From the NCBI GenBank assembly GCA_944323745.1, contig CALUTQ010000002.1, positions 496,001 through 560,000 of the forward strand: 64,000 nt of DNA, read 5' to 3'. The notes under the pieces are model-generated. The model was not told the origin of the DNA, searched no databases, and worked only from the letters and a program-made list of their open reading frames with translations. Numbering within the stretch: the first letter of the stretch is position 1; the number at the start of each line of letters is the position of its first letter. Source of the DNA: Candidatus Avelusimicrobium pullarium (GTDB taxonomy: Bacteria > Elusimicrobiota > Elusimicrobia > Elusimicrobiales > Elusimicrobiaceae). The position numbers were made by a program, and so were the translations under genes. Below are positions 1 through 64,000 of this stretch, piece by piece.

Positions 1-90
1 CACCCCTACGGCGGCGGACAGTCCTACTGCCTGCATAGCAGACAAGGACCATTTACCTGCCTTGTTTTTTAAGAATTGAATAATTTTCAT
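1..90 (-). CDS. N-terminal fragment of an unknown protein, cut by the window edge
   Basis: An open frame begins at an ATG at 88-90 and runs off the window without a stop, giving 30 residues (MKIIQFLKNKAGKWSLSAMQ and onward to a hydrophobic AVGLSAAVGV). A good Shine-Dalgarno (AGGAG) sits about six bases before the ATG. It lies 127 bases after the stop of the Gly-Tyr-Asn-tailed protein gene and in the same direction, so co-transcription is likely. The short basic start followed by a hydrophobic stretch suggests a membrane-anchored or exported protein. No family can be named from 30 residues. Confidence 0.6.
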   Translation of the reverse strand, partial: MKIIQFLKNKAGKWSLSAMQAVGLSAAVGV

Positions 91-217
91 AAAGTGCTCC
101 TGTCTTTTATTATTCCGTTGCTAATCTCCAACTACACCTGCTTGTACGTTAAATGTCATTTTCGTAATGGGTTCCATATTTACGCGGTAGGGCAGAGAAC
201 GCAGTCCACAAAACCGC

Positions 218-1801
218 TCAGCCGCCATTGCCGCCACCGCCGTTATAACCGCCGTAGCCGTTATAACCGCCGTAACCGTTATAACCGCCGTAACCGTTAT
301 AACCGACATACCCTCCATAGCCGTTATATCCGTTATAACCTCCATAGTTGTTAAACCCGTTTCTTACGTTGTTTTTAGCCTGCCGCTTGGCCGCACTCCA
401 CTGATCGGGATGTGCATCTTTTCTGTCTCTTACAAATTCCTTATAACTCATATCCTTATAAGTGTTATTAAATTGTGTTACTGCGTCTTGCCCGGGTTGC
501 CCTAATTGGAGCGTCTTGCCTGTTTCTGTACTGTTAACCGTTTGTCCGTTACAAGAATAGGAAAAACCTTTGCCATCCGCAGCAGGCGTTTTAGTAATGC
601 CGGCTACATCTAACTGCTCAGCAGTTAACTTATCCAAATTGGCAGCAGAAATTTTTCCACCCTCCTCCATAGGCACCATTCGGTTGTTCCAATCATTGGC
701 AATCTGTCCTTCAAAGATAGCATTGGCTTGCGCGTTGCTTTTCATTGCATCATTAATCGCATTGCCCGCCCATTGTTTTAACAAATTCATCCCCAAATCC
801 AAGGCTTTAGTTGCAAATTGCTCCAACAAAACTTTCCACAGACTTTTTTTATCTTCTTCTTTGGCTTCTTCTTCTCCCTCTTTCTGGGCTTCCTTCAAAG
901 CATCATCAAAAGCACCGGTATCTACGCTGCTGACGGGGGCATTTGTATCCAAATTCAAACCGGACGCTTTGCTTAAGTCCACGGCACCGCTGTCATCCAG
1001 AAAGGCCTCGCTGCCTTTTACATTGCCGCCCATCATCGCTTTTTTGGCATTTAACAGTTTGTTGTCCTTCAAGCCTGCTGCGGCACGGCTGCCGGTAGCC
1101 GCTTGGAACAGTGCCTTGCGGGCATCGCCCGAACCGGGGCCTTGCGGAGTAAAACGGTCACTGCCTTTTTCCTGACTTTTAAAATTGGAAAAATCGCCGC
1201 TGGGACCGAACGTGCCGCTAATGCCGCTGCCGCTGCCGCTTTTTAAGCTGGCGCTGTTTAAACTGTTTACCTGCGTAGGCGTAACGGTTCTGTTGCTGCC
1301 TACGCCGCCGTAATAGCGGCCGGGAACGTATTGCGATGCGGTAGAAGAGGCCGAAGTGTCAAGCTCGGCGGCCGCCGCTTCAGCATCTTCTGCCTGGCGG
1401 GCTTCTTTTTCCTCTTTCGTATACAAGCCGCCCGATTTGGCATTTTGCATATCCGGATATTTGGAAGCCAGCAAATATTGTTCGGCTTCATCGGAAGAAA
1501 AGGGCATATTGGCCAAGTCGTATCCGCGCGTCTGCAAATCGGCAAAAGCATCTTCCCCGCCGGAGGAAGCCGCCGTGGCAAACATCACCAAAGCCACCAA
1601 AATCACCACGGCAATGGCGCCAAAGGTGTAGGCCTGTTTACGATCCATTTTGTTTAATTTGGCCCACGTTTTGCTCAAAGCGGCAAAGGGGGCGGGTTTC
1701 TTATTCTGCCCCGTTTGCCCGACGGCTGCGGCTGCCGGCTTTTTTTCTTCATTATTCTGTTTGCCGGAGCGGACTTTGCTTTTATTAAACAGGTTAAACA
1801 T
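218..1801 (-). CDS. Membrane-anchored protein with Gly-Tyr-Asn repeat tail, unknown function
   Basis: A 527-residue protein I do not recognise. A basic, Ala/Pro-rich cytoplasmic N-terminus (about residues 1-55) leads to a single transmembrane segment around residues 57-78 (FGAIAVVILVALVMF), then a long low-complexity Ser/Gly/Ala region, an acidic Glu/Lys stretch near 310-330, an alpha-helical region (FATKALDLGMNLLKQW), and a tail from about 480 of repeated Asn-Gly-Tyr-Gly-Gly-Tyr units ending in glycines. The topology implies the bulk is periplasmic or exposed. The start ATG at 1801 has AAGGGG eight bases upstream and follows its own promoter. It lies downstream of Tad pilus genes, so a role in pilus assembly or the envelope is an inference only. 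Confidence 0.8.
   Translation of the reverse strand: MFNLFNKSKVRSGKQNNEEKKPAAAAVGQTGQNKKPAPFAALSKTWAKLNKMDRKQAYTFGAIAVVILVALVMFATAASSGGEDAFADLQTRGYDLANMPFSSDEAEQYLLASKYPDMQNAKSGGLYTKEEKEARQAEDAEAAAAELDTSASSTASQYVPGRYYGGVGSNRTVTPTQVNSLNSASLKSGSGSGISGTFGPSGDFSNFKSQEKGSDRFTPQGPGSGDARKALFQAATGSRAAAGLKDNKLLNAKKAMMGGNVKGSEAFLDDSGAVDLSKASGLNLDTNAPVSSVDTGAFDDALKEAQKEGEEEAKEEDKKSLWKVLLEQFATKALDLGMNLLKQWAGNAINDAMKSNAQANAIFEGQIANDWNNRMVPMEEGGKISAANLDKLTAEQLDVAGITKTPAADGKGFSYSCNGQTVNSTETGKTLQLGQPGQDAVTQFNNTYKDMSYKEFVRDRKDAHPDQWSAAKRQAKNNVRNGFNNYGGYNGYNGYGGYVGYNGYGGYNGYGGYNGYGGYNGGGGNGG
233..345. repeat. Tandem 18-base units encoding the Gly-Tyr-Asn tail
   Basis: The plus strand shows consecutive 18-base units of the form CGTTATAACCGCCGTAAC, with later units drifting and some shortened to nine bases. 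On the coding strand they encode the NGYGGY tail of the 527-residue protein. The repeat preserves frame, so copy-number change would lengthen or shorten the tail without breaking the gene. Confidence 0.85.
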
Positions 1802-1913
1802 AATATAACCCCTTTATTTAGATATAAAAATTCACTCTTGCTGACCCGTATAATAACTTCTTATACGCTCAAACACAGAGTTTAAATTTTGCGCGCGGCA
1901 TTGCGCTACTATT

Positions 1914-1942
1914 AGTATAAACGGTTTTAGTGCCTTTGTCAA
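1914..1942 (-). promoter_or_regulatory. Sigma-70-type promoter of the Gly-Tyr-Asn protein gene
   Basis: On the minus strand TTGACA (1942-1937), a 17-base spacer and TATACT (1919-1914) form a near-consensus promoter. Transcription should begin near 1907, giving a leader of about 105 bases before the ATG at 1801. No clear intrinsic terminator separates it from the upstream tadE-like gene ending at 1997. Confidence 0.8.
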
Positions 1943-1996
1943 GCACAAATTGGTTCATCTAAAATACGCCGCGTAACGGGGCAGGCTTATTGTTTA

Positions 1997-2527
1997 TCAG
2001 CCCTCCGGCCGCACATAAGGCAGCACACGCTCGTTGGGGCCGACATACTTGATAACTTGCAGCTGACCGCCCGTTTCGCACAAAAACTCAAACCCTTTTA
2101 AACAAGCCAAATCATTTTGGCACAATTGCAATTTGTCGTAATCACACAAAAACTTAATACGCGGAGGGGCGGTATAGACCGTCAGCACCACTCTGGTCCA
2201 CGTGCCGGAGGTATTAATATCTAACTTTACATTCCGCAAACTCAACAGTTTGCGCATTCCCTGATTATTAAAACCCAAATAATCTTCCACTTTCTTTTGA
2301 ATGTCTTTGGCCAGATAGCGGCGGTCCCAGCGCTGCAGATAATCGGTGGTGTGGCTTTGCAGCTGAAAACGGCGCGCCGCATAAAAACCGGCAATTTCCA
2401 TTTTTTGGCTCAGCACCAGCAAACCGAAAATTTTGATAATAAACAAAATAAAAATCACCAGCACCGGAAACAAAAGCACTGTTTCCGTCGTGGCCTGACC
2501 TTTACGGGAAAGAAACATTTTCATCAC
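1997..2527 (-). CDS. TadE-like pseudopilin
   Basis: A 176-residue protein with the TadE signature: a short basic N-terminus, a GQATTETVLLFPVLVIFILF cleavage-site and hydrophobic segment (about residues 10-32), then an exported domain. TadE/TadF proteins are minor pseudopilins needed for Flp (Tad) pilus biogenesis, processed by the TadV-type prepilin peptidase. Four cysteines in the C-terminal half could form disulfides. The start overlaps the stop of the TadG-like gene by four bases (ATGA), indicating translational coupling. It is the last gene of a signalling and minor-pilin group, distinct from a second TadE-like gene at 17,803. Confidence 0.85.
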   Translation of the reverse strand: MMKMFLSRKGQATTETVLLFPVLVIFILFIIKIFGLLVLSQKMEIAGFYAARRFQLQSHTTDYLQRWDRRYLAKDIQKKVEDYLGFNNQGMRKLLSLRNVKLDINTSGTWTRVVLTVYTAPPRIKFLCDYDKLQLCQNDLACLKGFEFLCETGGQLQVIKYVGPNERVLPYVRPEG

Positions 2528-3639
2528 GGGCCCACCTTAATGCTGTATTTTGGAATAGGATCCGGCCACACGCAGTTGTTGCTGGAGCGCGGGCACTTAA
2601 GCGAAATGGTATTGCGCACATAAGGCTGATAGCGCTGCACCAAATTAATGTTGAAACGATTTTCGGGCAATTTATATTTTTGTTTCAGCACCACGCCGCG
2701 GGCCAGTTGTTTAAGCTTGGAACGGCTTTCCGGCGTTAAATATGCAAATTGGAACAAAGGAATGCCCATTACATTTTTCATATTTAAATCAATCGGATAC
2801 GTATTAATGTGCCCCACGTAGCCCTTAAAGTCCGAACTGACGTAAAAACGGGTTTCTTCCAATTCAAACGGTTTGGTTTCCAATTCGTAACGTTCCAGGG
2901 TAGTAGCCGCCTGTTTGGCACATTCCGACTTACGGCAATTTTGGGTATTCAAGTAATAGCTTTGGCGGAACATACGGCCGTTGTCCACCACGTCTTCATA
3001 CACATATTTCTGCGAAGCATAAATAGAACCGGTACGAATAAAAATGGTGGCATATTCTTTGATGGCACTCAACCCGATGGTGGTTGCGCCGAAGAAATAG
3101 TTGCTGATTAAATTTTGATCCGTCAGCACCACTTTGCCTTCTTCGTCAGCGGTTAATTCCGGGTCTTCTTTATTCCAATCGCCTCTTTTACCGCCATAAT
3201 ATTGAAACCCCCACGAAGTGGCCTCTGCCGAAGGCAAACCGTTGCTTACCGCCCCGTTGGGGCCAAGCTCGTGATTGGGGCCGATGGCCGGGAAGGCCCC
3301 CGCGGCGTAAAACACGTCAAACACCGTTACTTTTTGGTCCGGGTTTTCCGCCGTCTGTTTTGCCGGCAGCACCGTGCTCATTGTTTTCATTACGCGGTAC
3401 GGGAGCGCGCCGTTTACCTGAGCTACGGCATTCAAATACACGCTGGCAGAAGACATTTGTGAATAAGCCGCATTGTCCAATGCGAACTGTTCACGCACTT
3501 TGCTCATAGAAATTTTGGATGTTTCAAACAGCAGATAAATCAGCAACATAAAAATAGGCGCAAGCATTACCGCGGGCAGCAATATTTGTGCCCGACGGCT
3601 GCGAAGCGTATTTTTAATAAGTGTTGCCGTGTTCATCAT
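2524..3639 (-). CDS. TadG-like Flp pilus assembly protein
   Basis: About 371 residues from the chosen start; a GTG/TTG-type start 12 codons earlier is possible but would overlap the upstream gene more deeply. After a short basic region with RRAQILLPAVMLAPIFMLLI, one transmembrane helix is followed by about 330 exported residues with a C-terminal Cys-containing segment. Position between an Flp-like pilin and a TadE gene, and the single N-terminal helix near an RAQ motif, match the TadG/TadE-like minor pilin group, though the exported domain is not one I recognise in detail. The ATG at 3639 overlaps the upstream stop as ATGA, which decides the start. Confidence 0.6.
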   Translation of the reverse strand: MMNTATLIKNTLRSRRAQILLPAVMLAPIFMLLIYLLFETSKISMSKVREQFALDNAAYSQMSSASVYLNAVAQVNGALPYRVMKTMSTVLPAKQTAENPDQKVTVFDVFYAAGAFPAIGPNHELGPNGAVSNGLPSAEATSWGFQYYGGKRGDWNKEDPELTADEEGKVVLTDQNLISNYFFGATTIGLSAIKEYATIFIRTGSIYASQKYVYEDVVDNGRMFRQSYYLNTQNCRKSECAKQAATTLERYELETKPFELEETRFYVSSDFKGYVGHINTYPIDLNMKNVMGIPLFQFAYLTPESRSKLKQLARGVVLKQKYKLPENRFNINLVQRYQPYVRNTISLKCPRSSNNCVWPDPIPKYSIKVGP

Positions 3640-3818
3640 TTCATCAATAAATTTCCGATAAACATAAAGAACCAACGCACGATGTCATTATGAAAAGCGG
3701 TAATAAAGGCAGAAATAATCACCAATATGCTGCCCAGCATCAGCACATATTCAATAGAAGCCTGCCCCTGCCGCCCCCGTAAAAAGCGGCGGCCTACCGT
3801 TTTTATTTTATCGCGCAT
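3636..3818 (-). CDS. Flp-like class III pilin (minor)
   Basis: Sixty residues: a basic N-terminus rich in Arg, then GQASIEYVLMLGSILVIISA, the Gly-X-X-X-Ile-Glu-Tyr pattern of Flp/class III prepilins, and a short hydrophobic C-terminus. Cleavage after the Gly would leave a mature peptide of roughly 43 residues, nearly all one helix. Its stop overlaps the TadG-like start by four bases, and its start overlaps the upstream regulator stop by one base. It is smaller than the two Flp genes at 18,309 and 18,561, and lies in the regulatory sub-operon, suggesting a minor pilin role (inference). Confidence 0.8.
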   Translation of the reverse strand: MRDKIKTVGRRFLRGRQGQASIEYVLMLGSILVIISAFITAFHNDIVRWFFMFIGNLLMK

Positions 3819-4501
3819 TATTCTTCGTCTTCAAATTTTGTGCCTTCGGAAGAGATAAGCCCCTTTTCAATGGCTTTTACCACTGCTTCCGTGCGGCTGC
3901 TTACGCCCAGTTTATGAAAGGCGCTGTTCAAATGGTTTTTAATGGTTTTTACGCTGCAGCCCAATTCTTTGGCCAGCTCTTTATTGCTCATCCCTTTGCC
4001 GAGCAAGTCCATAACTTTAATTTCCGTCTTTGTCAGCGTGGCCTGGCTGGGCATACCACCTTCGCCCATACGGCGCAAACCGTGCAGCAGTTTGCCCATC
4101 AGTTGCTGCGGGATCATCAACCCTTCTGCCGTAAAGGTTTTAATGGAGTTGACCAGCTCCGCCGCCGGCAGCATTTTAGACAAATAGCCGTTGGCGCCTG
4201 CCTGAATGGCGTCAAGCACGTGGGCTTCGTCTTCAAAAGAAGAAAGCATCAGCACATTTACTTCCGGCGCGGCTTGGCGAATCTGCTTGGTGGCGGAAAT
4301 ACCGTCCAGTTTAGGCAGTTTAATGTCCATTAAAACCACGTCCGGTTTTAATTTTTTGGAAAGCGCCACCGCTTCTAAACCGTCGGCCGCTTCGCCCACC
4401 ACTTCTATCCACTTTTCGCCGTTGAGCACGTCTCTTATTCCTTCGCGGAAAAGGGTTTGGTCGTCTGCAATAAGCACTTTAACTTTTTTCTTTTTATTCA
4501 T
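3818..4501 (-). CDS. NarL/LuxR-type response regulator
   Basis: A 227-residue two-domain regulator. The receiver domain (about 7-122) has the acidic pair after LIADDQ, phospho-acceptor Asp at about residue 59 (VVLMDIKLPKLDG) and the conserved Lys in YLSKML. The C-terminal LuxR-type helix-turn-helix (about 150-215) reads LTKTEIKVMDLLGKGMSNKE and continues through the recognition helix to NHLNSAFHKLGV. It should bind DNA when phosphorylated. The adjacent hybrid kinase gene and the downstream pilin genes suggest it is part of a Tad-linked signalling pathway. The output genes are not known. Confidence 0.92.
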   Translation of the reverse strand: MNKKKKVKVLIADDQTLFREGIRDVLNGEKWIEVVGEAADGLEAVALSKKLKPDVVLMDIKLPKLDGISATKQIRQAAPEVNVLMLSSFEDEAHVLDAIQAGANGYLSKMLPAAELVNSIKTFTAEGLMIPQQLMGKLLHGLRRMGEGGMPSQATLTKTEIKVMDLLGKGMSNKELAKELGCSVKTIKNHLNSAFHKLGVSSRTEAVVKAIEKGLISSEGTKFEDEE

Positions 4502-4529
4502 ATGTTGTTCGCTCCCGTATTGCGTAAAA

Positions 4530-5651
4530 TTAGTTAGCGGCTATGGGCAGCGTAAAAATAAACGTTGCGCCCTGCCCCAAACCGGTGCTTTGGGCCCAAA
4601 TACGTCCGCCGTGATTGGTAACAATGTCTTTAGCAATAGACAACCCCAGCCCCAAACGGCCCACGCGGCTTTTGTCCCCCACTTGCGTAAAGCTGGTAAA
4701 CAAGGCAGGGGCTTGCTGCGGGTCAATGCCGTCACCGGAGTCCTTTACCGACACTTTAGCATTTTTTTCGTCTAATTTGCTTACCGTTACCTCAATATGT
4801 CCGTTGTCGGGAGTATGACGGACGGCATTTTCCAAAATATTGGATATAACCTGACGGATACGTTTTTCATCTGCAAAAACGGGTATTTCCCCCACGCTTT
4901 CAAACGTAACGCTGATGCCGCGTTTGCTGGCTTTATCTTTAAAAATCTCGGCGGTTTTCTTCAGGCTGGCTGTCAATTCAAAGTTTGCTTTTTCAATGCG
5001 CAGCTTGCCTTTTTCAATGGCGGCCCAATCTACCAAGTCTTTAATCAAATGTTCAATTTGCCCAATACTCTCGTCCATATAAGACATTTTTTTAGCTTGG
5101 TCCGCATCCGGAGTCATTTTCTTTTTAAGCATATCAAAGCTCATCTTCAGCGTCATCAGCGAATTGGACAAATCGTGCGACACAATAGAAAAGAATTTAG
5201 ATTTCATATTGTTCAATCTGTCCAAGTCGGCGTTGCGCAATTTTAACTGGGCCAATAATTCTTTATTGCTTTGTTCCAAGAAATACTTGTCCAACGCGCG
5301 GTTAATGGTGCGTTTTAAATAATCAAAATCTACCGGTTTAATCAAGAAATCATATACGGACTCCTTCATCGCTTCCATAATGGAGTTCAACGAAGCGTAC
5401 GCCGTAATCATCAAAATTTGGCTGTCCTGGTTAAAAGAGCGGATCTTGCGTATCAAGTCCAAGCCGGTTTCGTCAGGCAGGTTATAGTCCATCAGAATAA
5501 TGTTGAAAAATTCCGAAGCCACCAAGTCCAGACATTCTTTTCCGTTCCCTGCCTGATAGACCTTGTAGCCCTCTATTTCCAACAGGTCCGCCAGTGTTTC
5601 CCGCAGGTTATTGTCATCGTCAACGACTAAAATTTTAACTTGCTTATCCAT
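4530..5651 (-). CDS. Soluble hybrid: receiver domain plus histidine kinase
   Basis: A 373-residue cytoplasmic protein with no membrane segment. Residues 5-120 are a receiver domain with VVDDD and Asp-55 (IILMDYNLPDETG). A short coiled coil leads to HisKA (FFSIVSHDLSNSL, His about 160) and an HATPase domain with N box NILENAVRHTP, G1 VKDSGDGIDPQQ and G2 GRLGLGLSIAK. The receiver-first order means an upstream kinase can phosphorylate it and control its own kinase output. It starts eight bases inside the end of the membrane kinase gene (5644-5651 overlap) and precedes the LuxR regulator, so a kinase to hybrid to regulator relay is likely. Confidence 0.92.
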   Translation of the reverse strand: MDKQVKILVVDDDNNLRETLADLLEIEGYKVYQAGNGKECLDLVASEFFNIILMDYNLPDETGLDLIRKIRSFNQDSQILMITAYASLNSIMEAMKESVYDFLIKPVDFDYLKRTINRALDKYFLEQSNKELLAQLKLRNADLDRLNNMKSKFFSIVSHDLSNSLMTLKMSFDMLKKKMTPDADQAKKMSYMDESIGQIEHLIKDLVDWAAIEKGKLRIEKANFELTASLKKTAEIFKDKASKRGISVTFESVGEIPVFADEKRIRQVISNILENAVRHTPDNGHIEVTVSKLDEKNAKVSVKDSGDGIDPQQAPALFTSFTQVGDKSRVGRLGLGLSIAKDIVTNHGGRIWAQSTGLGQGATFIFTLPIAAN

Positions 5652-7527
5652 ATTTTGTATCTCCGCTTTTACGGTAAATTCTTAAATATATTGCAAAAAC
5701 GGTGCCTTTGCCTTCTTCGCTTTTAATAAACAATTTGCCTTTGTGGCGGGTAATGGCTTTGCGCACCACCGCCAGCCCAAGCCCCGTCCCGCGCGCTTTT
5801 GTGGTAAAAAACGGCGAAAATATTTTGCTTTTTAATTCTTCGGAAATGCCGGGCCCTTCATCGGCTACATAAATACAAACCGCCTTCTTGCCCACTTTGC
5901 TGCCCACCGTTACATTGCCGTTGCCCTGCATCGCTTCACAGGCATTGGATATAATATTGCGCAACGCCTGTTTTATTTCTTCGGCGTCTATTTTTAAACG
6001 GGCGCTTTCGCAGTCCAGTTCTTCGTGCATATGAATGCCGGCAGGAACAGGAAAAGAAAGCAGCAAGTCGTGCAAATAACTGTTTAAATCTATGACGGAC
6101 AAAATCATATCGCGGCTGCGGGCAAAACCAAGCACTTCGCTGATGATGCTGTTGGCTTGGCGAATTTCCGCATCAATAATGCTGAACTGTTTTATCAGCT
6201 TAGGGTTAGAGGGCGGCTCTATGGTTTTTATTAAACGCGTAGCATTGCTGATTACCGCCAGCGGATTGCGTATTTCGTGGCTGATGATGGAGGCCATTTG
6301 TCCAATGGCGGCCAAGCGTTCCGTTTTTACCAGTTCATCGGTGGCCTGCTTTAACTCCGCCGTGCGCTGCTGCACGCGCAGTTCCAAATCTTTATTCATA
6401 TCCGCCAATTCTTTTTGGGCTTCCAAAATGGCGTTTTTGCGTTCACGCAATACGGCCGCCATATGCAAAAATACGCGGGCCAGCTGCCCAATTTCGTTGG
6501 CCGGAATAATCAAATCTTTTTCCGTCGGCATATAGTCATCGTCCTGCTCCAGCTTGACGGCGGCTTCCTGCAAACGTTGCACGGGGCGCACAATGGGAAT
6601 GATGACCAAGTAGCTGACGGAAAGCAAAAAGACCGCCATTACCAGAAAAATCAACGCCACATCCCACACGGAATGGAAGGTGCTTTCCAAAAACAATTTA
6701 CTGATTGTGTCGGAAGGCTGTTGGACGTACACCGTCCAGTTGAGCACCGGCACTTCCGCCCGGCTGATTAAAATCTGCTGCCCGCTGCCAGTTGTAATTT
6801 GCCCGCTGGAGCGGCCGTCTAAGGCCGGCCCCCAGGAGCGCACCTCATAGCGCAGCGGATTGTCGGCCGTCAGTGCCAGCCCTTCCGGCGCGCCGGAATA
6901 AGACACTAAATTTCCGTCCGCACTGACTACGACGGAAAACATATCTTCCGGATAAATCTGTTTTAAAGACTGCCCTAAACTGGCCAAATTCATTTCCGCC
7001 ACCAGCACGCCCACCACCTCAACGTCTTTGCGGTGTTCTCGGATGGGGAAAGCCATCAATGCATACAACCGGTCGCTGACGCGGTTAATGGAGCCGACAT
7101 ATTCTTTGCCTTCGCTTACGCACGTGCGCAGAATGTTACCCAACTCCGGCGCATAGGTAAAGCGGGAATTGTCGTCCCCCGAATAAAATAGCAGCCGGCC
7201 GTTGGGGTTTAAAACGGAAATATGCGTTATTTCAGGGTTTTTCTCACGCAGATAGTCTACGTCTTCTTTATTGATAAAAGGGTGGCCGCCGAAATCGGTA
7301 TGCAAATCGGTAAAAACGGAAAAGAACTGCGCCTTGCGGCTTACTTCTTCCCCCAGTACGGAAGCTATTTGGGAAACAACAGTGCGCTGCTTATCCAAAA
7401 TTTCATTTTCCAGCACGCGGCTGTCCACACGCAGCACGTGCCAGCCGATCAGCAGCACGGGAACGGCTGATACAAACGTTAGCGCAATAATGGCTTTAGA
7501 AAACAAACTGCCTGTTTTTCTTTTCAC
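5644..7527 (-). CDS. Membrane sensor histidine kinase with Cache-type sensor and HAMP
   Basis: I choose a GTG start at 7527, with GAGG six bases upstream, giving 627 residues. A longer frame beginning with TTG at 7578 would start inside the terminator hairpin of the upstream gene, so it is unlikely. Two transmembrane segments (about 10-30 and 285-310) bracket a periplasmic domain of the double-Cache type, followed by HAMP, a coiled coil and HisKA with ISHEIRNPLAVISNA (His about 415). The ATPase domain shows NIISNACEAM, DEGPGIS and FFTTKARGTGLGLAVVRK. It probably senses a small molecule and feeds the hybrid kinase encoded next. Confidence 0.9.
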   Translation of the reverse strand: MKRKTGSLFSKAIIALTFVSAVPVLLIGWHVLRVDSRVLENEILDKQRTVVSQIASVLGEEVSRKAQFFSVFTDLHTDFGGHPFINKEDVDYLREKNPEITHISVLNPNGRLLFYSGDDNSRFTYAPELGNILRTCVSEGKEYVGSINRVSDRLYALMAFPIREHRKDVEVVGVLVAEMNLASLGQSLKQIYPEDMFSVVVSADGNLVSYSGAPEGLALTADNPLRYEVRSWGPALDGRSSGQITTGSGQQILISRAEVPVLNWTVYVQQPSDTISKLFLESTFHSVWDVALIFLVMAVFLLSVSYLVIIPIVRPVQRLQEAAVKLEQDDDYMPTEKDLIIPANEIGQLARVFLHMAAVLRERKNAILEAQKELADMNKDLELRVQQRTAELKQATDELVKTERLAAIGQMASIISHEIRNPLAVISNATRLIKTIEPPSNPKLIKQFSIIDAEIRQANSIISEVLGFARSRDMILSVIDLNSYLHDLLLSFPVPAGIHMHEELDCESARLKIDAEEIKQALRNIISNACEAMQGNGNVTVGSKVGKKAVCIYVADEGPGISEELKSKIFSPFFTTKARGTGLGLAVVRKAITRHKGKLFIKSEEGKGTVFAIYLRIYRKSGDTKYG

Positions 7528-7552
7528 GTGTGGCCTCGGGTATCTAACTTCC

Positions 7553-7585
7553 AAAAACGGGGGCTCGGAGATTTCCAAGCCCCCG
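7553..7585 (-). terminator. Intrinsic terminator after the exported thioredoxin-fold gene
   Basis: Minus-strand hairpin CGGGGGCTTGG / CTCCGAGCCCCCG with an AAAT loop, followed by TTTTT. It closes the long Tad operon before the kinase genes; some read-through may feed them, as no strong promoter is visible between it and 7527. Confidence 0.85.
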
Positions 7586-7604
7586 CTTTTTTATAAAAAC
7601 AAAC

Positions 7605-8564
7605 TTAGCAGCTGCCGGCAGGGGCCGCGGCGCCGCCTTGCGGGCGGGAAGCAGCCGGGTTCAAAAATTCCAAGCCGGGTTTTTGGCTCACGCCGCCAAA
7701 GTCCAGTACTTCTTTTCCTTCCCACAAGAAGGTAGGGGAAGCATTAACACCGAATTCTTCGCCGTAGGCGGCTTCGGCTTTGAGCAATTCCACCCCTTCG
7801 GTATCAAATTTTTTCATAATTTTCTTGGGGTTAATGCCCGCTTCTTCCATCGCTTTATCCCAGCGGCTGGACTGATAGTTTTTGTTGCGAATTTCCAAAT
7901 ACTTCCACAGTTTTTTCGGGTAATATTTGGCAATTAACAATTGGCGGATGTTTTCTTCCCATTCGGCCGGGCCGTGCAAACTGCGGAAGCCGCTGTTGGG
8001 GTCATAGCTGACCACATAGCGCAAGTCAATGTCCTGTTCTTCGGTCATTTTGCCGTCTTTTTGGGCCTGAATAATCAGGTTTTCGGCCATAACACCAAAG
8101 GGGCACTGCGACATAACAAACACTTCCAGCTTGCCGGGTTTGGCTTCTTTTTCACGGTAAACACCCGTGCGGGTCATATGAGGGAAAATTAAATAATCGT
8201 CGTTTTCCAGCACATAGCCGGCCGCCAGCTGCTGCTCTAACTTAGCGCGCAGTTCAGGCGTTTTTTTAATCAGATACAACGGCAAAAAGCTATAGTCCAA
8301 ATTGGCCAGTTTCGGGTCTTGCTGGGCCTGTTCATACGTCATAGCTTTTACGTCGGGCGTTCCACCCAAGAAAGCAGCCAAGCCGGGGGCCAGCTGCGGG
8401 TCTTGTTTGCCGGACTGATATTCTTCCGACTCTACCACCACGAATTCTATCGTGGGTTTGGCTTCTTTTTTAGCCGTTTTTGCTTTTTTGGCCGTCGTTT
8501 TGGCTGCCGCAAAAGCAGAGGCAGACAACAGACATACTGCCACTAAAATGACTAGCTTTTTCAT
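7605..8564 (-). CDS. Exported DsbA/GILT-like thioredoxin-fold protein
   Basis: A 319-residue protein with a clear signal peptide (MKKLVILVAVCLLSASAFAA) and a Lys/Ala-rich linker. A thioredoxin-like domain starts near residue 145, with LEVFVMSQCPFGVMAENLI and a cis-Pro-like NASPTFLWEG near 285. The motif has one cysteine (CPFG at about 154) rather than CXXC, and the only other cysteine of the mature chain is the very last residue. Members of the family reduce or isomerise disulfides in the periplasm; with a single Cys it may act as a monothiol or bind a partner. It is the last gene of the Tad operon, so a role in folding Cys-containing pilus or surface proteins is plausible. Confidence 0.7.
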   Translation of the reverse strand: MKKLVILVAVCLLSASAFAAAKTTAKKAKTAKKEAKPTIEFVVVESEEYQSGKQDPQLAPGLAAFLGGTPDVKAMTYEQAQQDPKLANLDYSFLPLYLIKKTPELRAKLEQQLAAGYVLENDDYLIFPHMTRTGVYREKEAKPGKLEVFVMSQCPFGVMAENLIIQAQKDGKMTEEQDIDLRYVVSYDPNSGFRSLHGPAEWEENIRQLLIAKYYPKKLWKYLEIRNKNYQSSRWDKAMEEAGINPKKIMKKFDTEGVELLKAEAAYGEEFGVNASPTFLWEGKEVLDFGGVSQKPGLEFLNPAASRPQGGAAAPAGSC

Positions 8565-8589
8565 CCCTCACTTCTCCTCACAAACAGAT

Positions 8590-8862
8590 TTATTCTTTAT
8601 CTTCCAGCACTACGCTTACCCCGCGGATACCGATGCCGCACAGAATATTGTAGGCCAGCAGAAAGAAAACGGTGTACACCAAAAACAGCAAGGTATTAAT
8701 AATGGCGGACATAATCATATTCATCAAGAAAGATAAATTAAATGACACGTCCGGGCTGAACATTCCCAAAATGCCGCTGATAAGCATAATGACAAAAACG
8801 GCAACGGGAAATACGGAAAAAATTACGTTTAAAATACCAATTTTTTTGATTTCAACTTTCAT
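8590..8862 (-). CDS. Small integral membrane protein, DUF3566-like
   Basis: Ninety residues. The ATG at 8862 has GGGAGAG five bases upstream; a TTG 12 bases earlier lies in the ribosome site itself and is rejected. It has a short KVEIKKIGI start and two hydrophobic helices (about 10-35 and 45-75) joined by a loop, then GIGIRGVSVVLEDKE. The overall layout resembles small DUF3566-type membrane proteins, but I rate this as resemblance only. It sits between the HAMP protein and the exported thioredoxin-fold gene in the same operon. Confidence 0.65.
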   Translation of the reverse strand: MKVEIKKIGILNVIFSVFPVAVFVIMLISGILGMFSPDVSFNLSFLMNMIMSAIINTLLFLVYTVFFLLAYNILCGIGIRGVSVVLEDKE

Positions 8863-8893
8863 ATTCTCTCCCAAGGGGCTTTCCCTTTATCTA

Positions 8894-10006
8894 TTATAAA
8901 GATTTTTCCGGCTCCAAAACAAGTATCATACGGTTCTTGCCGGCATCGTCGGGGAGCTGCACCGCTTTCACCGTGCATTTAACGTCTTTATTGATGACCG
9001 TTCCGCGCAGCACTTTTGTCGGGTTTTCCAAGGCTTCCCCCACCACCTGAATAATGCTTTGCTGGCGTCCGTCAAAAATGTCCAGCAAATGCACGGCACC
9101 TTTTTTCTTAATATTCATTTCAAAATTGGTGTAAAGAATATTGTTGTTTTCGTCAATCACCAAAGCACGTGCTCCGCGCGGCACCGTGACGGCCAAAATG
9201 GTTTTCCACCATTTTTGTTCTTTTTCCAAAGACATAATTTCCACATTTTCCAAGCCTTTTATGTCTTCTTTCAAACGGCCCAGCAGTGCCGTGATGGACG
9301 AGGCCACATCCCCAATTTCATCCGGCCGCGGCGTAAAGGGCAGTTCTAAACGGTTCAAAGATACAGCATCCACCCCGTCTTTTAAACTTTCCAGCGGGCG
9401 GATAATTTTGAGCAGCAGGAACAAATACAGCACCCCGCCGATGAGCAAAATCATAATAAAAGCACCTACGGCGTAACGCACCATAGACTGGCGAATCAGG
9501 GCTTTAGCCTCTTTTCTGGAAACGGTAATATTGACTACGCCGGCTACCGTATCTTTAGCCAAGAGCGGAATGGCCATATCGTAATAATTGCCGTCGTCAA
9601 ACATTATGGCTTTGGGCACACGGTCCCGAATGGCAAGCGGCACCACCGGCGTATCAAACACCACTTGATTGTTGTAATCGGAATAAGACATCATCAAAAA
9701 CTGCGTATTTTCGTGCCAGCGGATGGAGCCGTCGTCGTTTAAATACACCAGACTTTTAATTCTGTCATCGTTTCGGGTCCAGGCTTTCATTACTTCCGCC
9801 TCGCGGAAGGTGGCATCTTTACGCGGACGGGCAGACAAACTGGACACCAAAAGCGGCGCGCGGAAACGCACCATTTCCACCATTTCGTTTTGCAATTTCT
9901 TGTCAAAAACGAATTTGAACATATTGTAATAGAACAATCCGCCGATGATGGCCGCATACAGCGACACCAACACGAACCATAATGTCCACTTAGATGTCAG
10001 TTTCAT
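8894..10006 (-). CDS. Membrane sensor protein with HAMP and PAS-like domain, no kinase domain
   Basis: About 370 residues from the ATG at 10006 (GGGAGA upstream; an in-frame TTG at 10018 is part of that site). An N-terminal helix (about 5-27), a periplasmic sensor region (about 28-180), a second helix (about 181-205) and a HAMP segment (LKIIRPLESLKDGVDAVSLN) are followed by a coiled coil and a PAS-like C-terminus containing ALVIDENNNILYTNFEM. There is no HisKA, HATPase, GGDEF or methyl-accepting domain, so it cannot signal by phosphorylation alone. Its position after the TPR gene in the Tad operon suggests it senses an envelope state and acts by protein contact (inference). Confidence 0.75.
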   Translation of the reverse strand: MKLTSKWTLWFVLVSLYAAIIGGLFYYNMFKFVFDKKLQNEMVEMVRFRAPLLVSSLSARPRKDATFREAEVMKAWTRNDDRIKSLVYLNDDGSIRWHENTQFLMMSYSDYNNQVVFDTPVVPLAIRDRVPKAIMFDDGNYYDMAIPLLAKDTVAGVVNITVSRKEAKALIRQSMVRYAVGAFIMILLIGGVLYLFLLLKIIRPLESLKDGVDAVSLNRLELPFTPRPDEIGDVASSITALLGRLKEDIKGLENVEIMSLEKEQKWWKTILAVTVPRGARALVIDENNNILYTNFEMNIKKKGAVHLLDIFDGRQQSIIQVVGEALENPTKVLRGTVINKDVKCTVKAVQLPDDAGKNRMILVLEPEKSL

Positions 10007-10018
10007 ACATTCTCCCAA

Positions 10019-11404
10019 TTACCGGATACCCGTTAATTCTTCCACTTTGCGCAGACCCAAATCGGCATCGGTATTGCCCGGGTCAAGCTGCTTGGCCACG
10101 ATCCACGCCTGGCGGGCGCGTTCGTAATCGTCTTGGTTAAACGCATCCAGCCCTTCAATGTATTTCTGGCGGGAGGCTGCACTGGCTTCGGCCGATACAC
10201 GGCCCGCCGCTCCGCCGATGCCCTGCGTTACGTTATTGCTGTCCGAAAAAGTAGGCGACCCCGGCACGCCCGAGCCGATGGGGGTAAGGCTGTTGCCTTC
10301 CACCGTGACGGTCTCCACCGGTTCTTCTTCCTCCTCTATGGCTTGGGCTTCCTCTTCCGCCTGTTTTTGGGCGGCTTCGGCTGCTTTTTGAGCGGCTTCC
10401 TGTTTGCGTCTTAAAGCCTCTTCTTTGGCGTTGCGGGCCTTTTTAATCAGCCGGTCCATATGGGCGGCATCTGCCCCCCATTTTTTGGCATTGGTCCAAT
10501 AGTTGATGGCCGTATCGTATTTTTGCGCATTATACGATTTGTTCCCCGCCGTAAAATAGGTTTGGGCAATTTCTTCTTTCAGCTGGCTCATATATTTTTG
10601 CGCACGGGTATCGCCGGGTTGTATTTTGGTGATGCGTTCAAACACGGCATAAGATTCCACAAAGCGCCCTTGGTTATAATAATTCATTGCTTCTTCCATT
10701 GCTTGCTGTACCTGCTGTTTGCGCAGCAGGTTTTCCGTCTGGGCAATGCGGTTGACCAAGGCGGGATCGTCCTTGCGAATCAGCAAGGCGTTATACCAGT
10801 TGTCCAAAGCGCGCTGATAGTCCTGTTCGTCATACGCCACATTGCCGCGGCGGTTATATTCCCGGGCAATGTCGCCGTCAATGCGCTTTTTCCAGGAAAG
10901 TGCTTTGGAATTGTGCGGTTGAATGGTTAAAATTTCGTCCAGTTTTTCATTGGCTTCCACCAAGCGGCCCGAATCATACATACGGTTGGCCTCTTGGAAT
11001 TTGGCTTCAATTACCTCCGCCTCGGACGTGGTGCCGTACGCCCCCATATGGCTGGCCTGCTTGGCCAACGTTGAGGCCTGCGTAAAGTTGGGGTCAATGC
11101 TTAAAATGGTTTGTGCCATTTCCTGCGCGCGCTGATAGTCCCCGTGGCGGTAGAGCGTATAGGCGTTTTCATACACTTGGCGCAGCATATAGTTTTGGAT
11201 GCGCTGCTTTTCCAGCTGGACGGTGGACAAGTACTGCTTTTTTTCTTCCACGTCATTAAGCGTGCCCAAGGTAATTTTATTCAGGTCCAGCATCATTCCC
11301 TCTTCTTTGCCGTGCTGGCGGATCGGGTTAGGCTGCCGCAGCGGTGCGGCAACCAATGCAGAGGCTAAACTGACAGCCAAGAATGACAAAAGATATTTTT
11401 TCAT
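10019..11404 (-). CDS. Exported TPR-repeat protein (Tad operon)
   Basis: A 461-residue protein starting at the ATG at 11404, preceded by AGAGGA; a TTG five codons earlier overlaps that site. Signal peptide MKKYLLSFLAVSLASALVAA is followed by several TPR units (for example YTLYRHGDYQRAQEMAQTIL, AYDEQDYQRALDNWYNAL, YNAQKYDTAINYWTNAKKW), a Lys/Glu/Ala-rich coiled coil around 325-370, a Ser/Gly-rich linker and a final TPR-like pair with YERARQAWIVAKQLDP. TPR proteins commonly accompany Tad loci (TadD) and help secretin assembly; this could be the TadD equivalent. It is cotranscribed with tadC, with the stop-start distance close to zero. Confidence 0.8.
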   Translation of the reverse strand: MKKYLLSFLAVSLASALVAAPLRQPNPIRQHGKEEGMMLDLNKITLGTLNDVEEKKQYLSTVQLEKQRIQNYMLRQVYENAYTLYRHGDYQRAQEMAQTILSIDPNFTQASTLAKQASHMGAYGTTSEAEVIEAKFQEANRMYDSGRLVEANEKLDEILTIQPHNSKALSWKKRIDGDIAREYNRRGNVAYDEQDYQRALDNWYNALLIRKDDPALVNRIAQTENLLRKQQVQQAMEEAMNYYNQGRFVESYAVFERITKIQPGDTRAQKYMSQLKEEIAQTYFTAGNKSYNAQKYDTAINYWTNAKKWGADAAHMDRLIKKARNAKEEALRRKQEAAQKAAEAAQKQAEEEAQAIEEEEEPVETVTVEGNSLTPIGSGVPGSPTFSDSNNVTQGIGGAAGRVSAEASAASRQKYIEGLDAFNQDDYERARQAWIVAKQLDPGNTDADLGLRKVEELTGIR

Positions 11405-11415
11405 AAATTTTCCTC

Positions 11416-12303
11416 TCAAAAACTGAGCCCCTGCGAAAGCAGGCCTTTAATCATAGGCGACAATATTAAAATGAATATTGTCGGAAAAATGAAAATAAAC
11501 AAAGGGAACAGCATTTTCGTAGAAGCCTGCGCAGCCAATTTCTCAGCGCGGCTCATACGGCGGGTGCGCAAATCGGACGAAAAGTTGCGCAGCAAGTCCA
11601 CCAAGCTGGTACCCAATTCGTCGGACTGAATAATCAGCCCCACCAAAGAGCGCACTTCCTGCACATCGGTGCGGTTGGCAAAACGTTCCAATGCCTCGCG
11701 GCGGGAATAACCCAGTTTAATTTCTTTTAACGTTTTGTCCAGCTCTTCTTCCAAAATCGTTTTCTTTTTGGCAATATTGATGATTCTTTCAAAAGCGGTT
11801 AAATAGTCCAGGCCGGACTCAATAATCAAGGCGGCCAAATCTACCGTAGTGGAAAAATTGCCCAAAATTTCGGCCTGTCTTTTTTGAATGCGGCTCTTTA
11901 AAAACACATCCGGCAAATAAAACCCCACCGGCACGAAGATAATGCCCCAAATGCTTTGGAACATCAGCATCAAGGCCGCCGGCAAAAGCAGGGCGGAAAT
12001 AATTTTGTAATACAAAATATCCACCGGCTGCGGCAAATCGGGGCTGCCCAGCTGCATATGCATTTGTTCCAGCGGTTTTTCCAAATGAAACGTATTTAAA
12101 CAAAATACCGCCAGACGGTCTATCCATTTCGTTTCCGGCTGCAGACGGGCAAAGCTGGACGAAGATTTAAACCGACGGGCGGCTACGTCCACAATTTGTT
12201 CTTCTTCCCGTTTGGGAGCCAGCAAAAGAAAAACCGTTAAAAATACAGACACGGCCCCCAGCATCATCAGGAACATCAAAGAGAGAAAGAGTATTTTATT
12301 CAT
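11416..12303 (-). CDS. tadC: TadC-like inner membrane platform protein
   Basis: A 295-residue type II secretion F-domain protein. An N-terminal helix (FLSLMFLMMLGAVSVFLTVF), a cytoplasmic stretch, a pair of helices near 95-135, the F domain (about 160-285) with ALIIESGLDYLTAFERI and LGTSLVDLLRNFSSDLRTRR, and a C-terminal helix near FIFPTIFILILSP. TadB and TadC form the membrane platform that couples the TadA ATPase to pilin extraction. It directly follows the TadB gene (five bases apart), the usual TadA-TadB-TadC order. Confidence 0.9.
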   Translation of the reverse strand: MNKILFLSLMFLMMLGAVSVFLTVFLLLAPKREEEQIVDVAARRFKSSSSFARLQPETKWIDRLAVFCLNTFHLEKPLEQMHMQLGSPDLPQPVDILYYKIISALLLPAALMLMFQSIWGIIFVPVGFYLPDVFLKSRIQKRQAEILGNFSTTVDLAALIIESGLDYLTAFERIINIAKKKTILEEELDKTLKEIKLGYSRREALERFANRTDVQEVRSLVGLIIQSDELGTSLVDLLRNFSSDLRTRRMSRAEKLAAQASTKMLFPLFIFIFPTIFILILSPMIKGLLSQGLSF

Positions 12304-12307
12304 ACCG

Positions 12308-13930
12308 TCACACCTTCACTTCGCCCAGTTTTTGGATCAGTTTCATACCGATCATAATCCAGATAAAGCAGCCGAACAATACAAACAAACCGATCGGCGT
12401 GGTATAAAAAGAAATCATCTCATCGGGGCGGAACATAAACATTACGCCCAACATAATCACCGGCATAATACCGACCACGATGGCCTGTATTTTCTGCTGT
12501 GCGGTCATAGCGTCCAGTTTTTCTTCCAGCTTGCTTTCTTCGCGAATGTTTTCCACCAGACGGGCAAAAATGACCGTCAAGTTACCGCCCACCTGACGCT
12601 GAATAATGATGGCTTTAATCGTGTACGAAAGCATACGGCTTTCCACGCGGTCGTCCAAGCCTTCCAGCGCTTTTTCAAAGGGGGTGCCCAGACGGTAGTT
12701 TTTAATTACCAGTCCGAATTCGTCCGCAATAGGCGGCTGCATATCGTGGGACACTAATTCAAACCCTTGCACGATATCCATACCCGAACGCAACGAGTTG
12801 GAAAGCAAAATCAGCGAGTCCATCAGCTGGGCATTAATTTTGCGCCCGCGGCTTTTTTTCAGTTTATCCAACACAATAGGCGGAATGCGTATGCCCAAGG
12901 CGGCGCCCATTGCCATAAACAGGAAGAAAACAAACACGCCGCTAAAGCCGCCTACGGAAATGCCCATCATTAAACCGAATATGCCAAATACGCCCACTGT
13001 GCCGAAAACGATGTAGCGCACGTCAATGGTCAAAAACTGGCGGTTAAAATCTTCAGCCCAAGCCACACTTTTTTCGCGGTAGCGGTCCCACGCATCCAGC
13101 AATTGCTCTTTTTTGTTTTCCAACAACAAAAACACGGCATAGGCCACACAAACGCCGCCAAAAATAAGCAACAATGCATTAAACAACCGTTCCCCTTCCG
13201 TAACCTGAAAAATTTTAGGATCAGGCGGGTTCATCGGAATAGGGACGGAGCGGAACTCGCTCCACAGCAAGTTGGCCATTGTTACCACGGCCATCACGGA
13301 ACGACGGTATTTGTCTTCTTTTTCCGAAGCCGGACTGGTAAAAGATTCAATCGTGCTGTAAAACTCGCGGTTCATAAACTCAAGCGTTGCCAGCATAGCG
13401 CGCGCGCGGCCCTGCATACTGTCTTTCATTACGTAAATGTCGCGTCCGCGCACCAAATCTTTATTCAAACGGTCCAAGTTAGCCACCAAATTAATGCGGT
13501 TGCCCACATACCCGCGGGAAAGCTGTTCCAGCACAATGGGTTTGGTGGGGTCCAGTGCGTCATTGGCTCGGGCCAAAAAAGCATACACGTTGGCAAACGT
13601 GCGGTACCACAAGGTAGCTTCGCTTAGGGTGCCTTCCCCCTGAATATAGACCACCTTGGTGGCTTCCATTCGTTTGAGTTCTTCTTCAAACCAGCTGGGC
13701 ATATTAATTACTTTGCCTTTTAAAGATGCACCGCAAGACGACGGATACTCATATTTTTTCTGTTCAGAGGGCTTATTTACGTCAAAATAATTGCCCAGCA
13801 CCATCATTTTGAACATAGCGCATTCTATTTTTTGTTTATCCCTTTGGTCCAATGCACGCGCAGAAGCCGACTGCGGAGCAGCCGTAACCAAAAGCAACAA
13901 CAAAGAAGTCAGCAACGTAATTTTTCTCAT
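12308..13930 (-). CDS. tadB: TadB-like platform protein with extra exported N-terminal domain
   Basis: A 540-residue protein. The C-terminal half is a standard type II secretion F domain (about 360-490) with DSLILLSNSLRSGMDIVQGF and QRQVGGNLTVIFARLVENIR, flanked by membrane helices including LFVLFGCFIWIMIGMKLI at the end. Unlike usual TadB proteins of about 300 residues, it begins with a signal-like segment and a domain of roughly 200 residues before the first internal helix (around 230-250), containing a Cys pair and no recognised fold. That domain should lie in the periplasm. The gene is 13 bases after the fused tadZ-tadA gene. Confidence 0.85.
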   Translation of the reverse strand: MRKITLLTSLLLLLVTAAPQSASARALDQRDKQKIECAMFKMMVLGNYFDVNKPSEQKKYEYPSSCGASLKGKVINMPSWFEEELKRMEATKVVYIQGEGTLSEATLWYRTFANVYAFLARANDALDPTKPIVLEQLSRGYVGNRINLVANLDRLNKDLVRGRDIYVMKDSMQGRARAMLATLEFMNREFYSTIESFTSPASEKEDKYRRSVMAVVTMANLLWSEFRSVPIPMNPPDPKIFQVTEGERLFNALLLIFGGVCVAYAVFLLLENKKEQLLDAWDRYREKSVAWAEDFNRQFLTIDVRYIVFGTVGVFGIFGLMMGISVGGFSGVFVFFLFMAMGAALGIRIPPIVLDKLKKSRGRKINAQLMDSLILLSNSLRSGMDIVQGFELVSHDMQPPIADEFGLVIKNYRLGTPFEKALEGLDDRVESRMLSYTIKAIIIQRQVGGNLTVIFARLVENIREESKLEEKLDAMTAQQKIQAIVVGIMPVIMLGVMFMFRPDEMISFYTTPIGLFVLFGCFIWIMIGMKLIQKLGEVKV

Positions 13931-13943
13931 AGTTTACACCGTT

Positions 13944-16226
13944 TTACTGCGGTTTAGCCGGCGGCTGAGGCGCCTGCGGCAGGGAAGAAAGCACCGGCTC
14001 GCCGTTTTCATCCAACTTAACGGCCCCCTTGGTAAACACGCTTTCATCCACAGGCACGCCTTTTGCCTTAAAATCGTGGAAAAAGGTGGGCAGATTGCCC
14101 GTCGGGGCAAAAATACCCTGCACTTTTCCGTTCTCATCCACGCCCGTTTGCACATAGCGGAACAAATCGGTTGATTGAATTTGACCGTCTTTCTGACCGT
14201 GCATTTCCGTAATATAAGTTACTTTTCTGGACCCGTCGGAAAAACGGGACAGCTGCACAATCATATTCACGGCAGAAGAAATCATTTCACGAATGGCAAA
14301 AATGGGCAAGTCCCCGCTGGCCTGCATACACATAGCTTCCAAGCGGGACAGACCGTCACGCGGGGTATTGGCGTGAATAGTGGTCAAAGACCCTTCGTGA
14401 CCGGTGTTCATAGCCTGCAACATATCCAACGCTTCCGCGCCGCGGCATTCCCCTACTACAATGCGGTCCGGACGCATACGCAAGCAGTTTTTTACCAAGT
14501 CCTGAATGGTAATTTGCCCTTTGCCTTCCACGTTGGGCGGACGGCTTTCCAAAGACACCCAGTGCGGCTGCTGCAGCCGAAGTTCGGCCGTATCTTCCAC
14601 CGTAATAATACGTTCGTCGTTGGCAATATAGCCGGACAAAGCGTTTAAAAAGGTTGTTTTACCGGTACCGGTACCGCCGCAGACAATAATGTTTTTGCGG
14701 ATACGCACGCATTTTTCCAAAAATTCCATACATTCGGGGCTGATTGTTCCGAAGCGGAAATAATCGGCCGGCCCAAAAGGCTTTTGGGAGAAACGGCGAA
14801 TAGTCAGCGTCGGGCCGGACACGGCCAACGGCGCAATAATGGCGTTTACACGGGAACCGTCTTTCAAACGGGCGTCCACCAGCGGTACAGATTCGTCAAT
14901 ACGACGCCCCAACGGGGACACGATACGTTTAATGACCTGCACCACTTGCTCATTATTTCTAAATTTGTATTTCGTCAGGGTCAATTTACCTTTTTGTTCA
15001 ATAAAAATCTTATCAAAGGCATTGACCATAATTTCTGTTACGCTGGGGTCTCTCATCAACGTTTCCAAAGGCCCCAAACCCAAAATTTCGTCCAACAGTT
15101 CCGAGGCAAAGCGCGTGCGCTGGTCGCGGGAGAACTGCAGGTTGGGCTGCTTTTGCAAAATGTCGTCCACAATAGCGGCCACACGTTTGCGGGTTTGGGC
15201 GCTGGCGGCGCTTTCGTCGCTGATGACAATACGCTCAATTTCCAATGTGCGAACCACGTCTTTGTGTACTTTTTGCTTTAAATCATCCCAGAAAGAAAGC
15301 TTCGTTCTTCCGGCTTCGCCTTCTTCTTCCACCGCCACGTGGCTTTCGGCCGCGGGGCCTGCCGCGCCGGCGCCCACGATGGGGTTCCAAATTTCTTTGG
15401 CCGCCTGCGTAAATTCTTCATCCGTTACAGAAGCAGTCCAGTCTTTCGGGGCGGGGGCCAAGTCCCGTATTTTGGCCAATACCAAACGAAGTCCTTTTAT
15501 CCATTCCGACTGCGGATTGCGGATAATTTCCACCTCTCTGCGGTTGGAAGAAGCCATAATTTCTTCGTCCCACGGCAAAAATACGTCAATATCGCGGCCC
15601 AAAGAATTGTAAAAGCGTTCCACTTCTTCATACGGAATGGAGCCCGGCATATCATATTGGTTGCAAATCACGCTTACGCGTTCCATCGGGTAGCGCTGCT
15701 CTTTATAATCGTTAAAGAGCTGTACCGTAGAGTTTAAATGCGTACGGGTGGCGTTGGACACCCAAAAAATCTTATCGGCGATATCAAACGAAAACGCCTG
15801 CATCGGGAAAGAGGAGTCTACATCCAAAAAGATATCAAACGTCTGCGACAGGCGCGACAAAATGGGAATTAAAATTTTAGGGCTGATGGAAGCCACTTGC
15901 GCACGGGTATTGCCCAAAGGCAGCACGCCTACGCCCCACTGAGACATAGACACCTTCCCGCGCAAAAGCCCCCCCACCACGGCAATATTGGCATTACCCA
16001 GCGTGCGCAAAATATCGGCCACGCTGACGGGTTTTTTAATATCCAGATAAAAACTGTGTTCCTGACGCGCAAGCGGATCAAGCGGCACAATAAGCACAGG
16101 CCGTTTTTGGATACCGGCCCAGCCCAAAGCCAAGTTCAAAGTAAGCGTCGTTTTGCCGGCGCCTTCTTTGGGGCTGTTGAGGGCGATGATTTTCGCTTCG
16201 CTTTTCTGGGGTTCAATTTCTGGCAT
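13944..16226 (-). CDS. tadA: Fused TadZ/CpaE-TadA/CpaF pilus assembly ATPase
   Basis: A 760-residue fusion. The first ~240 residues are a ParA/MinD-like TadZ (CpaE) domain with a Walker A variant SPKEGAGKTTLTLNLAL and FLDVDSSFPM; this family places Tad machines at cell sites. A linker and acidic stretch (VAVEEEGEAG) lead to a complete TadA/CpaF secretion ATPase from about 310, with Walker A CGGTGTGKTTFLNAL (about 511-525), the Asp box VEDTAEL, Walker B RMRPDRIVVGECRG and the His box TTIHANTPRDG. TadA powers Flp pilin secretion. In most known loci these are two genes. A Pro/Gln-rich tail (SSLPQAPQPPAKPQ) ends the protein. The start at 16226 has only a weak ribosome site. Confidence 0.92.
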   Translation of the reverse strand: MPEIEPQKSEAKIIALNSPKEGAGKTTLTLNLALGWAGIQKRPVLIVPLDPLARQEHSFYLDIKKPVSVADILRTLGNANIAVVGGLLRGKVSMSQWGVGVLPLGNTRAQVASISPKILIPILSRLSQTFDIFLDVDSSFPMQAFSFDIADKIFWVSNATRTHLNSTVQLFNDYKEQRYPMERVSVICNQYDMPGSIPYEEVERFYNSLGRDIDVFLPWDEEIMASSNRREVEIIRNPQSEWIKGLRLVLAKIRDLAPAPKDWTASVTDEEFTQAAKEIWNPIVGAGAAGPAAESHVAVEEEGEAGRTKLSFWDDLKQKVHKDVVRTLEIERIVISDESAASAQTRKRVAAIVDDILQKQPNLQFSRDQRTRFASELLDEILGLGPLETLMRDPSVTEIMVNAFDKIFIEQKGKLTLTKYKFRNNEQVVQVIKRIVSPLGRRIDESVPLVDARLKDGSRVNAIIAPLAVSGPTLTIRRFSQKPFGPADYFRFGTISPECMEFLEKCVRIRKNIIVCGGTGTGKTTFLNALSGYIANDERIITVEDTAELRLQQPHWVSLESRPPNVEGKGQITIQDLVKNCLRMRPDRIVVGECRGAEALDMLQAMNTGHEGSLTTIHANTPRDGLSRLEAMCMQASGDLPIFAIREMISSAVNMIVQLSRFSDGSRKVTYITEMHGQKDGQIQSTDLFRYVQTGVDENGKVQGIFAPTGNLPTFFHDFKAKGVPVDESVFTKGAVKLDENGEPVLSSLPQAPQPPAKPQ

Positions 16227-16235
16227 AGTTTTGTA

Positions 16236-16970
16236 TTATTCCACCACTTCTACCGTAATAAACAGGAAGAGCGAGCGCTGTTCTTCCGTCACGTCTTTAT
16301 ATTTAAACAAAAGACCGATCAGCGGAATGCGGCCCAAGAAAGGCACGCGCGTTTCGCTTACGTTGCGGGAGCTGCTTTTTAAACCGCCGATGACCAGCGT
16401 CTCGCCGCTGTTAAGCTCCACGTGGGTTTCCACTTCGCGGTTATTGAAAGACGGTGCCGTAGAGGTACCCACGGAAACCGTGCGGGAATAGTCCACGGAA
16501 GACACGGACAATTGCACCTGCAAGTCAATAATATTGCCTCTTTCCGGAATGATGGTGGGCAATACGTTGAGCAAAATACCGTAATCTTCCAGCTGCGAAC
16601 CCACGCCCTGATTGTTCACCACCGGTATAGGCACTTTACCGCCGACGGTAATCTTGGCGCTGTTGCCGGAGCTGGTCACAATTTTAGGGTTAGACAAAAC
16701 CTGTGCGCGGCCTTCCGTTTCCGACAAACGCAAACGCGTAATAACGGCCGTTTTACGTTCAAACTCACCCAAAGACAAAATCCCGGGGATATTGGCTTCT
16801 TCAAAGTCAAATATTTGGTTCCATTCGAAGCCTTTGGCGGAAGTCATAGAGCCGCTAATTTCCACCACGTCGGCGCTTACCGCCACCAAACGCGTTTTTT
16901 TGGCAAACGCGGCCGGTGCGGCCAAAGCCAGCAACAGTACACACAATGTTATTTTTGAAGTAAATTTCAT
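16236..16970 (-). CDS. cpaC: Minimal CpaC/RcpA-type secretin
   Basis: About 244 residues from the ATG at 16970; an ATG at 16982 directly abuts the AGGA element, so the later one is preferred. After a signal peptide (KITLCVLLLALAAPAAFA) the protein is essentially only the secretin C-domain: VLSNPKIVTSSGNSAKITVG, GILLNVLPTI, and LNSGETLVIGGLKSSSRNVSETRVPFLGRIP. The N0/N1 and BON modules normal in CpaC, usually 400-500 residues in total, are absent. It should form the outer membrane channel for the Flp pilus, perhaps with help from the TPR protein. It lies between cpaB and the fused tadZ-tadA. Confidence 0.85.
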   Translation of the reverse strand: MKFTSKITLCVLLLALAAPAAFAKKTRLVAVSADVVEISGSMTSAKGFEWNQIFDFEEANIPGILSLGEFERKTAVITRLRLSETEGRAQVLSNPKIVTSSGNSAKITVGGKVPIPVVNNQGVGSQLEDYGILLNVLPTIIPERGNIIDLQVQLSVSSVDYSRTVSVGTSTAPSFNNREVETHVELNSGETLVIGGLKSSSRNVSETRVPFLGRIPLIGLLFKYKDVTEEQRSLFLFITVEVVE

Positions 16971-16988
16971 ACGTTTTGTCATTCCTGT

Positions 16989-17747
16989 TTATTGAAATAA
17001 TTTGTCAAATGTGGCAATTTCCATTACGTAGTTGGTCACATCACCCTGAGAACGCAAGATGACGGAAATTTCGCCGCCGTCCTGATTCTGGGCCAAGGCC
17101 AAATACTGGGCATCGGTGGGCGTTAAGGCCAAGCTCAACGCGCCCGTATCCGTATAGGCGTTGGCGTCTTCTTCTTGGTTACGCATTGCAGCCGCCGTTT
17201 TGGCGTCCAAACCTTGTCCTAAATCGGAGCCCACACCCAGCACCTTGACGTTTTGCAAAAGCGTGATGGTCACTTTCTGGCGGGAGCCGTTTTTCATAAT
17301 GGCTTCAAAAGTAAGCAGAATGTCAATGTTGTCATCGGGTTTAATCATACTGGCAATATTGGTAGGCACCGTGATGACGTAGCCTCTCATCTGCACCGGG
17401 ATTTTGCTGGAAAGGCCTGCCTCGGGAGAAAGCGAGGTGACGGCATATTTGGAAATTTGGTTTCCTTTAGGAATTTGAACGCGTGCGATGGCATTGTCAA
17501 TTTTGGCAAAGTCGGCATCGGTCGTCCACGTAAAAGCGTCCTTTTGCACATACGCGGCAGGCACTTGGATGCGTTTTAAGTAATCGCGTTTGATTACTTC
17601 GCGCTCCTTAATGTCGCGCACGGGCACCAGCACCGTTTTCATATTCTGAGAAGCATTGAGCTTTTTCTGCCCGTTATTTAAGATTATCACATACACAAGC
17701 GTTGCCAATATGGCCAACACTAACGGAAGCATCATTCCTTTTTTCAT
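16989..17747 (-). CDS. cpaB: CpaB/RcpC pilus assembly protein
   Basis: A 252-residue CpaB family protein: N-terminal anchor (MLPLVLAILATLVYVIIL), an SAF-like domain with VLVPVRDIKEREVIKRDYL and VQIPKGNQISKYAV, and a RcpC domain with GYVITVPTNIASMIKPDDNIDILL style sequence (about 115-155). CpaB links the inner membrane platform to the secretin and may bind peptidoglycan. AAGGAG precedes its ATG by six bases. It is upstream of the secretin, as in Caulobacter-type cpa clusters. Confidence 0.92.
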   Translation of the reverse strand: MKKGMMLPLVLAILATLVYVIILNNGQKKLNASQNMKTVLVPVRDIKEREVIKRDYLKRIQVPAAYVQKDAFTWTTDADFAKIDNAIARVQIPKGNQISKYAVTSLSPEAGLSSKIPVQMRGYVITVPTNIASMIKPDDNIDILLTFEAIMKNGSRQKVTITLLQNVKVLGVGSDLGQGLDAKTAAAMRNQEEDANAYTDTGALSLALTPTDAQYLALAQNQDGGEISVILRSQGDVTNYVMEIATFDKLFQ

Positions 17748-17802
17748 TTTTTCTCCTTAACGTAATTCCCGGTAAAATAAAACCAAATCTTTTAACCGCT
17801 CC

Positions 17803-18291
17803 TTATTTCGGGTCAGAGCTGGCATACATTTTTTCCACTGGCATTCTGGTTGTTGCCTTTATTTTGCGTATCCCTTGCTTGCGGGGTTCGCTGGCCAGCA
17901 GCCAGCTGGTGCCCGGAAAAGCCAACTGTATCGGATACGTAACCGTTACAATAACATCTTCGTGCTGATGGCGCGAATACATCGGGTCCGTGCCCGTTGT
18001 CTGCACCTTGATAGCCACCGAAATACGCTGTGCGTCTGCGCCAAAAACCTTCTGTTTGGCTATCTCTATTTTATTTCTCATCGTACCCGTATTGGCGCGT
18101 CCGCTGGGTTTATTGGTGCCTACCAGAGCCGCTATACGGGCAAATTCATAGGAAGCGTGATTGGCAATAATGGTGTGATAGGCGATGTTGCCGTATTCCA
18201 ATATAAAGAATATCATTAACATCAGCACCGGCAGAATAAGCATCAATTCTACCGTTACCTGCCCTTCACGCTCCCTACGAAATATTTTCAT
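17803..18291 (-). CDS. TadE-like pseudopilin (second copy)
   Basis: A 162-residue TadE protein. Its N-terminus REREGQVTVELMLILPVLML carries the Gly-Gln-Val-Thr-Val-Glu processing site and hydrophobic helix (about 8-32), then an exported domain. It is shorter than the copy at 1,997 and lacks internal cysteines. It lies between the Flp pilin and cpaB, with AAGGA before the ATG. Having one TadE with the structural pilin and another with the TadG-like gene matches Tad loci that use two minor pseudopilins. Confidence 0.88.
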   Translation of the reverse strand: MKIFRREREGQVTVELMLILPVLMLMIFFILEYGNIAYHTIIANHASYEFARIAALVGTNKPSGRANTGTMRNKIEIAKQKVFGADAQRISVAIKVQTTGTDPMYSRHQHEDVIVTVTYPIQLAFPGTSWLLASEPRKQGIRKIKATTRMPVEKMYASSDPK

Positions 18292-18308
18292 AGTCCTTTG
18301 AGGCGAAA

Positions 18309-18536
18309 TTATTCGCCGGTCTGGTTGATACCGCCGATAATTTTCTGTTTGATGTTTTCAAACAATTCCGGCATCATATTTTTAACCAGAGTGCCCACCA
18401 ACAGAGCAATACCCACCACCACGCCGAGCATAATGATATACTCAATGGTGTTCTGACCTTCTTGTTTTTTTACGCAGTTAAACGCGGCTTGTTTCAGGGC
18501 GTTCAACTTATTCTGCATAGCGATGACAAACTTCAT
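18309..18536 (-). CDS. flp: Flp-type major pilin candidate
   Basis: Seventy-five residues with a leader of about 25 ending KKQEG, then GQNTIEYIIMLGVVVGIALL, the Gly-X-X-X-Ile-Glu-Tyr signature of Flp prepilins, and a short polar tail (ENIKQKIIGGINQTGE). Cleavage would leave about 50 residues, the size of a major Flp subunit. The strong ribosome site AGGAGG before the ATG suggests high expression, which supports it as the main structural pilin. Confidence 0.9.
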   Translation of the reverse strand: MKFVIAMQNKLNALKQAAFNCVKKQEGQNTIEYIIMLGVVVGIALLVGTLVKNMMPELFENIKQKIIGGINQTGE

Positions 18537-18560
18537 GACGTCCTCCTGATTTTTTTAAAA

Positions 18561-18755
18561 CTAAACATTCGCATCATATACTGACAAAATGATTTTGGCA
18601 CCTTGGTCAAACTGCTGCGGCACCAAGTTGGAATATAAAGCGTAAAAAGCTAAAAAAGCACCAAACAGAAAGCCGGCCGTCAGCACATATTCAATAGCGG
18701 TCTGCCCTTTGTTCTTTTTAAGCCAAGCCACACACGCTTTACATTTCTTTTTCAT
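18561..18755 (-). CDS. Flp-type pilin (second)
   Basis: Sixty-four residues: Lys-rich leader with two cysteines, then KGQTAIEYVLTAGFLFGAFL and a C-terminal LVPQQFDQGAKIILSVYDANV. It bears the same processing site as the neighbouring Flp gene 24 bases downstream but has a weaker ribosome site and a different tail. It may be a minor pilin or an alternative subunit. Confidence 0.85.
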   Translation of the reverse strand: MKKKCKACVAWLKKNKGQTAIEYVLTAGFLFGAFLAFYALYSNLVPQQFDQGAKIILSVYDANV

Positions 18756-18790
18756 ACCGTTTTGCGGGCTTTATGCCGCCCGCCCAAGCT

Positions 18791-19759
18791 TTAGAACTGG
18801 ATAGCCACGGCAATCTGCTGCGACGTGCCCAACGCGCCAAACGGCGTGACGGCATAGTCAATGCTGGCACCGTAGCCGAACAATTCAGAGCTGTAAATAC
18901 CGAAACCGAACGAAATTTTAGACGTAGCGTCCAAACCCAAGCTCTTTAAGTTTTCGCTTTCGCTGTAGCCGGTGCTTTCGCGGTCATAATAACCAACACG
19001 CAAGTCAAAACGTGCCACCTGCAGCAAATCTTCCGGAATGTGAATCTCTAACCCTACGCCCAAGCGGCCTTCGTCGTCCACGTATTTCATATATTCGCCC
19101 GACACCGTCCAGTATTTGGTATTAATGTCGGCCCCTAAACGCCAGCCGCGCGGCATTTCGTCAGTATCGCCGATGTTTACAATAGCGCCGCCCAAACCCA
19201 GCCATTTCCAGGGGCGGGCCTTGGCACCCACGTCAAAACCTACGTTGGTATAGCGGTAGGTGTCCAATTTTTCATTGATATATTTAGCCGTGGCGCCAAT
19301 TTGCAACCCTTGGTCAAAAAACCCGCGGGCTAAAGACAGGCTGCCCACAAAGTTCTGCACGGGCGTCGTAATGGTAGCCTGCTGGTTACCATATTCGTCG
19401 CGGAAATCAAACCCGTCCATATCCATATAGTTAAACGTCACGCCGATAATGGTTTTGCCCATAGGCTGCAAATACGCCAACGTGCGCGATTTATAGCCCT
19501 GCAGGTAGTCCTGATAGGAAAACTGCAGCTCGCGCGTCGTGGCGGATGCCGCACCGGCCGGGTTCCAAAACAAGGCTTCCGGCCCTTCGGCGATGGATAC
19601 ATACGCATTACCCAACGCTTGGGCACGAGGTGAGCCGGCGTCAATCTTCAAGAACGCGCTCGCGCTGGTACCGGCGTCGGAATAACTTTGGGCCAAGGCG
19701 GCCGGAGCCGCCAAAGCCAAGGTTAAAAAGGCAAACAGAACTGTGTTTTTTATCTTCAT
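18791..19759 (-). CDS. PorV/PorQ-like outer membrane barrel protein
   Basis: A 322-residue protein with signal peptide (FAFLTLALAAPAALA) and the PorV/PorQ family start SAFLKIDAGSPRAQALGNAY followed by EALFWNPAGAA. Alternating hydrophobic beta strands to a C-terminal Phe (QQIAVAIQF) indicate an outer membrane beta barrel. In type IX secretion, PorV is a shuttle for proteins carrying C-terminal sorting domains; related barrels occur widely outside that system. It lies 11 bases after the 1,605-residue surface protein whose C-terminus resembles such a sorting domain, so a partnership is plausible. CAGGA precedes the ATG. Confidence 0.85.
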   Translation of the reverse strand: MKIKNTVLFAFLTLALAAPAALAQSYSDAGTSASAFLKIDAGSPRAQALGNAYVSIAEGPEALFWNPAGAASATTRELQFSYQDYLQGYKSRTLAYLQPMGKTIIGVTFNYMDMDGFDFRDEYGNQQATITTPVQNFVGSLSLARGFFDQGLQIGATAKYINEKLDTYRYTNVGFDVGAKARPWKWLGLGGAIVNIGDTDEMPRGWRLGADINTKYWTVSGEYMKYVDDEGRLGVGLEIHIPEDLLQVARFDLRVGYYDRESTGYSESENLKSLGLDATSKISFGFGIYSSELFGYGASIDYAVTPFGALGTSQQIAVAIQF

Positions 19760-19770
19760 AAATTCCTGTC

Positions 19771-22700
19771 TTATCTGGGTATCAAGATTTTAACGACTTT
19801 CTGGCAGTGCTGTCTGCCGTTTTGAGCCCGGAAGTCCACCAAGCCGAAATATACGCCGCGGGCCACTTTCTTGCCGTGGTCATTGGTCCGGTCCCAGAAG
19901 CAGCGCAAGGCTGCGTTACGGACCGTAGGCATATTGCCTTCATAAGGCGTATTGCTGACTGTGTTATCCGGCTGCAAATCAATAGAGGTACCCATCGTTA
20001 CCGTCATATTGTTGGCGTCCACACACTGATAACCGCCTTCGCGCACCAAGTCGCCGGCTAAGTTATAAAGTTTAATGGACATTTTGCCCGGCACCGGCAG
20101 TTTGGTAATTTCCATCGTCCCGTTAGCCGTCTTGAACGGGTTAGGATAGAAGAATACCGTTTTCTCCCAGTCTTCGCAGACGAACTCCCCGTCACCGATG
20201 GCCACCGTGGCGTGATGCAGGTTGACATACTGATACGTATCTGCCACGTTTTCAATGCTCCACTGGCTCGGGTCCGTGCTGGCATCGTCGGCGTTCAGAA
20301 TTTCGCCGGTTACAGAGTCTATATCGGCCGAGTTCAAGGCCGTTACAAAGCGGAACGGATAGGTGCCGTCCGGCACGTCCTGCTGGGCATAGTCGCGGCC
20401 GTCCCACACTTCTTCAATCAGCGTAGTGGACGGGCGGATGCCCACAATGGCGCGCACCAGCACATCGCGGATATCGGTTACTTCTTTACCCGTGGCCGGG
20501 TCGCGCAAGGTACCTTTTTGATAATCGTAAATGGTGGTACCGGGTTTGAAAATTTGGATAGCCACTTTCATCGGCACGGAAATCTGATACGAAATCTTCA
20601 TATCTGCCCCACGCTGGTTGAGCGCATAGGCTTCGGTTTCCGGCAAGTCGAACACTTTAAGCAGGTCCACATTTTGGGTCAGCTGCTTGACCGTGGGCTG
20701 ATACAAGCCTTCATCGGGGTAGTTCTTAGCCGTCAAGCGGATTTCATAGTTCCCGTTGCGCACATAATAGCCGTTATTGTCGGTGCCGTCCCAATAGATT
20801 TTGCGTATCACATTGGGGTCAAAGTTCGGCGTATTGACAATAGTCATTGTGCTTAAGTATTTGCACACGTCACCGGCTTTGGCCATTTGTGCATTGGGGT
20901 CGCCCGGCACAACCGGCGTATTGGTGGTGGTGCACAGGCCGTCTTCCAACGCGACGATGGCAACTTCCACCGTAGCAGCGCGGGAAATGGCAAAGTTAAT
21001 TTCATACGGCGGCACGAACACCGGCCCCGAAGACGTGTTAAACAACTGCGGGGCGTTGGGGTACACGGCTACCGTGCCGTCCAGGAAGTACACCGGTCCG
21101 CGGGTAATGTTAACGCGGTACACGGTTTTATCCGTGGCGTACAAGCCCGTCTGCGGGGTAACATCGTCCGCATTACGCACCGGCTGAGCCGTGGTGGCGT
21201 TATAGTACAGATCCACCGGTTCTTCCGTCTGCGCAGAGATATAGAACGGATAGGTACCGTCCGGAATCATTTCGTACGGGCAGGCCTTCAAGTCCGTCTG
21301 GTTGCTGCAGGCCGCTACGGCTTCCGGCGTGTTTTTGCCGCCGTCAAGCGTAGAAACCGGCGTCGGGTTATAGAAATACTGCGCGTCCCATTCTTCCGTA
21401 ATGGTCACGCCGTCACCGGCTTTGAGTGCGGAGCGGTTGAAGGTTTTGACCGGCTGCAAGCGTACGTCCAAGGTCTGGGCGGCGCCTTCGCCATAATTGT
21501 ATTTGGCCGCTTCCGGGTTGGTCGGATAATTGGTAAAGGTGGTATCGTTTACATAGATACACTGCGGATTCTTAGTCGGGGCCACATAGCCGTTAGTAAA
21601 GAAGGCCGCATCCGTCTGCTGGTCGCACACGCGCGGCGGCCAAGAGGTAACGTTTACCGTAAAGCGGACAATTTCGTTGACCGTATAATCTTCCGTCGTG
21701 TCCGTAACGGCAGTCACCTGTTTCTGGATGCGATAGTAGGTGTAATTCGTGCCGTTGTTCATCGGTTCGGTATATACATAGGAATAACCTACGGTATCGC
21801 CAGCCACCAGCGGAGCGCCCGCCACACTGACCGGCAGCGTGCCTCCGACCGTTAAATTCGGCAACGGATTGGGATTCAACGCCTCCACCGCTTTAAGCAT
21901 ATCCCCCGTGACATTATTTATTAATATCTGCGTAGTGGAACCGGTATCTTTATATGTCGGGATGACCACATCTTTATTATAGATGTTGATCTGCACGTTC
22001 ATCGCTTTGGACAGCATATAATTAATGGTAGCTTTGGCTTCACTGTCGCCATACACGTCTGTCGTGCTTACGTCTACCAAACGATACAGATCCACCGGGA
22101 AAATGGCCGAAGCCGTCGTCTGCACGCTTTCCGGGAACATAGGGTCTTTGGTTTTGACCACAAACATATAGGTGCCGGGGCCCACCATACGGCCTTGGTC
22201 GTCGCGGCCGTCCCAGGTCAGCGTATTCATCTGCTGGGCAACATTGGTGTTACCGCCTTCATCGGTCAAGGTTTTAACCGTCACACCGGCGGTATTTTGC
22301 ACATAAGCTTCCACCGTAGATTCACGCGCCACAGAATATTTAAAGACGAACGGGTCTAACCCGTACGCCGTCGGGCTGGAGCCGATGGTGGAATAGCTGA
22401 CCGGTTGAATGGTAATGTCCACCACGCCCCGTTCCACCGGCATAATGCCGGAATAGTAACGCAAGGTTTTTACACCGGTATAGGTGCCGTTTTGAATCGT
22501 TTCTGCATCTGCATTGCCGGGGGTTGCACAACCCGCAGGGTTAGGATGGCAGGCAGCCCCATTATAATAGGTATCCGTATAAGGAACTTCCGCCCACAAT
22601 ACATATATATAGTCGCCGTCCGGCAGCGGAGCGCCGTTGGCATAGGTAATTACACAGTTACCGTTAGTTACGGTGCCGCCATCCTCGGTACACGTGTCGG

Positions 22701-24588
22701 CTGTTCCGTCAAAAACAGTACCGGTAATAGGCAGTTTCGTCCCTTGCGGATAGGGGATGGCACAGCCGTTTTCCTCGTCGTTTTCCTCGTGGCAAAGGCC
22801 GTCCCACTTGTCAGGATAACTTTGGCTGCGGCCGCGCTGCTGCTGGTTGCGGTAAACTCTTACACCGCTGCCATTAGCGATGACAGGAGAGGTACCTGTC
22901 GGCTGGTAACCGGCCGTGTAGAGGCTGTCAAAAGTGGTGCCGGGGGAATAAACTTCAAAATACACGTTGGAAGATTCCGTAGGCACATAGCGAATGGTAG
23001 CATAAGCCGTAGACTGTTTATTAAGCCCTTCCACCTGAATATCCGTCAATTTCAGCGGGTCTACAGACACTTGGCGCGTAACCGCACGCGAAAAGTCCGT
23101 TCCCGGCCATTCGTCTTGGCTCTTGGCTTGGATAGATACCAAATAGTTATTGGCCGGCAGCAAGCGGCCGGAATCATCACGCCCGTCCCACGGGTCAGAT
23201 TCCACAATAATCTGGTCGCTGTCGGCGCCCTTCATCCCTTCGCCCAAGCGCGGCTGCCAGTCCACCAAATGGCGCACTACCGCATTTTGGTCAAGCACCA
23301 GTTTGGCAGCATTCGGGTCCATTTCAGAAATGCCGGTATTTTCACCACCAGGTCCTTCATCCCCATTTGAGCCAGTATAAGGAATTTGGGCAGACGCATC
23401 AAAAACCTCAATACGTACGTCGGAATCTTTACTCAAACGGTAAGCAAACGTATAAGGCAATGCCTGCACCGCCGTAATGGAACCGACCACCGTTGGCGTG
23501 CTGCGCACGGTGTGCACATTGGTTACGTCCACCTGAATAGGATATTGGGCGTCGCCCGGGTAAGAGAAACTGTCATTAATGGAAATAGATTCAATTGCGT
23601 CGCCGTCACCGGGGAATTCCGTTTGGATATTGGCGCGGAAACCAAACTGTCCGTTGGTTTTGCCGAACTCGCCTAAAATTTCGTAAGAACCGTCCCAAGA
23701 CGTGCAGAAACGCATCGGCTGCCCGTAAGCGGCCCCGTTCTTGTCAAAAACGACACATTTGCCCACTCTGTTAGAATTTTCGCATAAACCTTTAACCGTT
23801 TTATTTTCACCAGTTTCGGTGCCATACTTTCTGCCATCCATTGTCAAACAATGCGCTGAGGCAGGCTCATCATCCGCTTCTCCTTTTTCCACATCGCAAT
23901 AATATTCGGCCGCAGGGCACGTATATGTCGTTTCAAATTTGCTGGTTGCCCCCCAACAGTGATAGGAACCGCACATAAAATCTTTAACCGGCAAGGTCTG
24001 GCCGGCAGAACCCGGAGTAGTGCCACCCGTCACAATTTGGTTATCCACAATAGCCATATTAATGGTGCGCACGGCGGGGTTTGTTTCCGGATTTTCAATG
24101 CCTAAAGATTTATTGTATTTGGCAATTTCAAAACGAATACGCTGAATAGGGAAAGCAATAGAATAGGTGCTCTGCCCCATCGGGCGGTTGGTGCAGTACA
24201 CATCAAAGCACAAAGCCAAACAGTGGTTAGGATATTTATTTTCTTTTCCAGGGGCAGGATACGGCTGGTCATATTCTATCAGGGCAGAAGTATCCCACGG
24301 ATCATTGGTGTTGTGATCACCCACGTTAACTACAGCACCTTTATAGTTTTTGGCGGTAATAGTAGGGGAAGACGCGTCTGCGGGATCACCGAAAATTTCC
24401 GTATTTTTCCAGTTGCAATACACATCGTTAATGTCCGTTCCGCCGTCTACATAATAGACGCCGGCGGCGCGCAACTCGGCCGTTTGGGCATAGGCGGCGG
24501 GGGCAGCAAAGGCCAAACACAACAACGGCAAAACAGCCGCTAAGACCGTTTTGCCCGAGAGAAACTTCCAGAAATTTTTATGTGTCAT
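19771..24588 (-). CDS. Giant exported protein with FlgD-like Ig repeats and sorting-like C-terminus
   Basis: A 1,605-residue protein with signal peptide (VLPLLCLAFAAPAAYAQ). It contains repeated FlgD-type Ig modules marked by WDGRDDSGRLLPANNYLVSI near 467, WDGRDDQGRMVGPGTYMF near 792, WDGTDNNGYYVRNGNYEIRL near 1266, WDGRDYAQQDVPDGTYPF near 1394 and WDRTNDHGKKVARGVYFG near 1566, plus at least two interrupted modules near 597 and 1067. The N-terminal ~350 residues are cysteine-rich and lack the repeats. The C-terminus (FFYPNPF near 1500, ending KVVKILIPR) resembles type IX sorting or FlgD domains. It is the first gene of the Tad operon, so an adhesin or pilus-linked surface protein is likely; the function is not known. 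Confidence 0.85.
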   Translation of the reverse strand: MTHKNFWKFLSGKTVLAAVLPLLCLAFAAPAAYAQTAELRAAGVYYVDGGTDINDVYCNWKNTEIFGDPADASSPTITAKNYKGAVVNVGDHNTNDPWDTSALIEYDQPYPAPGKENKYPNHCLALCFDVYCTNRPMGQSTYSIAFPIQRIRFEIAKYNKSLGIENPETNPAVRTINMAIVDNQIVTGGTTPGSAGQTLPVKDFMCGSYHCWGATSKFETTYTCPAAEYYCDVEKGEADDEPASAHCLTMDGRKYGTETGENKTVKGLCENSNRVGKCVVFDKNGAAYGQPMRFCTSWDGSYEILGEFGKTNGQFGFRANIQTEFPGDGDAIESISINDSFSYPGDAQYPIQVDVTNVHTVRSTPTVVGSITAVQALPYTFAYRLSKDSDVRIEVFDASAQIPYTGSNGDEGPGGENTGISEMDPNAAKLVLDQNAVVRHLVDWQPRLGEGMKGADSDQIIVESDPWDGRDDSGRLLPANNYLVSIQAKSQDEWPGTDFSRAVTRQVSVDPLKLTDIQVEGLNKQSTAYATIRYVPTESSNVYFEVYSPGTTFDSLYTAGYQPTGTSPVIANGSGVRVYRNQQQRGRSQSYPDKWDGLCHEENDEENGCAIPYPQGTKLPITGTVFDGTADTCTEDGGTVTNGNCVITYANGAPLPDGDYIYVLWAEVPYTDTYYNGAACHPNPAGCATPGNADAETIQNGTYTGVKTLRYYSGIMPVERGVVDITIQPVSYSTIGSSPTAYGLDPFVFKYSVARESTVEAYVQNTAGVTVKTLTDEGGNTNVAQQMNTLTWDGRDDQGRMVGPGTYMFVVKTKDPMFPESVQTTASAIFPVDLYRLVDVSTTDVYGDSEAKATINYMLSKAMNVQINIYNKDVVIPTYKDTGSTTQILINNVTGDMLKAVEALNPNPLPNLTVGGTLPVSVAGAPLVAGDTVGYSYVYTEPMNNGTNYTYYRIQKQVTAVTDTTEDYTVNEIVRFTVNVTSWPPRVCDQQTDAAFFTNGYVAPTKNPQCIYVNDTTFTNYPTNPEAAKYNYGEGAAQTLDVRLQPVKTFNRSALKAGDGVTITEEWDAQYFYNPTPVSTLDGGKNTPEAVAACSNQTDLKACPYEMIPDGTYPFYISAQTEEPVDLYYNATTAQPVRNADDVTPQTGLYATDKTVYRVNITRGPVYFLDGTVAVYPNAPQLFNTSSGPVFVPPYEINFAISRAATVEVAIVALEDGLCTTTNTPVVPGDPNAQMAKAGDVCKYLSTMTIVNTPNFDPNVIRKIYWDGTDNNGYYVRNGNYEIRLTAKNYPDEGLYQPTVKQLTQNVDLLKVFDLPETEAYALNQRGADMKISYQISVPMKVAIQIFKPGTTIYDYQKGTLRDPATGKEVTDIRDVLVRAIVGIRPSTTLIEEVWDGRDYAQQDVPDGTYPFRFVTALNSADIDSVTGEILNADDASTDPSQWSIENVADTYQYVNLHHATVAIGDGEFVCEDWEKTVFFYPNPFKTANGTMEITKLPVPGKMSIKLYNLAGDLVREGGYQCVDANNMTVTMGTSIDLQPDNTVSNTPYEGNMPTVRNAALRCFWDRTNDHGKKVARGVYFGLVDFRAQNGRQHCQKVVKILIPR

Positions 24589-24696
24589 ATTCGTTTATGA
24601 TATCCCGTTGTATAATATAAAATCTTTCCACGACTGAAAACCGCCGGCCCCTTATATTTTTAATATAAAAAGCGCGCGACGGAAACTTACTCTTAA

Positions 24697-24725
24697 ATTT
24701 TTACAACTTTTGGCCTTCTTGTCAA
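24697..24725 (-). promoter_or_regulatory. Probable promoter of the Tad surface operon
   Basis: TTGACA (24725-24720) with a 16-base spacer to TAAAAA (24703-24698) on the minus strand. This predicts a start near 24,691 and a leader of about 100 bases before the ATG at 24588. The leader contains an AT-rich inverted repeat (TTATATTTTTAATATAA on the plus strand, around 24,650-24,668) that could affect translation. No strong ribosome site precedes the ATG. Confidence 0.6.
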
Positions 24726-24836
24726 CTCTTTTATGTCGTTTGAGTACAATTTAAAGCACATACTATTTTCTTCTTTTTTTTCTTTCCTTTTGTTTTTCGT
24801 GCATTCTCCGTCGGAGAACTTACCGGACGGTCTAAA

Positions 24837-26336
24837 TTATTGCGGCACTTCTTCGGCAACGTCGCGGTACACGGCAAAAGTGCCGCGGCGGCCGTCTTTA
24901 ACCCAGTAAAGGGCTTTGTCGGCTTTTTCAAACAGCTCGGCAGCCGTTTGTCCGTCCTGCGGAAAAACGGATATGCCCTGGCTGATGCTAAGCGTTACGC
25001 GTTCGCCATCCGTGTACCGGTCCGGAATGGCGATGGCGTTAATGCGGTCTTTTAAACGCTTGGCAATAATTTTGGCTTCTTCGCCGTTGGTACGCGGCAG
25101 CATAATAATCATTTCGTCGCCGCCGTAACGGCACGGAAAATCCGTCTGGCGCAGGCTGGTGCGCAACACGCGGCTGACCTCTTTTAAGGCCCAGTCTCCG
25201 ATTTGGTGACCATAGGTATCGTTGATTTGTTTGAACAAATCAATGTCCAGCAAAATGACGGACATTACCAAATCAAAGCGTTTGGAGCGGTAAATTTCTT
25301 CGGCAAATTTTTCGTTAAAGAAACGCCGCACCGGCAGTTTGGTCAGCTCGTCATAGTTAGACAATTCCTGCACGCGTTCAAACAGGGCGGCATTGTCTAT
25401 GGCCAAGGCGATTTGGGTTGAAAACTGTTTTAAAGAAATAAAGTCCAGATAATTAATACGGCGGCGGGAAAGCAAATTGTCAAAAGTTAGGAAACCTACT
25501 TTATTGCGCTGCACTTTAAGCGGAATGTACACTACGTTATGAATGGTGCGGTACGTGGCGCCGGAATCAAAAATATCGCGCAGCAGCGTACGTTCGTCTT
25601 CGGGCAAATCGTCGCCGGTTTGGCGGGTGACCTCGCCGGAAATATCCACGCCCAAAATGGTTTTTATTTTGCTTCCGTCATAAGTGGTTTGATACAAACG
25701 CACACGGTCAAAGCGAAAATACTTTTGCACACCCTGTAAAATAAGTTCCAGCCCGTCGGACAAGCGCAAAGAAGAAGCAAAAATGGTGGCTAAATCGTTC
25801 AAGGCGGTGGCCGTATTTAACCGTTGGTTTTTGGCCTGGTCAATTTCCGTATTGGTCAAATTGTGGGAAATTTCCCCCGCTACGCTTTTAATCAGTTTCT
25901 TTTCCGCTTCGTTAAACACACGGTTTTTGCGGAAGCGCTCCAACCGCAGCACGCCCACGCTGTCTTTCATCACGGTGCGGACGTCCTCCCCCTGCAATAG
26001 CATACTGGGGCGTTTCCATTTTAGCAGCACATAAACGGCGGGATAGTTTAAATCGGTAGAGTCGGCAATGCCGTCCTGCAGCAGTTTTTTTAAAAATTCG
26101 GGTTCGTTTAATACGGATATATCTTCCTGCATATCCATACAATATTCTTTTTTGCACATCATATTTAAAGACAGCAAAGCCCGTTCCTGCTGCCAGTCAA
26201 AAAAATACACGCGGTCCAGTTTAAACAAATCGCGCAAAGCCGGCAGTGCGCAATCTAAAAGTTCGCGGCGGTTTTGAAAAGATTGGTTTAATTTTTTACC
26301 GAATTTAAAAAGAGTAAAAGCCTCTTTATCAAACAT
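24837..26336 (-). CDS. GAF-GGDEF diguanylate cyclase
   Basis: A 499-residue soluble protein. An N-terminal region with two GAF-like modules (about 10-160 and 175-315) precedes a full GGDEF domain with LDIDLFKQINDTYGHQIGD, signature RYGGDEM (about 402-408; Phe replaced by Met), and an inhibitory RxxD site (RQTD) five residues upstream. It should make cyclic di-GMP from two GTP and be feedback inhibited. No transmembrane segment is visible. It directly follows a solute-binding-like gene (two bases between stop and start), suggesting ligand-regulated c-di-GMP synthesis. In bacteria c-di-GMP commonly controls pili and adhesins, which this locus has in number. Confidence 0.92.
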   Translation of the reverse strand: MFDKEAFTLFKFGKKLNQSFQNRRELLDCALPALRDLFKLDRVYFFDWQQERALLSLNMMCKKEYCMDMQEDISVLNEPEFLKKLLQDGIADSTDLNYPAVYVLLKWKRPSMLLQGEDVRTVMKDSVGVLRLERFRKNRVFNEAEKKLIKSVAGEISHNLTNTEIDQAKNQRLNTATALNDLATIFASSLRLSDGLELILQGVQKYFRFDRVRLYQTTYDGSKIKTILGVDISGEVTRQTGDDLPEDERTLLRDIFDSGATYRTIHNVVYIPLKVQRNKVGFLTFDNLLSRRRINYLDFISLKQFSTQIALAIDNAALFERVQELSNYDELTKLPVRRFFNEKFAEEIYRSKRFDLVMSVILLDIDLFKQINDTYGHQIGDWALKEVSRVLRTSLRQTDFPCRYGGDEMIIMLPRTNGEEAKIIAKRLKDRINAIAIPDRYTDGERVTLSISQGISVFPQDGQTAAELFEKADKALYWVKDGRRGTFAVYRDVAEEVPQ

Positions 26337-26338
26337 AA

Positions 26339-27544
26339 TTACCCCTCGTAGAGAGAAAGCAGATATTCCACCTCTTTGGCGGCTTTGTCCAGTTCAATAT
26401 CCAAGCTGGCCTGCGTAAAACGGCCCTCTACAATTTGCGTGGCGCTGACGGCCAATATTTTGTTTAAAATTTCCACCACCGTGCCCGTAATGGTCATATT
26501 GGGCAACGTGCGCGCCGAGGCCAAAATGCCCGAATAGGTACGCAAACGCTGGGAAGATGAAAAAATAAGTTGTTCAAAACTTTCTTCAAAGGCGGGGAAC
26601 ACTTCCATCATAGCGGCGTAGCGCATTTGATTATCCGTGCGTGCACACCACTTAATGAATTTTAAAGCCGTTTCTTTATCCGATCCGGCAACGTTAATCA
26701 TCAGATTCATACCCGACAGATACGCCTGCGGCTGCGCCCCCGTACGCGGGACGGGCAGCGTTTTGATGCGCACGCCGATGTGCCCTTCAAAGCTGGCCAC
26801 CCCTTGTTTGCGGGAAATGAGCATACTGGCTTTGCCCGAAAGCATAGTGCCCAAGCTGCCTCTTTCGCGCAAGATAGGCATATAGTTTTTAAGCGCCAGC
26901 GTCATATAATCTTTCATTCCTTCTTTAAACGCCGGCGTGCCGATCAGCGTGCCGCGCAAATCGGGCGTAAACATAGCCGCGCCGCGGCCCCAAATTTCCA
27001 TAAAGGCACTGCGCGTGGACAAAGAACCGCGCCAGTCGCTGTTTTGCATAGGGAAATAGCCGTCAATGTCTTTAAAGTGGTCTTTAAGGCGTTGGCACAC
27101 GTCCAACAGACCGCTCCATTCCGCCAAGTCTTCTTCCGGATTAGACGTAACGGCTTTCAAGTGGTCGGCGCGGAAGTGCAAGGCGCTCATATCAAACCAC
27201 CACGGATAGGAATACAAATCTTTGGTGCCCGGTTTATAGCAATGCGGGCGCAGCGGATAAAGTGCCGAAGAAAGCGAAAGACCCGGGTCCATTTTAGACA
27301 GGTTTTCCGCCACGCCGGCCCGCGTTAAAAGGGCCGTCCAATAATGCGGAATTTGAATTAAATCGGGAATCACTTCGCCGACGGCGGGATTTTTAAGCGT
27401 AAAAATTTTCTTCCACAAAATATTGCGCGTAAATACCTGCACCGTAACGTCAGCGTCGGGATATTCTTTTTTAAACGCTTCCACTAAAAGTTTATAATCG
27501 GTTTTGGTTCTGGCACCGGAATCGGGCATTACCCACAAAATCAT
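26339..27544 (-). CDS. Solute-binding-protein-like domain protein without signal peptide
   Basis: A 401-residue protein with the fold features of family 1 extracellular solute-binding proteins: start ILWVMPDSGARTKTDYKLLV, PDLIQIPHYWTALLTRAGV, SYPWWFDMSALHFRAD, and AYLSGMNLMINVAGSDKETA. Such proteins normally begin with a signal or lipoprotein peptide; here the coding frame begins exactly at the mature domain, with GGGGGA before the ATG and the upstream tsaD stop overlapping. It should therefore be cytoplasmic. It lies two bases before the GAF-GGDEF cyclase gene. No ABC permease or ATPase gene is near. I infer a ligand sensor for the cyclase rather than a transporter component. Confidence 0.75.
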   Translation of the reverse strand: MILWVMPDSGARTKTDYKLLVEAFKKEYPDADVTVQVFTRNILWKKIFTLKNPAVGEVIPDLIQIPHYWTALLTRAGVAENLSKMDPGLSLSSALYPLRPHCYKPGTKDLYSYPWWFDMSALHFRADHLKAVTSNPEEDLAEWSGLLDVCQRLKDHFKDIDGYFPMQNSDWRGSLSTRSAFMEIWGRGAAMFTPDLRGTLIGTPAFKEGMKDYMTLALKNYMPILRERGSLGTMLSGKASMLISRKQGVASFEGHIGVRIKTLPVPRTGAQPQAYLSGMNLMINVAGSDKETALKFIKWCARTDNQMRYAAMMEVFPAFEESFEQLIFSSSQRLRTYSGILASARTLPNMTITGTVVEILNKILAVSATQIVEGRFTQASLDIELDKAAKEVEYLLSLYEG

Positions 27545-28566
27545 TATTTCCCCCAGTTATGCACTTTTAAATTCGGGTCAATATCAATATTCCATTTTTT
27601 TTGCAAAGCGCCTTCTCCGGCAAACTGCAGCTGTTTATACGCCGCCAGGGCGATCATTGCCGCATTGTCGGAAGACATTTTGCGCGGTACAAAGCGCACG
27701 TTAATACCGCGTTTTTGGCCTTCGGCCGTCATCATTTCGCGCAGAAGCGTATTGGCGGCTACGCCGCCGCCCACGGCCACTTGTTTTACCTTGTATTTTT
27801 CGGCCGCGAGCATCGTTTTTTTAACCAACGTTTCGTCAACGGCCTGTTCAAAACTGGCGCACACGTCGGGAATGCTGATATCTTTATGGTCGCGCAAATA
27901 ATAACTGACGGCCGTTTTGATACCGCTGAACGAAAAATCCCACGTGCCCGGAAGCAGCGGACGCGGGAAATCAATGGCGTCTCGGCGGCCTTTTAACGCC
28001 TGAGCCGACACCTGCGGCCCACCCGGATAAGACAGCCCCAGCAACTTGGCCACCTTATCAAAAGCTTCCCCCGCCGCGTCGTCGCGCGTACGGCCCAGCA
28101 CTTTATAATTACCGTAACCTTTGACGTACCAAAGTTCGGTATGTCCGCCAGACACAATCAAAGCCACCAGCGGGAAAGTGAGCGGATTTTTTGCTTCCCC
28201 GTCCTCAAACTCACACGCAAAAAGGTGACCCTCCAGGTGGTTTATTCCTATTATAGGAACTTTTTTGAAATTTGCAAGCGTCTGCGCGGCCACACGCCCC
28301 ACCATCAACCCGCCGGGCAGGCCGGGGCCTTTGGCAAAAGCGACACAATCAATAGGGCGGCCTTGCAGGGCGCTGTCTATCACGGCCGCTATTTTGGCTG
28401 CGTGGGCGCGGCTGGCCAGCTCCGGCACGACGCCGTGATATTTTTTATGTTCTTCAATTTGGGAATATATAACATTGCTTTGCAACTTGCGTCCGTCCAC
28501 CAACAGAGCCGCGGACGTTTCGTCACACGTACTTTCTATGCCCAGAATGGCAAAATCTTTCTTCAT
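27544..28566 (-). CDS. tsaD: tRNA N6-adenosine threonylcarbamoyltransferase TsaD
   Basis: A 340-residue TsaD/Kae1 protein. ILGIESTCDETSAALLV at the N-terminus, the metal motif HLEGH (GINHLEGHLFA, about 114), SGGHTELWYV, and the ATP-binding VGGGVAANTLL are all present. With TsaB, TsaC and TsaE it makes t6A37 in tRNAs that read ANN codons. The start overlaps the S41 protease stop by four bases. Length is typical for bacterial TsaD. Confidence 0.97.
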   Translation of the reverse strand: MKKDFAILGIESTCDETSAALLVDGRKLQSNVIYSQIEEHKKYHGVVPELASRAHAAKIAAVIDSALQGRPIDCVAFAKGPGLPGGLMVGRVAAQTLANFKKVPIIGINHLEGHLFACEFEDGEAKNPLTFPLVALIVSGGHTELWYVKGYGNYKVLGRTRDDAAGEAFDKVAKLLGLSYPGGPQVSAQALKGRRDAIDFPRPLLPGTWDFSFSGIKTAVSYYLRDHKDISIPDVCASFEQAVDETLVKKTMLAAEKYKVKQVAVGGGVAANTLLREMMTAEGQKRGINVRFVPRKMSSDNAAMIALAAYKQLQFAGEGALQKKWNIDIDPNLKVHNWGK

Positions 28567-29960
28567 TTTGTTTTTCCTTCTTTTTGTTTGGAAATTTGCC
28601 CCTCTTTTTGTTTAGCCTGTGCTTGCGCCCCTGCTTTTTGTTCCGCCTGTTCGGCGGCGGCTTTTTCCATTTCCGCTTTTTGGGCAATTATTTTTTGCGT
28701 TCCTTCTTTTATTATTTCCACGGCCTTGTCCAGCACGGGGTCTTTTTCTTTAAACTCCGCTTTGGGCATTTCTTTACCGGGCGTATAGACGACATTGTTA
28801 TATTGCATAAAAATTTTTACTTCGTCTTTGGAATCCATTTTTACTTCCACATCGGGGAAGATGCCGCCTTCTTTTTCTTTCTTTTTGTCGCGGTAATCGC
28901 GCTGGATCAACCGTCCCTTGGGTGTATAATATTTGGCAATGGTCAAGCGCAGACCCGCTCCGTCGTCAAGCGGCAGCACCTGCTGCACGCTGGCTTTGCC
29001 AAAGCTGCGCTGGCCGACGATAACGGCACGGTCGTTGTCCTGCAACGCGCCGGATACAATTTCGCTCGCGCTGGCAGACCCTTGGTTAATTAACACCACC
29101 AAAGGCAAATCGGGATAGTCGGCCTTGGCGCCGGTTCGGAACTCCTGATAAAACTCCGGCTTGCGCCCCTGAGTGTACACAATCATTTGTTTATCGCCCA
29201 TAAACAGCTGGGCCAGTTCCACTGCGCCGTTAAGCAGGCCGCCCGGGTTAAAGCGCAAATCTAACACCAGGCCTTTCATCCCTTGTTTGCTTAACGTTTT
29301 TAAGGCTTTTTTCACTTCCTCGGTGCTGTGGCCGGAAAAGTCCACCAAATAAATATATCCGATATTATTTTCCAGCATCCGGTAATAGACCACTTCCGGC
29401 ACGATTCGTTCGCGCTTGAAATGAAAGTCCGGCAAAGTTTCATATTTACCGGTTTTTTCATTTTTGCGGCTTATCGTAATTTTTACTTTGCTGCCCACCG
29501 GCCCGCGCATAATTTCCACGGCTTCGTCCAGCGTCATATCGGAAATATCGCGGTCGTCTACAAACAAAATGCGGTCCCCCGGCATAACGCCCGCTTTATA
29601 CGCCGGCGTATTGGGCATAGGGCTCATTACCGTTACAAAACCGTCCACCTCCGACAGGCGTATCCCCAAGCCGCCAAAGTCCCCGCGGGTGTCATTTTTA
29701 AGCGCCTGATATTCTTTGGGCTCCAAATATTGCGAAAACGGATCCAACTCCCCCACCACGCCGCGAATGGCGCCGGAAATCAGCTGGTCGCTGTCGGTAG
29801 GTTCCACATAATTTTCCTTTACATACTGAAGCACATTAATAAAGGTGCGCAGCTGTTTTAAGCCCCCGTCCACGGCACCGTAAGCATACGGAAACAACGT
29901 GCCGATGAAAAAAATAACGGCCGCCCAAGCGGCAATTTTGGTTGTTTTTCTGCCTTTCAT
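28563..29960 (-). CDS. ctpA: S41 carboxy-terminal processing protease (CtpA/Prc type)
   Basis: About 465 residues from the ATG at 29960, which has GGAGG six bases upstream. An N-terminal helix (IAAWAAVIFFIGTLFPYAYG), a PDZ domain (MSPMPNTPAYKAGVMPGDRI) and a peptidase domain with nucleophile in NQGSASASEIVSGALQDNDR and the partner Lys in RSFGKASVQQVLPL. The C-terminus is Lys/Gln/Ala-rich and disordered. These proteases act in the periplasm on envelope proteins and peptidoglycan hydrolases. The gene follows envC-like and ftsX-like genes, a neighbourhood common in bacteria (ftsX-envC-ctp). Confidence 0.93.
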   Translation of the reverse strand: MKGRKTTKIAAWAAVIFFIGTLFPYAYGAVDGGLKQLRTFINVLQYVKENYVEPTDSDQLISGAIRGVVGELDPFSQYLEPKEYQALKNDTRGDFGGLGIRLSEVDGFVTVMSPMPNTPAYKAGVMPGDRILFVDDRDISDMTLDEAVEIMRGPVGSKVKITISRKNEKTGKYETLPDFHFKRERIVPEVVYYRMLENNIGYIYLVDFSGHSTEEVKKALKTLSKQGMKGLVLDLRFNPGGLLNGAVELAQLFMGDKQMIVYTQGRKPEFYQEFRTGAKADYPDLPLVVLINQGSASASEIVSGALQDNDRAVIVGQRSFGKASVQQVLPLDDGAGLRLTIAKYYTPKGRLIQRDYRDKKKEKEGGIFPDVEVKMDSKDEVKIFMQYNNVVYTPGKEMPKAEFKEKDPVLDKAVEIIKEGTQKIIAQKAEMEKAAAEQAEQKAGAQAQAKQKEGQISKQKEGKTK

Positions 29961-29990
29961 ATTCATCCTCCGCCCTTGCGGGCGCAACAG

Positions 29991-31190
29991 TTACATTTTT
30001 TGCAGCCAGTCCATAGGATCCACCGCGGTGGTGCCTTGGCGGGTTTCAAAATAGACGGCATAGCGCCCCGTGCCGGAGCTTTGCTGCGTATCCAAGCCGG
30101 CGGTGCCGATGGCACTGCCCGTCTGTAATTTTTCACCCACAATAGCATCTATGCGGCTTAAAAAACCATAAATGGTAAAAAATCCTTTGCCGTGGTCCAC
30201 AATGACCACATTGCCGTACGAGCGGAACGGGCCGGCGTAAATAACGTCCCCTGCCGCTACGCTGCGCACCGGCTCGCCGGCCTTGGCGGCAATTTTTATG
30301 CCGTCGCGGAAGATCCACGTATTCAAATCACGCCGATACTCTTTGCCAAACTTGCTGAGCACCTGCCCTTTTACCGGCCACGGCAGCGAATTGCGCGGCA
30401 CGTCTATCTTGGCGATAGAAGACTGTTTTTTGGCCGTCGTGCCGGCTTTTTTGGCCGCGGCGTCTGCCTTGGCCTGCTGTTTGGCGGCGGCGGCTTTACG
30501 CTGTTTTTCAAACTTGGCAAGCAAATCGTCCAAAGCGCGGGCCGATTTGTTGAGTTCGTTTATTTCTTCGCGAATTTGCGCGGCTTTCTTTTTGGTTAAA
30601 TTTAAATCTTTTTGTTTCTTTAAAAAATTGGTGGTAATTACTTTTTGTTTCTGCTCTATCTGTGAACTTTGCGCCAGCAGTTTTTTATTGCGGGCTTCAA
30701 AATCGTAAATTTTTTGTTTGGCGGCCTCGTTTTCTTCTTTTAAAGCGACAAAAAACTCCGCCTTATGCGTCAGCACGCGCTCCAAAAACAGTTCTTCTTC
30801 CGGCGAATTTTCCCCCGGACACCAGCTGCAGCGCGGGGTTAAATAAAAATCGGCCAGTTCATCGGCCATTACGCCGCGCCACATAGGCATACTGCGTTCC
30901 AACGCGGCCCGTTTGTCTTCGGTGGAAAGGATGGTCTGTTCCACATAATTAATATCGGACTCCAGCTTATTTTTTTCGCGCAAAGCGGCGGCTTTGCGGC
31001 TTTCCAGGGCGGAAATCTCCTTGGAAATGGCCGCTTCCTGCGCGCGGTATTTTTTCAGTTCTTCCTGTTTTTGGGCGGCCTGCTTTTTAAGCCGCGCCAG
31101 TTCTTCTTTCTTTTGCGCGGCCTCATCGGCGGCAAACGCCGGCGAGCATAAGCATAAAAGGCCCAGACAGGTAATTAAAATTTTTGCCAT
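29991..31190 (-). CDS. EnvC-like periplasmic factor with degenerate M23 domain
   Basis: A 399-residue protein: signal peptide (ILITCLGLLCLCSPAFA), a long Lys/Glu/Ala coiled coil (about 25-270) and a C-terminal LytM/M23 domain (NVVIVDHGKGFFTIYGFLSR, VGEKLQTGSAIGTAG). The catalytic metal ligands are lost: the usual HxGxD region reads FRDGIKIA, and the HLHF motif reads RYAVYFE. This is the pattern of EnvC, which binds FtsX and activates cell-wall amidases rather than cutting itself. It overlaps the ftsX-like gene by 16 bases. The amidase is not in this window. Confidence 0.85.
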   Translation of the reverse strand: MAKILITCLGLLCLCSPAFAADEAAQKKEELARLKKQAAQKQEELKKYRAQEAAISKEISALESRKAAALREKNKLESDINYVEQTILSTEDKRAALERSMPMWRGVMADELADFYLTPRCSWCPGENSPEEELFLERVLTHKAEFFVALKEENEAAKQKIYDFEARNKKLLAQSSQIEQKQKVITTNFLKKQKDLNLTKKKAAQIREEINELNKSARALDDLLAKFEKQRKAAAAKQQAKADAAAKKAGTTAKKQSSIAKIDVPRNSLPWPVKGQVLSKFGKEYRRDLNTWIFRDGIKIAAKAGEPVRSVAAGDVIYAGPFRSYGNVVIVDHGKGFFTIYGFLSRIDAIVGEKLQTGSAIGTAGLDTQQSSGTGRYAVYFETRQGTTAVDPMDWLQKM

Positions 31191-31960
31191 TTGCTAAGTG
31201 TCCAGCCAAACAGTCCGCAAAACACCAAAATGCCCAACTGCCGTTCTACGGATGTAAAATGTTGCAAAGCCGGCATTAAAAATCCGGTCGGGTACGTCAG
31301 TAATGCAAAAAAGCCGAAGGCCAAAACCCCCGCCAACAGCGCCGATACCACCGCTCCGCCCAAATGGCCTTTGCCGCGCATAGGGTAAGCCTCTACCATA
31401 AACATAAAAGCAAAAAACAGCACCAGCGCCAGCACAATGCCCACATTCAGCGTGCGCAGGCATAAGCCGCTGTAAAAAGCCAAGCGGGCCTGCTCCGGCG
31501 AATATTTCGGGGCCAGCTGCGGATATTCCGAAGCTAAGTTTTGCACAAACGGACGAATATTGTTAATGGCGCGGTTGGTCAGCTTTACCTCAAAATACGC
31601 CGGCATTTGTTCATAGCCAAGCACCACCAAGGCTTGCGTCAGGCGTTCATTTTTATCTTTAAGCGCTTCAAACGCGTCTTGCGGGGAAAAGAGTTTTACA
31701 GCCGTTATGTCTTCTTTGCTGCTCAGGCTGTCGCCCAAAGCGGCCAAGGCGGGGTTATCCACCGGCAGCGTAAGTGCCAGCACCAATTTAAAATCCTGCG
31801 TCAAAGCACGGTGATAATTCCCCATCTGTTTTTGCACAAAACTTACGCACTGCAGCAGCACCGCCACGGCAAACACCAGCACAAACAAACGCCGATGCCC
31901 GTGGAACACCACTGCAGAACCTTTGTTCTTTTTGGGTTTATCCTGCAAAAAATCGTCCAT
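31175..31960 (-). CDS. ftsX: FtsX-like cell division permease
   Basis: A 261-residue protein with four membrane helices: one at about 30-47, then three in the C-terminal half (about 165-255). A periplasmic domain between helices 1 and 2 includes KLFSPQDAFEALKDKN and YEQMPAYFEVKLTN, matching the FtsX extracellular domain layout. FtsX normally pairs with the FtsE ATPase; no ftsE gene lies in this window. FtsX recruits EnvC, encoded next in an overlapping frame. Sequence conservation is modest, so the call rests on topology, the FtsX-like motif and the neighbours. Confidence 0.72.
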   Translation of the reverse strand: MDDFLQDKPKKNKGSAVVFHGHRRLFVLVFAVAVLLQCVSFVQKQMGNYHRALTQDFKLVLALTLPVDNPALAALGDSLSSKEDITAVKLFSPQDAFEALKDKNERLTQALVVLGYEQMPAYFEVKLTNRAINNIRPFVQNLASEYPQLAPKYSPEQARLAFYSGLCLRTLNVGIVLALVLFFAFMFMVEAYPMRGKGHLGGAVVSALLAGVLAFGFFALLTYPTGFLMPALQHFTSVERQLGILVFCGLFGWTLSKWQKF

Positions 31961-31974
31961 ATGCGTCCTCCGCC

Positions 31975-33363
31975 TTAAAGCCCGAGCGCTTTTTCAAACT
32001 TGCCCTTGATGTCCGTGTTATGGTACACACCCGAAAATTCTTCCGCCCCGGGGCCGTACGCCACGCCCAAAAGCATACCGGAAGAATGGTTGCCGGTGGC
32101 CCACACCAGCCCCAAGGCTTCGTTGGTTTTTTCTATCAGTTCTTCATAGTCGGGCACTTCGCCTTCCAGTTTTAAATCTATATGGCCGCCAAAGGCTTCA
32201 TCCGCCATTTGCTGCAATGTTGCGGCGGTTTGTTTTTCTTTGGGCAGTTTTTTAAATTCGGGATAAACATAGAATAGCAAATGTTTATGATTAAAAATTT
32301 TTTGATAATACGGGTAGTTCACGTAATCGGTATCGCCGCCGTAAAGCATTTCCCCCTGGGCAGATTTATGTTTTACGCTGTCTTGGTCCAAATGGCGGTA
32401 ATGGAAAGCCGGTATGCCCGTTTCGTGGTCGGCGTTAAGGTAAACCAGCGTATCGCCGCTTTGGCGGGCAAAATTCCACACATACGCCAAGGTTTCGTCC
32501 AAGTTCACCATTTCCCACATAGACGGGCCGGCTTCGTTATCGTGCAGGGCCCAGTCTATTTTGCCCGCTTCCACCATCAGCACAAAGCCTTTTTCGTTTT
32601 GGCTGAGCACTTCAATGGCTTTTTGTGTCATTTCCTTCAGTGTCGGGGTTTGGGGATATTTTTCCATATCGCCGTAAAAAGGCATTGCTTCTTCGGCAAA
32701 CAGCCCCAAGATGCGGCCTTTTTTGATTTTAGAAAGCTGCTTGGTGTTTTCGGCCACTTGCCAGCCTTGTTTTTTGGCTTCTTTTAACAGTTTTTTATTT
32801 TCCTTTTGGGTAAAATATTTTAGCCCGCCGCCCATAATTACCTGTGCGCCGCTATGAACCAGCTGGCGGGCAATTTCGTATCTTTCTTTGCGGCTTTGCA
32901 CGTGGGCAAGAAAACCGGCCGGCGTGGCATCGGTTACGTACGCATCGGATATAATGCCGACAGATTTGCCTGCTTTTACGGCTTCTTCCAGCAAGGTGGC
33001 AACGGTTTTGCCGTCATAATCTACCCCGATGCGGTCCGGACGGGACAGCACCCCCGCCGCCATTTGGGTGGCGGCACCGGCCGAATCGGTAACAATCGTG
33101 TCATAGGTATTGTTAAAATAGACCCCGCTTACGGAAGCGTTAATAAAATTTTCCAGCGTGGATACTTTTTGCGGGTATTGTGCCAAATCGGCATAATGCA
33201 CGCCCTGTATAAACATTCCTACAGTACCGGGGCCCATTCCGTCGCCAATCAGCCACACGGCATTTTTGGCCTGCCCCTGCAGATTTTGCGTGTTTTCAGC
33301 GGCCCATACGCCGGCCGCGCCAAACAGTACAACGGCAACAAACAAAAATAATTTTTTTAGCAT
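31975..33363 (-). CDS. phoA: Alkaline phosphatase
   Basis: A 462-residue secreted alkaline phosphatase. Signal peptide (FLFVAVVLFGAAGVWA), metal ligand region WLIGDGMGPGTVGM, nucleophile Ser-94 in VTDSAGAATQMAAG, DATPAGFLAHV, MVEAGKIDWALHDNEAG and the metal site NADHETG are present, with a final GNHSSGMLLGVAYGPGAEEF segment. It hydrolyses phosphate monoesters in the periplasm. AAGGA precedes the ATG. It sits between glgA and the ftsX-like gene with short gaps. Confidence 0.95.
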   Translation of the reverse strand: MLKKLFLFVAVVLFGAAGVWAAENTQNLQGQAKNAVWLIGDGMGPGTVGMFIQGVHYADLAQYPQKVSTLENFINASVSGVYFNNTYDTIVTDSAGAATQMAAGVLSRPDRIGVDYDGKTVATLLEEAVKAGKSVGIISDAYVTDATPAGFLAHVQSRKERYEIARQLVHSGAQVIMGGGLKYFTQKENKKLLKEAKKQGWQVAENTKQLSKIKKGRILGLFAEEAMPFYGDMEKYPQTPTLKEMTQKAIEVLSQNEKGFVLMVEAGKIDWALHDNEAGPSMWEMVNLDETLAYVWNFARQSGDTLVYLNADHETGIPAFHYRHLDQDSVKHKSAQGEMLYGGDTDYVNYPYYQKIFNHKHLLFYVYPEFKKLPKEKQTAATLQQMADEAFGGHIDLKLEGEVPDYEELIEKTNEALGLVWATGNHSSGMLLGVAYGPGAEEFSGVYHNTDIKGKFEKALGL

Positions 33364-33375
33364 AGTATCCTTCTT

Positions 33376-34827
33376 TTAAGAAACCGTCTTTTGATACAAG
33401 GCAATATAATCACGGGCCGACTTGTCCCAAGAATTATCCTTAAGCATCGCGTTCTTGACCAGCTTGTTCCACGTTCTTTTGTCTTCAAACACGTTCAAGG
33501 CTTTGTCCAGAGCATTATAAATGCCGTTTTCGCTGAAGGTTTGAATAAAAAAGCCCGTTGCGTTGGCATTGTCGGTGCCTTCTTTATAACCGGTAACGGT
33601 ATCCACCAAGCCCCCCACTTTGCTGACTACGGGCAGGGTGCCGTATTTCATAGAAATCATCTGCGAAAGGCCGCACGGCTCAAAGCGCGAAGGCATCAAA
33701 AACAAATCGGCCCCGGCATAAATTTGATGGGCTAATTCTTCGTCCAATTTTCCTTCATAGGCAATATCGGCCGGATATTTTTTGGCCAAGTCGCGGTATT
33801 GTTTTTCAAGCACGGGATCCCCGCAGCCAAGCACCACAAACTGGGCACGGCCGTGCAGACGTTCCAACACGTTTACGGCAATATCCAAGCCTTTTTGATA
33901 GTCCAGGCGGGACACAATGCCCACCAGCGGCTTTTGCGGGTTTTCTTCCAAATTCAACTCCTGCTGCAAAGCCTGTTTGGACACCGGCTTGTTTTTGGCA
34001 AAACTGCCGGCATCATAACCGATGGGCAGCAGGGTGTCAATTTCCGGATCCCAAATTTCGGTATCAATACCGTTGACGATGCCGTAAAAATTTTTGCTGC
34101 GGTATTTAAGCAACCCTTCCAAACCAAAGCCCATTGCGGGGTCCGTCTGCACTTCTTTGGCGTAGTTGGGGCTTACGGTGCTGACGTTGTCGGCAAACAC
34201 GATACCGCTTTTTAAAAAGCTGATTCCGCCGTAATATTCAAACTTGTCCGGCGTAAAATCGGCCGGATGAAAGCCTGCTTTTTCAAATGTGGAATAAGGA
34301 AAATGGCCCTGATAGGCAATATTGTGTATGGTCAGCAGGCTGCGCGTGCGCGTATAGAAAGCGTCCAATTTGTAAACGGTTTTTAAATACGCGGGAATTA
34401 ACGCGCTCTGCCAGTCGTGGCAATGGATAATGTCGGGGCGGAAGCCGACAAATTTGCACCCTTCCAGCACGGCACGGCTAAACAAAATAAAGCGTTCGTC
34501 GTTATCCAAATAATCGCCCAGTTTGGTGCGGTAAAGTTCAGGGCGGTCAAAATACTTGCGGTTGCCCACAAAAAACACCAATACATTACCCCAGTTAATA
34601 TAGGAAAGAGACACCTGTTCTATTTTGTCCCCTATCGGAATCAAATAAACGCCGGGCACCACTTTTAACGAAGACACGCGCCGTATATTGCGGTAATGCG
34701 GCAAAAACAAAAGCACTTTATTGCCTTTGCGTCCGGCCAACTGCTGGCTAAGCGCACCAACCACATCGGCCAGTCCTCCGGTCTTGCAAAACGGGAATGC
34801 CTCACTGGCGGCTAAAACAATATTCAT
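33376..34827 (-). CDS. glgA: Glycogen synthase (GT5)
   Basis: A 483-residue GlgA: AASEAFPFCKTGGLADVVGA at the N-terminus carries the ADP-glucose-binding KTGGL, HCDWQ-like CHDWQSALIPAYLK and TIHNIAYQGHFP are in the N-terminal Rossmann half, and GIVSRLDYQKGLD plus MPSRFEPCGLSQMISMKYGT are in the C-terminal half. It extends alpha-1,4-glucan chains from ADP-glucose. Malq and a nucleotidyltransferase occur elsewhere in the window, together suggesting storage-polymer metabolism. Its ATG overlaps the scpB end by four bases, with GGAGG upstream. Confidence 0.97.
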   Translation of the reverse strand: MNIVLAASEAFPFCKTGGLADVVGALSQQLAGRKGNKVLLFLPHYRNIRRVSSLKVVPGVYLIPIGDKIEQVSLSYINWGNVLVFFVGNRKYFDRPELYRTKLGDYLDNDERFILFSRAVLEGCKFVGFRPDIIHCHDWQSALIPAYLKTVYKLDAFYTRTRSLLTIHNIAYQGHFPYSTFEKAGFHPADFTPDKFEYYGGISFLKSGIVFADNVSTVSPNYAKEVQTDPAMGFGLEGLLKYRSKNFYGIVNGIDTEIWDPEIDTLLPIGYDAGSFAKNKPVSKQALQQELNLEENPQKPLVGIVSRLDYQKGLDIAVNVLERLHGRAQFVVLGCGDPVLEKQYRDLAKKYPADIAYEGKLDEELAHQIYAGADLFLMPSRFEPCGLSQMISMKYGTLPVVSKVGGLVDTVTGYKEGTDNANATGFFIQTFSENGIYNALDKALNVFEDKRTWNKLVKNAMLKDNSWDKSARDYIALYQKTVS

Positions 34828-35903
34828 ACTTTTTCCTCCTCGTTAGACGGCTCTGTACCCTGCGTCCCGTCCGTTTCAGGCGTTGGAGCCTGCGCGGCCG
34901 GTTCGTCCTGTTGTGCAGCAGCTTGAGAGACGGCGCCCTCTGCCGGCTGCTGCGCTGCGGCGGCCGGGGTTTCTTCCTCCGGCTCAAACATATTTTTGGG
35001 CCGCTTAAAAAAATCGTCCGCCGCGTCCTGCGTTTCTTCTTCCAGAGCTAAAATAGCCGGTTCGCCCAACGGCGGCAGTTTTTCGTCAAACGGCAAATCT
35101 TCCTGTTTTTCCTGCAGCTGTTTGGCGGCAAACACTTGCAGGTCCGGCAATTCCGAAATTTTATTGAGCCCGAACAAACGCAAAAATTCATCCGTCGTGC
35201 CATACACCATCGGCCGGCCTATTGTGTCGCGCTTGCCCAGCACACGCACCAACCCGCGTTCCAGCAATTTTTCCAGCGGGGCGGCCACGTCCACGCCGCG
35301 TATCATTTCCATCTCGGCGCGCGTAACCGGCTGTTTGTAGGCGATAATGGCCAGCGTTTCCAGCGCCGCGTTGGAAAGGCGGGTCGTCATTTTTTCATTA
35401 TACAGGCGGCGCACCCAGCGGCCGTATTCGGGCTTGGTGCACATTTGATAGCCGCCGCCGATTTCCAAAATGCGTATGGAACGGCCCGTTTCTTCGTACT
35501 CTTTGGCCAGCTCGCGGATAATTTCCAGCACGCGTTTGGCGTTGACGCTTTCCACCACTTCGGCAATGCGGGAAGGTTTTAACGGGCGGTCGGTAATAAA
35601 AAGCAAATTTTCAATAATCTTCTTGGCTTCCCCGTCGTCTAACAGGAGGGCATCTTCTTGCGACGGCTGCGTTTGCGCCGAATCGGCGGGCGCCGCAGGG
35701 GCCGCTTCCGCCGCGGCCGTTGGCACTGCATCTGCAGAAGAAGCTTGCGCCTGCTCTTGGGCTGCCGGCTGTGTTTGCAAATCGGGTGCCGTTTCCGGCG
35801 CCGGCTGCTGCGCACTTGCCGCCGGGGCGGGCTGTGTTTGGCCGTCCTCTTTTTGTATGGTCTGTTCCTTGGCGTCAGGCGCCGTTTGCAACGTTTCTTC
35901 CAT
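34824..35903 (-). CDS. scpB: Segregation and condensation protein ScpB with disordered flanks
   Basis: A 359-residue protein whose central 160 residues (about 80-240) are ScpB winged-helix domains: IENLLFITDRPLKPSRIAEV, TRLSNAALETLAIIAYKQPV and GRPMVYGTTDEFLRLFGL. Both ends are long low-complexity Ala/Gln/Pro/Glu regions that extend the usual ~190-residue protein. ScpB partners with ScpA and SMC in chromosome condensation. GGAG precedes the ATG; scpA lies 12 bases upstream. Confidence 0.95.
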   Translation of the reverse strand: MEETLQTAPDAKEQTIQKEDGQTQPAPAASAQQPAPETAPDLQTQPAAQEQAQASSADAVPTAAAEAAPAAPADSAQTQPSQEDALLLDDGEAKKIIENLLFITDRPLKPSRIAEVVESVNAKRVLEIIRELAKEYEETGRSIRILEIGGGYQMCTKPEYGRWVRRLYNEKMTTRLSNAALETLAIIAYKQPVTRAEMEMIRGVDVAAPLEKLLERGLVRVLGKRDTIGRPMVYGTTDEFLRLFGLNKISELPDLQVFAAKQLQEKQEDLPFDEKLPPLGEPAILALEEETQDAADDFFKRPKNMFEPEEETPAAAAQQPAEGAVSQAAAQQDEPAAQAPTPETDGTQGTEPSNEEEKV

Positions 35904-35915
35904 AAAATCTCCGTA

Positions 35916-36680
35916 TCAGGCGGTGGCTTCCCCGTGCATAAGCGTGCGGAAATCCGTATCCTTATTATCGGGGTTTAAGTAAAGGCGTATTTGTCCGTCC
36001 TGTTCGTCCTGCCGGGCCAGCAGTTTTTTAATTTTAATCAGCTCCAGCACGGCCATAAAGCAGGTGATAATACCGCGTTTTTTGGTTTCGCCCACAAAGA
36101 CGTCGTCCAAAAGCACCCACGAACGGCTTTGCAACAGGCCGACCACTTTTTCCATTTTGGTTTCAATGGGGAATTCCTCAATCTTCAACAGCTCAATACG
36201 CTTTCTTTCGTCCAAGCGGTCAAAGGCCCGTTTTACGGCGGAAAGCAAATCAAACAACTGCAGGTTGAGCACCTTTTCGCCATTGTCAAAAATGGGGGCT
36301 GATTTATAAAAATTGTCTTTGTTTTCTTCCAGTTTTTCTTCCAGAAATTTGCCGGCTTCTTTATATTTTTGATATTCCAGCAGTTTGGCTATCAGCTCTT
36401 TGGCCGGGTCGGGGCCTTCGTTTTCGCTGGTAGGCACTTGGGAAGGCAGCAGGCTTTTGGCTTTTATCTGCATCAGCGTGCTGGCCATAACCAAAAATTC
36501 GCCGGCAATTTCCAAATTCAGCTCCTTCATCACGTTCAAGTAGTCTAAATACTGTTTGGTGATTTCGGACACGTTCACGTCGGTTACGTCCAAATTGTCT
36601 TTTTTGATAAGGTGCAGCAGAAGGTCCATCGGGCCTTCAAACACATTAATATGGACGTTAATCGGCGCGGTATTTATCAT
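35916..36680 (-). CDS. scpA: Segregation and condensation protein ScpA
   Basis: A 254-residue kleisin. VFEGPMDLLLHLIKKDNLDV near the N-terminus and FLVMASTLMQIKAKSLLPSQ are diagnostic, and the C-terminus carries a winged-helix-like region (CFMAVLELIKIKKLLARQDE). It bridges SMC heads with ScpB. The start is one base after the trpS stop and has no separate ribosome site, so translation is probably coupled to trpS. Confidence 0.96.
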   Translation of the reverse strand: MINTAPINVHINVFEGPMDLLLHLIKKDNLDVTDVNVSEITKQYLDYLNVMKELNLEIAGEFLVMASTLMQIKAKSLLPSQVPTSENEGPDPAKELIAKLLEYQKYKEAGKFLEEKLEENKDNFYKSAPIFDNGEKVLNLQLFDLLSAVKRAFDRLDERKRIELLKIEEFPIETKMEKVVGLLQSRSWVLLDDVFVGETKKRGIITCFMAVLELIKIKKLLARQDEQDGQIRLYLNPDNKDTDFRTLMHGEATA

Positions 36681-36681
36681 A

Positions 36682-37743
36682 TTATTTAATCACTTTCATC
36701 GCCCGTTTGGCCTGCTGCAGCGTTGCGGCGGCCGAGGCGCGGGCGGCTTCTTTGCCGCTGTGCAAAATTTTCTCCAGCTGGGCTTTGTCGTTTTCAAACA
36801 CTTTGCGTCTTTCCAAAAAGGCCTTCATTTCCGGCTCCATTAAGGCAAAGAGCTGTTTTTTGCAGGCCACGCAGCCCAACGCGCCGGCTTTGCATTCTTC
36901 GCAGCGTTTGGCGTAGTCGGGGTTATAAATTTTGTGGAAAGCATACACCACGCACCCTTCCGGATTGGCGGGATCGTTGACTTTCTTTTTGTTCGGGTCG
37001 GTAAACATAGACATCACTTTTTTACGCACGCTGTCCAAGTCTTCGCCCAAGTCGATAGTGTTGTGGTACGATTTGGACATCTTGTGCCCGTCCAACCCCG
37101 GCACTTTGGCCACTTTGGTAAACAGCGGCTTGGGTTCCACAAACACGTCTTCGGTTTTGTAAATTTCGTTAAAGCGACGCACGATGTCGCGTGCGATTTC
37201 CAAGTGGGCAGTCTGATCCTGCCCCACGGGCACAAAGGCGGCCTTATGAATCAAAATATCGGTAGCCATCAGCACCGGATAGCCTAAAAAGCCATAGACG
37301 GAAATATCCTCATCGGCCAAACCTTTGACGCGTTCGGCCAGCGGGGTATTTTCGTCGCCTTGCAGTTGACCGGCGTATTTGCGGGCAAGCAGTTCCTGAA
37401 TTTGTTCTTTATACGTCGGGTTGCGCAGCAGCCAGCCCAGAGGCGTAATCATCCCCAGCAGGGTGTTCAGCTCGCTTACTTCCGGCACGTCGGACTGGAT
37501 AAAAATGGTACATTTCTGCGGGTCCAAACCGGCCGAAAGCCAATCTACCAACATTTGTTCGCTGTTTTCGGCCAAGTTTTCGGTATGTTCGTACGCCGTG
37601 GTCAGCGCGTGCAAATCGGCCACGAAAAAGAAGCATTTATATTTATCCTGCAACTCCACCCAGTTTTTAAGCGCCCCGTGATAGTTGCCCAAATGCAATT
37701 TGCCCGTCGGGCGCATACCCGATACAATAATTTCTGTACGCAT
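36682..37743 (-). CDS. trpS: Tryptophanyl-tRNA synthetase
   Basis: A 353-residue class I synthetase. The HIGH region reads GKLHLGNYHGALKNWV, the signature DHKMSKS-like motif is HKMSKSYHNTIDLGEDLDSV, and PVGQDQTAHLEIARDIVRRF is typical of TrpRS. A Cys-rich insert (CEECKAGALGCVACKKQL, about 276-293) may bind zinc, as in a subgroup of bacterial TrpRS. It charges tRNA-Trp in the cytoplasm. AGAGGA precedes the ATG. Confidence 0.97.
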   Translation of the reverse strand: MRTEIIVSGMRPTGKLHLGNYHGALKNWVELQDKYKCFFFVADLHALTTAYEHTENLAENSEQMLVDWLSAGLDPQKCTIFIQSDVPEVSELNTLLGMITPLGWLLRNPTYKEQIQELLARKYAGQLQGDENTPLAERVKGLADEDISVYGFLGYPVLMATDILIHKAAFVPVGQDQTAHLEIARDIVRRFNEIYKTEDVFVEPKPLFTKVAKVPGLDGHKMSKSYHNTIDLGEDLDSVRKKVMSMFTDPNKKKVNDPANPEGCVVYAFHKIYNPDYAKRCEECKAGALGCVACKKQLFALMEPEMKAFLERRKVFENDKAQLEKILHSGKEAARASAAATLQQAKRAMKVIK

Positions 37744-37752
37744 AATTCCTCT

Positions 37753-38388
37753 TTAAATGCCGAATATTTTGCCAAGCAAACCAACCAGCAAATACATCGG
37801 CGGATATAAAATAAAACGAAACAGCCCCGTAACAATCAGCCCCAGCACGATATACATTCCCCAGCGGCCGAACAACATAGCATACTTCAGCGCCGCCGCC
37901 GGCGGGAGCAGTGCCTCCACAATGTGTCCGCCGTCAAGCGGCGGGATGGGCATTAAATTAAACACGGCCAGCAACACGTTAATTTGCAAACCGTACACCA
38001 AAAATTTAACGGTTTGGGCCGCTCCCTGCGGGGAAAACACCCCCGTCACCAACACCAGCTTAATAAAAAACGCACACAGCACCGCCAGCAATAAATTGGC
38101 CGACGGGCCCGCCAAACCCACCTTGCCCATACTTTTGCGCGGGTTAGGCAAACGCAATGCATTCACCGGCACGGGCTTGGCCCAGCCGAACATCGGCACC
38201 CCCGTTATATAACACAAAGCCGGCACGGCCAGCGTGCCGATAAAATCAATATGTTTCAGCGGGTTAAGCGTAAGGCGCCCCATTACATAGGCGGTGTCAT
38301 CCCCCAAACGATACGCGCAATAGCCGTGCGCAAACTCGTGCAGCACAATAGAAAAAAACAATATGGGCAAAACGATAAACAAATCCAT
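37753..38388 (-). CDS. Site-2 protease family (M50) membrane peptidase
   Basis: A 211-residue membrane metalloprotease. The zinc-binding HEFAHGYCAYRLGDD (about 17-31) and the third ligand region NLMPIPPLDGGHI (about 146-158) are both present, with five or six membrane helices. These short M50 peptidases cleave substrates within the membrane; the substrate is unknown. The ATG is preceded by TAGAAT exactly six bases upstream and no ribosome site, so the mRNA is predicted to be leaderless. It heads the trpS-scpAB run. Confidence 0.9.
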   Translation of the reverse strand: MDLFIVLPILFFSIVLHEFAHGYCAYRLGDDTAYVMGRLTLNPLKHIDFIGTLAVPALCYITGVPMFGWAKPVPVNALRLPNPRKSMGKVGLAGPSANLLLAVLCAFFIKLVLVTGVFSPQGAAQTVKFLVYGLQINVLLAVFNLMPIPPLDGGHIVEALLPPAAALKYAMLFGRWGMYIVLGLIVTGLFRFILYPPMYLLVGLLGKIFGI

Positions 38389-38394
38389 AATGCT

Positions 38395-38400
38395 ATTCTA
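38395..38400 (-). promoter_or_regulatory. -10 element predicting a leaderless mRNA for the M50 gene
   Basis: TAGAAT with six bases (AGCATT) between it and the ATG, so the +1 base should be the A of the start codon. No Shine-Dalgarno is present. The same spacing recurs before several other genes in the window. Confidence 0.65.
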
Positions 38401-38440
38401 CTAAAATATGACGCGTTCGGGCACAGGGCTTTGCCGCAAT

Positions 38441-38467
38441 AAAAAATCCCCCGCACACGCAGGGGAT
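38441..38467 (-). terminator. Terminator of the ClC channel gene
   Basis: Minus-strand hairpin TCCCCTGC GTGT GCGGGGGA followed by TTTTTT. It separates the ClC gene from the operon starting with the M50 peptidase. Confidence 0.9.
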
Positions 38468-38488
38468 AAGCTAAAACGCCAAAACAGA

Positions 38489-39859
38489 TTATTTGTCTTT
38501 ATCGTCATCAAACCCTTTGGGGTTGGGAATAAGGTGTTTGGACATTTCTTTAAACGTTTTGAGCAGCAGCCCCTTCCGGCCCGACATTTTGCGTGCTTTT
38601 TCCGGCCGCTCGTAATCTACCGGTCCCACGCCTGCTTCTTTCTCTTTGTCAAAAGAAATGCGCTGGCTGCCATACACGCTTTGCTGGCCCGTCAGCAAAA
38701 AGCTGATGACGCACGCCACGGCGGCATAAGGGGCAATTTCGGCCCCGAAAAGCTCAATAGCCATAATACTTGCCGAAAGCGGCGTATTGGCTGCCCCCGC
38801 CAAAACCGCCACCAACCCTAAAGCGGCCATTGTGGTGGCGTCCACCCCCAAAAGCGGGGCCACGGTGGCGCCGGCCTGCGCACCGACAAAGAAAATAGGC
38901 GTTACAATACCGCCCACCCCGCCGGCGGCAAACGTAACGCCCGTGGTAAACGTTTTAATTAAAAAGCCGAAAGGCGACTGCAAATCTCCCCCTGCCAAAA
39001 TGCCGTTAAAGCCGTCCATCCCTAAACCTAAATACAAAGGCGAGGTGGCCATCCCTACCAGCACCAAAATAACACCGCCTATAAAACAGCGCCAAAAAGG
39101 AGACGTTTTAAGCGAAATATAGCGGAAAAGCACCTTCATAAATTTCATCACTTCGGCAAACATAATGGATACGACACCAAAAAACAAACCCGCCAGCAGC
39201 ACTTTTAAGAAAAACTGTTCCGCAAACACCGGTGCAAAATTCATCGGGTGATAAATATAGTCTACCCCCAGCCACGTGGTTACCTGAAAGGCGGTAATAC
39301 CCGCAATAAAAGCCGGGAACATTACGTCATAAAAAATATGCCCCACCCACAGCACCTCCAGCCCGAACAACGCGCCGGATATCGGCACCCCGAACACGCC
39401 GGCAAAACCGGCGCTTACGCCGCAAATCATCATTTTGCGCTGGTCTTCCAAATTCATACGAAACAGCCTGCCGAAAACAGAACCAATCCCCGCACCGGCA
39501 TCGGCGCACGGGGCTTCTTTACCGGCCGAACCGCCCACGGTCATCGTAAAAACAGACAGCACCAGCGATTTAACCGCCGAAAGCAACCCTATCGGACGGT
39601 AGGAGTTGATTTTATTAATTACCGCATCGGTGGAATAGTCCTGTGCTTGCGGGGCCGCTTTGCGGGCCAACAGCCAAATAACATATAAAAATAAAGGTAA
39701 GCCCAAATAAAAAAGAGGAATTTTGTTACGCCAGGCAATCGCCCCGTCCAGCGTCTTTAAAAACAGGGCGTCCACGCAGCCGACCACCACGCCGATAAAC
39801 GTAGCGATAAAAAACCATTTAATAATATTCCAAAAATTGTGTCTTTGCCTGTTTAGCAT
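38489..39859 (-). CDS. ClC-family chloride channel or transporter
   Basis: A 456-residue ClC protein with about ten membrane helices. GGSAGKEAPCADAGAGIGS carries the gating-glutamate motif (GKEGP variant, here GKEAP), followed by AGFAGVFGVPISGALFGLEV, and GGVGGIVTPIFFVGAQAGA in the C-terminal half. No CBS domains. Such proteins move chloride, or fluoride in some branches, sometimes coupled to protons. The ATG is six bases after TACAAT in an extended -10 (TGCTACAAT) with no ribosome site, predicting a leaderless mRNA. Confidence 0.93.
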   Translation of the reverse strand: MLNRQRHNFWNIIKWFFIATFIGVVVGCVDALFLKTLDGAIAWRNKIPLFYLGLPLFLYVIWLLARKAAPQAQDYSTDAVINKINSYRPIGLLSAVKSLVLSVFTMTVGGSAGKEAPCADAGAGIGSVFGRLFRMNLEDQRKMMICGVSAGFAGVFGVPISGALFGLEVLWVGHIFYDVMFPAFIAGITAFQVTTWLGVDYIYHPMNFAPVFAEQFFLKVLLAGLFFGVVSIMFAEVMKFMKVLFRYISLKTSPFWRCFIGGVILVLVGMATSPLYLGLGMDGFNGILAGGDLQSPFGFLIKTFTTGVTFAAGGVGGIVTPIFFVGAQAGATVAPLLGVDATTMAALGLVAVLAGAANTPLSASIMAIELFGAEIAPYAAVACVISFLLTGQQSVYGSQRISFDKEKEAGVGPVDYERPEKARKMSGRKGLLLKTFKEMSKHLIPNPKGFDDDKDK

Positions 39860-39865
39860 AGGTTT

Positions 39866-39874
39866 ATTGTAGCA
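39866..39874 (-). promoter_or_regulatory. Extended -10 of the ClC gene (leaderless)
   Basis: TGCTACAAT on the minus strand, then AAACCT and the ATG at 39859. The +1 falls on the start codon. Confidence 0.65.
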
Positions 39875-39941
39875 AATAGCTTGACGGGCGGGGAATGTCT
39901 TTTTGATTAGACGGCAGGGGGTGTTCTTAAAAGTGTTAAAT

Positions 39942-39950
39942 TGCTATACT
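39942..39950 (+). promoter_or_regulatory. Extended -10 promoter of the marC-like gene
   Basis: TGCTATACT on the plus strand gives a start near 39,957 and a leader of about 52 bases that includes AAGGAG before the ATG at 40009. The promoter lies back to back with the ClC promoter, so 39,860-40,008 is a divergent control region. Confidence 0.6.
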
Positions 39951-40008
39951 ATATGCATATCCGGCGGCATAAAAACCGACCGGTGTTTTGTATATTAAGG
40001 AGTTGTTT

Positions 40009-40602
40009 ATGGACTTTTTCTTTTCCTCTGTAATTACGCTATGTCTGGTAATGGACCCCTTCGGCAATATACCGCTGTTTGTGTCCGCCCTTAAAAAAGT
40101 GGCGCCCGAACGCCGCACCACCGTGCTGGTGCGCGAACTGCTGATTGCTATGGGCATTACGGTGGCTTTCTTGTATTTGGGCAAATGGTTCTTGCAAATG
40201 TTTGGCATACAATCGTTTTCTATGAGTATTGCCGGCGGAATCATTTTGTTCATCATTTCCGTTAAACTGGTGTTCAGTAACGAAGAAGAAACCCACGCCA
40301 ACCCCAAGGAAGAAGAACCCTTCATCGTGCCTTTGGCCATTCCGCTGGTGGCCGGGCCGGCCGTGCTGTCTATCGTAATGATTATTTCGGCCCAGCAGCC
40401 GCACAAACTGGTTACGCTGGCGGCCGTACTGACGGCTTCTGTCATTAACTCGGCTATTTTGATGCTTTCCTCCCCCATTACCAATTTATTGGGCAAACGC
40501 GGGTTGATTGCCATTGAACGTTTAAGCGGTATGATTTTGGTGCTGATGTCTGTAGATATGGTAATGAAAGGCGTATCCGAATTTATGAAGGCTGCCTTTT
40601 AA
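40009..40602 (+). CDS. MarC family membrane protein
   Basis: A 197-residue protein of the MarC/UPF0056 family with six helices: LCLVMDPFGNIPLFVSALK, PLAIPLVAGPAVLSIVMI and GLIAIERLSGMILVLMSVDM are family marks. Its substrate is unknown despite the historical antibiotic-resistance name. The ATG at 40009 has AAGGAG seven bases before it; a TTG 21 bases upstream overlaps that site and is rejected. It is followed three bases later by the dsbD-like gene. Confidence 0.95.
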   Translation: MDFFFSSVITLCLVMDPFGNIPLFVSALKKVAPERRTTVLVRELLIAMGITVAFLYLGKWFLQMFGIQSFSMSIAGGIILFIISVKLVFSNEEETHANPKEEEPFIVPLAIPLVAGPAVLSIVMIISAQQPHKLVTLAAVLTASVINSAILMLSSPITNLLGKRGLIAIERLSGMILVLMSVDMVMKGVSEFMKAAF

Positions 40603-40604
40603 CT

Positions 40605-41744
40605 ATGAGGAAACTAATGCTTTGCTGCGCTTTTTTGGCAAGCGCTTTTGTATTTGCATACGCCGGCGAGTCCGCCCCTAAAGCGGACTTCGCTATTTTT
40701 GTCAGCCCCACGTGTGTGCATTGCCAGCATTTTAAAAACGAATATCTGCCCGTCCTGCAGGAAAAATACAAAGACCGCGTTAATTTTATTATTTATGACG
40801 TTTCCCAAGACGGCAACAACTTAATTCTGCAGCAGACGGCCCAAGCCTTCGGGCAGGATCCGGCCTATCCCACCGCAGTCGTGGGCGACACCTATATGGT
40901 AGGCTACCCGCACGAAATTAAAACTTATGCCGAAAGCGCCATAGAAAAAGCCCTTCTGCTGGGCCAAAAAACCGCCGTGCAAACCCAAAAGCCGGACACG
41001 CAAGCCGCCTTTAACCAAATTACGCTTTGGGCCATCATCGGCGCCGGTTTGGTGGACGGCATTAACCCGTGTGCATTTGCGGTCATTGTATTTTTTATTT
41101 CTTTTCTTACCGTGTATAAATACACCCGCAAAGAAATTATGGTGGTGGGGTTTTCTTATTGTGCGGCCGTATTTGCCGCTTATGTGCTGATCGGGTTGGG
41201 GCTGTTTCAATTTCTCTATGCTATGCGCGGGTTTTATTGGGTTATAAAGGCGTTCTATATTATTACGGCCCTGTTATGTTTGGCGTTTTTCGCTTTAAGT
41301 TTATATGACTTTTGGGTGTACAAAAAAACCAAACAGTCAGATAAAATGCTGCTGCAGCTGCCGCAAAGCCTCAAAGTGCGCATTCACAAAATTATGGGGT
41401 TTTTCCTGCGCGATAAGCACGAAAGCCTGTGGCGGCTGATGCTGGCGGCATTGGCCGTGGGGTTTGGCGTGTCTTTGGTGGAAGCCGTATGCACGGGGCA
41501 AGTATATTTGCCTACCGTCGTGCTTATTATGCAAGATCCGCAATATCGCGTCAAAGCCGTCATTTATTTGCTATTGTATAATTTGATGTTTATCGTACCG
41601 CTGCTGGGCGTGTTTGCATTGGCCTTGGCCGGCTACGAATCTAAAGAGTTTAATAACTTTTTAAAAAAACATCTGGGACTTACCAAACTTTTATTATGTA
41701 TCGTTTTTTTAGGGTTATTTTTGTTGCTGGCGGGCAACATTTAA
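40605..41744 (+). CDS. DsbD-like thiol-disulfide transporter with thioredoxin N-terminus
   Basis: A 379-residue protein. Signal-like MRKLMLCCAFLASAFVFAYA, a periplasmic thioredoxin-like domain with CVHC (Cys 37 and 40) and a cis-Pro-like YPTAVVG, then six to seven membrane helices with the paired cysteines DGINPCAF (about 155) and VEAVCTGQVYLPT (about 290), the arrangement of CcdA/DsbD electron carriers. It should move reducing equivalents from the cytoplasm to the periplasm. Another ATG at 40617 has a better GAGG ribosome site but would lose the basic residues of the signal; the longer start is kept. It lies next to several pilins with cysteines and the single-Cys thioredoxin-fold protein elsewhere. 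Confidence 0.88.
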   Translation: MRKLMLCCAFLASAFVFAYAGESAPKADFAIFVSPTCVHCQHFKNEYLPVLQEKYKDRVNFIIYDVSQDGNNLILQQTAQAFGQDPAYPTAVVGDTYMVGYPHEIKTYAESAIEKALLLGQKTAVQTQKPDTQAAFNQITLWAIIGAGLVDGINPCAFAVIVFFISFLTVYKYTRKEIMVVGFSYCAAVFAAYVLIGLGLFQFLYAMRGFYWVIKAFYIITALLCLAFFALSLYDFWVYKKTKQSDKMLLQLPQSLKVRIHKIMGFFLRDKHESLWRLMLAALAVGFGVSLVEAVCTGQVYLPTVVLIMQDPQYRVKAVIYLLLYNLMFIVPLLGVFALALAGYESKEFNNFLKKHLGLTKLLLCIVFLGLFLLLAGNI

Positions 41745-41781
41745 TATACACTGTAAGTTAAACAGCAAAGCAGGGATGCCT

Positions 41782-42339
41782 ATGAACAAAAAAGCGTTCA
41801 CACTTATAGAAATGCTAGTCGTAGTTTTGATTATTGCTATCTTATCCGCCATTGGTATTATGCAATATACGCATATGGTGGAGCGTACCCGCGTGGGAGA
41901 AGCGCAAAATTTAATCGGGCTGGCCATTTACGCCCAAGAGCGGCAAATGATGCGCAAAGGCCGCTATACGACGGTGTGGACCTCGTTAGATGCCGGCCCG
42001 TTGGCTGCTTATATGGACAAAAAAGGGGACTTTATCAGCGATGACGGCGAGACCTTTTTTACCAAAGGCGGCGGGCCTGCAACCCCCCGCAACGGCTATG
42101 CCATTCATTTTGAAAGCGCGCAAGACCGCTGGTTTGCCGTCGCCCAGCGCGTAGGCAACGGCACGTATCAATACACGCTGGTTCGCCCTTTTGACGATGA
42201 CGTAACGTATTGCATTCCTTCGTCGGGCAATCAAGACGACGAAAATATGTGTGTGGACATTATGGCGCTTGATTCCATTGCCGATTTACCCCCCGATCCG
42301 CGCGAAGGCGGCCCCACGGCATTTGCTTTATGGTTCTAA
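41782..42339 (+). CDS. Type IV pilin-like protein with non-canonical cleavage residue
   Basis: A 185-residue protein with prepilin N-terminus KKAFTLIEMLVVVLIIAILS; an Ala replaces the usual Gly before Phe, which may alter processing. The mature region carries a Cys pair near the end (CIPSS and MCVDIM). AGGG lies six bases before the ATG at 41782, while the ATG at 41776 is directly against it, which decides the start. The next pilin-like gene begins 24 bases after its stop. It is a pseudopilin candidate for a type IV pilus or type II secretion-like system whose other parts are not in the window. Confidence 0.85.
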   Translation: MNKKAFTLIEMLVVVLIIAILSAIGIMQYTHMVERTRVGEAQNLIGLAIYAQERQMMRKGRYTTVWTSLDAGPLAAYMDKKGDFISDDGETFFTKGGGPATPRNGYAIHFESAQDRWFAVAQRVGNGTYQYTLVRPFDDDVTYCIPSSGNQDDENMCVDIMALDSIADLPPDPREGGPTAFALWF

Positions 42340-42362
42340 ATGGTTTTTTAGAGAGGTTGTCT

Positions 42363-42941
42363 ATGCATCATTTTTTAAAAGCAGGAAATAAAAACGGGGC
42401 TTCTAATTTCGGCATATTAATTGTCGCATTAATTCTTGCCTTGGCCGCGTGGCTGCTGCTGCCGCGCTACTTTTTCCAGCTGGAAAAAAATCAAAGTCTT
42501 TCTATGCAGGCAATGCTGGTAAATATTGCCATAGCAGAAGAAAGCTATTTTGCTAAACATCAGGCTTACACCGATAACTGGCAGGAACTTATCGGCCTAG
42601 TGGCGCAGCCCGCCACGCTGGAAATTACCGGCAAACCGTTGCCGCCGGCTTCTTCCGATTATTTCTTTGGCTTTGGGCGCAAAGGCACCCATCATTCCAA
42701 CGGCTTTATCGTCACGTTGCGCCTGATGCCGGACGGAGCCTCCGGCATTATTACCGCAGCACGCAGCGGCAGCGTGCGCCACCGCTACGATTTAATACGC
42801 CCCTTTCCGCAAGGGCAAACAGACTGCTTGGCCGAAAGCGAAACCAGCAGCGAATTTTGCGACCAGTTTTTGCAAACGGTAGAAATATTTGAAGTAAAAA
42901 ATCTCGTGCCCGTAAATAAAGAACCTATTCCAGAAGAATAA
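42363..42941 (+). CDS. Pilin-like protein lacking the FTLIE motif
   Basis: A 192-residue protein with a hydrophobic N-terminal helix (GILIVALILALAAWLLLP, about residues 19-36) followed by a helical segment and an exported domain with YDLIRPFPQGQTDC and SEFCDQFLQ, a layout much like the neighbouring pilins. The prepilin FTLIE motif is absent, so it may not be cut by the normal peptidase. AGAGAGG precedes the ATG at 42363. It shares the YxLxRPF motif with the pilin at 41782 (YTLVRPFDDD), indicating common ancestry, and ends at a terminator. Confidence 0.75.
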   Translation: MHHFLKAGNKNGASNFGILIVALILALAAWLLLPRYFFQLEKNQSLSMQAMLVNIAIAEESYFAKHQAYTDNWQELIGLVAQPATLEITGKPLPPASSDYFFGFGRKGTHHSNGFIVTLRLMPDGASGIITAARSGSVRHRYDLIRPFPQGQTDCLAESETSSEFCDQFLQTVEIFEVKNLVPVNKEPIPEE

Positions 42942-42945
42942 AAAA

Positions 42946-42976
42946 CACCCCTGTCACCCGGCAGGGGTATTTTTTG
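42946..42976 (+). terminator. Terminator after the paired pilin-like genes
   Basis: ACCCCTG / CAGGGGT hairpin followed by ATTTTTT. Confidence 0.9.
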
Positions 42977-43034
42977 TCTGTCAAACAGCCGCAAAAAGCG
43001 GCATTCCTCCGCTTCTTGATTTCATAAAAAGTAC

Positions 43035-43063
43035 TTGATTTTATTAAACATTACTGCTAAACT
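43035..43063 (+). promoter_or_regulatory. Promoter of the pilin gene at 43,120
   Basis: TTGATT (43035-43040), 17-base spacer and TAAACT (43058-43063) with an upstream TG (TGCTAAACT). Start near 43,070, giving a 50-base leader with AGGAGG before the ATG. Confidence 0.75.
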
Positions 43064-43119
43064 AAAGGGGTAGCCTTATGGGCTATGTTTCTATCTTAAA
43101 TAAAACTGTAGGAGGTTTT

Positions 43120-43713
43120 ATGAATAAGAAGGGTTTTACCCTGATTGAATTGCTGGTGGTCGTCTTGATCCTCGGCATCTTGGCCGCTATGGCCTTGCCC
43201 GCGTACTTCCGCGCGGTAGAACGCTCCAGACTGAGCGAAGTGGAAATCCTGATGGGCAACGTTGTGCAGGCTCAGCAGCGCTATAAATTGCGCCGCGGAT
43301 CCGGCTATGCCCAGAACTGGGTTGCCTTGGACGTGGCCCCTGCCGGCGTGGCGGACGGTTCTGCCCTGAAGAACGGCTCCACCTTCTGCACCAAAGTAGC
43401 CACTGCCGGCTCGGGCAACACTGGCGCTACCTGCGGCAACGGCTTTGAAGTGCAGTTGGTTGGCAACAGCTCCATCGACGGCAACAAATCCGGTGTAATC
43501 GCTACCCGCGTCAACAACGACCAGTTTGGTCAGTATAAGTTGGGCCGCTTGTATGATGACGGCAACAACACGGTGTACTGCGATGCGGCAGGCAATGACA
43601 ATGCGGAAGCGCTTTGTATTGACTTCCTCAATGCTGACACCTATTCTGCCCCGGCTGACTGGCCGGCTGCTAGCGGTGGTACCGGTGGTGGCGGTGGTCA
43701 GAGCAATCCGTAA
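43120..43713 (+). CDS. Type IV pilin
   Basis: A 197-residue pilin with leader MNKKG and FTLIELLVVVLILGILAAM. The mature part has the amphipathic helix (YFRAVERSRLSEVEILMGN), several Cys residues (TFCTKV, ATCGNG, TVYCDA, ALCIDF) likely in two disulfides, and a Gly-rich tail GGTGGGGGQSNP. Strong ribosome site (GTAGGAGG) and clear promoter and terminator mark a well-expressed single-gene unit. It may be the major type IV pilin of this chromosome region, which is an inference from signal strength only. Confidence 0.93.
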   Translation: MNKKGFTLIELLVVVLILGILAAMALPAYFRAVERSRLSEVEILMGNVVQAQQRYKLRRGSGYAQNWVALDVAPAGVADGSALKNGSTFCTKVATAGSGNTGATCGNGFEVQLVGNSSIDGNKSGVIATRVNNDQFGQYKLGRLYDDGNNTVYCDAAGNDNAEALCIDFLNADTYSAPADWPAASGGTGGGGGQSNP

Positions 43714-43727
43714 TGTTTAAAGTTTTA

Positions 43728-43756
43728 AACCCGCCCGCAAGGGCGGGTTTTTTTTG
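43728..43756 (+). terminator. Terminator of the pilin gene
   Basis: CCCGCCC GCAA GGGCGGG stem-loop followed by eight Ts. Confidence 0.93.
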
Positions 43757-43777
43757 CTCTTTTATCCTTTTTCCCGC

Positions 43778-43807
43778 TTGACCGAAAACAATGGCAACTG
43801 CTACCAT
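43778..43807 (+). promoter_or_regulatory. Promoter overlapping an apparent start of the msr gene
   Basis: TTGACC (43778-43783), 18-base spacer and TGCTACCAT ending at 43807, predicting transcription from about 43,814. An ATG at 43791 lies inside the promoter and cannot be the start; the ATG at 43824 is the first one transcribed. Confidence 0.65.
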
Positions 43808-43823
43808 AAAAACACAAAAATTT

Positions 43824-44708
43824 ATGAAAAAATTAACTCCGCAAGAAGAACAAATTATTTTGCATAAGGGAACGGAAGCCCCCTTTTCCGGCAAGTTTTA
43901 CCGCCACCATCAAAAAGGCATTTACATTTGCCGCCAATGCGGCGCGCCGCTTTACCGCTCCGAAAATAAATTTGACAGCGGCTGCGGCTGGCCCAGCTTT
44001 GACGAAGAAATAAAAGATGCCGTAAAACGCACCCCTGACCCCGACGGTCTGCGCACTGAAATTTCCTGCGCGCATTGCGGGGGGCATTTGGGGCACGTCT
44101 TTTCGGGCGAAGGGTTTACCGCCAAAAACACCCGCCACTGCGTTAATTCGCTCTCGCTTGATTTTGTAGCGGACCAAACGGTCCCGTCAGGCACAGAGCC
44201 CTCCTGCGCCCAAAAGACACCCGCCTTACAAACAGCCGTTTTTGCGGGCGGATGTTTCTGGGGTGTGGAACATCTGATGGCGCAGCAAAACGGCGTGAAA
44301 GCAATTCAATGCGGTTATACCGGCGGACATTTAGCCAACCCTACCTATGAGCAAGTCTGCAGCGGCAAAACCGGCCATTATGAAGCCGTACGCATCGTCT
44401 TTGACCCAAAGCTCGTCAGCTATGAAACGCTGGCCAAACTGTTTTTTGAAATTCACGACCCTACACAGGCCGATGGGCAAGGGCCCGATATTGGCGCCCA
44501 ATACCGTTCGGTCATTTTTTACACCAATGACGAACAAAAACAGACGGCCCAAAAATTAATAGGCATACTTAAAAGCAAAGGACTGAATGTAAAAACAAAG
44601 GTACTGCCTCTGCAAGATTTTTGGCCGGCGGAAGAATATCACCAGCATTATTATCAGCGCAAAGGGACGCAGCCTTATTGTCACCGTCGGGTAAAACGCT
44701 TTGATTGA
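43824..44708 (+). CDS. msrBA: Fused methionine sulfoxide reductase MsrB-MsrA
   Basis: A 294-residue fusion. MsrB domain first (about 1-125): CRQCGAPLYRSENKFDSGCG with two CXXC zinc pairs (second CAHCGG) and catalytic Cys in NTRHCVNSLSLDF. MsrA domain second (about 140-290): TAVFAGGCFWGVEHL with the catalytic GCFWG, and GQGPDIGAQYRSVIFY. The two activities repair both stereoisomers of oxidised methionine. No signal peptide, so cytoplasmic. The ATG at 43824 is chosen because the ATG at 43791 lies inside the promoter. It follows a pilin gene and terminator. Confidence 0.95.
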   Translation: MKKLTPQEEQIILHKGTEAPFSGKFYRHHQKGIYICRQCGAPLYRSENKFDSGCGWPSFDEEIKDAVKRTPDPDGLRTEISCAHCGGHLGHVFSGEGFTAKNTRHCVNSLSLDFVADQTVPSGTEPSCAQKTPALQTAVFAGGCFWGVEHLMAQQNGVKAIQCGYTGGHLANPTYEQVCSGKTGHYEAVRIVFDPKLVSYETLAKLFFEIHDPTQADGQGPDIGAQYRSVIFYTNDEQKQTAQKLIGILKSKGLNVKTKVLPLQDFWPAEEYHQHYYQRKGTQPYCHRRVKRFD

Positions 44709-44710
44709 TT

Positions 44711-44908
44711 GCCTTCAAAACAGCAAGACGGGCGTTTGGTTGCCGCAGGCTCGGGTTGCGTTTTGGCTCACGGGGAAACTGGCCGTTTACACCGACGGGC
44801 CGCTGCTCTGTTTTTATATACGCACAGCAAAACGGCTTTAAAAACCCGTTACCCGCCTGCTAGTTCTGTTATAAACCGACAAAACCCCGTTCACGAACGG
44901 GGTTTTCT
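44711..44908 (+). ncRNA. Possible structured RNA with terminator
   Basis: After the msr gene no convincing protein frame occupies 44,711-44,880. Four nested complementary pairs occur: AACAG 44719-44723 with CTGTT 44866-44870, GCAGGC 44745-44750 with GCCTGC 44855-44860, CGGGTT 44752-44757 with AACCCG 44843-44848, and CGTTTTG 44759-44765 with CAAAACG 44828-44834. They form one rod-like fold with an asymmetric bubble, followed by the terminator at 44,881. A 6S-like RNA is one possibility, but I see no diagnostic sequence and no clear promoter. It could also be the 3' end of the msr transcript. Confidence 0.35.
44881..44908 (+). terminator. Terminator hairpin downstream of msr
   Basis: ACCCCGTTC ACGA ACGGGGT-type stem with TTTT on the plus strand and AAAA on the other side; it would work in both directions. 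Confidence 0.75.
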
Positions 44909-45030
44909 GTCCAAATAAAGATTCTCTCGTGCTATACGGGGTTTGAAAAAGGCCGTGCCGCCCACCTACAGAGACGGCATAAAGATAAAAAAATTTTATT
45001 AAGCGTAAAAATGAAGGGACAAATACAAAT
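44909..45030. other. AT-rich spacer with no clear gene
   Basis: A TGCTATACG element at 44,932-44,940 could start a short plus-strand transcript ending at the hairpin at 45,031, passing a small GCCG/CGGC hairpin. No protein frame with a ribosome site is visible. I assign no function. Confidence 0.3.
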
Positions 45031-45061
45031 AAAAAACCCCGGTTTTTGTCCGGGGTTTTTA
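45031..45061 (-). terminator. Terminator after the tRNA genes (works both ways)
   Basis: CCCCGG TTTTTGT CCGGGG with A-run and T-run on either side; on the minus strand it closes the tRNA-Lys/tRNA-Glu transcript. Confidence 0.85.
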
Positions 45062-45098
45062 AATTTACTACAGTTTTTACTACACTGTCTTCTGAAAA

Positions 45099-45173
45099 TG
45101 GCGCCCTCTAGGAGAATCGAACTCCTCTTTTCGGATTGAAAATCCGACGTCCTAACCGATAGACGAAGAGGGC
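45099..45173 (-). tRNA. tRNA-Glu (anticodon TTC), CCA encoded
   Basis: A full cloverleaf on the minus strand: acceptor GCCCTCT / AGAGGGC, anticodon loop ATTTTCAAT with anticodon TTC, T arm GGAGTTCGATTCTCC, and an encoded 3' CCA (plus strand TGG at 45099-45101). It reads GAA/GAG. Confidence 0.95.
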
Positions 45174-45180
45174 TTAAAAG

Positions 45181-45252
45181 TGCGCCCGGTGAGACTTGAA
45201 CTCACGGCCCCCCGCTTAAAAGGCGGATGCTCTACCACTGAGCTACGAGCGC
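45181..45252 (-). tRNA. tRNA-Lys (anticodon TTT), no encoded CCA
   Basis: A 72-base cloverleaf on the minus strand: acceptor GCGCTCG / CGGGCGC with one G-T pair, D arm GCTCAGTGGTAGAGC, anticodon loop CTTTTAA with anticodon TTT, T arm GTGAGTTCAAGTCTCAC, discriminator A. The 3' CCA is not encoded. It is seven bases upstream of tRNA-Glu in the same transcript. Confidence 0.95.
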
Positions 45253-45313
45253 TAAAAAACGGTCAAGGAACTTCAAGGGTTTGTGTGCTGCGGGTCAAAC
45301 CCTCAACATAAAT

Positions 45314-45319
45314 ATTATA
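45314..45319 (-). promoter_or_regulatory. -10 element of the tRNA transcript
   Basis: TATAAT on the minus strand, with a weak -35 region, about 60 bases before tRNA-Lys. The leader contains a GGGTTTG / CAAACCC hairpin (45,279-45,303). Confidence 0.5.
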
Positions 45320-45461
45320 CTAAAAATTTTTCCTGAAGAAAAGTTTTATTTTTTCTGTCGGGATCTCGTACATTTATTATAACAAATTTGTAAACGTTTT
45401 TCTTTTTTTCTTTGCTTTTTACTTTTTCTTCGTCGCAAAAGCTTCTTTTGCGGCAGATTTT

Positions 45462-45469
45462 GCTAGAAT
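45462..45469 (+). promoter_or_regulatory. Extended -10 for the anchored coiled-coil gene (leaderless)
   Basis: GCTAGAAT within TGCTAGAAT (45461-45469); six bases then the ATG at 45476. Confidence 0.65.
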
Positions 45470-45475
45470 ATGTAT

Positions 45476-46108
45476 ATGCGCTACATTTTGTATCTTTTTA
45501 CGCTGGGCTTGGTGTTTACGGCCGGAATGCTGGTGGGCAATTTTTACATTCCCACGCGCAATGCCAGCTTGGCCGCGGCCGTGTCCGTGCCGGACTTGGA
45601 CCGCGTAAACCCCGCTTTAGACGAAGCCACTTTGCTGCAAACCCAGCGCAATATTGCCGTTTTAACTCAAGCCCTCAGCTCCTGCCCCGTAGTGGTGGAA
45701 GCAGAAAGAGACCGCTTGTTTAAACAAATTTCTTTATTTTTGGCCTTGCAAGATTTTGAGCTGAAAAAATCTGCTTACGAAGCCGAAATTGCCAAAAACG
45801 CCCGCCATTCCCGCCCTACGGCCCGCTTTTCCGAAGCGGCCGCGGCATATAGCGAAGCTAAAAACCGCACGGAACAATTGGCAGACGAACTGTTCCCTAT
45901 GCAAGTACCGCAACCGACACAGGCTTCCTCCGCCACCGTTACGCAAGCGTCGTCTATGACGGCTACGCAGCCGTCTTCGGCTACGGCCGCGCAATCAACG
46001 GCTGACAATGCCGCCGACGCCGCTAAGCAGGTGCAGGCTTCTTCCGCCCCGTCAACAGACAACAAAAAAGCCGCTGCCGACAAAGAGGCAGCCGCTTCTA
46101 AAAAATAA
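45476..46108 (+). CDS. Membrane-anchored coiled-coil protein, unknown
   Basis: A 210-residue protein starting at the ATG at 45476. The promoter element TGCTAGAAT ends exactly six bases upstream, so the mRNA is predicted to be leaderless; an ATG at 45470 would precede the +1. A single helix (about 5-22, LYLFTLGLVFTAGMLVGNF) is followed by a helical, Ala/Glu-rich region and a long Ser/Ala/Thr/Gln tail with repeats such as TQASSATVTQASSMTATQ. The tail is probably disordered and periplasmic. I cannot assign a family. Confidence 0.72.
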   Translation: MRYILYLFTLGLVFTAGMLVGNFYIPTRNASLAAAVSVPDLDRVNPALDEATLLQTQRNIAVLTQALSSCPVVVEAERDRLFKQISLFLALQDFELKKSAYEAEIAKNARHSRPTARFSEAAAAYSEAKNRTEQLADELFPMQVPQPTQASSATVTQASSMTATQPSSATAAQSTADNAADAAKQVQASSAPSTDNKKAAADKEAAASKK

Positions 46109-46114
46109 CCGCGT

Positions 46115-47047
46115 TTATTTACAATATTTGTCTAAAATGGCGTGTTCACGTTTTGTGTCAGTCAGGCAGGTGTCCTGCGAGACGATGGCGTCTTTGAGTT
46201 CGCAATTTTTCAGCTTTGCCCCGTGCGCCACCGACACATAAGGGCCCAAGGTGCAGCCGTCTATTTCCGCCGTATCATCCAGCCAGCAAGGCGCAATAAT
46301 TTTATTATTCTGTAAAAATTTTTGCGGCAAATGGGCGTGCCGGTCCAGCAAAACCCGATTTGTCTGGAGCATAATTTCTATAGTGCCGCAGTCAAACCAA
46401 TCTTTCATTGGTACAGGGATAATGGACAGGCCGCGGCGCAGCATACAGGACAGCGCGTCCGTCAACTGTATTTCGTTCTTAACGGTTTTGCCGGAGGCGA
46501 TGACCTCTTGCAGACAAGAAAATAACTGGGCGGAATCTAAAAACGAATAAGCGCCAATCAAGGCCAAATTGCTTTTGGGATGTTCGGGCTTTTCTTCAAA
46601 ACGGCAAATCAACCCGTCTTTCATTTCCACCACGCCAAAACGGCGCGGATCCTGCACGGTTTTGACGCCCACGGCATTTTGCCCGCACTGCACCAACGGG
46701 CGCAAATCTCCGTCAATAATCGTATCCCCCAGCACAATAAAACACGGCCCCTGCACCACCTCTTTGGCCAAATACACGGCGTGCCCCAACCCTTTGGGCT
46801 CTTTTTGTTCTACAAAGACGGTTTCCAAATGGGGGTATTGGGCGCGGATATAATCTATTAAAACGTCTTTTTTATAACCGACCACAAACACAACCCGCCG
46901 TATGCCGCAAGACTCTATTTGCTGCAAAATATGGGCAATAATCGGCTTGCCGCCTACGCTGAGCATCGTTTTGGGGCAATGCTCCGTGTAGGGCAACAGG
47001 CGTACGCCTTTGCCGGCAACGGGGATAATGGCGGTATATTCACTCAT
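46115..47047 (-). CDS. Sugar-1-phosphate nucleotidyltransferase with short beta-helix tail
   Basis: A 310-residue protein from the ATG at 47047. IIPVAGKGVRLLPYTEHCPK is the NTP-binding signature of sugar nucleotidyltransferases, with VLGDTIIDGDL as the metal/substrate region. From about 235 there are left-handed beta-helix-like hexapeptides (TAEIDGCTLGPYVSVAHGAK). It likely joins a sugar-1-phosphate to a nucleotide (UDP- or dTDP-glucose type; not decidable). TATACT in an extended -10 sits six bases before the ATG with no ribosome site, predicting a leaderless mRNA. A longer frame starting at 47122 would overlap the promoter and is rejected. Confidence 0.88.
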   Translation of the reverse strand: MSEYTAIIPVAGKGVRLLPYTEHCPKTMLSVGGKPIIAHILQQIESCGIRRVVFVVGYKKDVLIDYIRAQYPHLETVFVEQKEPKGLGHAVYLAKEVVQGPCFIVLGDTIIDGDLRPLVQCGQNAVGVKTVQDPRRFGVVEMKDGLICRFEEKPEHPKSNLALIGAYSFLDSAQLFSCLQEVIASGKTVKNEIQLTDALSCMLRRGLSIIPVPMKDWFDCGTIEIMLQTNRVLLDRHAHLPQKFLQNNKIIAPCWLDDTAEIDGCTLGPYVSVAHGAKLKNCELKDAIVSQDTCLTDTKREHAILDKYCK

Positions 47048-47053
47048 AGGTTC

Positions 47054-47062
47054 AGTATAACA
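47054..47062 (-). promoter_or_regulatory. Extended -10 of the nucleotidyltransferase gene (leaderless)
   Basis: TGTTATACT on the minus strand, followed by GAACCT and the ATG at 47047. Confidence 0.7.
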
Positions 47063-47125
47063 AATAACACAAAAAAATGGCGGCAAACACAAAAATACCG
47101 GCGCCCAGACGGACGCCGGCAAAAA

Positions 47126-48706
47126 TTATTGGCCCGTACGGCCCGTTTCTTTAAGTAACGACGAATAACTTTCCAGCTGCGTTTTGTATACCTCCGCCGC
47201 TTCCTGCGGGGTATATTCGCTGCGGTACGTCCAGTTTTCGTCCGATACGGTGCCGGGGATGTTCACGCGGTCCAGCGTGCCGATAACGTCCTGCCAGGAA
47301 AACATCGTCAACGCCGAGCCGGACGTCAACACACGACGGAAAATAGCCCGCTGCGTTTCTAAATTAAACGGCACATTGCCGTCGGTTTTTTGAGCAGAAA
47401 TCATTTCCCAAATATTGGCGCGTTCCTGCTGGGGCATTGTTTCCCACCAGCCGCGCACCGTTTCCGTATCGTGGGTAGAGGTGGTGCACAAAGACACTGC
47501 CGGAAAATTACGCGGTTCGCGGTAATAGCCGTTGTCCTCTCTTTCCCAGCGGAGCACTTTATAGCCCGGTATTTTCAGCTCCATCAGCATACGGCGCACA
47601 AACGTGGGGATAACGCCCAAATCTTCCCCCACCGGCATAGCGCCGCCGGCACTTTCAAGCACCATACTCAAAAAGGCGTAACCGCGGTCAATTTGTTCTT
47701 GTTCCACCAAAATATCAAAGCCGCCCCTGTTATCGCCCATTTTAAAAACATATGTGCGGAAAAAGCCCACCAAATGGTCCAGGCGGAACAGATCGTACAG
47801 TTCCACCGCACGGCGTATTTTGCGCCGCCACAGGCCGAAATTGTCCTGCTGGATATGCCACCAGTTATAAGCAGGCAGCCCCCAGCATTGGCCGTTTTCG
47901 GAAAATTGGTCCGGCGGGGCCCCCACGGAACATTCCAAACGGAAATTTTCCCGCTCGCTCCACACTTCGGCGCTATCCAAATTGGTGCCGAACGGAATAT
48001 CCCCAAACAAATGTACCCCGGCCGCCAAGGCCTGTATTTTGCTTTGGCGCAGCTGTAAATCGGCCTGCCATTGCACATACGAAAAGAAATCTACATATTC
48101 GCGGTATTGGGCTTCAAAAGCGTCCACGGCTTCTTTTTGGTAAGAGGCTAACTCCCGCGGCCAGGCCGTCCAGGTTTGCCAGCGGTAAAATTCCTTCAAC
48201 GCGCGAAAAATGCTGTAGGGGCGGAGCCATTCTTTTTTGGCGTTGCAATACGCCTCAAAGGCTTGGGCCACCGGCGTATGCTGGGCCATTTCGTGTTCCA
48301 AAAAGAACTGATAGGCCTGCCAAAGCACCTTTAATTTGGCTTCTTTAACCACTTTAAACGGAGCCTTGCGCGAAAGACGCCACGCCGTAATATCCCCCTG
48401 CAAATTGCGCAATTCTTCCTGGGCGCGGGGCGAGAGGAATACTTCCCTTACGCTGTTTATGTCAATATATACAGGATCTATGGCAAAAGCGCTCAAAGCA
48501 GAATAAGGGCAGGTTTGCCCGGGGGCTGTTTCCTGCAAGGGCAAAATTTGCACAATTTTGGCCCCCAAACCGCCCAAAAAGCTCACCCATTGGTTCAAGG
48601 AGGAAAAATCGCCCACCCCCCAATCGTTTTCCGTTTTCATAGCAGCCAGCGGCATCAAAATACCGTTGGTGCGTTTAGAAAGCAGTTCTTCGTGTACGCT
48701 TGCCAT
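47126..48706 (-). CDS. malQ: 4-alpha-glucanotransferase (GH77, MalQ)
   Basis: A 526-residue GH77 enzyme. LLSKRTNGILMPLAAMKTEN and WGVGDFSSLNQWVSF at the N-terminus, PAYNWWHIQQDNFGLWRRKI, nucleophile region LFRLDHLVGFFRTY, acid/base MPVGEDLGVIPTFVR and STHDTETVRGWW are present. It transfers alpha-1,4-glucan chains (disproportionation) in starch, maltodextrin or glycogen turnover. The gene lies eight bases after a ridA-like gene. Confidence 0.96.
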   Translation of the reverse strand: MASVHEELLSKRTNGILMPLAAMKTENDWGVGDFSSLNQWVSFLGGLGAKIVQILPLQETAPGQTCPYSALSAFAIDPVYIDINSVREVFLSPRAQEELRNLQGDITAWRLSRKAPFKVVKEAKLKVLWQAYQFFLEHEMAQHTPVAQAFEAYCNAKKEWLRPYSIFRALKEFYRWQTWTAWPRELASYQKEAVDAFEAQYREYVDFFSYVQWQADLQLRQSKIQALAAGVHLFGDIPFGTNLDSAEVWSERENFRLECSVGAPPDQFSENGQCWGLPAYNWWHIQQDNFGLWRRKIRRAVELYDLFRLDHLVGFFRTYVFKMGDNRGGFDILVEQEQIDRGYAFLSMVLESAGGAMPVGEDLGVIPTFVRRMLMELKIPGYKVLRWEREDNGYYREPRNFPAVSLCTTSTHDTETVRGWWETMPQQERANIWEMISAQKTDGNVPFNLETQRAIFRRVLTSGSALTMFSWQDVIGTLDRVNIPGTVSDENWTYRSEYTPQEAAEVYKTQLESYSSLLKETGRTGQ

Positions 48707-48714
48707 ATAGCTAA

Positions 48715-49092
48715 CTATTTACGGACAATAGCCTCTATTTCAATGGCGCTGCCTTTGGGCAAAGCGGCCACTTGCACGGTGGTGCGGGCAGGCGGGTTTT
48801 CTTTAAAAAAAGTGGCGTACACCGCATTCATATCGGCAAAACCCGTCAAATCGGTCATATACACCGTTGTTTTGACCACGTGTTTTAACTGAGCGCCGGC
48901 CGCTTTAAGCACATTTTCCAAATTTTTAAGCACCAGCTCGGTTTGGCCTTTTACATCACCGCCGAAAATTTCGCCCGTCACGGGGTCCACCGGCAAAACG
49001 CCGGAAGTAAAAATAAAACCGCCTTCTTCCACCGCTTGGGAATAGGGGCCGATCGCCTTGGGAGCCTGGGGCGAGTTAATAATTTTTTTCAT
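48715..49092 (-). CDS. ridA: RidA family enamine/imine deaminase
   Basis: A 125-residue Rid protein: SPQAPKAIGPYSQAVEEGGF, FTSGVLPVDPVTGE, and the catalytic Arg region ARTTVQVAALPKGSAIEIEA. It hydrolyses reactive enamines made by PLP enzymes such as threonine dehydratase. AGGAG lies before its ATG with a ten-base gap. A TTGACA at about 49,163-49,168 with downstream AT-rich -10 candidates may be its promoter. Confidence 0.95.
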   Translation of the reverse strand: MKKIINSPQAPKAIGPYSQAVEEGGFIFTSGVLPVDPVTGEIFGGDVKGQTELVLKNLENVLKAAGAQLKHVVKTTVYMTDLTGFADMNAVYATFFKENPPARTTVQVAALPKGSAIEIEAIVRK

Positions 49093-49169
49093 AAAAATTT
49101 TTCTCCTGATTTGTCTTGTTAAAATACCCTTGTATTATATGGTATAAAACCCCGTTTGCCCTGTCAAAC

Positions 49170-49190
49170 AAAAACCCCGCTTGAGCGGGG
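49170..49190 (-). terminator. Terminator after the pilin at 49,196
   Basis: Minus-strand CCCCGC TTGA GCGGGG-type stem followed by TTTTTG, immediately after the pilin stop codon. Confidence 0.85.
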
Positions 49191-49195
49191 TGTAT

Positions 49196-49651
49196 TTAAT
49201 TGAGCAAAAAATACTTTCCGTTTCCATATTCCGTATCCACGGGGCCTAATGTGCGGCAAATCCGTTTTTCCTCTTCCGTTAAGGCGTGACACCAATGCTT
49301 GCCGTGATAAGTCACATCGTTTAATAAGGTAAATTCTATTACAGGGCCTCCCCCTTGTCTGGGAGAGGCGGAACAAGCTCTGTTTTGAAAACATTGGAAA
49401 TAATAATATTTTGTATATAAATATCCGTTTTGGTGAGTAGTGATACCCAAATCGGATAAATTATTGGTATAACTCCCGTTTGCCAAATAATAGACTTCCT
49501 GTGCATCCGTAATATGTTTGAGTTGCACAATGGCGTCCGCTATGCGCGCCTTTTCCACACTCAACTCATATTGCGGCAAAGCAATTGCTGCCAGGATACC
49601 AATAATCAGCACTACCACCAAAAGTTCAATAAGAGTAAAACCCTGTCTCAT
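49196..49651 (-). CDS. Type IV pilin
   Basis: A 151-residue pilin with leader MRQG and FTLIELLVVVLIIGILAAIA, then PQYELSVEKARIADAIVQLK. Two Cys pairs are visible (CFQNRACSA and KHWCHALTEEEKRICRTLG), the second matching the C-terminal disulfide region of other pilins here. Unlike the two pilins with leaderless signals, it has GAGG seven bases before the ATG. It stands alone between a terminator and a non-coding stretch. Confidence 0.92.
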   Translation of the reverse strand: MRQGFTLIELLVVVLIIGILAAIALPQYELSVEKARIADAIVQLKHITDAQEVYYLANGSYTNNLSDLGITTHQNGYLYTKYYYFQCFQNRACSASPRQGGGPVIEFTLLNDVTYHGKHWCHALTEEEKRICRTLGPVDTEYGNGKYFLLN

Positions 49652-49912
49652 TTTTTCCTCATATCATAAATTGCAAGCAAAAAACATTCTTCTTTTCATT
49701 TGTATTTTATCTAGTCATAGTGTACCAAAAAAACCGGCCCCAGGGGAATGTATTCCGAATAAAAAACAGCGTCAAAACCCAAACCTTGACCTGTTTTCAC
49801 ATCAAATTTGTACAATAACAAAATCTTCTCTTATCTTTTTATGGAATGTGCTTTTAATCAAGACGGACTATGCGATATGGTTATTTCTAACGCAAACGCC
49901 CCTCATAAAAAA
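49652..49912. other. Non-coding stretch upstream of a pilin
   Basis: About 260 bases without a supported gene. A plus-strand frame from 49,808 (MECAFNQDGLCD) overlaps the rplI terminator and has no ribosome site, so I do not call it. On the minus strand TAAAAT near 49,705-49,710 may be the pilin -10. Nothing else is evident. Confidence 0.4.
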
Positions 49913-49946
49913 CAAAAACCCCGCACAACACCGGTTTGTGCGGGGT
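49913..49946 (-). terminator. Terminator of the rpsF-rplI operon
   Basis: Minus-strand CCCCGCACAAA / TTGTGCGGGG with a CCGGTG loop, then TTTTTG. Confidence 0.92.
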
Positions 49947-50026
49947 GGAAAGTGAACTACTGTGAGAACCTGTTTTTCTGCAATCAGCACTTGCAGAACC
50001 GTTCCGGCGGCAAACGCCCAAACGGT

Positions 50027-50527
50027 TTATTTGGCTTCGGCCGGCGTTTCGGCTTTGGCGTTGGGGATGGTAGGTTCCACTTCGGTCAAGGCTTCAATTT
50101 TCACTTTAATTTTAGCCGTGACGGTCGGTTTCAAATAAATGCCTACTTCAGTTTCGCCCAAGGCTTTCACCGGCATATTCAGCTCAATATTTTCTTTGGC
50201 AATTTTGTGGCCCAAAGCGGTTAAAGCTTTAAAGATATCGGCTTTGTTTACCGAGCCGAACACCACACCGTCGCTGTTGACGGTTTTGGTGAAGGGAAGC
50301 ACAACGCCTTCCAATTTTTCGGCGATGGCACGGGCTTCTTTCAGTTCGGCTTCAATTTTTTTGGCACGGCGTTCGGCACCCAACTGCCAATTTTTCACGG
50401 CGCCCGGGGTGGCTACTTCAGCCAAGTTCTGCGGCACCAAAAAATTTCTGGCGTAGCCGTTTTTCACTTCCACAATGTCTCCGGCCATACCCAAGTTTTT
50501 TACGTTTTGTCTCAAAATAACTTTCAT
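50027..50527 (-). CDS. rplI: Large-subunit ribosomal protein bL9
   Basis: A 166-residue bL9: MKVILRQNVKNLGMAGDIVE, VKNGYARNFLVPQNLAEVA, and a C-terminal domain joined by the usual long helix (AERRAKKIEAELKEARAIAE). The tail is extended by an Ala/Glu-rich segment ending PAEAK, about 15 residues beyond the usual length. It is the last gene of rpsF-ssb-rpsR-rplI, in standard order. Confidence 0.97.
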   Translation of the reverse strand: MKVILRQNVKNLGMAGDIVEVKNGYARNFLVPQNLAEVATPGAVKNWQLGAERRAKKIEAELKEARAIAEKLEGVVLPFTKTVNSDGVVFGSVNKADIFKALTALGHKIAKENIELNMPVKALGETEVGIYLKPTVTAKIKVKIEALTEVEPTIPNAKAETPAEAK

Positions 50528-50550
50528 TTCAAATTCTCCCTAAAAAACAC

Positions 50551-50868
50551 TTATTTCTTCGGCAACGAATACGGCAAGATGGCCAAGTTGCGGTCGCGTT
50601 TGATGGCTTTGGTAATTTGGCGCTGGTGTTTGGCGCAGGTGCCGGTAATGCGGCGGGAGAGAATTTTCCCGCTTTCCATCGTGAAAGACTTTACAAACTG
50701 AAAATTTTTGTAATCAATATTGTCAATTTTTTCAGCGCAGACTTTGCACACCTTGCGGCGGCTTTCAAAGCGTTTTTTTACAAACGGTCTGGCCGGTCTT
50801 TCCGGTCTGGCAGCCGCGGCAGGAGCAGCGGCAGCGGGAGCAGCATTGGTTTTAATTTCTTCGGACAT
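50551..50868 (-). CDS. rpsR: Small-subunit ribosomal protein bS18
   Basis: A 105-residue bS18 from the ATG at 50868, which has AGAGGA at good spacing; a GTG two codons earlier is less likely. An Ala/Pro-rich extension of about 30 residues precedes the folded domain, which begins near KRFESRRKVCKVCAEKIDNI. The CKVC pair plus Cys-Ala-Lys-His (GTCAKHQR) would fit a zinc-binding bS18. ILSRRITGTCAKHQRQITKA and KRDRNLAILPY are family marks. Confidence 0.96.
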   Translation of the reverse strand: MSEEIKTNAAPAAAAPAAAARPERPARPFVKKRFESRRKVCKVCAEKIDNIDYKNFQFVKSFTMESGKILSRRITGTCAKHQRQITKAIKRDRNLAILPYSLPKK

Positions 50869-50898
50869 TTTCACTTTCCTCTTAATGATTGGTTAAAT

Positions 50899-51354
50899 TT
50901 AAAACGGAACATCATCTTCCATTACGGGTTGATCCACGTCTACGGAAGGAACATCGTCTTTAGCGGCCGGCTGGGCGGAATAATCGCCGGAGCCGGAAAA
51001 GTTACTTTCCAAAATCTGCAGACGGCGGCAGGTGATCTGCAGCGATTTGCGGGTTTGCCCCGTGTTTTTATCGGTATATTCGCTGCTGGTCAGGCGCCCT
51101 TCCACATAAACGGGAGTACCTTTTTTAAGACGGTCTTTGGAGCGTTCTGCGGCAGAGCCCCACACCACCACGGGCACAAACACCGTGTCGTCCTTCCATT
51201 CGTTATTGGCCTGATCCAAATAGCGGCGGTTGACGGCCACGTCAAAGCGGCACACCGCCTGCCCTTTTTGGGTAAAGGCCACATTGGGGTCGCGCGTTAA
51301 GCGGCCGGCAATAAGGACTTGGTTTTGTTCGGGAAGTTTAATCTGGCCTGCCAT
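50899..51354 (-). CDS. ssb: Single-stranded DNA-binding protein
   Basis: A 151-residue SSB: OB fold with NQVLIAGRLTRDPNVAFTQK and VCRFDVAVNRRYLDQ, FVPVVVWGSAAERSKDRLKK, and the acidic C-terminal tip ending MEDDVPF that binds partner proteins. It is placed between rpsF and rpsR as in many bacteria. Confidence 0.96.
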   Translation of the reverse strand: MAGQIKLPEQNQVLIAGRLTRDPNVAFTQKGQAVCRFDVAVNRRYLDQANNEWKDDTVFVPVVVWGSAAERSKDRLKKGTPVYVEGRLTSSEYTDKNTGQTRKSLQITCRRLQILESNFSGSGDYSAQPAAKDDVPSVDVDQPVMEDDVPF

Positions 51355-51364
51355 AAACGCCGCC

Positions 51365-51682
51365 TTATTTGGCCACCGGGGCCGGTTTGGCCTTTACTTC
51401 GGTGGACAGCATTACCATAGAACGCAACACTTTTTCGTTGAGTTTCATAGCTTCGTCCCACACTTTAATAAACTGCGGCTGGGCTTTGAATTTTAAGTAC
51501 AAATAAAAGCCGTCGCGCACGTGATTAATGTCGTGGGTGAATTTCCGTCTGCCCAGTTTTTCTTCGCTGGTGACTTCGCCACCGTTCTTGGTGACCAATT
51601 CTTTCGCCTTGGTCACAAAATCCGCCACTTCCGCGTCGGAAAGCTGCGGCTTTACAATCGTTACAGTTTCGTAGGTTCTCAT
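51365..51682 (-). CDS. rpsF: Small-subunit ribosomal protein bS6
   Basis: A 105-residue bS6: MRTYETVTIVKPQLSDAEVA, VTSEEKLGRRKFTHDINHVR and DGFYLYLKFKAQPQF. The gene begins the rpsF-ssb-rpsR-rplI operon. TATAAT lies exactly six bases before the ATG and there is no ribosome site, predicting a leaderless transcript. A terminated RNA-like unit ends 38 bases upstream of the start. Confidence 0.97.
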   Translation of the reverse strand: MRTYETVTIVKPQLSDAEVADFVTKAKELVTKNGGEVTSEEKLGRRKFTHDINHVRDGFYLYLKFKAQPQFIKVWDEAMKLNEKVLRSMVMLSTEVKAKPAPVAK

Positions 51683-51688
51683 AGATTT

Positions 51689-51694
51689 ATTATA
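51689..51694 (-). promoter_or_regulatory. -10 element of the rpsF operon (leaderless)
   Basis: TATAAT, then AAATCT and the ATG at 51682. The AGT before TATAAT gives AGTATAAT, similar to the tRNA promoter here. Confidence 0.7.
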
Positions 51695-51719
51695 CTATTT
51701 TCTCTTTCTAATTTTCCAT

Positions 51720-51816
51720 AAAAAAACCTCACAAGGCGTTCACTACCGCCTCGCATAGGTTTTATTGAATCTCTTTTGGGCACTGTTGCACCTGAGGCCC
51801 GGGCGATTCTTTCCTT
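51720..51816 (-). ncRNA. Candidate small RNA or leader with terminator upstream of rpsF
   Basis: An extended -10 (TGTTATAAT, 51823-51830) predicts a start near 51,816. The transcript of about 97 bases contains a GAATC / GATTC pair enclosing a GGGC / GCCC pair, then a strong terminator hairpin (AACCT...GCGAGGCG / CGCCTTGTGAGGTT) and seven Ts. It ends 38 bases before rpsF. It could be an independent sRNA or a regulatory leader with attenuation. S6:S18-type leaders are known for rpsF operons, but I cannot match the motif by eye. Confidence 0.45.
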
Positions 51817-51866
51817 AAGGTTATTATAACAATTTTACAGCAAAAGAGGCAACACAAAACTTTACG

Positions 51867-52409
51867 CTACAATCTGTATTGGGCAATTGTGGAACCCATA
51901 GAAGAAACGGTAGTTACAAACGTTCCCCCCATTGACTTGCAAACGCCTTCGGCCACATCGTTGGTGTCCGTCTTGGCCATACAATACAAATTGGGATAAC
52001 GTACATAAAAATACAAATCAGTGATAGGATCCATCTGAAAAGTGGCATTTAAATTGGTATGCTGAATGTTAAAACCGGCACTTTTAAACTTTTCCAGAGG
52101 CTCACCATTTCCATTGCTGGTAAACTCGTAATTGTCTATATCATATTCCCAGCCCATATCTTCCAACTTTTCGCAGTTGCCGCCGGCCATTAAGTCCAAA
52201 GCGCACAAATCTTTAAAATGTTTGGCAAAAACATACAGTTGAGCCGTTTTAGATTTCAGCACCGCTTTTTCATACTGCGGCAGGGCAATAGCCGCCAAAA
52301 TGCCGATAATCAGCACCACCACCAAAAGCTCAATAAGCGTAAAACCACTAAATTTGCTTTTTACGGGTCTTTCTACGTTGGGAATGTTTTTTTGATAAAT
52401 TTTGCTCAT
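51867..52409 (-). CDS. Type IV pilin with start-codon hairpin
   Basis: A 180-residue pilin from the ATG at 52409. The leader is unusually long (MSKIYQKNIPNVERPVKSKF) before SGFTLIELLVVVLIIGILAA. The mature part has two Cys pairs (LCALDLMAGGNC and YCMAK with VCKSMGGTF). The start codon sits in the loop of a perfect 19-base inverted repeat, preceded by TTGACT-16-TAAATT placed so that +1 is the start codon. The nearly identical arrangement occurs at the pilin at 63,222. A TTG at 52415 is part of the hairpin and rejected. Confidence 0.93.
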   Translation of the reverse strand: MSKIYQKNIPNVERPVKSKFSGFTLIELLVVVLIIGILAAIALPQYEKAVLKSKTAQLYVFAKHFKDLCALDLMAGGNCEKLEDMGWEYDIDNYEFTSNGNGEPLEKFKSAGFNIQHTNLNATFQMDPITDLYFYVRYPNLYCMAKTDTNDVAEGVCKSMGGTFVTTVSSMGSTIAQYRL

Positions 52410-52430
52410 AGGCAAAATTTATCAAAAAAA
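52387..52430 (-). repeat. Perfect inverted repeat around a pilin start codon
   Basis: Arms of 19 bases (52387-52405 and 52412-52430; TTTTTTTGATAAATTTTGC and its complement) with a six-base loop containing the ATG. The upstream arm includes the -10 TAAATT (52416-52421); TTGACT lies at 52443-52438. Confidence 0.9.
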
Positions 52431-52532
52431 AAAAACAAGTCAAGGCATTCCAGCAAGCGCGTTTTGCCAAACGGCACCTTTGTCACCAAATCAGGCAAAT
52501 AAGAATTAAAAAAATCTGAAGAGCCAGAGAAA

Positions 52533-52760
52533 TTACTCCCTCAGCAGGAAGATTTTGGCCGGAGAGGTAGCCCCTTTAATAAGGAAAAGTTTATTTTCCG
52601 CCACGCCCAAATGCGCCGCCAAGGCCGCACGCACGGCGGCATTGGCCAAACCGCGTTCGGCAGGGGCTTTGACCCAAATTTCAAAAGTGTCGGCGGACTT
52701 TGGCAGCAGTTTTTCTTTTTTTTCACCGGCGTGCACTTTTACTTTTATATACCTTTCCAT
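52533..52760 (-). CDS. DUF167 (YggU) family protein
   Basis: A 75-residue DUF167 protein: IKVKVHAGEKKEKLLPKSAD, VKAPAERGLANAAVRAALAA and FLIKGATSPAKIFLL fit the family. Function unknown. TAAAAT lies six bases (AAGCCT) before the ATG with no ribosome site, predicting leaderless translation. A weak hairpin and T run follow the stop. Confidence 0.85.
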   Translation of the reverse strand: MERYIKVKVHAGEKKEKLLPKSADTFEIWVKAPAERGLANAAVRAALAAHLGVAENKLFLIKGATSPAKIFLLRE

Positions 52761-52766
52761 AGGCTT

Positions 52767-52772
52767 ATTTTA
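52767..52772 (-). promoter_or_regulatory. -10 element of the DUF167 gene (leaderless)
   Basis: TAAAAT then AAGCCT and ATG at 52760. Confidence 0.6.
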
Positions 52773-52795
52773 CTTTTTTTATTTTTATTCTAAAA

Positions 52796-52830
52796 CAAAA
52801 ACGGGGGCAAACTTGCGTTTGTCCCCGTTT
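52796..52830 (-). terminator. Terminator of gpmI
   Basis: Minus-strand ACGGGGACAAAC GCAA GTTTGCCCCCGT followed by TTTT, 16 bases after the gpmI stop. Confidence 0.9.
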
Positions 52831-52845
52831 GATACGGCAGTGAAT

Positions 52846-54393
52846 TTATTTTTCAATCAGGCTCTTGGCAGTCATATCGGCCGGTTTTTTAAGGCCCATT
52901 ACCTGCAGAACCGTTACGGCTATATCGCCCAAGTTGCCCGTGGCGGCCATTTTGGCTTTGGCGTCGTCGGGGTTGACATAGACGAAATCTACCAGATTGG
53001 TCGTATGCGCCGTTTTGGGCATATTGATTTTTTCGTCCCACATTTCTTCGGCGTTGCCGTGGTCGGCCGTAATCATTACGGCATAACCCTTGGACAGGGC
53101 GGCTTCGGTCACTTTACCCACACATTCGTCCACCACTTCAATGGCTTTGACGACGGAATTAAAGTTGCCGGTATGGCCCACCATATCGCCGTTGGCAAAG
53201 TTAATGACAATAAAGTCATACTTGCCGCCTTCCACCTGTTTGACGGCTTCGTCCGCCACGCGGTAGGCTTCCATTTCCGGATGTTCGGCAAAGGTGGCGG
53301 GATCAAAACGCCCCTTAATTTCAATGCGGTCTTCGCCTTTATACGGTTGAATTTGCTTGCCGTTAAAGAACGAAGTGACGTGTTTAAATTTTTGCGTTTC
53401 GGCCAGGCGCAGCTGCTTCAGGCCTGCGTCGGAAATGACCTGCCCCAGCAGGTTATCCATACCGCCGCCGTCGGTCATAGACGGCAGGGCATTATAGGGG
53501 AAGGAATCATAATATTTGGTCAGCCCGCAGTACACACACGGCACGCGGTTGATTTTGCCCGGATAAGCGGGGTCAATAAACGCTTTGGTCAGCTGAATGG
53601 CGCGGTCTTGGCGGAAGTTAAAGAAAATCACGCTGTCGCCTTCGCTCATTCCTTTATAGTCCCCCAATACCGTAGGCGGAATATATTCGTCTACCATCGG
53701 GCCGCCGTCGGGCGTTTTGAGGGTGTCATAGTCGGTCTGTACGGCTTCTTCGGCCGTGGCGGCGTGAGCGCCCTGGGCGTGCACAATCAGGTTATAGGCT
53801 TTGTCGGTCAGTTCCCAGTTTTCGCTGCGGTCCATAGCATAGTAGCGGCCCTGAATAGTGGCAATTTGCCCTACGCCGCATTGTTTGATGACGTCTTCCA
53901 ACTTGCGGATAAACCCGATGGAAGATTTCGGCGGCGTGTCGCGTCCGTCGGAGAAAAAGTGAATATATACCTGTTTAATGCCTTTTCCGGCGGCGTATTT
54001 TAAAATAGCAAATAAATGGTCCTGATGCGCGTGGACGCCTTCGTCCTGCACCAAGCCCATTACGTGCAGCGCTTTATGGTTATTAAGGCAGTTGTCAATT
54101 ACGGCCGAAAACGCAGCCGACTTAAACAAAGAACCGTCTTCAATGGTGTCTTTAAGGCGTTTGAGTTCCTGCACCACAATGCGCCCCGCCCCCATATTCA
54201 GGTGACCCACTTCCGAAGAGCCCATATAGCCTGCAGGCAACCCCACCTGCTCGCCGGACGCTTCAATTTGCGTATGCGGCCACGCAGCCAGATATTTGTC
54301 CATATTCGGCGTTTTGGCGTTGCTGACGGCATTGTATTTGCCGGGTTTGGCGTCACCCCAGCCGTCGCGAATAATTAAAACTACTTTTTTCAT
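52846..54393 (-). CDS. gpmI: Cofactor-independent phosphoglycerate mutase
   Basis: A 515-residue GpmI from the ATG at 54393, which has AAGGAG seven bases upstream; a longer frame from 54468 overlaps the promoter region. IIRDGWGDAKPGKYNAVSN, nucleophile Ser-60 in GYMGSSEVGHLNMGAGR, HFFSDGRDTPPKS, and MITADHGNAEEMWD for the two-metal site are present. It interconverts 3- and 2-phosphoglycerate with manganese in glycolysis. TATAAT near 54,440 and a GTGACG 18 bases upstream form a plausible promoter. Confidence 0.96.
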   Translation of the reverse strand: MKKVVLIIRDGWGDAKPGKYNAVSNAKTPNMDKYLAAWPHTQIEASGEQVGLPAGYMGSSEVGHLNMGAGRIVVQELKRLKDTIEDGSLFKSAAFSAVIDNCLNNHKALHVMGLVQDEGVHAHQDHLFAILKYAAGKGIKQVYIHFFSDGRDTPPKSSIGFIRKLEDVIKQCGVGQIATIQGRYYAMDRSENWELTDKAYNLIVHAQGAHAATAEEAVQTDYDTLKTPDGGPMVDEYIPPTVLGDYKGMSEGDSVIFFNFRQDRAIQLTKAFIDPAYPGKINRVPCVYCGLTKYYDSFPYNALPSMTDGGGMDNLLGQVISDAGLKQLRLAETQKFKHVTSFFNGKQIQPYKGEDRIEIKGRFDPATFAEHPEMEAYRVADEAVKQVEGGKYDFIVINFANGDMVGHTGNFNSVVKAIEVVDECVGKVTEAALSKGYAVMITADHGNAEEMWDEKINMPKTAHTTNLVDFVYVNPDDAKAKMAATGNLGDIAVTVLQVMGLKKPADMTAKSLIEK

Positions 54394-54464
54394 AAAACAC
54401 TCCTTAATATGCCGCGCAAAGCGGCCCTGATTACTTATATTATATGAAAGTGTCCGCCTGTCCG

Positions 54465-55076
54465 TCACGGCAGGGGCGTCAGTCCCAGCACGGCCGTGGC
54501 GTGGCGTTTAAACTGATATTGCTGTAATTCTTCCAGCGTGCGCACGCCGCAGCGGGCAAACTCGTGCAAAAAGTTATACAGAATTTTTTCCGTCATACGC
54601 ACGTCTGCCATAGCGCGGTGGGCGCCTTCTGCGCTGATGCCCAGCGAAGCGGCTATAACGCCCAAATTGTTGCGGTGGAAGCGGCCGTTTTTGCGGGCCA
54701 ATTTCAGCGTATCCACCACCGGATAGTGCGGCAAGCGCAGCCCGCAGGAGGCGGTTTCGTTATCTAAAAAAGAGAGGTCAAACTCGGCATTGTGCGCCAC
54801 TAATACGCAGCCGTCCAAAAGAGCCAAAAGACGCGGCAAAATATCGGCAAAAGACGGGGCGTCTTTTACCATTTCATTGGTAATGCCGTGTATGGCTATT
54901 ACGTCGGGGTGCATAGGCATACCGGGGTTTAACAGGGTGGAAAATTCTTCCAGCCGGCGGCCATTTTGGCTGACGGAGACGGCAATTTCGCATATTTTGC
55001 CGCCTTCCTTCGGGGAAAGACCGGTCGTTTCGGTATCTAAACAGGCAAATTTTACTTCAGTAAGCGGTGTTGTCAT
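54465..55076 (-). CDS. DnaQ-like 3'-5' exonuclease
   Basis: A 203-residue DEDD exonuclease from the ATG at 55076, which overlaps the upstream stop as ATGA. ExoI FACLDTETTGLSPKEG, ExoII LVAHNAEFDLSFLDN and ExoIII HRAMADVRMTEKIL are intact. It resembles the epsilon subunit of DNA polymerase III or related proofreading/RNase T exonucleases; which one is not decidable from this window. A longer frame to 55394 runs through the membrane protein gene in another frame and is rejected. Confidence 0.93.
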   Translation of the reverse strand: MTTPLTEVKFACLDTETTGLSPKEGGKICEIAVSVSQNGRRLEEFSTLLNPGMPMHPDVIAIHGITNEMVKDAPSFADILPRLLALLDGCVLVAHNAEFDLSFLDNETASCGLRLPHYPVVDTLKLARKNGRFHRNNLGVIAASLGISAEGAHRAMADVRMTEKILYNFLHEFARCGVRTLEELQQYQFKRHATAVLGLTPLP

Positions 55077-55783
55077 TGCAAAAAGAAACTCCATTTTACC
55101 AGTAACCCTACCGCCATAGAACCGAATGCGCTGAAATACAGCGCAAAGCGCGAAAAATCCATCAGCCGGTTTTGCCGTGCCATACGGCAGGCCCACAGCC
55201 ATACCGCACACCACAGCACCCAGCGCCAGCCGGGCAGCAAGGTCATCAGATAAAAAATCAGGCGCATAAGCATTGTTACAAAACTTTCGTCCATCGTGGG
55301 CACATCGCGGCCGTACCAATCTTGTTCCGTCATAAAAATAAATACGCTGAACATTTTGGTAACTACCAGCAGGCCCACCGCAAACACAAACCACGGCTCA
55401 GCCATCAGGTTGCCCGTTTCATAAAGCACCTTGGTCGGCGCACAAAGCAGAATAAACAAAAGCGCCAGCACATCGTGTATAACAAACGTAAGAATATGCC
55501 CTTTTTGCTGGCCGGCCCGATAGACCATCATTTTGTTGTTGGTGGCTTCAAACAAAGCAAACGCCGCCACACATATCACGGCCGGCAACGGCCAAAGCCC
55601 CAGCAAGGGCCACGGGATATTTAAATAAGGCCAGGTCAATGCACCGCCGATTAAAAAATAAGCGGCTACCTGCAACCCCCAAGCCAGCAGCGGCCGGCGG
55701 TCCCGCCAGGAAAAGAAAGTTTGATTGTAAAATAAAACCGCACAAATATAATACGCCAGCACTAAACGCCAGAAAACGCTCAT
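55073..55783 (-). CDS. Polytopic membrane protein, unknown
   Basis: A 236-residue protein with about seven hydrophobic helices. HILTFVIHDVLALLFILL, FVFAVGLLVVTKMFSVFIFM and FMTEQDWYGRDVPTMDESFV are striking but do not identify a family to me. It starts four bases before the kinase stop and ends in the exonuclease start, so the three genes are translationally coupled. I give no function. Confidence 0.8.
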   Translation of the reverse strand: MSVFWRLVLAYYICAVLFYNQTFFSWRDRRPLLAWGLQVAAYFLIGGALTWPYLNIPWPLLGLWPLPAVICVAAFALFEATNNKMMVYRAGQQKGHILTFVIHDVLALLFILLCAPTKVLYETGNLMAEPWFVFAVGLLVVTKMFSVFIFMTEQDWYGRDVPTMDESFVTMLMRLIFYLMTLLPGWRWVLWCAVWLWACRMARQNRLMDFSRFALYFSAFGSMAVGLLVKWSFFLQ

Positions 55784-57492
55784 TTTTCCTCCTTAGGCAA
55801 ACGCAAAATAAACGTACTGCCCTGCCCGGGCAAAGACTGCACCGTCAAGTCGCCCCCGTGGGCGCGGGCCAGCTGGCGGCTGATAAAAAGCCCCAGTCCG
55901 TAACCTTCGGCCGTTTCGTCCACCTGGCGGTATTTTTCAAAAACTTCGCGGCATTGTTTTTCGTCCATTCCTTTGCCGCTGTCACGCACGGAAACGACCG
56001 TCTGGCCGTTTTCTTCGTACGCCTGTGTTTCTATAAAACCCTGTTGGGTAAATTTGACCGCATTGGAAAGCAAATTGGTCACAATACGCCGCAGCAGTTT
56101 CGGGTCGGCCCAAGCCGTTACGTTCTGGTCACAGGTCAGCTCCAGCCGCAAATTTTTTTCTTTGGCGGCCGGCTCTATAGTATGCAGCACATTTTGCAAA
56201 AGCGGCCGCACCGAAAGATTTTGCCGCTGCGGCAGCGTCATACCGGCCTGCACGCGGGAAACGGCCAATACGTCTTCCAAAAGAGACGACAAATTCTGTG
56301 TGCCTTCTTTCATACGCTGCAAATATTCTTTTTTTTGTTCTTCCGTAGCTTTGCCGCTGGAAAGCAGATAAATATATCCCTGCAAGCCAAGCAGCGGTGC
56401 GCGCAAATCGTGTGCAACGGAACGGAAAATCTGTTCTTTCATTTCGCTGACTTGGTTTTTAATCTGCAAAGCCTGATAATCTTTTAAATCTGCCGTCATT
56501 TTATTAAAAGAAACAATCAGCTGTTGCAGTTCCCCCCAGCCGGCGTCTTCGTTTACCCGGTGGTCCAAATTGCCGCGGCTAACTTCCCGCGCGCCTTGCG
56601 CCAGTGCGGCAATCGGCTCACCCAAACTGCGCGAAAACGTCAGCGCCCCAAAATAAGCCAGCGTGGCGATAGCCAGCAAAAACAAAAAAATCACAATGTT
56701 AGAAAAATACAGGCTGCGCAAGGCTTCTTCCCGCGGTTGCAAGACGGTTATATACACGCCCAACGGCGCCGCCGATGCATACGCCCCCACCATAACGCCG
56801 TTTTGGGAAGGCAGTTTTTTGATAAACCGGTTTTTGTTTTCAAACACTTTTTGCAAATCGGCCGCGTTTACACCCGGCTGCCATTGAAAGGGAAGCAAAA
56901 ATAAATTGCCGTCCGCGGCGGCCAAATACACTTGCCCCGTACGGCCAATGCGCATTTGCTGCAGCCGGTCCAACAGTTCATACAAGCTTAATATCCCGTA
57001 TAAAAAACGCCCGTCCGCCAGCGGATAAACGAACTCCGCCACCGGCGCGGCGGCCGTAGGCTGCAAGGCCGTCAAATAAATACGCGGGTTTGCGGCCATA
57101 TCGTTTAAGGAAGCATCCGCGCTTAAATCTATTTTTTCGCCGGGTTCGGCGTCTGTGCCGCGGCGCACACGCAGTTGCTCGCGGCCGTTTTGGTCCAATA
57201 CGGCCAAGAGCACGAAATCGGGGTTGGTATCCAGCGCGTTTGCAAGCAGGGCAGATACGTCTTGTTTTTTATCGGACAAAAAAGGAATCTGCCGGCTGAA
57301 AGCCAGGCGCCAGTTTAGCTCCTCCGTATAATGGTTGATGTTGTAGGAAACAATTTCCGCCAGATTGTAATGCGTCTCCAAGATATTGTCCTGCTGACGG
57401 TTCTGATAGTAGGCAAGCAGCAGCGCCATGGGAATAAGCGGCATAAGCACCACGGTCAGAAAAAGTTTAAAAAGTTTAGAAAATATGGACAT
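55780..57492 (-). CDS. Membrane sensor histidine kinase
   Basis: A 570-residue kinase from the ATG at 57492. Helix 1 (LFLTVVLMPLIPMALLLAYY) and helix 2 (VIFLFLLAIATLAYFGAL, about 280) enclose a periplasmic Cache-like sensor; HAMP, then HisKA FRSVAHDLRAPLLGLQGY (His about 360) and ATPase boxes NLLSNAVKFT, VRDSGKGMD and YGLGLFISRQL follow. No response regulator is adjacent. TGCTATAAT ends ten bases before the ATG, giving a leader of about four bases. It is divergent from the exported CMD-fold gene. Confidence 0.9.
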   Translation of the reverse strand: MSIFSKLFKLFLTVVLMPLIPMALLLAYYQNRQQDNILETHYNLAEIVSYNINHYTEELNWRLAFSRQIPFLSDKKQDVSALLANALDTNPDFVLLAVLDQNGREQLRVRRGTDAEPGEKIDLSADASLNDMAANPRIYLTALQPTAAAPVAEFVYPLADGRFLYGILSLYELLDRLQQMRIGRTGQVYLAAADGNLFLLPFQWQPGVNAADLQKVFENKNRFIKKLPSQNGVMVGAYASAAPLGVYITVLQPREEALRSLYFSNIVIFLFLLAIATLAYFGALTFSRSLGEPIAALAQGAREVSRGNLDHRVNEDAGWGELQQLIVSFNKMTADLKDYQALQIKNQVSEMKEQIFRSVAHDLRAPLLGLQGYIYLLSSGKATEEQKKEYLQRMKEGTQNLSSLLEDVLAVSRVQAGMTLPQRQNLSVRPLLQNVLHTIEPAAKEKNLRLELTCDQNVTAWADPKLLRRIVTNLLSNAVKFTQQGFIETQAYEENGQTVVSVRDSGKGMDEKQCREVFEKYRQVDETAEGYGLGLFISRQLARAHGGDLTVQSLPGQGSTFILRLPKEEK

Positions 57493-57502
57493 ATCCTTAT
57501 TT

Positions 57503-57511
57503 ATTATAGCA
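57503..57511 (-). promoter_or_regulatory. Extended -10 of the kinase gene
   Basis: TTGCTATAAT (57503-57512) predicts transcription from about 57,496, only four bases before the ATG. An AAGG overlaps this spacing, so both leaderless and near-leaderless starts are possible. Confidence 0.6.
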
Positions 57512-57535
57512 ATTACACACCCCGCTTCGGCCCTA

Positions 57536-57566
57536 TTGACTTGGAGGGAACTCCAGCATTTATAAT
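57536..57566 (+). promoter_or_regulatory. Promoter and operator of the CMD-fold gene
   Basis: TTGACT (57536-57541) and TATAAT (57561-57566) with a 19-base spacer. The spacer holds a perfect inverted repeat TGGAG GGAA CTCCA (57542-57555), placed where a repressor or activator could act. Leader about 28 bases with AAGGAG before the ATG. Confidence 0.55.
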
Positions 57567-57600
57567 AACTATTATACCCCAACCCTGCAAGGAGAATACT

Positions 57601-58452
57601 ATGCAAAAAACAATACAATTTCTTTTACCTCTTTGTTTGCTGGCTTTGCAAAGCGTGCCGGCTTTTGCCGCAGACGAAAATAAAACCCGCGCACAAAAAG
57701 CCGACGAAACATTTAAACGCTTGTTTGCCGCGCAAAGGCAGGCCGACCCCACCGACCCGGAATTAATGCAAATACTGCAGGAGTTTATATTCGGCGAAGT
57801 GTTTTATATCGGCGATTTGGACGATAAAACCCGCGAACTGATTACCGTCGTTTCTTTAGCCAGCATCCAAACGCTGCCCCAATTAAAAGCCCATATCAAT
57901 GCGGCTTTAAATGTGGGCAACACCCCGCTGGCTGTGCGGGAAGCACTTTATTTATGTGCGCCGTTCATCGGCTTTCCGCGCACACTTAACGCCATTGCCG
58001 TGTTTAACGAAGTGGCAAAAGAACGCGGCATTCCCCTTCCTTTAAAAGACCAAGGCACCGTTTCCGACCAAACCCGCTATGCCAAAGGGCTTGAAATACA
58101 AACGCCTTTATACGGTGATGAAGTAAAAACCGCTATGGCGGCCTTGCCCGCACCCTATGCCGAAAAAGTGCCTTATATTTTAACTTCGTTTGCGTTTGGA
58201 GATTTTTATACCCGCAAAGGGTTAAGCGAAAAAGAAAAAGAACTGCTGGTGTTGGTCATTTTGGCCGCCGGCGGGGCCGACAAACAACTAAGCGCCCATA
58301 TTATAGGCAATTTTAAAGCGGGCAACAGTAAAGAAACCCTGCTGGCGGCTATGGTGCAGGCGATGCCTTATATCGGTATGCCCAATGCCTTAACGGCCAT
58401 CAACCTGATTAAAAACGCCGATGCAGCCAACTATAAACCTATTTACGATTAA
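57601..58452 (+). CDS. Exported protein with two carboxymuconolactone-decarboxylase domains
   Basis: A 283-residue protein with a signal peptide (FLLPLCLLALQSVPAFAA). Two PcaC-type domains follow: DDKTRELITVVSLASIQTLP with LKAHINAALNVGNTPLAVRE, and KEKELLVLVILAAGGADKQL with SAHIIGNFKAGNSKETLLAA, each ending in a (P)NALTAI-like segment. This fold includes gamma-carboxymuconolactone decarboxylases; exported two-domain members are common in gut bacteria and their substrate is usually unknown. AAGGAG precedes the ATG. It is single and ends at a strong terminator. Confidence 0.9.
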   Translation: MQKTIQFLLPLCLLALQSVPAFAADENKTRAQKADETFKRLFAAQRQADPTDPELMQILQEFIFGEVFYIGDLDDKTRELITVVSLASIQTLPQLKAHINAALNVGNTPLAVREALYLCAPFIGFPRTLNAIAVFNEVAKERGIPLPLKDQGTVSDQTRYAKGLEIQTPLYGDEVKTAMAALPAPYAEKVPYILTSFAFGDFYTRKGLSEKEKELLVLVILAAGGADKQLSAHIIGNFKAGNSKETLLAAMVQAMPYIGMPNALTAINLIKNADAANYKPIYD

Positions 58453-58471
58453 CCCGTTTCCGTTTGTATCT

Positions 58472-58494
58472 ACCCGCCGAAAGGCGGGTTTTTT
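58472..58494 (+). terminator. Terminator of the CMD-fold gene
   Basis: CCCGCC GAAA GGCGGG followed by TTTTTT. Confidence 0.93.
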
Positions 58495-58537
58495 ATGGGT
58501 CTAAAGGCCTAGTTTGTCTGGGCCGGGCCGACACATT

Positions 58538-58587
58538 AAAAACAGGTCCAAAAAACAACCGGTTTTGGGCCTTAAGACTCTGTTTTT
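58538..58587 (+). repeat. Nested inverted repeat in an intergenic region
   Basis: AAAAACAG (58538-58545) pairs with CTGTTTTT (58580-58587), enclosing GGTCCAAAA (58545-58553) and TTTTGGGCC (58563-58571). It lies between the CMD terminator and the small gene at 58,616. It may be a weak terminator or regulatory hairpin. Confidence 0.5.
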
Positions 58588-58615
58588 GTTCCGTCTAAAG
58601 CGATAGACTAATAAT

Positions 58616-58882
58616 ATGAAATACGCTTGGGAACAAATCAAAAGAAACATTCTGCTCTATACCTATCGCCGGCGGGTAAACGCCTTACGTTCGTACCTGA
58701 CAAAAGCGGCCGTGGTAGATTTGAGCGCCAACGAACAAGATTTTATTGATTTTCAAACGAACCGTATGCTGCAGCGCAAAACCGCCCGCCAACGCCGGCT
58801 GGACCCTTCGCAAGATTGGACGGCGTCTTTGCCGTATATGCCCCGCCGCGGAAGCGCCCACGCTGTCTATACGGCCCGTTAA
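58616..58882 (+). CDS. Small basic protein, unknown
   Basis: Eighty-eight residues rich in Arg, Lys and Gln (for example RMLQRKTARQRRLDPSQD), with an N-terminal helix MKYAWEQIKRNILLYTYRRR. No family recognised. TAGACT stands six bases before the ATG with no ribosome site, consistent with leaderless expression. A GC-rich terminator follows. It could be a nucleic-acid-binding protein from its charge, but this is only inference. Confidence 0.5.
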   Translation: MKYAWEQIKRNILLYTYRRRVNALRSYLTKAAVVDLSANEQDFIDFQTNRMLQRKTARQRRLDPSQDWTASLPYMPRRGSAHAVYTAR

Positions 58883-58920
58883 GGCTTACAGCCGCACCGA
58901 TTAACATTCATCACCTCCTC

Positions 58921-58950
58921 CCCCGCGCTTTACCGCGCGGGGTTCTTTTT
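58921..58950 (+). terminator. Terminator of the small basic protein gene
   Basis: CCCCGCGC TTTACC GCGCGGGG followed by TTCTTTTT. Confidence 0.9.
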
Positions 58951-59011
58951 GCTATAAAATAAATTTGTTATGTAGGGCCTGCGCATAAAACGCGGCCCGA
59001 CCGTTAAAAAT

Positions 59012-59347
59012 ATGATGGAATTAATTACCCAATACCCTGCAGAATGGGCCTATATTTGGCTTATTTTTCAAGCTTACTGGCTGATTAAAATGAACCGCAA
59101 AGTTTGGTCCGTTTTGGGGTTTGCCCTTTTGCACGGCTGTTTTTTGTGGTTTATGCTGGCCTACCGCACGGAAATGACACCCCTTTACGGCTGGCACGGG
59201 CGCACATCGGACAATGCAATGTCTTCCTTCGGGCTTATTTTTTTAGCCTGGTTGGCACTGGCCGTGGTATATATGACAAAGGTTCTTTTGCTGCCGCGCA
59301 AACACCCCGCACCGTCGGCGGCAGACCGGCGCACGCCCCGCTCATAA
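59012..59347 (+). CDS. Small membrane protein, unknown
   Basis: A 111-residue protein with three hydrophobic helices: AYIWLIFQAYWLI (about 13-25), VLGFALLHGCFLWFMLAY (about 34-51) and SFGLIFLAWLALAVVYMTKV (about 72-91), and a basic Pro-rich tail. No family recognised. A TGCTATAAA element near 58,950 could supply a leader of about 50 bases; no clear ribosome site. It faces the etfA gene across a shared terminator. Confidence 0.6.
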   Translation: MMELITQYPAEWAYIWLIFQAYWLIKMNRKVWSVLGFALLHGCFLWFMLAYRTEMTPLYGWHGRTSDNAMSSFGLIFLAWLALAVVYMTKVLLLPRKHPAPSAADRRTPRS

Positions 59348-59414
59348 GGTTTTGTTTATCCTGCTAGCCGCCGCCACATACCCCGCCGCCGATAAAACAC
59401 ATTTTGCAAACAAT

Positions 59415-59445
59415 AAAAAACCCCGCTCGCAGGAGCGGGGTTTTA
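59415..59445 (-). terminator. Shared terminator between the small membrane protein and etfA
   Basis: CCCCGCTC GCAG GAGCGGGG flanked by AAAAAA on the left and TTTTA on the right, so it can work in both directions; on the minus strand it closes acd-etfBA. Confidence 0.85.
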
Positions 59446-59459
59446 GCATACGGAAAGAC

Positions 59460-60662
59460 TTATTTGCCTTTGGCTTTTTTTACGGCGTCCACCACTTTGG
59501 GCAAAAGCTGCCGCGCATCACCCACAAAACCGTATTTGCATACGTTAAAGATGGGGGCGTTGGCGTCTTTGTTCACAGCAATAATCACGTCGCTGTGTTC
59601 CATACCCACAATGTGCTGCACCGCGCCGGAAATACCGCACGCCACATACAGCTTGGCCGCTACGGTTACGCCGGACTGACCGACCTGTTTTTCTTTGGGT
59701 CTGAGTCCCAAGTCAATGGCCGCGCGGGAAGCACCCACCGCACCGCCCAGCTCGGCAGCCAAATCATCCAGCAAGGCAAAGCCTGCCGCGTCTTTCATAC
59801 CGCGGCCGCCGGCAATGACCACTTCGGCTTCGTCCAATTTTTCCTGGGCGGAAGTTTCGTCAAAGTGTTTGCTGATAATGCGCACCTTGCCCGCTTCGGC
59901 GGGCACGGCAATCGCTTCGTTGACGATTTGCGCCATACTGCCCGGGCGGGTAACCACTTTTTTAAACACGTTGGGGCGCACGGTGGACATTTGCGGACGA
60001 TAGTCCGGGCATTTGATGTCTGCCATAATGTTGCCGCCGAAAGCGGGACGGGTTTGAATAAGCAAACCGTCCGCCACGGAAAGGCCCGTGCAGTCGGCCG
60101 TCAAGCCCACAAACAGTTCCGAAGAAATGCGCGGGGACAAATCGCGGCCGATATACGTGGAAGGAAACAGCACCACGCTGGGGTTATATTTTTTAATCAG
60201 CGTTACCATAGCATTGGCATACGCAATGGTATTGTAATCGTGATAGGCGGCACCGTTGACGGCATAAATTTTGTCGGCGCCGTAAGAAGACAGCTCGGCA
60301 AAATATTTATCCACGCCGTCGCCAATGACTACGGCGCAAAGTTCTTCGCCCAGCTGGTCGGCCAGTTCGCGGCCTTTGGACAAAAGTTCAAAGCCCACGG
60401 GGCGCACCTTTTGGGTTTTTCCGTCATCGGTAATTTCAATAAAGGCCCACACGCCTTTGTAGGCGGAAAGGTCTTTTTTAACATTGGCCGCACCCGTAGC
60501 CGGCAAAGACAGGGCTTTAACGGGGCACACGCTCACGCACGCGCCGCACATCGTGCAGCTGCTGTTGGGCACCGCTTTGCGGTTGACCAAGGAGAGCGCT
60601 CCGAACGGACAAGTGGCCACGCATTTGCCGCAGCCGACACAATTAGAAGCAACCTGAATCAT
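59460..60662 (-). CDS. etfA: Electron transfer flavoprotein alpha subunit with N-terminal ferredoxin
   Basis: A 400-residue EtfA. Residues 1-65 form a 2[4Fe-4S] ferredoxin (CVGCGKCVATCPFG and CTMCGACVSVCPVKA), not present in classical EtfA of about 320 residues. The EtfA domain follows with VWAFIEITDDGKTQKV, PSTYIGRDLSPRI, and the FAD-binding C-terminus with KEKQVGQSGVTVAAKLYVAC and GISGAVQHIVGMEHSDVII. The ferredoxin suggests electron exchange with ferredoxin or hydrogenase, as in CarE of the caffeyl-CoA reductase-Etf complex. Start overlaps etfB by four bases. Confidence 0.95.
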   Translation of the reverse strand: MIQVASNCVGCGKCVATCPFGALSLVNRKAVPNSSCTMCGACVSVCPVKALSLPATGAANVKKDLSAYKGVWAFIEITDDGKTQKVRPVGFELLSKGRELADQLGEELCAVVIGDGVDKYFAELSSYGADKIYAVNGAAYHDYNTIAYANAMVTLIKKYNPSVVLFPSTYIGRDLSPRISSELFVGLTADCTGLSVADGLLIQTRPAFGGNIMADIKCPDYRPQMSTVRPNVFKKVVTRPGSMAQIVNEAIAVPAEAGKVRIISKHFDETSAQEKLDEAEVVIAGGRGMKDAAGFALLDDLAAELGGAVGASRAAIDLGLRPKEKQVGQSGVTVAAKLYVACGISGAVQHIVGMEHSDVIIAVNKDANAPIFNVCKYGFVGDARQLLPKVVDAVKKAKGK

Positions 60663-61447
60663 TTGACAAAACTCTCCTTTTTCAAAATTTCAACAAACTT
60701 GGCGGCCATTTCTTCGGCAGAGCCGGAAATCATTTCGCCTTTGGCTCTGGCAGCCGGCGGGAAAATGCGCGCCACACGGGTGGGCGAGCCTTCCAACCCC
60801 ACCTTATGCAGGTCGGCATTGATGTCCGCCGCGGACCAAACGTAAATTTGTTTATCCTGCGCTTTATGCGCCGCCATAAAAGACGGATATTTGGCCACAT
60901 AGTCCACCGGCATCGTCATCGTGATGAGCACCGGCAGGTCGGCTTGCATAATCTGGTGGCCGCCTTCAATGAGCTTTTTGACTACGGCGTGCTGGCCGTC
61001 GCTGTCCACGCTGTCGCAGAACGTAATTTGCGGGATGCCCAGGTGGAAAGCAATGCCGGGGCCCGTTTGGGCCGTATCGCCGTCAATAGCCATTTGGCCG
61101 CAGAGGATCAAATCGTACTGGCCGACTTTCCGAATGGTGGTGGCCAATGCGTAAGACGTGGCCCACGTATCGGAACCGGCAAAGGCACGGTCGGAAAGCA
61201 ATACGCCTTCGTCAGCGCCCAAGGCCAAGGCCAGGCGCAGCACGGCTACGGCCTGGTTGGGGCCCATAGACACCACCGTCACTTTGGCGCCCGTTTTGGC
61301 TTTAATGGCCAGGGCTTTTTCCAGCGCGTAGTGGTCATAGGGGTTTAAAATGCTGGGTACGCCGGCACGAATGAGGGTGCCGGTCTTCGGGTCCACCTTG
61401 ACCTGGGTGGAATCGGGTACTTGTTTAATACATACGATAATGTTCAT
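60659..61447 (-). CDS. etfB: Electron transfer flavoprotein beta subunit
   Basis: A 262-residue EtfB: CIKQVPDSTQVKVDPKTGTL at the N-terminus, ALAIKAKTGAKVTVVSMGPN, DLILCGQMAIDGDTAQTGPG and VLITMTMPVDY. The sequence DTAQTGPG lies in the nucleotide site that separates bifurcating from non-bifurcating Etfs, but I cannot classify it by eye. It is placed ten bases after the acyl-CoA dehydrogenase gene. Confidence 0.95.
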   Translation of the reverse strand: MNIIVCIKQVPDSTQVKVDPKTGTLIRAGVPSILNPYDHYALEKALAIKAKTGAKVTVVSMGPNQAVAVLRLALALGADEGVLLSDRAFAGSDTWATSYALATTIRKVGQYDLILCGQMAIDGDTAQTGPGIAFHLGIPQITFCDSVDSDGQHAVVKKLIEGGHQIMQADLPVLITMTMPVDYVAKYPSFMAAHKAQDKQIYVWSAADINADLHKVGLEGSPTRVARIFPPAARAKGEMISGSAEEMAAKFVEILKKESFVK

Positions 61448-61456
61448 AGTATGTCC

Positions 61457-63097
61457 TTATGCTTTAAAAGTATCTCTGAGTTTGGCCGACACGAGGTCTT
61501 CGTCGTTAATCAAGCCGGTCATTTTTTCTTCAATGCCGACCAGATTGACGCCGGCGGACAAATCTTGCGCAGAGGCAGCGCCCACGCCCAAGATGAGTTT
61601 CATTCCTTCGGTGGCAATCTTAAACGCGCTCAAGCGGGCATTGACGCGAGACATTACTTTGAGCGTATTTAAGTCAAAGCGGCTGCCTTCGGTCACTTTG
61701 CCTTCGGCGCACTGGCGCGCAAAAACGGCGGCCACTTCCGCTTCGCTGATCAGGTCGCCCAGCATAAAGGTAATATACTGGTGGCGGGTCAGTTTCTGGG
61801 CGCGGCAGTCTTCCAGCACGCGGGCCAAAGCGCGCAAACCCAAGGCCACGCTGTCTGCACCCACATCGGGGTGCTGCGCGTGAATGGCTTCAAATTCTTC
61901 GGCTTGTTTGATGTAGTACTGACCGCGGGTCTTGAGGTGTTCCTGCCAGCGGCCGCGGAAGATGGTCATTTCCAGCACTTCGCTGGTGCCTTCGTAAATG
62001 CAGGTAATTTTGACGTCGCGTTTAATTTTTTCCACCGCAAATTCTTTGGTATAGCCGAAACCGCCCATCGCCTGAATGGAATCTTCGGCGGCCTTGTTGC
62101 CCGATTCGGTGGCATAGAGTTTGGCAATGGCGCCTTCAGTGGCTAAGCCGTGGTTATTGACTTCCAGCTGTTTGGCCGTCCAGTCAATGTACGCGCGGGC
62201 CGCTTCAAAGCGCACATAGTGCGGGGTGATGAGCTTAAGCATAAAGCCCTGCTTTTGGGCCAGCGGGCCGCCGGCCTGAATGCGCTGCTGGGCGTAAATT
62301 AAAGCGGTTTCTACGGCTTCTTCGCCGGCGCCCAAACCAAACGCGGCTACCATAAGGCGCGTATAGCCAAACACGGCCTGCGCCTGCAGGAACCCTTTGC
62401 CTTCTTCCAAACCGATTAAATTTTCGGCCGGCACGTACACTTCGTCAAAAGCCAAACCGGCAGTGTTGGACAAGCGAATGCCGTGTTTGTCTTCGTGCGC
62501 GTCCTGCGTAAAGCCGGGGGTGCCTTTTTCCACAATAAACCAGCTCGGGCCGCCCGGGGCCAAAGCCAGCACGGTGTAAATATCGGCTACGCCGCCGTTG
62601 GAAATCCACATTTTGCTGCCGGTGATTTTATAACCGACGATTTTGCCGTCCTTTTCCACGCGGTCGGCACGGGTGCGCAAAGACACCAGGTCAGAGCCGG
62701 CGTCGGCTTCCGTCGCGCCGTAAGCGACCAGTTTGTTTTCGTGCGCAATTTTTTGGAACCATTTGGCCTTTTGTTCCGGGGTGCCGCCTACGTTAATCGG
62801 GTCGCTGCCCAAGAAGGTGGCAAACACGCCGGTGGCGATACCCAAATCAATGCGCGCCAGCTGTTCGCAAACGCGGTAGATTTCGGTCGTCTGGCCGCCG
62901 AGGCCGCCGTATTCTTCGGGAATAAGCAAAAGATGCACGCCCAGCACGTCGTGGTCGTACATCTCTTTTAAAATATCTAGGGGAATTTCGTTCTTCGCGT
63001 CGTGTTCGCGGAGAAACTCGTGGGAAATCCTGTTCTTGGCATATTGCTTCAAACTGTCCAACATCAGGTTCCTGGTAGTCAGGTCATTTTTTGCCAT
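61457..63097 (-). CDS. Acyl-CoA dehydrogenase with C-terminal extension
   Basis: A 546-residue flavoprotein. The first ~390 residues are a normal acyl-CoA dehydrogenase with YGGLGGQTTEIYRVCEQLAR, KLVAYGATEADAGSDLVSLR and the catalytic Glu in KITCIYEGTSEVLEMTIFRG. About 150 further residues form a helical C-terminal domain, as in long-chain enzymes. With EtfAB it should reduce or oxidise an acyl-CoA while passing electrons to ferredoxin or NAD; in an anaerobe the reductive direction (for example crotonyl- to butyryl-CoA, or another enoyl-CoA) is plausible. GGAG precedes the ATG. Confidence 0.93.
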   Translation of the reverse strand: MAKNDLTTRNLMLDSLKQYAKNRISHEFLREHDAKNEIPLDILKEMYDHDVLGVHLLLIPEEYGGLGGQTTEIYRVCEQLARIDLGIATGVFATFLGSDPINVGGTPEQKAKWFQKIAHENKLVAYGATEADAGSDLVSLRTRADRVEKDGKIVGYKITGSKMWISNGGVADIYTVLALAPGGPSWFIVEKGTPGFTQDAHEDKHGIRLSNTAGLAFDEVYVPAENLIGLEEGKGFLQAQAVFGYTRLMVAAFGLGAGEEAVETALIYAQQRIQAGGPLAQKQGFMLKLITPHYVRFEAARAYIDWTAKQLEVNNHGLATEGAIAKLYATESGNKAAEDSIQAMGGFGYTKEFAVEKIKRDVKITCIYEGTSEVLEMTIFRGRWQEHLKTRGQYYIKQAEEFEAIHAQHPDVGADSVALGLRALARVLEDCRAQKLTRHQYITFMLGDLISEAEVAAVFARQCAEGKVTEGSRFDLNTLKVMSRVNARLSAFKIATEGMKLILGVGAASAQDLSAGVNLVGIEEKMTGLINDEDLVSAKLRDTFKA

Positions 63098-63147
63098 GGG
63101 GTAATATCTCCATTACAATATATATATGTAAATGATACCAATTTTTG

Positions 63148-63178
63148 AGCCCCCGCGCATACACACGGGGGCTCTTTA
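63148..63178. other. GC-rich hairpin between acd and a pilin gene
   Basis: GAGCCCCCGCG / CACGGGGGCTC stem with loop CATACA. The T run after it is weak on either strand, so it may be an inefficient terminator or an mRNA end-protection structure. It follows the pilin at 63,222 by about 45 bases on the minus strand. Confidence 0.5.
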
Positions 63179-63221
63179 AGCTAAGGATATCCATCTTTTT
63201 ACAAAGCTAAAACTAAATTTA

Positions 63222-63719
63222 TTAATTAAGTTTATAATAATTATTACTACCATTATTATGATCTATAACGGAAGACCCCAAAGATTTACAAATATTATTT
63301 AGTTTTTCATCCGCTTGCGGGGCTATACAGAATTGTGCCCCTCCCCAACCAGTAAACTGCTGACAAAACTCAAACCCCAAATTCTTTTGTGGATGATGGG
63401 CAATAATACCGCATCCCCCGTTTTCATATCTGTAATAACTGTTTTCGGGAACTTTAATATCCAAATCATCTAAGCTGGTAATTGTTTCCCCATTAGTCAT
63501 TATATATACGTTTAGGGAATTCTGCAAAGCACGCAGCATAGTAACCGCTTCCACCGCGCGGGTTTTTTCCACCGCTTTTTCATATTGCGGCAGCGCAATA
63601 GCCGCCAAAATGCCAATAATCAGCACCACCACCAAAAGCTCAATAAGCGTAAACCCGCCCAATTTGCCTTTGGCGGGGTTTTCAGAACAAATAGTGTTTT
63701 TTTGATAAATTTTGCACAT
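63222..63719 (-). CDS. Type IV pilin with start-codon hairpin (second)
   Basis: A 165-residue pilin from the ATG at 63719. The leader MCKIYQKNTICSENPAKGKL is long, followed by GGFTLIELLVVVLIIGILAA and a mature part with Cys in GGCGIIAHH, FEFCQQF, QFCIAP and ICKSLGSS. The start codon is in the loop of the same 19-base inverted repeat seen at 52,387, with the same TTGACT-16-TAAATT placed for a leaderless mRNA. The leader codons after the ATG encode the hairpin arm, giving the shared M(S/C)KIYQKN start. Confidence 0.93.
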   Translation of the reverse strand: MCKIYQKNTICSENPAKGKLGGFTLIELLVVVLIIGILAAIALPQYEKAVEKTRAVEAVTMLRALQNSLNVYIMTNGETITSLDDLDIKVPENSYYRYENGGCGIIAHHPQKNLGFEFCQQFTGWGGAQFCIAPQADEKLNNICKSLGSSVIDHNNGSNNYYKLN

Positions 63720-63740
63720 ACGCAAAATTTATCAAAAAAA
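63697..63740 (-). repeat. Perfect inverted repeat around the second pilin start codon
   Basis: Arms 63697-63715 and 63722-63740, identical to the copy at 52,387-52,430, loop ACATAC. The -10 TAAATT is at 63726-63731 and TTGACT at 63748-63753. Confidence 0.9.
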
Positions 63741-63772
63741 AAAAACAAGTCAAGCCGTTTGGTTTTATCAAT

Positions 63773-63803
63773 AAAAAAGCCTCTGCCAAAGCAGAGGCCT
63801 TTT
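63773..63803 (-). terminator. Terminator of the partial pilin gene
   Basis: Minus-strand GCCTCTGC TTTG GCAGAGGC followed by TTTTTT, 20 bases after the stop. Confidence 0.9.
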
Positions 63804-63817
63804 TAAAATCTCCGCGA

Positions 63818-64000
63818 TTATATTCCGATACCTTCGGTATGGCGGTTTATATCACATTCTTCGTAGCCACACAAAGATTTACAGAATCTTTTGCCAAATT
63901 CTGTCTGGCCGGCGCAGGCCAATATTTCTTCCGTATCTCTGGAATGAGGAGCCCACGCAATGGCATAGTCTGCATCACTAGACGAAGCAAAAGATTTCGG
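63818..64000 (-). CDS. C-terminal part of a type IV pilin (runs off the window)
   Basis: Sixty codons ending in TAA at 63818-63820. The protein reads in part DADYAIAWAPHSRDTEEILA, CAGQTEFGKRFCKSLCGYEE, then CDINRHTEGIGI. The Cys-Lys-Ser motif before the end matches VCKSMGG and ICKSLGS in the two complete neighbours, so it is the C-terminus of another pilin of the same family. The N-terminus lies beyond the window. Confidence 0.75.
   Translation of the reverse strand, partial: PKSFASSSDADYAIAWAPHSRDTEEILACAGQTEFGKRFCKSLCGYEECDINRHTEGIGI

What the first reader, a model, noticed from the sequence alone, without database searches (positions are those of the whole stretch)
18791..24588. PorV-like barrel and giant FlgD-repeat protein lead the Tad operon
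The first two genes encode a 1,605-residue protein with at least five FlgD-like Ig modules and a sorting-like C-terminus, and a PorV/PorQ-like outer membrane barrel. In type IX secretion a barrel of this type handles proteins with similar C-terminal domains, yet no PorK/L/M/N or Sov-like gene is visible. Linking such a pair to Flp pilins and a secretin in one transcript suggests a surface structure or secretion route that joins the two systems.
Basis: partly seen in the sequence, partly recalled or inferred. Interest (0 to 1): 0.65.

Follow-up and report, generated by a model that had tools for sequence, protein, structure and literature searches.

The report
Type IX-like cargo-shuttle pair leads pilus operon
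In a phylum where type IX secretion has not been reported in the papers searched, a giant surface-type protein and the outer-membrane barrel predicted to carry it out of the cell sit at the head of the Tad pilus operon, in an order kept across a whole bacterial class, and the matching secretion pore is encoded elsewhere in the genome, which suggests that adhesion pili and type IX-like secretion are made together.

Summary
The window is from an Avelusimicrobium-like gut Elusimicrobiaceae bacterium. A 1,605-aa protein (about six FlgD-Ig-like modules plus a C-terminal sorting-like domain, CTD) and a 14-strand PorV-like barrel head the Tad operon, behind the only copy of a conserved promoter motif; gaps down to the sensor gene are 55 bp or less. 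The order Giant-PorV-Flp-TadE-CpaB-secretin-CpaEF-TadB-TadC is kept in every Elusimicrobiales locus seen and in 20/20 loci from other families of the class; Tad loci of other classes lack the pair (PorV in 0/11).

PorV's top structural hits are T9SS PorV. In free-living relatives, non-Tad PorV paralogs sit beside CTD cargo in at least 17 of 20 loci. No PorU peptidase was found; the GldM search was silent but lacked a working control.

Best reading: a divergent type IX-like pathway outside the FCB group, with one cargo-shuttle pair built into the Tad operon. Export and cooperation with the pilus are inferred, not shown.

The parts
19771..24588 (-). Giant: 1,605-aa secreted modular protein; signal peptide by eye, Cys-containing N-terminal domain, about six FlgD-Ig-like modules, C-terminal CTD
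19774..20163 (-). C-terminal T9SS-type-A-like sorting domain of Giant (residues 1476-1605), with YPNP, GDLV, W, GVY and the invariant Lys near the C-terminus (K1600)
   Evidence: 97.8 bits to family CTD model (the model contains this sequence); TIGR04183 22.7 bits; profile A4 hits PorZ and PorU CTDs in PDB
18791..19759 (-). PorV-like 14-strand outer-membrane barrel, predicted cognate shuttle of Giant
   Evidence: NF033709 E 3e-25; AlphaFold2 pLDDT 82, 14 strands; Foldseek top hits T9SS PorV 8gl6_F and 6h3i_F
24704..24726 (-). Conserved promoter-like element GTTGACA-N-AAAGTTG heading the operon; single copy in the window
18561..18755 (-). Flp-type prepilin 1
   Evidence: sequence (GQTAIEY motif)
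18309..18536 (-). Flp-type prepilin 2
   Evidence: sequence (GQNTIEY motif)
17803..18291 (-). TadE-like minor pilin
   Evidence: sequence and conserved position
16989..17747 (-). CpaB/RcpC
   Evidence: TIGR03177 101.1 bits, over cut-off; PF16976
16236..16982 (-). Short secretin (248 aa)
   Evidence: PF00263 E 8e-43
13944..16226 (-). CpaE/TadZ-CpaF/TadA fusion ATPase (760 aa)
   Evidence: TIGR03819 E 2e-99, T2SSE and MinD/ParA-like domains
12308..13930 (-). TadB with long N-terminal extension
   Evidence: conserved position; matches the TadB/TadC-type pair of other Tad loci
11416..12303 (-). TadC
   Evidence: conserved position
10019..11419 (-). TPR protein (TadD-like position)
8894..10018 (-). 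Membrane sensor protein of the same transcription unit
   Evidence: weak histidine-kinase sensor hits; conserved position

Best explanation
The two genes are a type IX-like cargo and its dedicated shuttle. Giant is exported by Sec, recognised through its CTD, passed through the SprA/Sov-like outer-membrane pore encoded elsewhere in the genome, and carried or retained at the surface by its PorV-like barrel, much as the SprF shuttle (encoded immediately downstream) serves SprB. Expression from one promoter with the Flp pilins and Tad assembly proteins means the long modular surface protein is made with the pilus, most likely to act with it in adhesion. Shown here: gene order, promoter motif, class-wide linkage, homology and fold of PorV and of the SprA-like pore, recurrence of PorV-CTD pairs. 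Inferred: export by SprA, CTD-PorV binding, cooperation with the pilus.
For: Operon order and short gaps. One conserved promoter motif upstream of Giant. Order kept in Elusimicrobiales and in 20/20 further class loci. Tad-PorV clade and this CpaB co-occur in the class, 44/1/3/16, Fisher 3e-11. SprA-like ORF: TIGR04189 E 3e-31 to 8e-37, 117/120 and 254/295 genomes with 0/14 controls, Foldseek top four SprA. PorV fold. PorV-CTD adjacency at non-Tad loci, cargo passing TIGR04183. CTD profile finds PorZ and PorU CTDs. SprA and PorV co-occur outside the class, 65/4/4/33. The own genome has one PorV and no CTD or FlgD_ig protein seen other than Giant, yet keeps SprA.
Against: PorU peptidase not found and GldM silent without a working control, so processing and energy source are unknown. 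Giant CTD and PorV score just under curated cut-offs and SprA well under its own. The Giant CTD carries a long insertion relative to cargo CTDs. No data on expression or localisation. Co-occurrence tests ignore phylogeny.
Confidence: 0.58

Rival explanations
1. Giant-PorV is a type IX-like cargo-shuttle pair that is only co-regulated with Tad (same promoter, same adhesive life stage), with no physical or functional joint between them.
For: PorV-CTD pairs occur away from Tad in free-living relatives; single promoter and signalling genes nearby; Tad loci outside the class do without the pair.
Against: Fixed position inside the Tad operon across a class, with co-absence from families lacking this Tad, is more than expected of a merely co-regulated surface protein.
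Confidence: 0.22
2. Giant is a structural part of the Tad machine (pilus tip, collar or secretin-associated sheath) that leaves through the Tad secretin, and PorV is an outer-membrane anchor for it; the SprA-like pore serves other proteins.
For: Class-wide linkage to a short secretin; the own genome has no other PorV candidate except a FadL-like protein.
Against: The CTD is of the kind paired with PorV at non-Tad loci; PorV's nearest solved structures are T9SS PorV; SprA is retained in small gut genomes where no other CTD cargo was seen.
Confidence: 0.13
3. PorV is an ordinary FadL-type transport barrel and Giant a periplasmic scaffold; the FlgD-like CTD has no sorting role.
For: FadL/TodX structures are next in the Foldseek list; FlgD-Ig modules also occur in flagellar proteins; PorU absent.
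Against: CTD-PorV adjacency is recurrent with unrelated cargo bodies; SprA-like pore present; SprA and PorV co-occur across the phylum.
Confidence: 0.07

Closest known systems
Type IX secretion: SprB-SprF and other type B cargo-shuttle pairs (Flavobacterium johnsoniae; PMC12618676)
   Same: Long surface protein with a C-terminal sorting domain, shuttle barrel encoded immediately downstream, SprA-type translocon elsewhere in the genome
   Different: Shuttle here is of the PorV type, not PorP/SprF; CTD is type-A-like; PorU not found; gene pair lies in a Tad operon; phylum outside FCB
SprA-PorV translocon (8gl6, 6h3i; PMC10994853)
   Same: Foldseek top hits for both the SprA-like ORF and the PorV-like barrel; CTD keeps the near-invariant Lys near its C-terminus
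   Different: Shorter SprA-like protein (about 1,750-1,900 aa in most genomes), below the TIGR04189 cut-off in every genome
Tad/Flp pilus
   Same: Flp pilins, TadE, CpaB, secretin, TadZ/TadA, TadB, TadC, TPR protein in one locus
   Different: Headed by Giant and PorV, which standard Tad loci do not carry (own knowledge; also absent from Tad loci of other Elusimicrobiota classes); TadZ-TadA fused; short secretin
FadL/TodX family
   Same: Monomeric barrel with N-terminal helices; lower-ranked structural hits
   Different: Sequence model and best structural hits favour PorV; genetic pairing with CTD proteins

Membership tests
Type IX secretion system | SprA/Sov outer-membrane translocon | tested here: met
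   TIGR04189 E 3e-31 in own genome, below the 200-bit equivalog cut-off; Foldseek top four hits SprA, best 3e-38. A divergent homolog
Type IX secretion system | PorV-type shuttle barrel | tested here: met
   NF033709 E 3e-25 (89.4 vs 90 bits); Foldseek top hits 8gl6_F and 6h3i_F
Type IX secretion system | Cargo with C-terminal type A or B domain | tested here: met
   Giant CTD 22.7 vs 23 bits; relatives' PorV-adjacent cargo pass TIGR04183 in 7 of 8; profile hits PorZ and PorU CTDs
Type IX secretion system | PorU sortase/peptidase | tested here: not met
   Only the C-terminal part of the model matched in 31 genomes
Type IX secretion system | PorL/M (GldL/M) motor | tested here: inconclusive
   GldM TIGR03517 silent in 32 genomes, but also silent in all controls; GldL not searched
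Type IX secretion system | PorK/N ring, PorW/SprE, PorT, PorP | not tested
Tad pilus | Flp pilins, CpaB, secretin, TadA ATPase, TadB/C | tested here: met
Tad pilus | Prepilin peptidase (TadV) | not tested
   Not searched
PorV/PorQ family (NF033709) | Curated cut-off of the family model | tested here: inconclusive
   89.4 bits against 90
FlgD hook-cap protein | FlgD equivalog models | tested here: not met
   54 bits or less against cut-offs of 230 or more; only the Ig-like domain is shared

The most novel reading that the evidence does not exclude
Class Elusimicrobia has a type IX-like secretion pathway outside the FCB superphylum whose class-wide, and in gut lineages apparently sole, cargo-shuttle pair is a built-in part of the Tad pilus: the pilus machine and the SprA translocon deliver one joint adhesive surface structure, perhaps with Tad rather than GldL/M supplying energy or position.
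Probability: 0.2. Interest if true: 0.9.

Novelty: new variant of a known kind. Interest (0 to 1): 0.72.

Why it matters
A 2024 paper on the CTD states that T9SS genes are absent from phyla outside the FCB group (PMC11285876). A SprA-like pore, PorV paralogs and CTD cargo across Elusimicrobiota would move the origin or spread of this pathway beyond that group. A pathway with no PorU found, and reduced in small gut genomes to what looks like one cargo, would be a minimal natural system for asking what powers SprA and how a shuttle picks its cargo. The Tad linkage ties together two surface machines that are normally studied apart.

Tried and rejected
Single-sequence and profile searches of PDB sequences with the SprA-like protein gave only chance matches, and PorV alone gave none; fold comparison was needed. 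TIGR04183 by six-frame search of the own genome missed the Giant CTD, so that null is weak; the in-house CTD profile A4, which contains the Giant CTD, found two matches in the own genome. Only the CTD match is printed there; the other is probably Giant's module at 753-814, which scores 26.7 bits with the same model. The second weak PorV hit in the genome (L108:9688-10926) is a FadL-like protein by eye, not a second PorV. The GldM null is uninterpretable alone because no control genome rang. Considered and set aside: Giant as a flagellar FlgD (only Ig-like domains match) and the SprA-like gene as LptD (Foldseek points to SprA). Papers searched for T9SS or SprA in Elusimicrobia gave no report, but most subscription papers are not held, and the main groundwater Elusimicrobia genome paper was not among the results listed.

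Full report
What is there. The window lies in a 1.62-Mb genome; its closest named relatives are Candidatus Avelusimicrobium and other gut Elusimicrobiaceae. On the minus strand, after a 248-bp gap behind a GGDEF gene, comes Giant (24588-19771, 1,605 aa), then 11 bp later a PorV-like barrel (19759-18791), then Flp1, Flp2, TadE, CpaB, a short secretin, a CpaE-CpaF fusion, TadB, TadC, a TPR protein and a sensor protein, with all gaps 55 bp or less. After a 329-bp gap follow a DsbA-like protein, sensor and response regulators, and TadG/TadF-like genes, named by eye.

One promoter. A motif GTTGACA-N-AAAGTTG occurs once in the window, just upstream of Giant, with none in shuffles. The looser form (N6-14) occurs once in each of 33 relative loci; in the loci aligned it lies shortly upstream of the Giant start, including in L088. 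No terminator-like site on this strand was listed between PorV and Flp1. Co-transcription is inferred from this, not measured.

Linkage in relatives. PorV was found in 118 of 120 genomes of the order, all 18 genera. In every Elusimicrobiales locus visible (lines around L061-L066 were cut from the output; some contigs end early) the order Giant-PorV-Flp-TadE-CpaB-secretin-CpaEF-TadB-TadC is kept. Twenty further loci from other families of the class keep the same order as far as their contigs reach, and one from family f11 has a short 374-aa CTD protein, PorV and Tad (L215). Tad loci from 11 genomes outside the class have no PorV; one (L210) has a weak CTD hit about 2 kb from the secretin. Within the class, presence of the Tad-PorV clade and of this CpaB agree (44 both, 16 neither, 1 and 3 mixed; Fisher 3e-11; thresholds E 1e-45 and 1e-30 were chosen by me after seeing the values, and phylogeny is ignored).

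A SprA/Sov-like pore is present. TIGR04189 finds an ORF, about 1,750-2,230 aa where complete, in 117 of 120 order genomes and 254 of 295 phylum genomes, never over its 200-bit cut-off, with 0 of 14 control genomes ringing. In the own genome it is L124:2977-8421 (1,814 aa, E 3e-31). AlphaFold2 on residues 60-1200 gave pLDDT 68; Foldseek's four best PDB hits are SprA (3e-38 to 4e-27), the next is 3e-5. Global TM-scores are modest (0.36-0.41 by query length), with large rmsd, so the match supports homology more than a precise model.

PorV and CTD belong together. The PorV model (pLDDT 82, 14 strands) has T9SS PorV as its two best solved structures, ahead of FadL-type proteins. Free-living relatives have up to 19 PorV matches per genome and 5 to 42 CTD matches per genome, against none to three CTD matches per gut genome. 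I fetched 20 non-Tad PorV loci chosen by PorV similarity alone: in 17 an immediately adjacent same-strand gene ends in a CTD, and no CTD hit in those loci lay elsewhere; in an eighteenth (L168) the PorU model marks a CTD next to PorV. The bodies of these proteins differ (PQQ propellers, fn3, lectin/C1 peptidase). Seven of eight tested pass TIGR04183. Profile A4 finds PorZ and PorU CTDs first in PDB, and its invariant Lys near the C-terminus matches the position of the near-invariant Lys described for type A CTDs (PMC10994853; alignment). PorV and SprA presence also agree outside the class (65 both, 33 neither, 4 and 4).

What is missing. PorU matches covered only its C-terminal part. GldM was silent, but controls were silent too. 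PorK, PorL, PorN, PorW, PorT and PorP were not searched. So I do not call this a full T9SS; it has the pore, shuttle and cargo signal, with processing and energy unknown.

Reading. By analogy with SprB-SprF, where the shuttle is encoded immediately downstream and is needed for secretion (PMC12618676), Giant is most likely a type IX-like cargo carried by its own PorV. Its place at the head of the Tad operon means it is probably produced with the pilus. In the own genome no other CTD protein was seen, so SprA may serve mainly Giant there; this rests on profile searches of limited sensitivity. Whether Giant touches the pilus is open.

Noticed in passing
window 16982-16236: The Tad secretin is only 248 aa with a signal-peptide-like start, leaving little room for the usual N-terminal domains.
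   Followed up: no
window 16226-13944: TadZ/CpaE-like and TadA/CpaF ATPase domains are fused in one 760-aa protein; long CpaEF-matching ORFs (630-727 aa) also occur in Tad loci of other classes.
   Followed up: partly
window 13930-12308: TadB (540 aa) carries a long N-terminal extension absent from the 266-303-aa TadB-like proteins outside the class.
   Followed up: no
window 8564-7605: DsbA/thioredoxin-like protein (CPFG motif, by eye) in the Tad region; Giant's N-terminal domain has conserved cysteines (58, 123, 127, 132, 295), so a disulfide link is possible.
   Followed up: no
L124:8425-10793: Two membrane-protein ORFs next to the SprA-like gene look like LptF/LptG-type permeases by eye, with a ComF-like ORF on the other side; neither was tested.
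   Followed up: no
free-living Elusimicrobiales genomes, e.g. G072:C11:39393-39680: PorU-CTD-type hits lie in very long open frames, up to 17,613 aa.
   Followed up: no
L210:392-1555: Weak CTD hit (E 9e-5) in a 387-aa ORF about 2 kb from the secretin of a Tad locus outside the class.
   Followed up: no

What the first reader, a model, noticed from the sequence alone, without database searches (positions are those of the whole stretch)
52385..63754. Sixty-base promoter/start-codon hairpin shared by two pilin genes 11 kb apart
Bases 52,385-52,444 and 63,695-63,754 match at 58 of 60 positions; the two differences are in the six-base loop around the ATG. The block holds TTGACT, a 12-T tract, TAAATT six bases before the ATG, and a perfect 19-base inverted repeat that brackets the start codon. 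The coding arm also encodes the start of the prepilin leader (M-S/C-KIYQKN). Sequence on both sides diverges at once, and the pilin bodies differ strongly. This looks like a conserved control cassette that can be moved between pilin genes, and the hairpin could hide the start codon of a leaderless mRNA or bind a regulator as DNA.
Basis: partly seen in the sequence, partly recalled or inferred. Interest (0 to 1): 0.8.

Follow-up and report, generated by a model that had tools for sequence, protein, structure and literature searches.

The report
Start-codon palindrome shared by fifty pilin genes
A gut bacterium carries the same short mirror-image promoter, with the start codon in its middle, in front of about fifty different pilus genes; it looks like a shared switch for the cell's pilus proteins, and I found no description of such a layout on this scale.

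Summary
The genome (1.6 Mb, near Candidatus Avelusimicrobium, Elusimicrobiaceae) holds at least 54 copies, not two: 52 precede an intact, divergent type IV pilin gene, 2 a broken one; the genome has 106 pilin-type matches. The 60-bp block is an extended -10 promoter (TTG-N5-T12-TGATAAATT) whose predicted start site is the A of the ATG, so the mRNA should be leaderless; the dyad is centred there. The DNA, not the peptide, is conserved: 1 synonymous change in 235 arm codons while helix codons vary freely; two copies keep the arm in another reading frame; two arm pairs covary. In sister species the same promoter drives pilin genes with a Shine-Dalgarno site, and 8 of 66 such sites carry other palindromes on the same predicted start site, with the ATG 32-36 nt downstream. 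So the palindrome goes with the transcription start, not with the start codon: most likely an operator for an unidentified dimeric regulator of a pilin regulon. Against: two lineages let the coding arm drift without compensation; no regulator was found. The movable-cassette and start-codon-hiding readings are not favoured. New variant of a known kind.

The parts
52438..52443 (-). -35-like TTGACT of copy A
52424..52435 (-). T12 tract in the -35/-10 spacer, copy A
   Evidence: T12 in 41 of 51 genomic copies tabulated
52416..52424 (-). extended -10 TGATAAATT (hexamer TAAATT 52416-52421), spacer 16
52412..52430 (-). promoter-side 19-base arm of the palindrome, copy A (core 11 bp 52413-52423)
52407..52409 (-). 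ATG in the loop; its A is the predicted transcription start and the dyad centre (inferred)
   Evidence: start site from -10 spacing, inference
52387..52405 (-). coding-side 19-base arm, copy A (core 52394-52404), encodes leader residues SKIYQKN
51867..52409 (-). prepilin gene A, 180 aa
63748..63753 (-). -35-like TTGACT of copy B
63734..63745 (-). T12 tract, copy B
63726..63734 (-). extended -10 TGATAAATT, copy B
63722..63740 (-). promoter-side 19-base arm, copy B
63717..63719 (-). ATG in the loop, copy B
63697..63715 (-). coding-side 19-base arm, copy B
63222..63719 (-). prepilin gene B, 165 aa
49196..49651 (-). a pilin gene without the element (contrast)

Best explanation
The block is a dedicated promoter plus operator for a large pilin regulon. 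Shown: at least 54 copies, pilin-specific, nucleotide-level conservation, dyad symmetry centred where the -10 spacing puts the transcription start, covariation at two arm pairs, and the same promoter without the start-codon fusion in sister species. Inferred: the A of the ATG is +1 (leaderless mRNA translated without a Shine-Dalgarno site); a dimeric DNA-binding protein reads the two half-sites (GATANNTTTTG - N8 - CAAAANNTATC), which cover the -10 hexamer, +1 and the first codons, and so shuts off (or gates) transcription of about half of the cell's pilin genes together. The coding arm has become the constant start of the prepilin leader (M-x-KIYQK), which prepilin peptidase should remove with the rest of the leader.
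For: Pilin specificity: 51 of 51 tabulated intact copies have the pilin helix and so has a 52nd (L294); no two of the 51 bodies reach 80% identity and 203 of 1275 pairs align at E 1e-5 over 60 aa. Arm codons K-I-Y-Q-K: 1 synonymous change in 235, whereas helix codons of the same genes vary widely and, past the helix, AAA, ATT, TAT, CAA are only 79, 48, 84, 63% of their sets. Two copies have a loop one base shorter and read MTKFIKK/MAKFIKK from the same arm DNA. Arm pair 4 (GATAx) covaries A-T/C-G/G-C: 59 of 69 distinct sequences Watson-Crick against 37.9 expected, 0 of 20000 shuffles; pair 11: 41 of 69 against 26.1, 0 of 20000; pairs 2-10 pair in 574 of 621 cells, 242-314 when slid by 1-2. Wobble pairs are rare (14 against 118 other mismatches in 3168 cells), which fits DNA recognition rather than an RNA stem. 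Palindrome and start codon are separable: 8 of 66 distinct T11+-GATA sites of other form carry palindromes centred 15.0-16.5 bases from the G of GATA (predicted start 15), with the ATG 32-36 nt further on in the 7 whose start was resolved, and L015 and L226 are leaderless pilin genes without palindrome. Extended -10 with TG.
Against: No regulator was identified or tested for. No RNA 5' ends exist here. In G063 the coding arm mismatches the promoter arm at pair 4 or 5 in nearly all copies (1 of 47 perfect); in G012 6 of 19 are perfect, so full symmetry is not needed everywhere. The pair-4 signal comes from G061 and G050; pair 4 hardly varies in G000. The innermost core pair shows no covariation (53 against 51.6). 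The start-site-centred palindrome is a minority among the Shine-Dalgarno-type promoters (8 of 66; none of 12 further rows), and 7 other sites have repeats at p 0.02 or less centred elsewhere. Copies are paralogues, so the shuffles overstate independence; my guess is only a few independent double changes.
Confidence: 0.55

Rival explanations
1. RNA (or single-strand DNA) hairpin that hides the start codon: read-through transcripts fold and are not translated, only leaderless ones are.
For: Very stable predicted hairpin; ATG in the loop of all 51 tabulated copies; arm pairing conserved.
Against: If +1 is at the ATG the promoter arm is not transcribed. Wobble pairs are not favoured (14 of 132 mismatches). 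In sister species start-site-centred palindromes occur although the ATG lies 32-36 nt away behind a Shine-Dalgarno site.
Confidence: 0.12
2. By-product: the coding arm is an A-rich, unstructured start that helps translation of leaderless mRNA, and the symmetry is made and repaired by template-switch (quasi-palindrome) mutation rather than by selection for protein binding.
For: A-rich early codons; matched double changes such as GATACA/TGTATC look like palindrome correction; symmetry not kept in G063 and G012.
Against: Codon-level invariance over the tabulated paralogues; frame-changed copies; palindromes of other sequence at the same place where the second arm is not coding.
Confidence: 0.17
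3. Site-specific recombination site (two ~11-bp inverted arms round an 8-bp core, as in tyrosine-recombinase sites) that reshuffles pilin genes.
For: Geometry 11-8-11; at least 54 dispersed copies; bodies differ while the 5' part is kept at one orthologous locus (L011/L063); some element genomes have more than two tyrosine recombinases (G000 4, G007 6, G043 4).
Against: Core sequences vary between copies (18 loops in 51); several element-rich genomes have only two tyrosine recombinases (G016, G050, G053, G052, G013, G034), presumably the housekeeping XerC/XerD pair (recalled); all 51 tabulated copies point one way relative to GC skew, so no inversion pairs.
Confidence: 0.06
4. Homopolymer phase-variation promoters: slippage of the T tract changes the -35/-10 spacing and turns single pilin genes on and off; the palindrome is secondary.
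For: The T tract lies in the spacer; lengths 11-15 among twelve G031 sites read; lengths other than 12 in 10 of 51 G000 copies.
Against: In G000 41 of 51 copies hold exactly 12 T; it does not explain the palindrome; assemblies give one consensus length.
Confidence: 0.1

Closest known systems
acuR-acuI-dddL operon of Rhodobacter sphaeroides (PMC3017554; abstract and passages seen)
   Same: Leaderless mRNA starting exactly at the AUG, no Shine-Dalgarno site, inverted repeat (TAATAGAC-n6-GTCTATTA) overlapping the promoter, acted on by a TetR-family repressor.
   Different: One autoregulated operon; in the paper's figure legend the repeat lies in the region upstream of the ATG. Here at least 54 unlinked sites at pilin genes, the dyad is centred on the ATG and its second arm is coding; regulator unknown.
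CIRCE/HrcA operators (recalled)
   Same: Nearly invariant inverted repeat (9-9-9) serving as operator of several genes near their starts.
   Different: Sequence unrelated (TTAGCACTC recalled); chaperone genes; not fused with the start codon.
Homopolymer-tract promoters of phase-variable surface genes (Bordetella fim, Mycoplasma vlp; recalled; only the listing and abstract start of PMC1891110 seen)
   Same: Homopolymer in the promoter of surface-protein genes.
   Different: Tract length here is mostly fixed at 12 in this genome; a palindrome follows; switching untested.
Type IV prepilins (Pfam N_methyl PF07963)
   Same: Gene products have the prepilin helix.
   Different: 106 such matches in 1.6 Mb, with a leader whose first residues are dictated by a DNA palindrome.

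Membership tests
Type IV prepilin genes | N-terminal methylation/helix motif GFTLxE above Pfam cut-off | tested here: met
   33.8 and 27.8 bits against 21.2; 106 matches in the genome
Leaderless mRNA | -10 element so close to the ATG that +1 falls on it, no Shine-Dalgarno site | tested here: met
   -10 ends 6 nt before ATG, extended TG; the sequence before ATG is the promoter arm in the 51 tabulated copies
Leaderless mRNA | mapped 5' end at AUG | not testable with these tools
   no RNA data
Operator of a dimeric regulator | dyad symmetry conserved beyond codon constraint | tested here: met
Operator of a dimeric regulator | symmetry kept in all lineages | tested here: not met
   G063 1 of 47 perfect, G012 6 of 19
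Operator of a dimeric regulator | cognate DNA-binding protein | not tested
Tyrosine-recombinase core site | identical crossover core between partner sites | tested here: not met
   18 different loops in 51 copies
Tyrosine-recombinase core site | dedicated recombinase in every genome with the element | tested here: not met
   two matches only in G016, G050, G053, G052, G013, G034; 4-6 in G000, G007, G043
MITE or mobile cassette | insertions regardless of gene context, precise empty sites | tested here: inconclusive
   copies sit at pilin starts; L009 empty, L010 remnant; target duplications not analysed
CIRCE | TTAGCACTC-N9-GAGTGCTAA sequence (recalled) | tested here: not met
   arms are GATAAATTTTG/CAAAATTTATC
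Phase-variable homopolymer promoter | length variation within a population | not testable with these tools
   only consensus assemblies
Known RNA families | Rfam match above gathering score over the element | tested here: not met
   only a mir-3 hit at 30.9 bits against 54

The most novel reading that the evidence does not exclude
A pilin promoter class found in many species of one genus (TTG-N5-T11/15-TGATA), up to about 100 copies per genome, carries an exchangeable start-site-centred operator module; in some species the start codon was captured by the operator, so one regulator sets about fifty leaderless pilin genes together while slippage of the T tract varies single genes: a two-layer, combinatorial control of pilus composition in gut Elusimicrobiota.
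Probability: 0.3. Interest if true: 0.8.

Novelty: new variant of a known kind. Interest (0 to 1): 0.62.

Why it matters
A 1.6-Mb gut bacterium holds 106 pilin-type genes and seems to control about half of them through one nearly invariant element that is promoter, probable operator, start codon and leader peptide at once. It offers a simple, testable handle on why these bacteria keep such pilin arsenals, a natural series (palindrome absent, in the 5' leader, fused with the ATG; leaderless with and without palindrome) for the evolution of leaderless genes, and a regulon large enough to find its regulator biochemically.

Tried and rejected
Mobile or phage origin: the strict pattern has no exact match in the viral contig collection, and BLAST of the 60-mer finds nothing in 50,697 phage and 72,556 plasmid records. 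Known RNA family: none. Peptide selection for MSKIYQKN: rejected by synonymous invariance and the two frame-changed copies. Antisense -10 in the coding arm (a symmetric pair of promoters): considered because G061 and G063 variants keep TAnnnT in both arms, but the second arm of the G023/G033 palindromes (CCAATTTTT, TTCAATTTTT on the other strand) lacks it. Dedicated integrase: not seen in several element-rich genomes, but G000, G007 and G043 have 4-6 tyrosine recombinases. Literature: searches listed no title or abstract start on this element (I read no listed paper except passages of PMC3017554); the E. minutum genome paper is not held, and I recall but could not check that it reports many pilin genes.
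Full report
WHAT IS THERE. The two blocks are exactly as described: 58 of 60 identical, differences only in the six-base loop, divergence at once on both sides, perfect 19-6-19 inverted repeats round the ATG of two minus-strand pilin genes. No other perfect 19-6-19 repeat exists in the window.

SCALE. The window lies in a 1,615,768-base, two-contig genome. Relatives that encode the neighbouring acyl-CoA dehydrogenase at 69-100% identity (58 loci) are named Elusimicrobiales/Elusimicrobiaceae or uncultured bacteria, many with gut or faecal names, one of them Candidatus Avelusimicrobium. The palindrome occurs 52 times with at most 3 mismatches, control 0; a looser pattern gives 56 forward and 57 reverse hits, most sites being counted on both strands. 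I read 54 sites in DNA: 51 tabulated intact copies, a 52nd (C2:618551, L294), and two broken ones: C2:471280, with the element and a 17-residue frame but no pilin helix, apparently a truncated duplicate of 471964, and C2:593115 (L295), whose frame ends after 15 residues while a pilin helix lies just downstream in a 56-aa frame. All 51 tabulated copies have the GFTLxE pilin helix (48 by the strict motif, all 51 by the looser one), and so does the 52nd. The genome has 106 N_methyl matches, so about half carry the element. In relatives, of 43 distinct sites with a frame of at least 25 aa in held loci, 37 show the motif within 70 residues; of the six misses two differ by one motif residue, three are broken frames of 26-32 aa and one (L090) has no motif there.

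ANATOMY. TTG-N5-T12-TGATAAATTTTG-NNTATGNN-CAAAATTTATCAAAAAA. The -35-like TTGACT, 16-base spacer and TAAATT with a preceding TG score as an extended -10 promoter (such matches are not proof, two were found where shuffles gave 1.5). The -10 ends 6 nt before ATG, so +1 should be the A of the ATG (inference), and the dyad centre is between that A and the next T. T is 12 long in 41 of 51 copies, 11 in 3, 13 in 3, 14, 15, 7 and 6 once each. The promoter arm occupies the place of a Shine-Dalgarno site; of seven pilin genes without the element printed from the same genome at least three show such a site.

SELECTION ON DNA. In the 47 copies reading KIYQK, the five arm codons show one synonymous change in 235. 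The helix codons of the same genes use many synonyms, and no two pilin bodies reach 80% identity. Two copies (C1:495732, C2:583148) have a loop one base shorter, so the identical arm is read in another frame, MTKFIKK and MAKFIKK. Peptide selection therefore cannot explain the arm; purifying selection on DNA or element-only gene conversion can.

COMPENSATION, FOR AND AGAINST. G061 (L011's genome) and G050 contain copies with GATACA/TGTATC and GATAGA/TCTATC beside GATAAA/TTTATC, mostly matched. Excluding G063 and G012, 59 of 69 distinct sequences pair at this position against 37.9 expected, 0 of 20000 shuffles; this comes from G061 (1 of 20000) and G050 (0), while G000 and G007 hardly vary there. 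The pair next to the loop (pair 11) gives 41 of 69 against 26.1, 0 of 20000; the innermost core pair gives 53 against 51.6, no signal. Slid controls give 242-314 of 621 cells against 574. Against: G063 has a constant inner promoter arm and coding-arm codon 4 mostly as ATC, ACT, AAT or AAA, 1 of 47 copies perfect; G012 has 6 of 19 perfect. The copies are related, so these numbers count sequences, not events. Wobble pairs make 14 of 132 mismatches, no sign that an RNA helix is what is kept.

DISTRIBUTION. 22 of 61 genomes of the genus have the palindrome pattern, 1 to 53 matches; with a gapped pattern 22 of 149 genomes of the order, 22 of 66 in the genus and 0 of 83 outside. All 61 genomes have N_methyl matches, 22 to at least 112, with or without the palindrome (112 is the scoring cap).

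THE SAME PROMOTER WITHOUT THE START-CODON PALINDROME. In 14 of 15 genomes that had no match, T11+-GATA occurs, up to 102 times (G060). Of 48 such rows read, 40 have a pilin helix within 300 nt, often behind AAGGAG and a short leader. Of 66 distinct sites not of the start-codon form (from genomes with and without that form), 8 (L201, L206, L228, L234, L241, L245, L250, L253) carry palindromes of other sequence centred 15.0-16.5 bases from the G of GATA, where 15 is the predicted start site; shuffle p was at most 0.01 for each. The ATG lies 32-36 nt after the predicted start in seven; that of L228 was not resolved. Seven other sites have repeats with p of at most 0.02 centred elsewhere (9 to 23.5; five of them in G060, where the repeat includes the Shine-Dalgarno site). 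Twelve further rows of G023, G033, G044 had none (its other three rows repeat G047 sites). Example L201: T11-GATAAATTTTG-TTGAAAA-CAAAATTTAGTTAAAAAAGGGG...ATG. Conversely L015 and L226 have the promoter with the ATG six bases after the -10 and no palindrome. So palindrome and start codon are separable, and the dyad goes with the start site. This is the main reason to prefer a transcriptional operator over a start-codon hairpin.

IS IT MOBILE? Upstream of the acyl-CoA dehydrogenase gene (window 61457-63097) relatives show an alignable pilin with element (L056), a pilin with a different body (L011, L063), pilins without the element, a 3' remnant (L010) and no pilin (L009). That reads as gain, loss and divergence of genes rather than excision of a cassette; ends of insertions were not analysed. 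All 51 tabulated copies run with the strand that GC skew marks as leading; the skew sign agrees in the held stretches except two near zero, C1:183 kb and C2:178 kb.

HOW IT WORKS (committed view). RNA polymerase uses the extended -10 with the T12 spacer; transcripts begin at the A of the ATG and are translated leaderless; a dimeric regulator on GATANNTTTTG-N8-CAAAANNTATC blocks open-complex formation and so sets the pilin set as one regulon. The closest tested precedent is acuR of R. sphaeroides, where the mRNA begins exactly at AUG and a TetR-family repressor acts through an inverted repeat over the promoter (PMC3017554, passages). Shown: copies, conservation, symmetry, position, specificity. 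Inferred: +1, leaderless translation, regulator, direction of control.

Noticed in passing
L177-L188 (G060, G041): Another class of pilin leaders shares ACGGCTG...CAGCCGTTTTATTGGGTTTCATAAACAG before AAGGAG-ATG: a GC stem followed by T, like a terminator or attenuator; no meaningful Rfam match.
   Followed up: partly
L237, L251, L264-L273 (G031): The T tract of twelve pilin promoters varies from 11 to 15, changing the -35/-10 spacing: phase-variation candidates.
   Followed up: no
G060 sites L178, L249, L274, L276, L278: Bases just after the -10 (ATTCTCTC and like) are complementary to the Shine-Dalgarno stretch GGAGAGAAT.
   Followed up: no
G000:C2:471280 and 471964 (L134): Neighbouring copies with identical 45 bases upstream and the same leader start; the upstream one stops after the leader, a truncated duplicate.
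   Followed up: partly
whole genome: 106 prepilin-type matches in 1.6 Mb; first-look counts reach 257 in a sister genome.
   Followed up: partly
L015, L226: Pilin genes with the T-tract promoter and the ATG at the predicted start site but no palindrome.
   Followed up: partly
L023:1071-1100: The TTGACTTG-T12-GATACAAT promoter occurs without palindrome, 27 bases identical to the window block.
   Followed up: partly
window 45102-45252: Two tRNA genes side by side on the minus strand.
   Followed up: no
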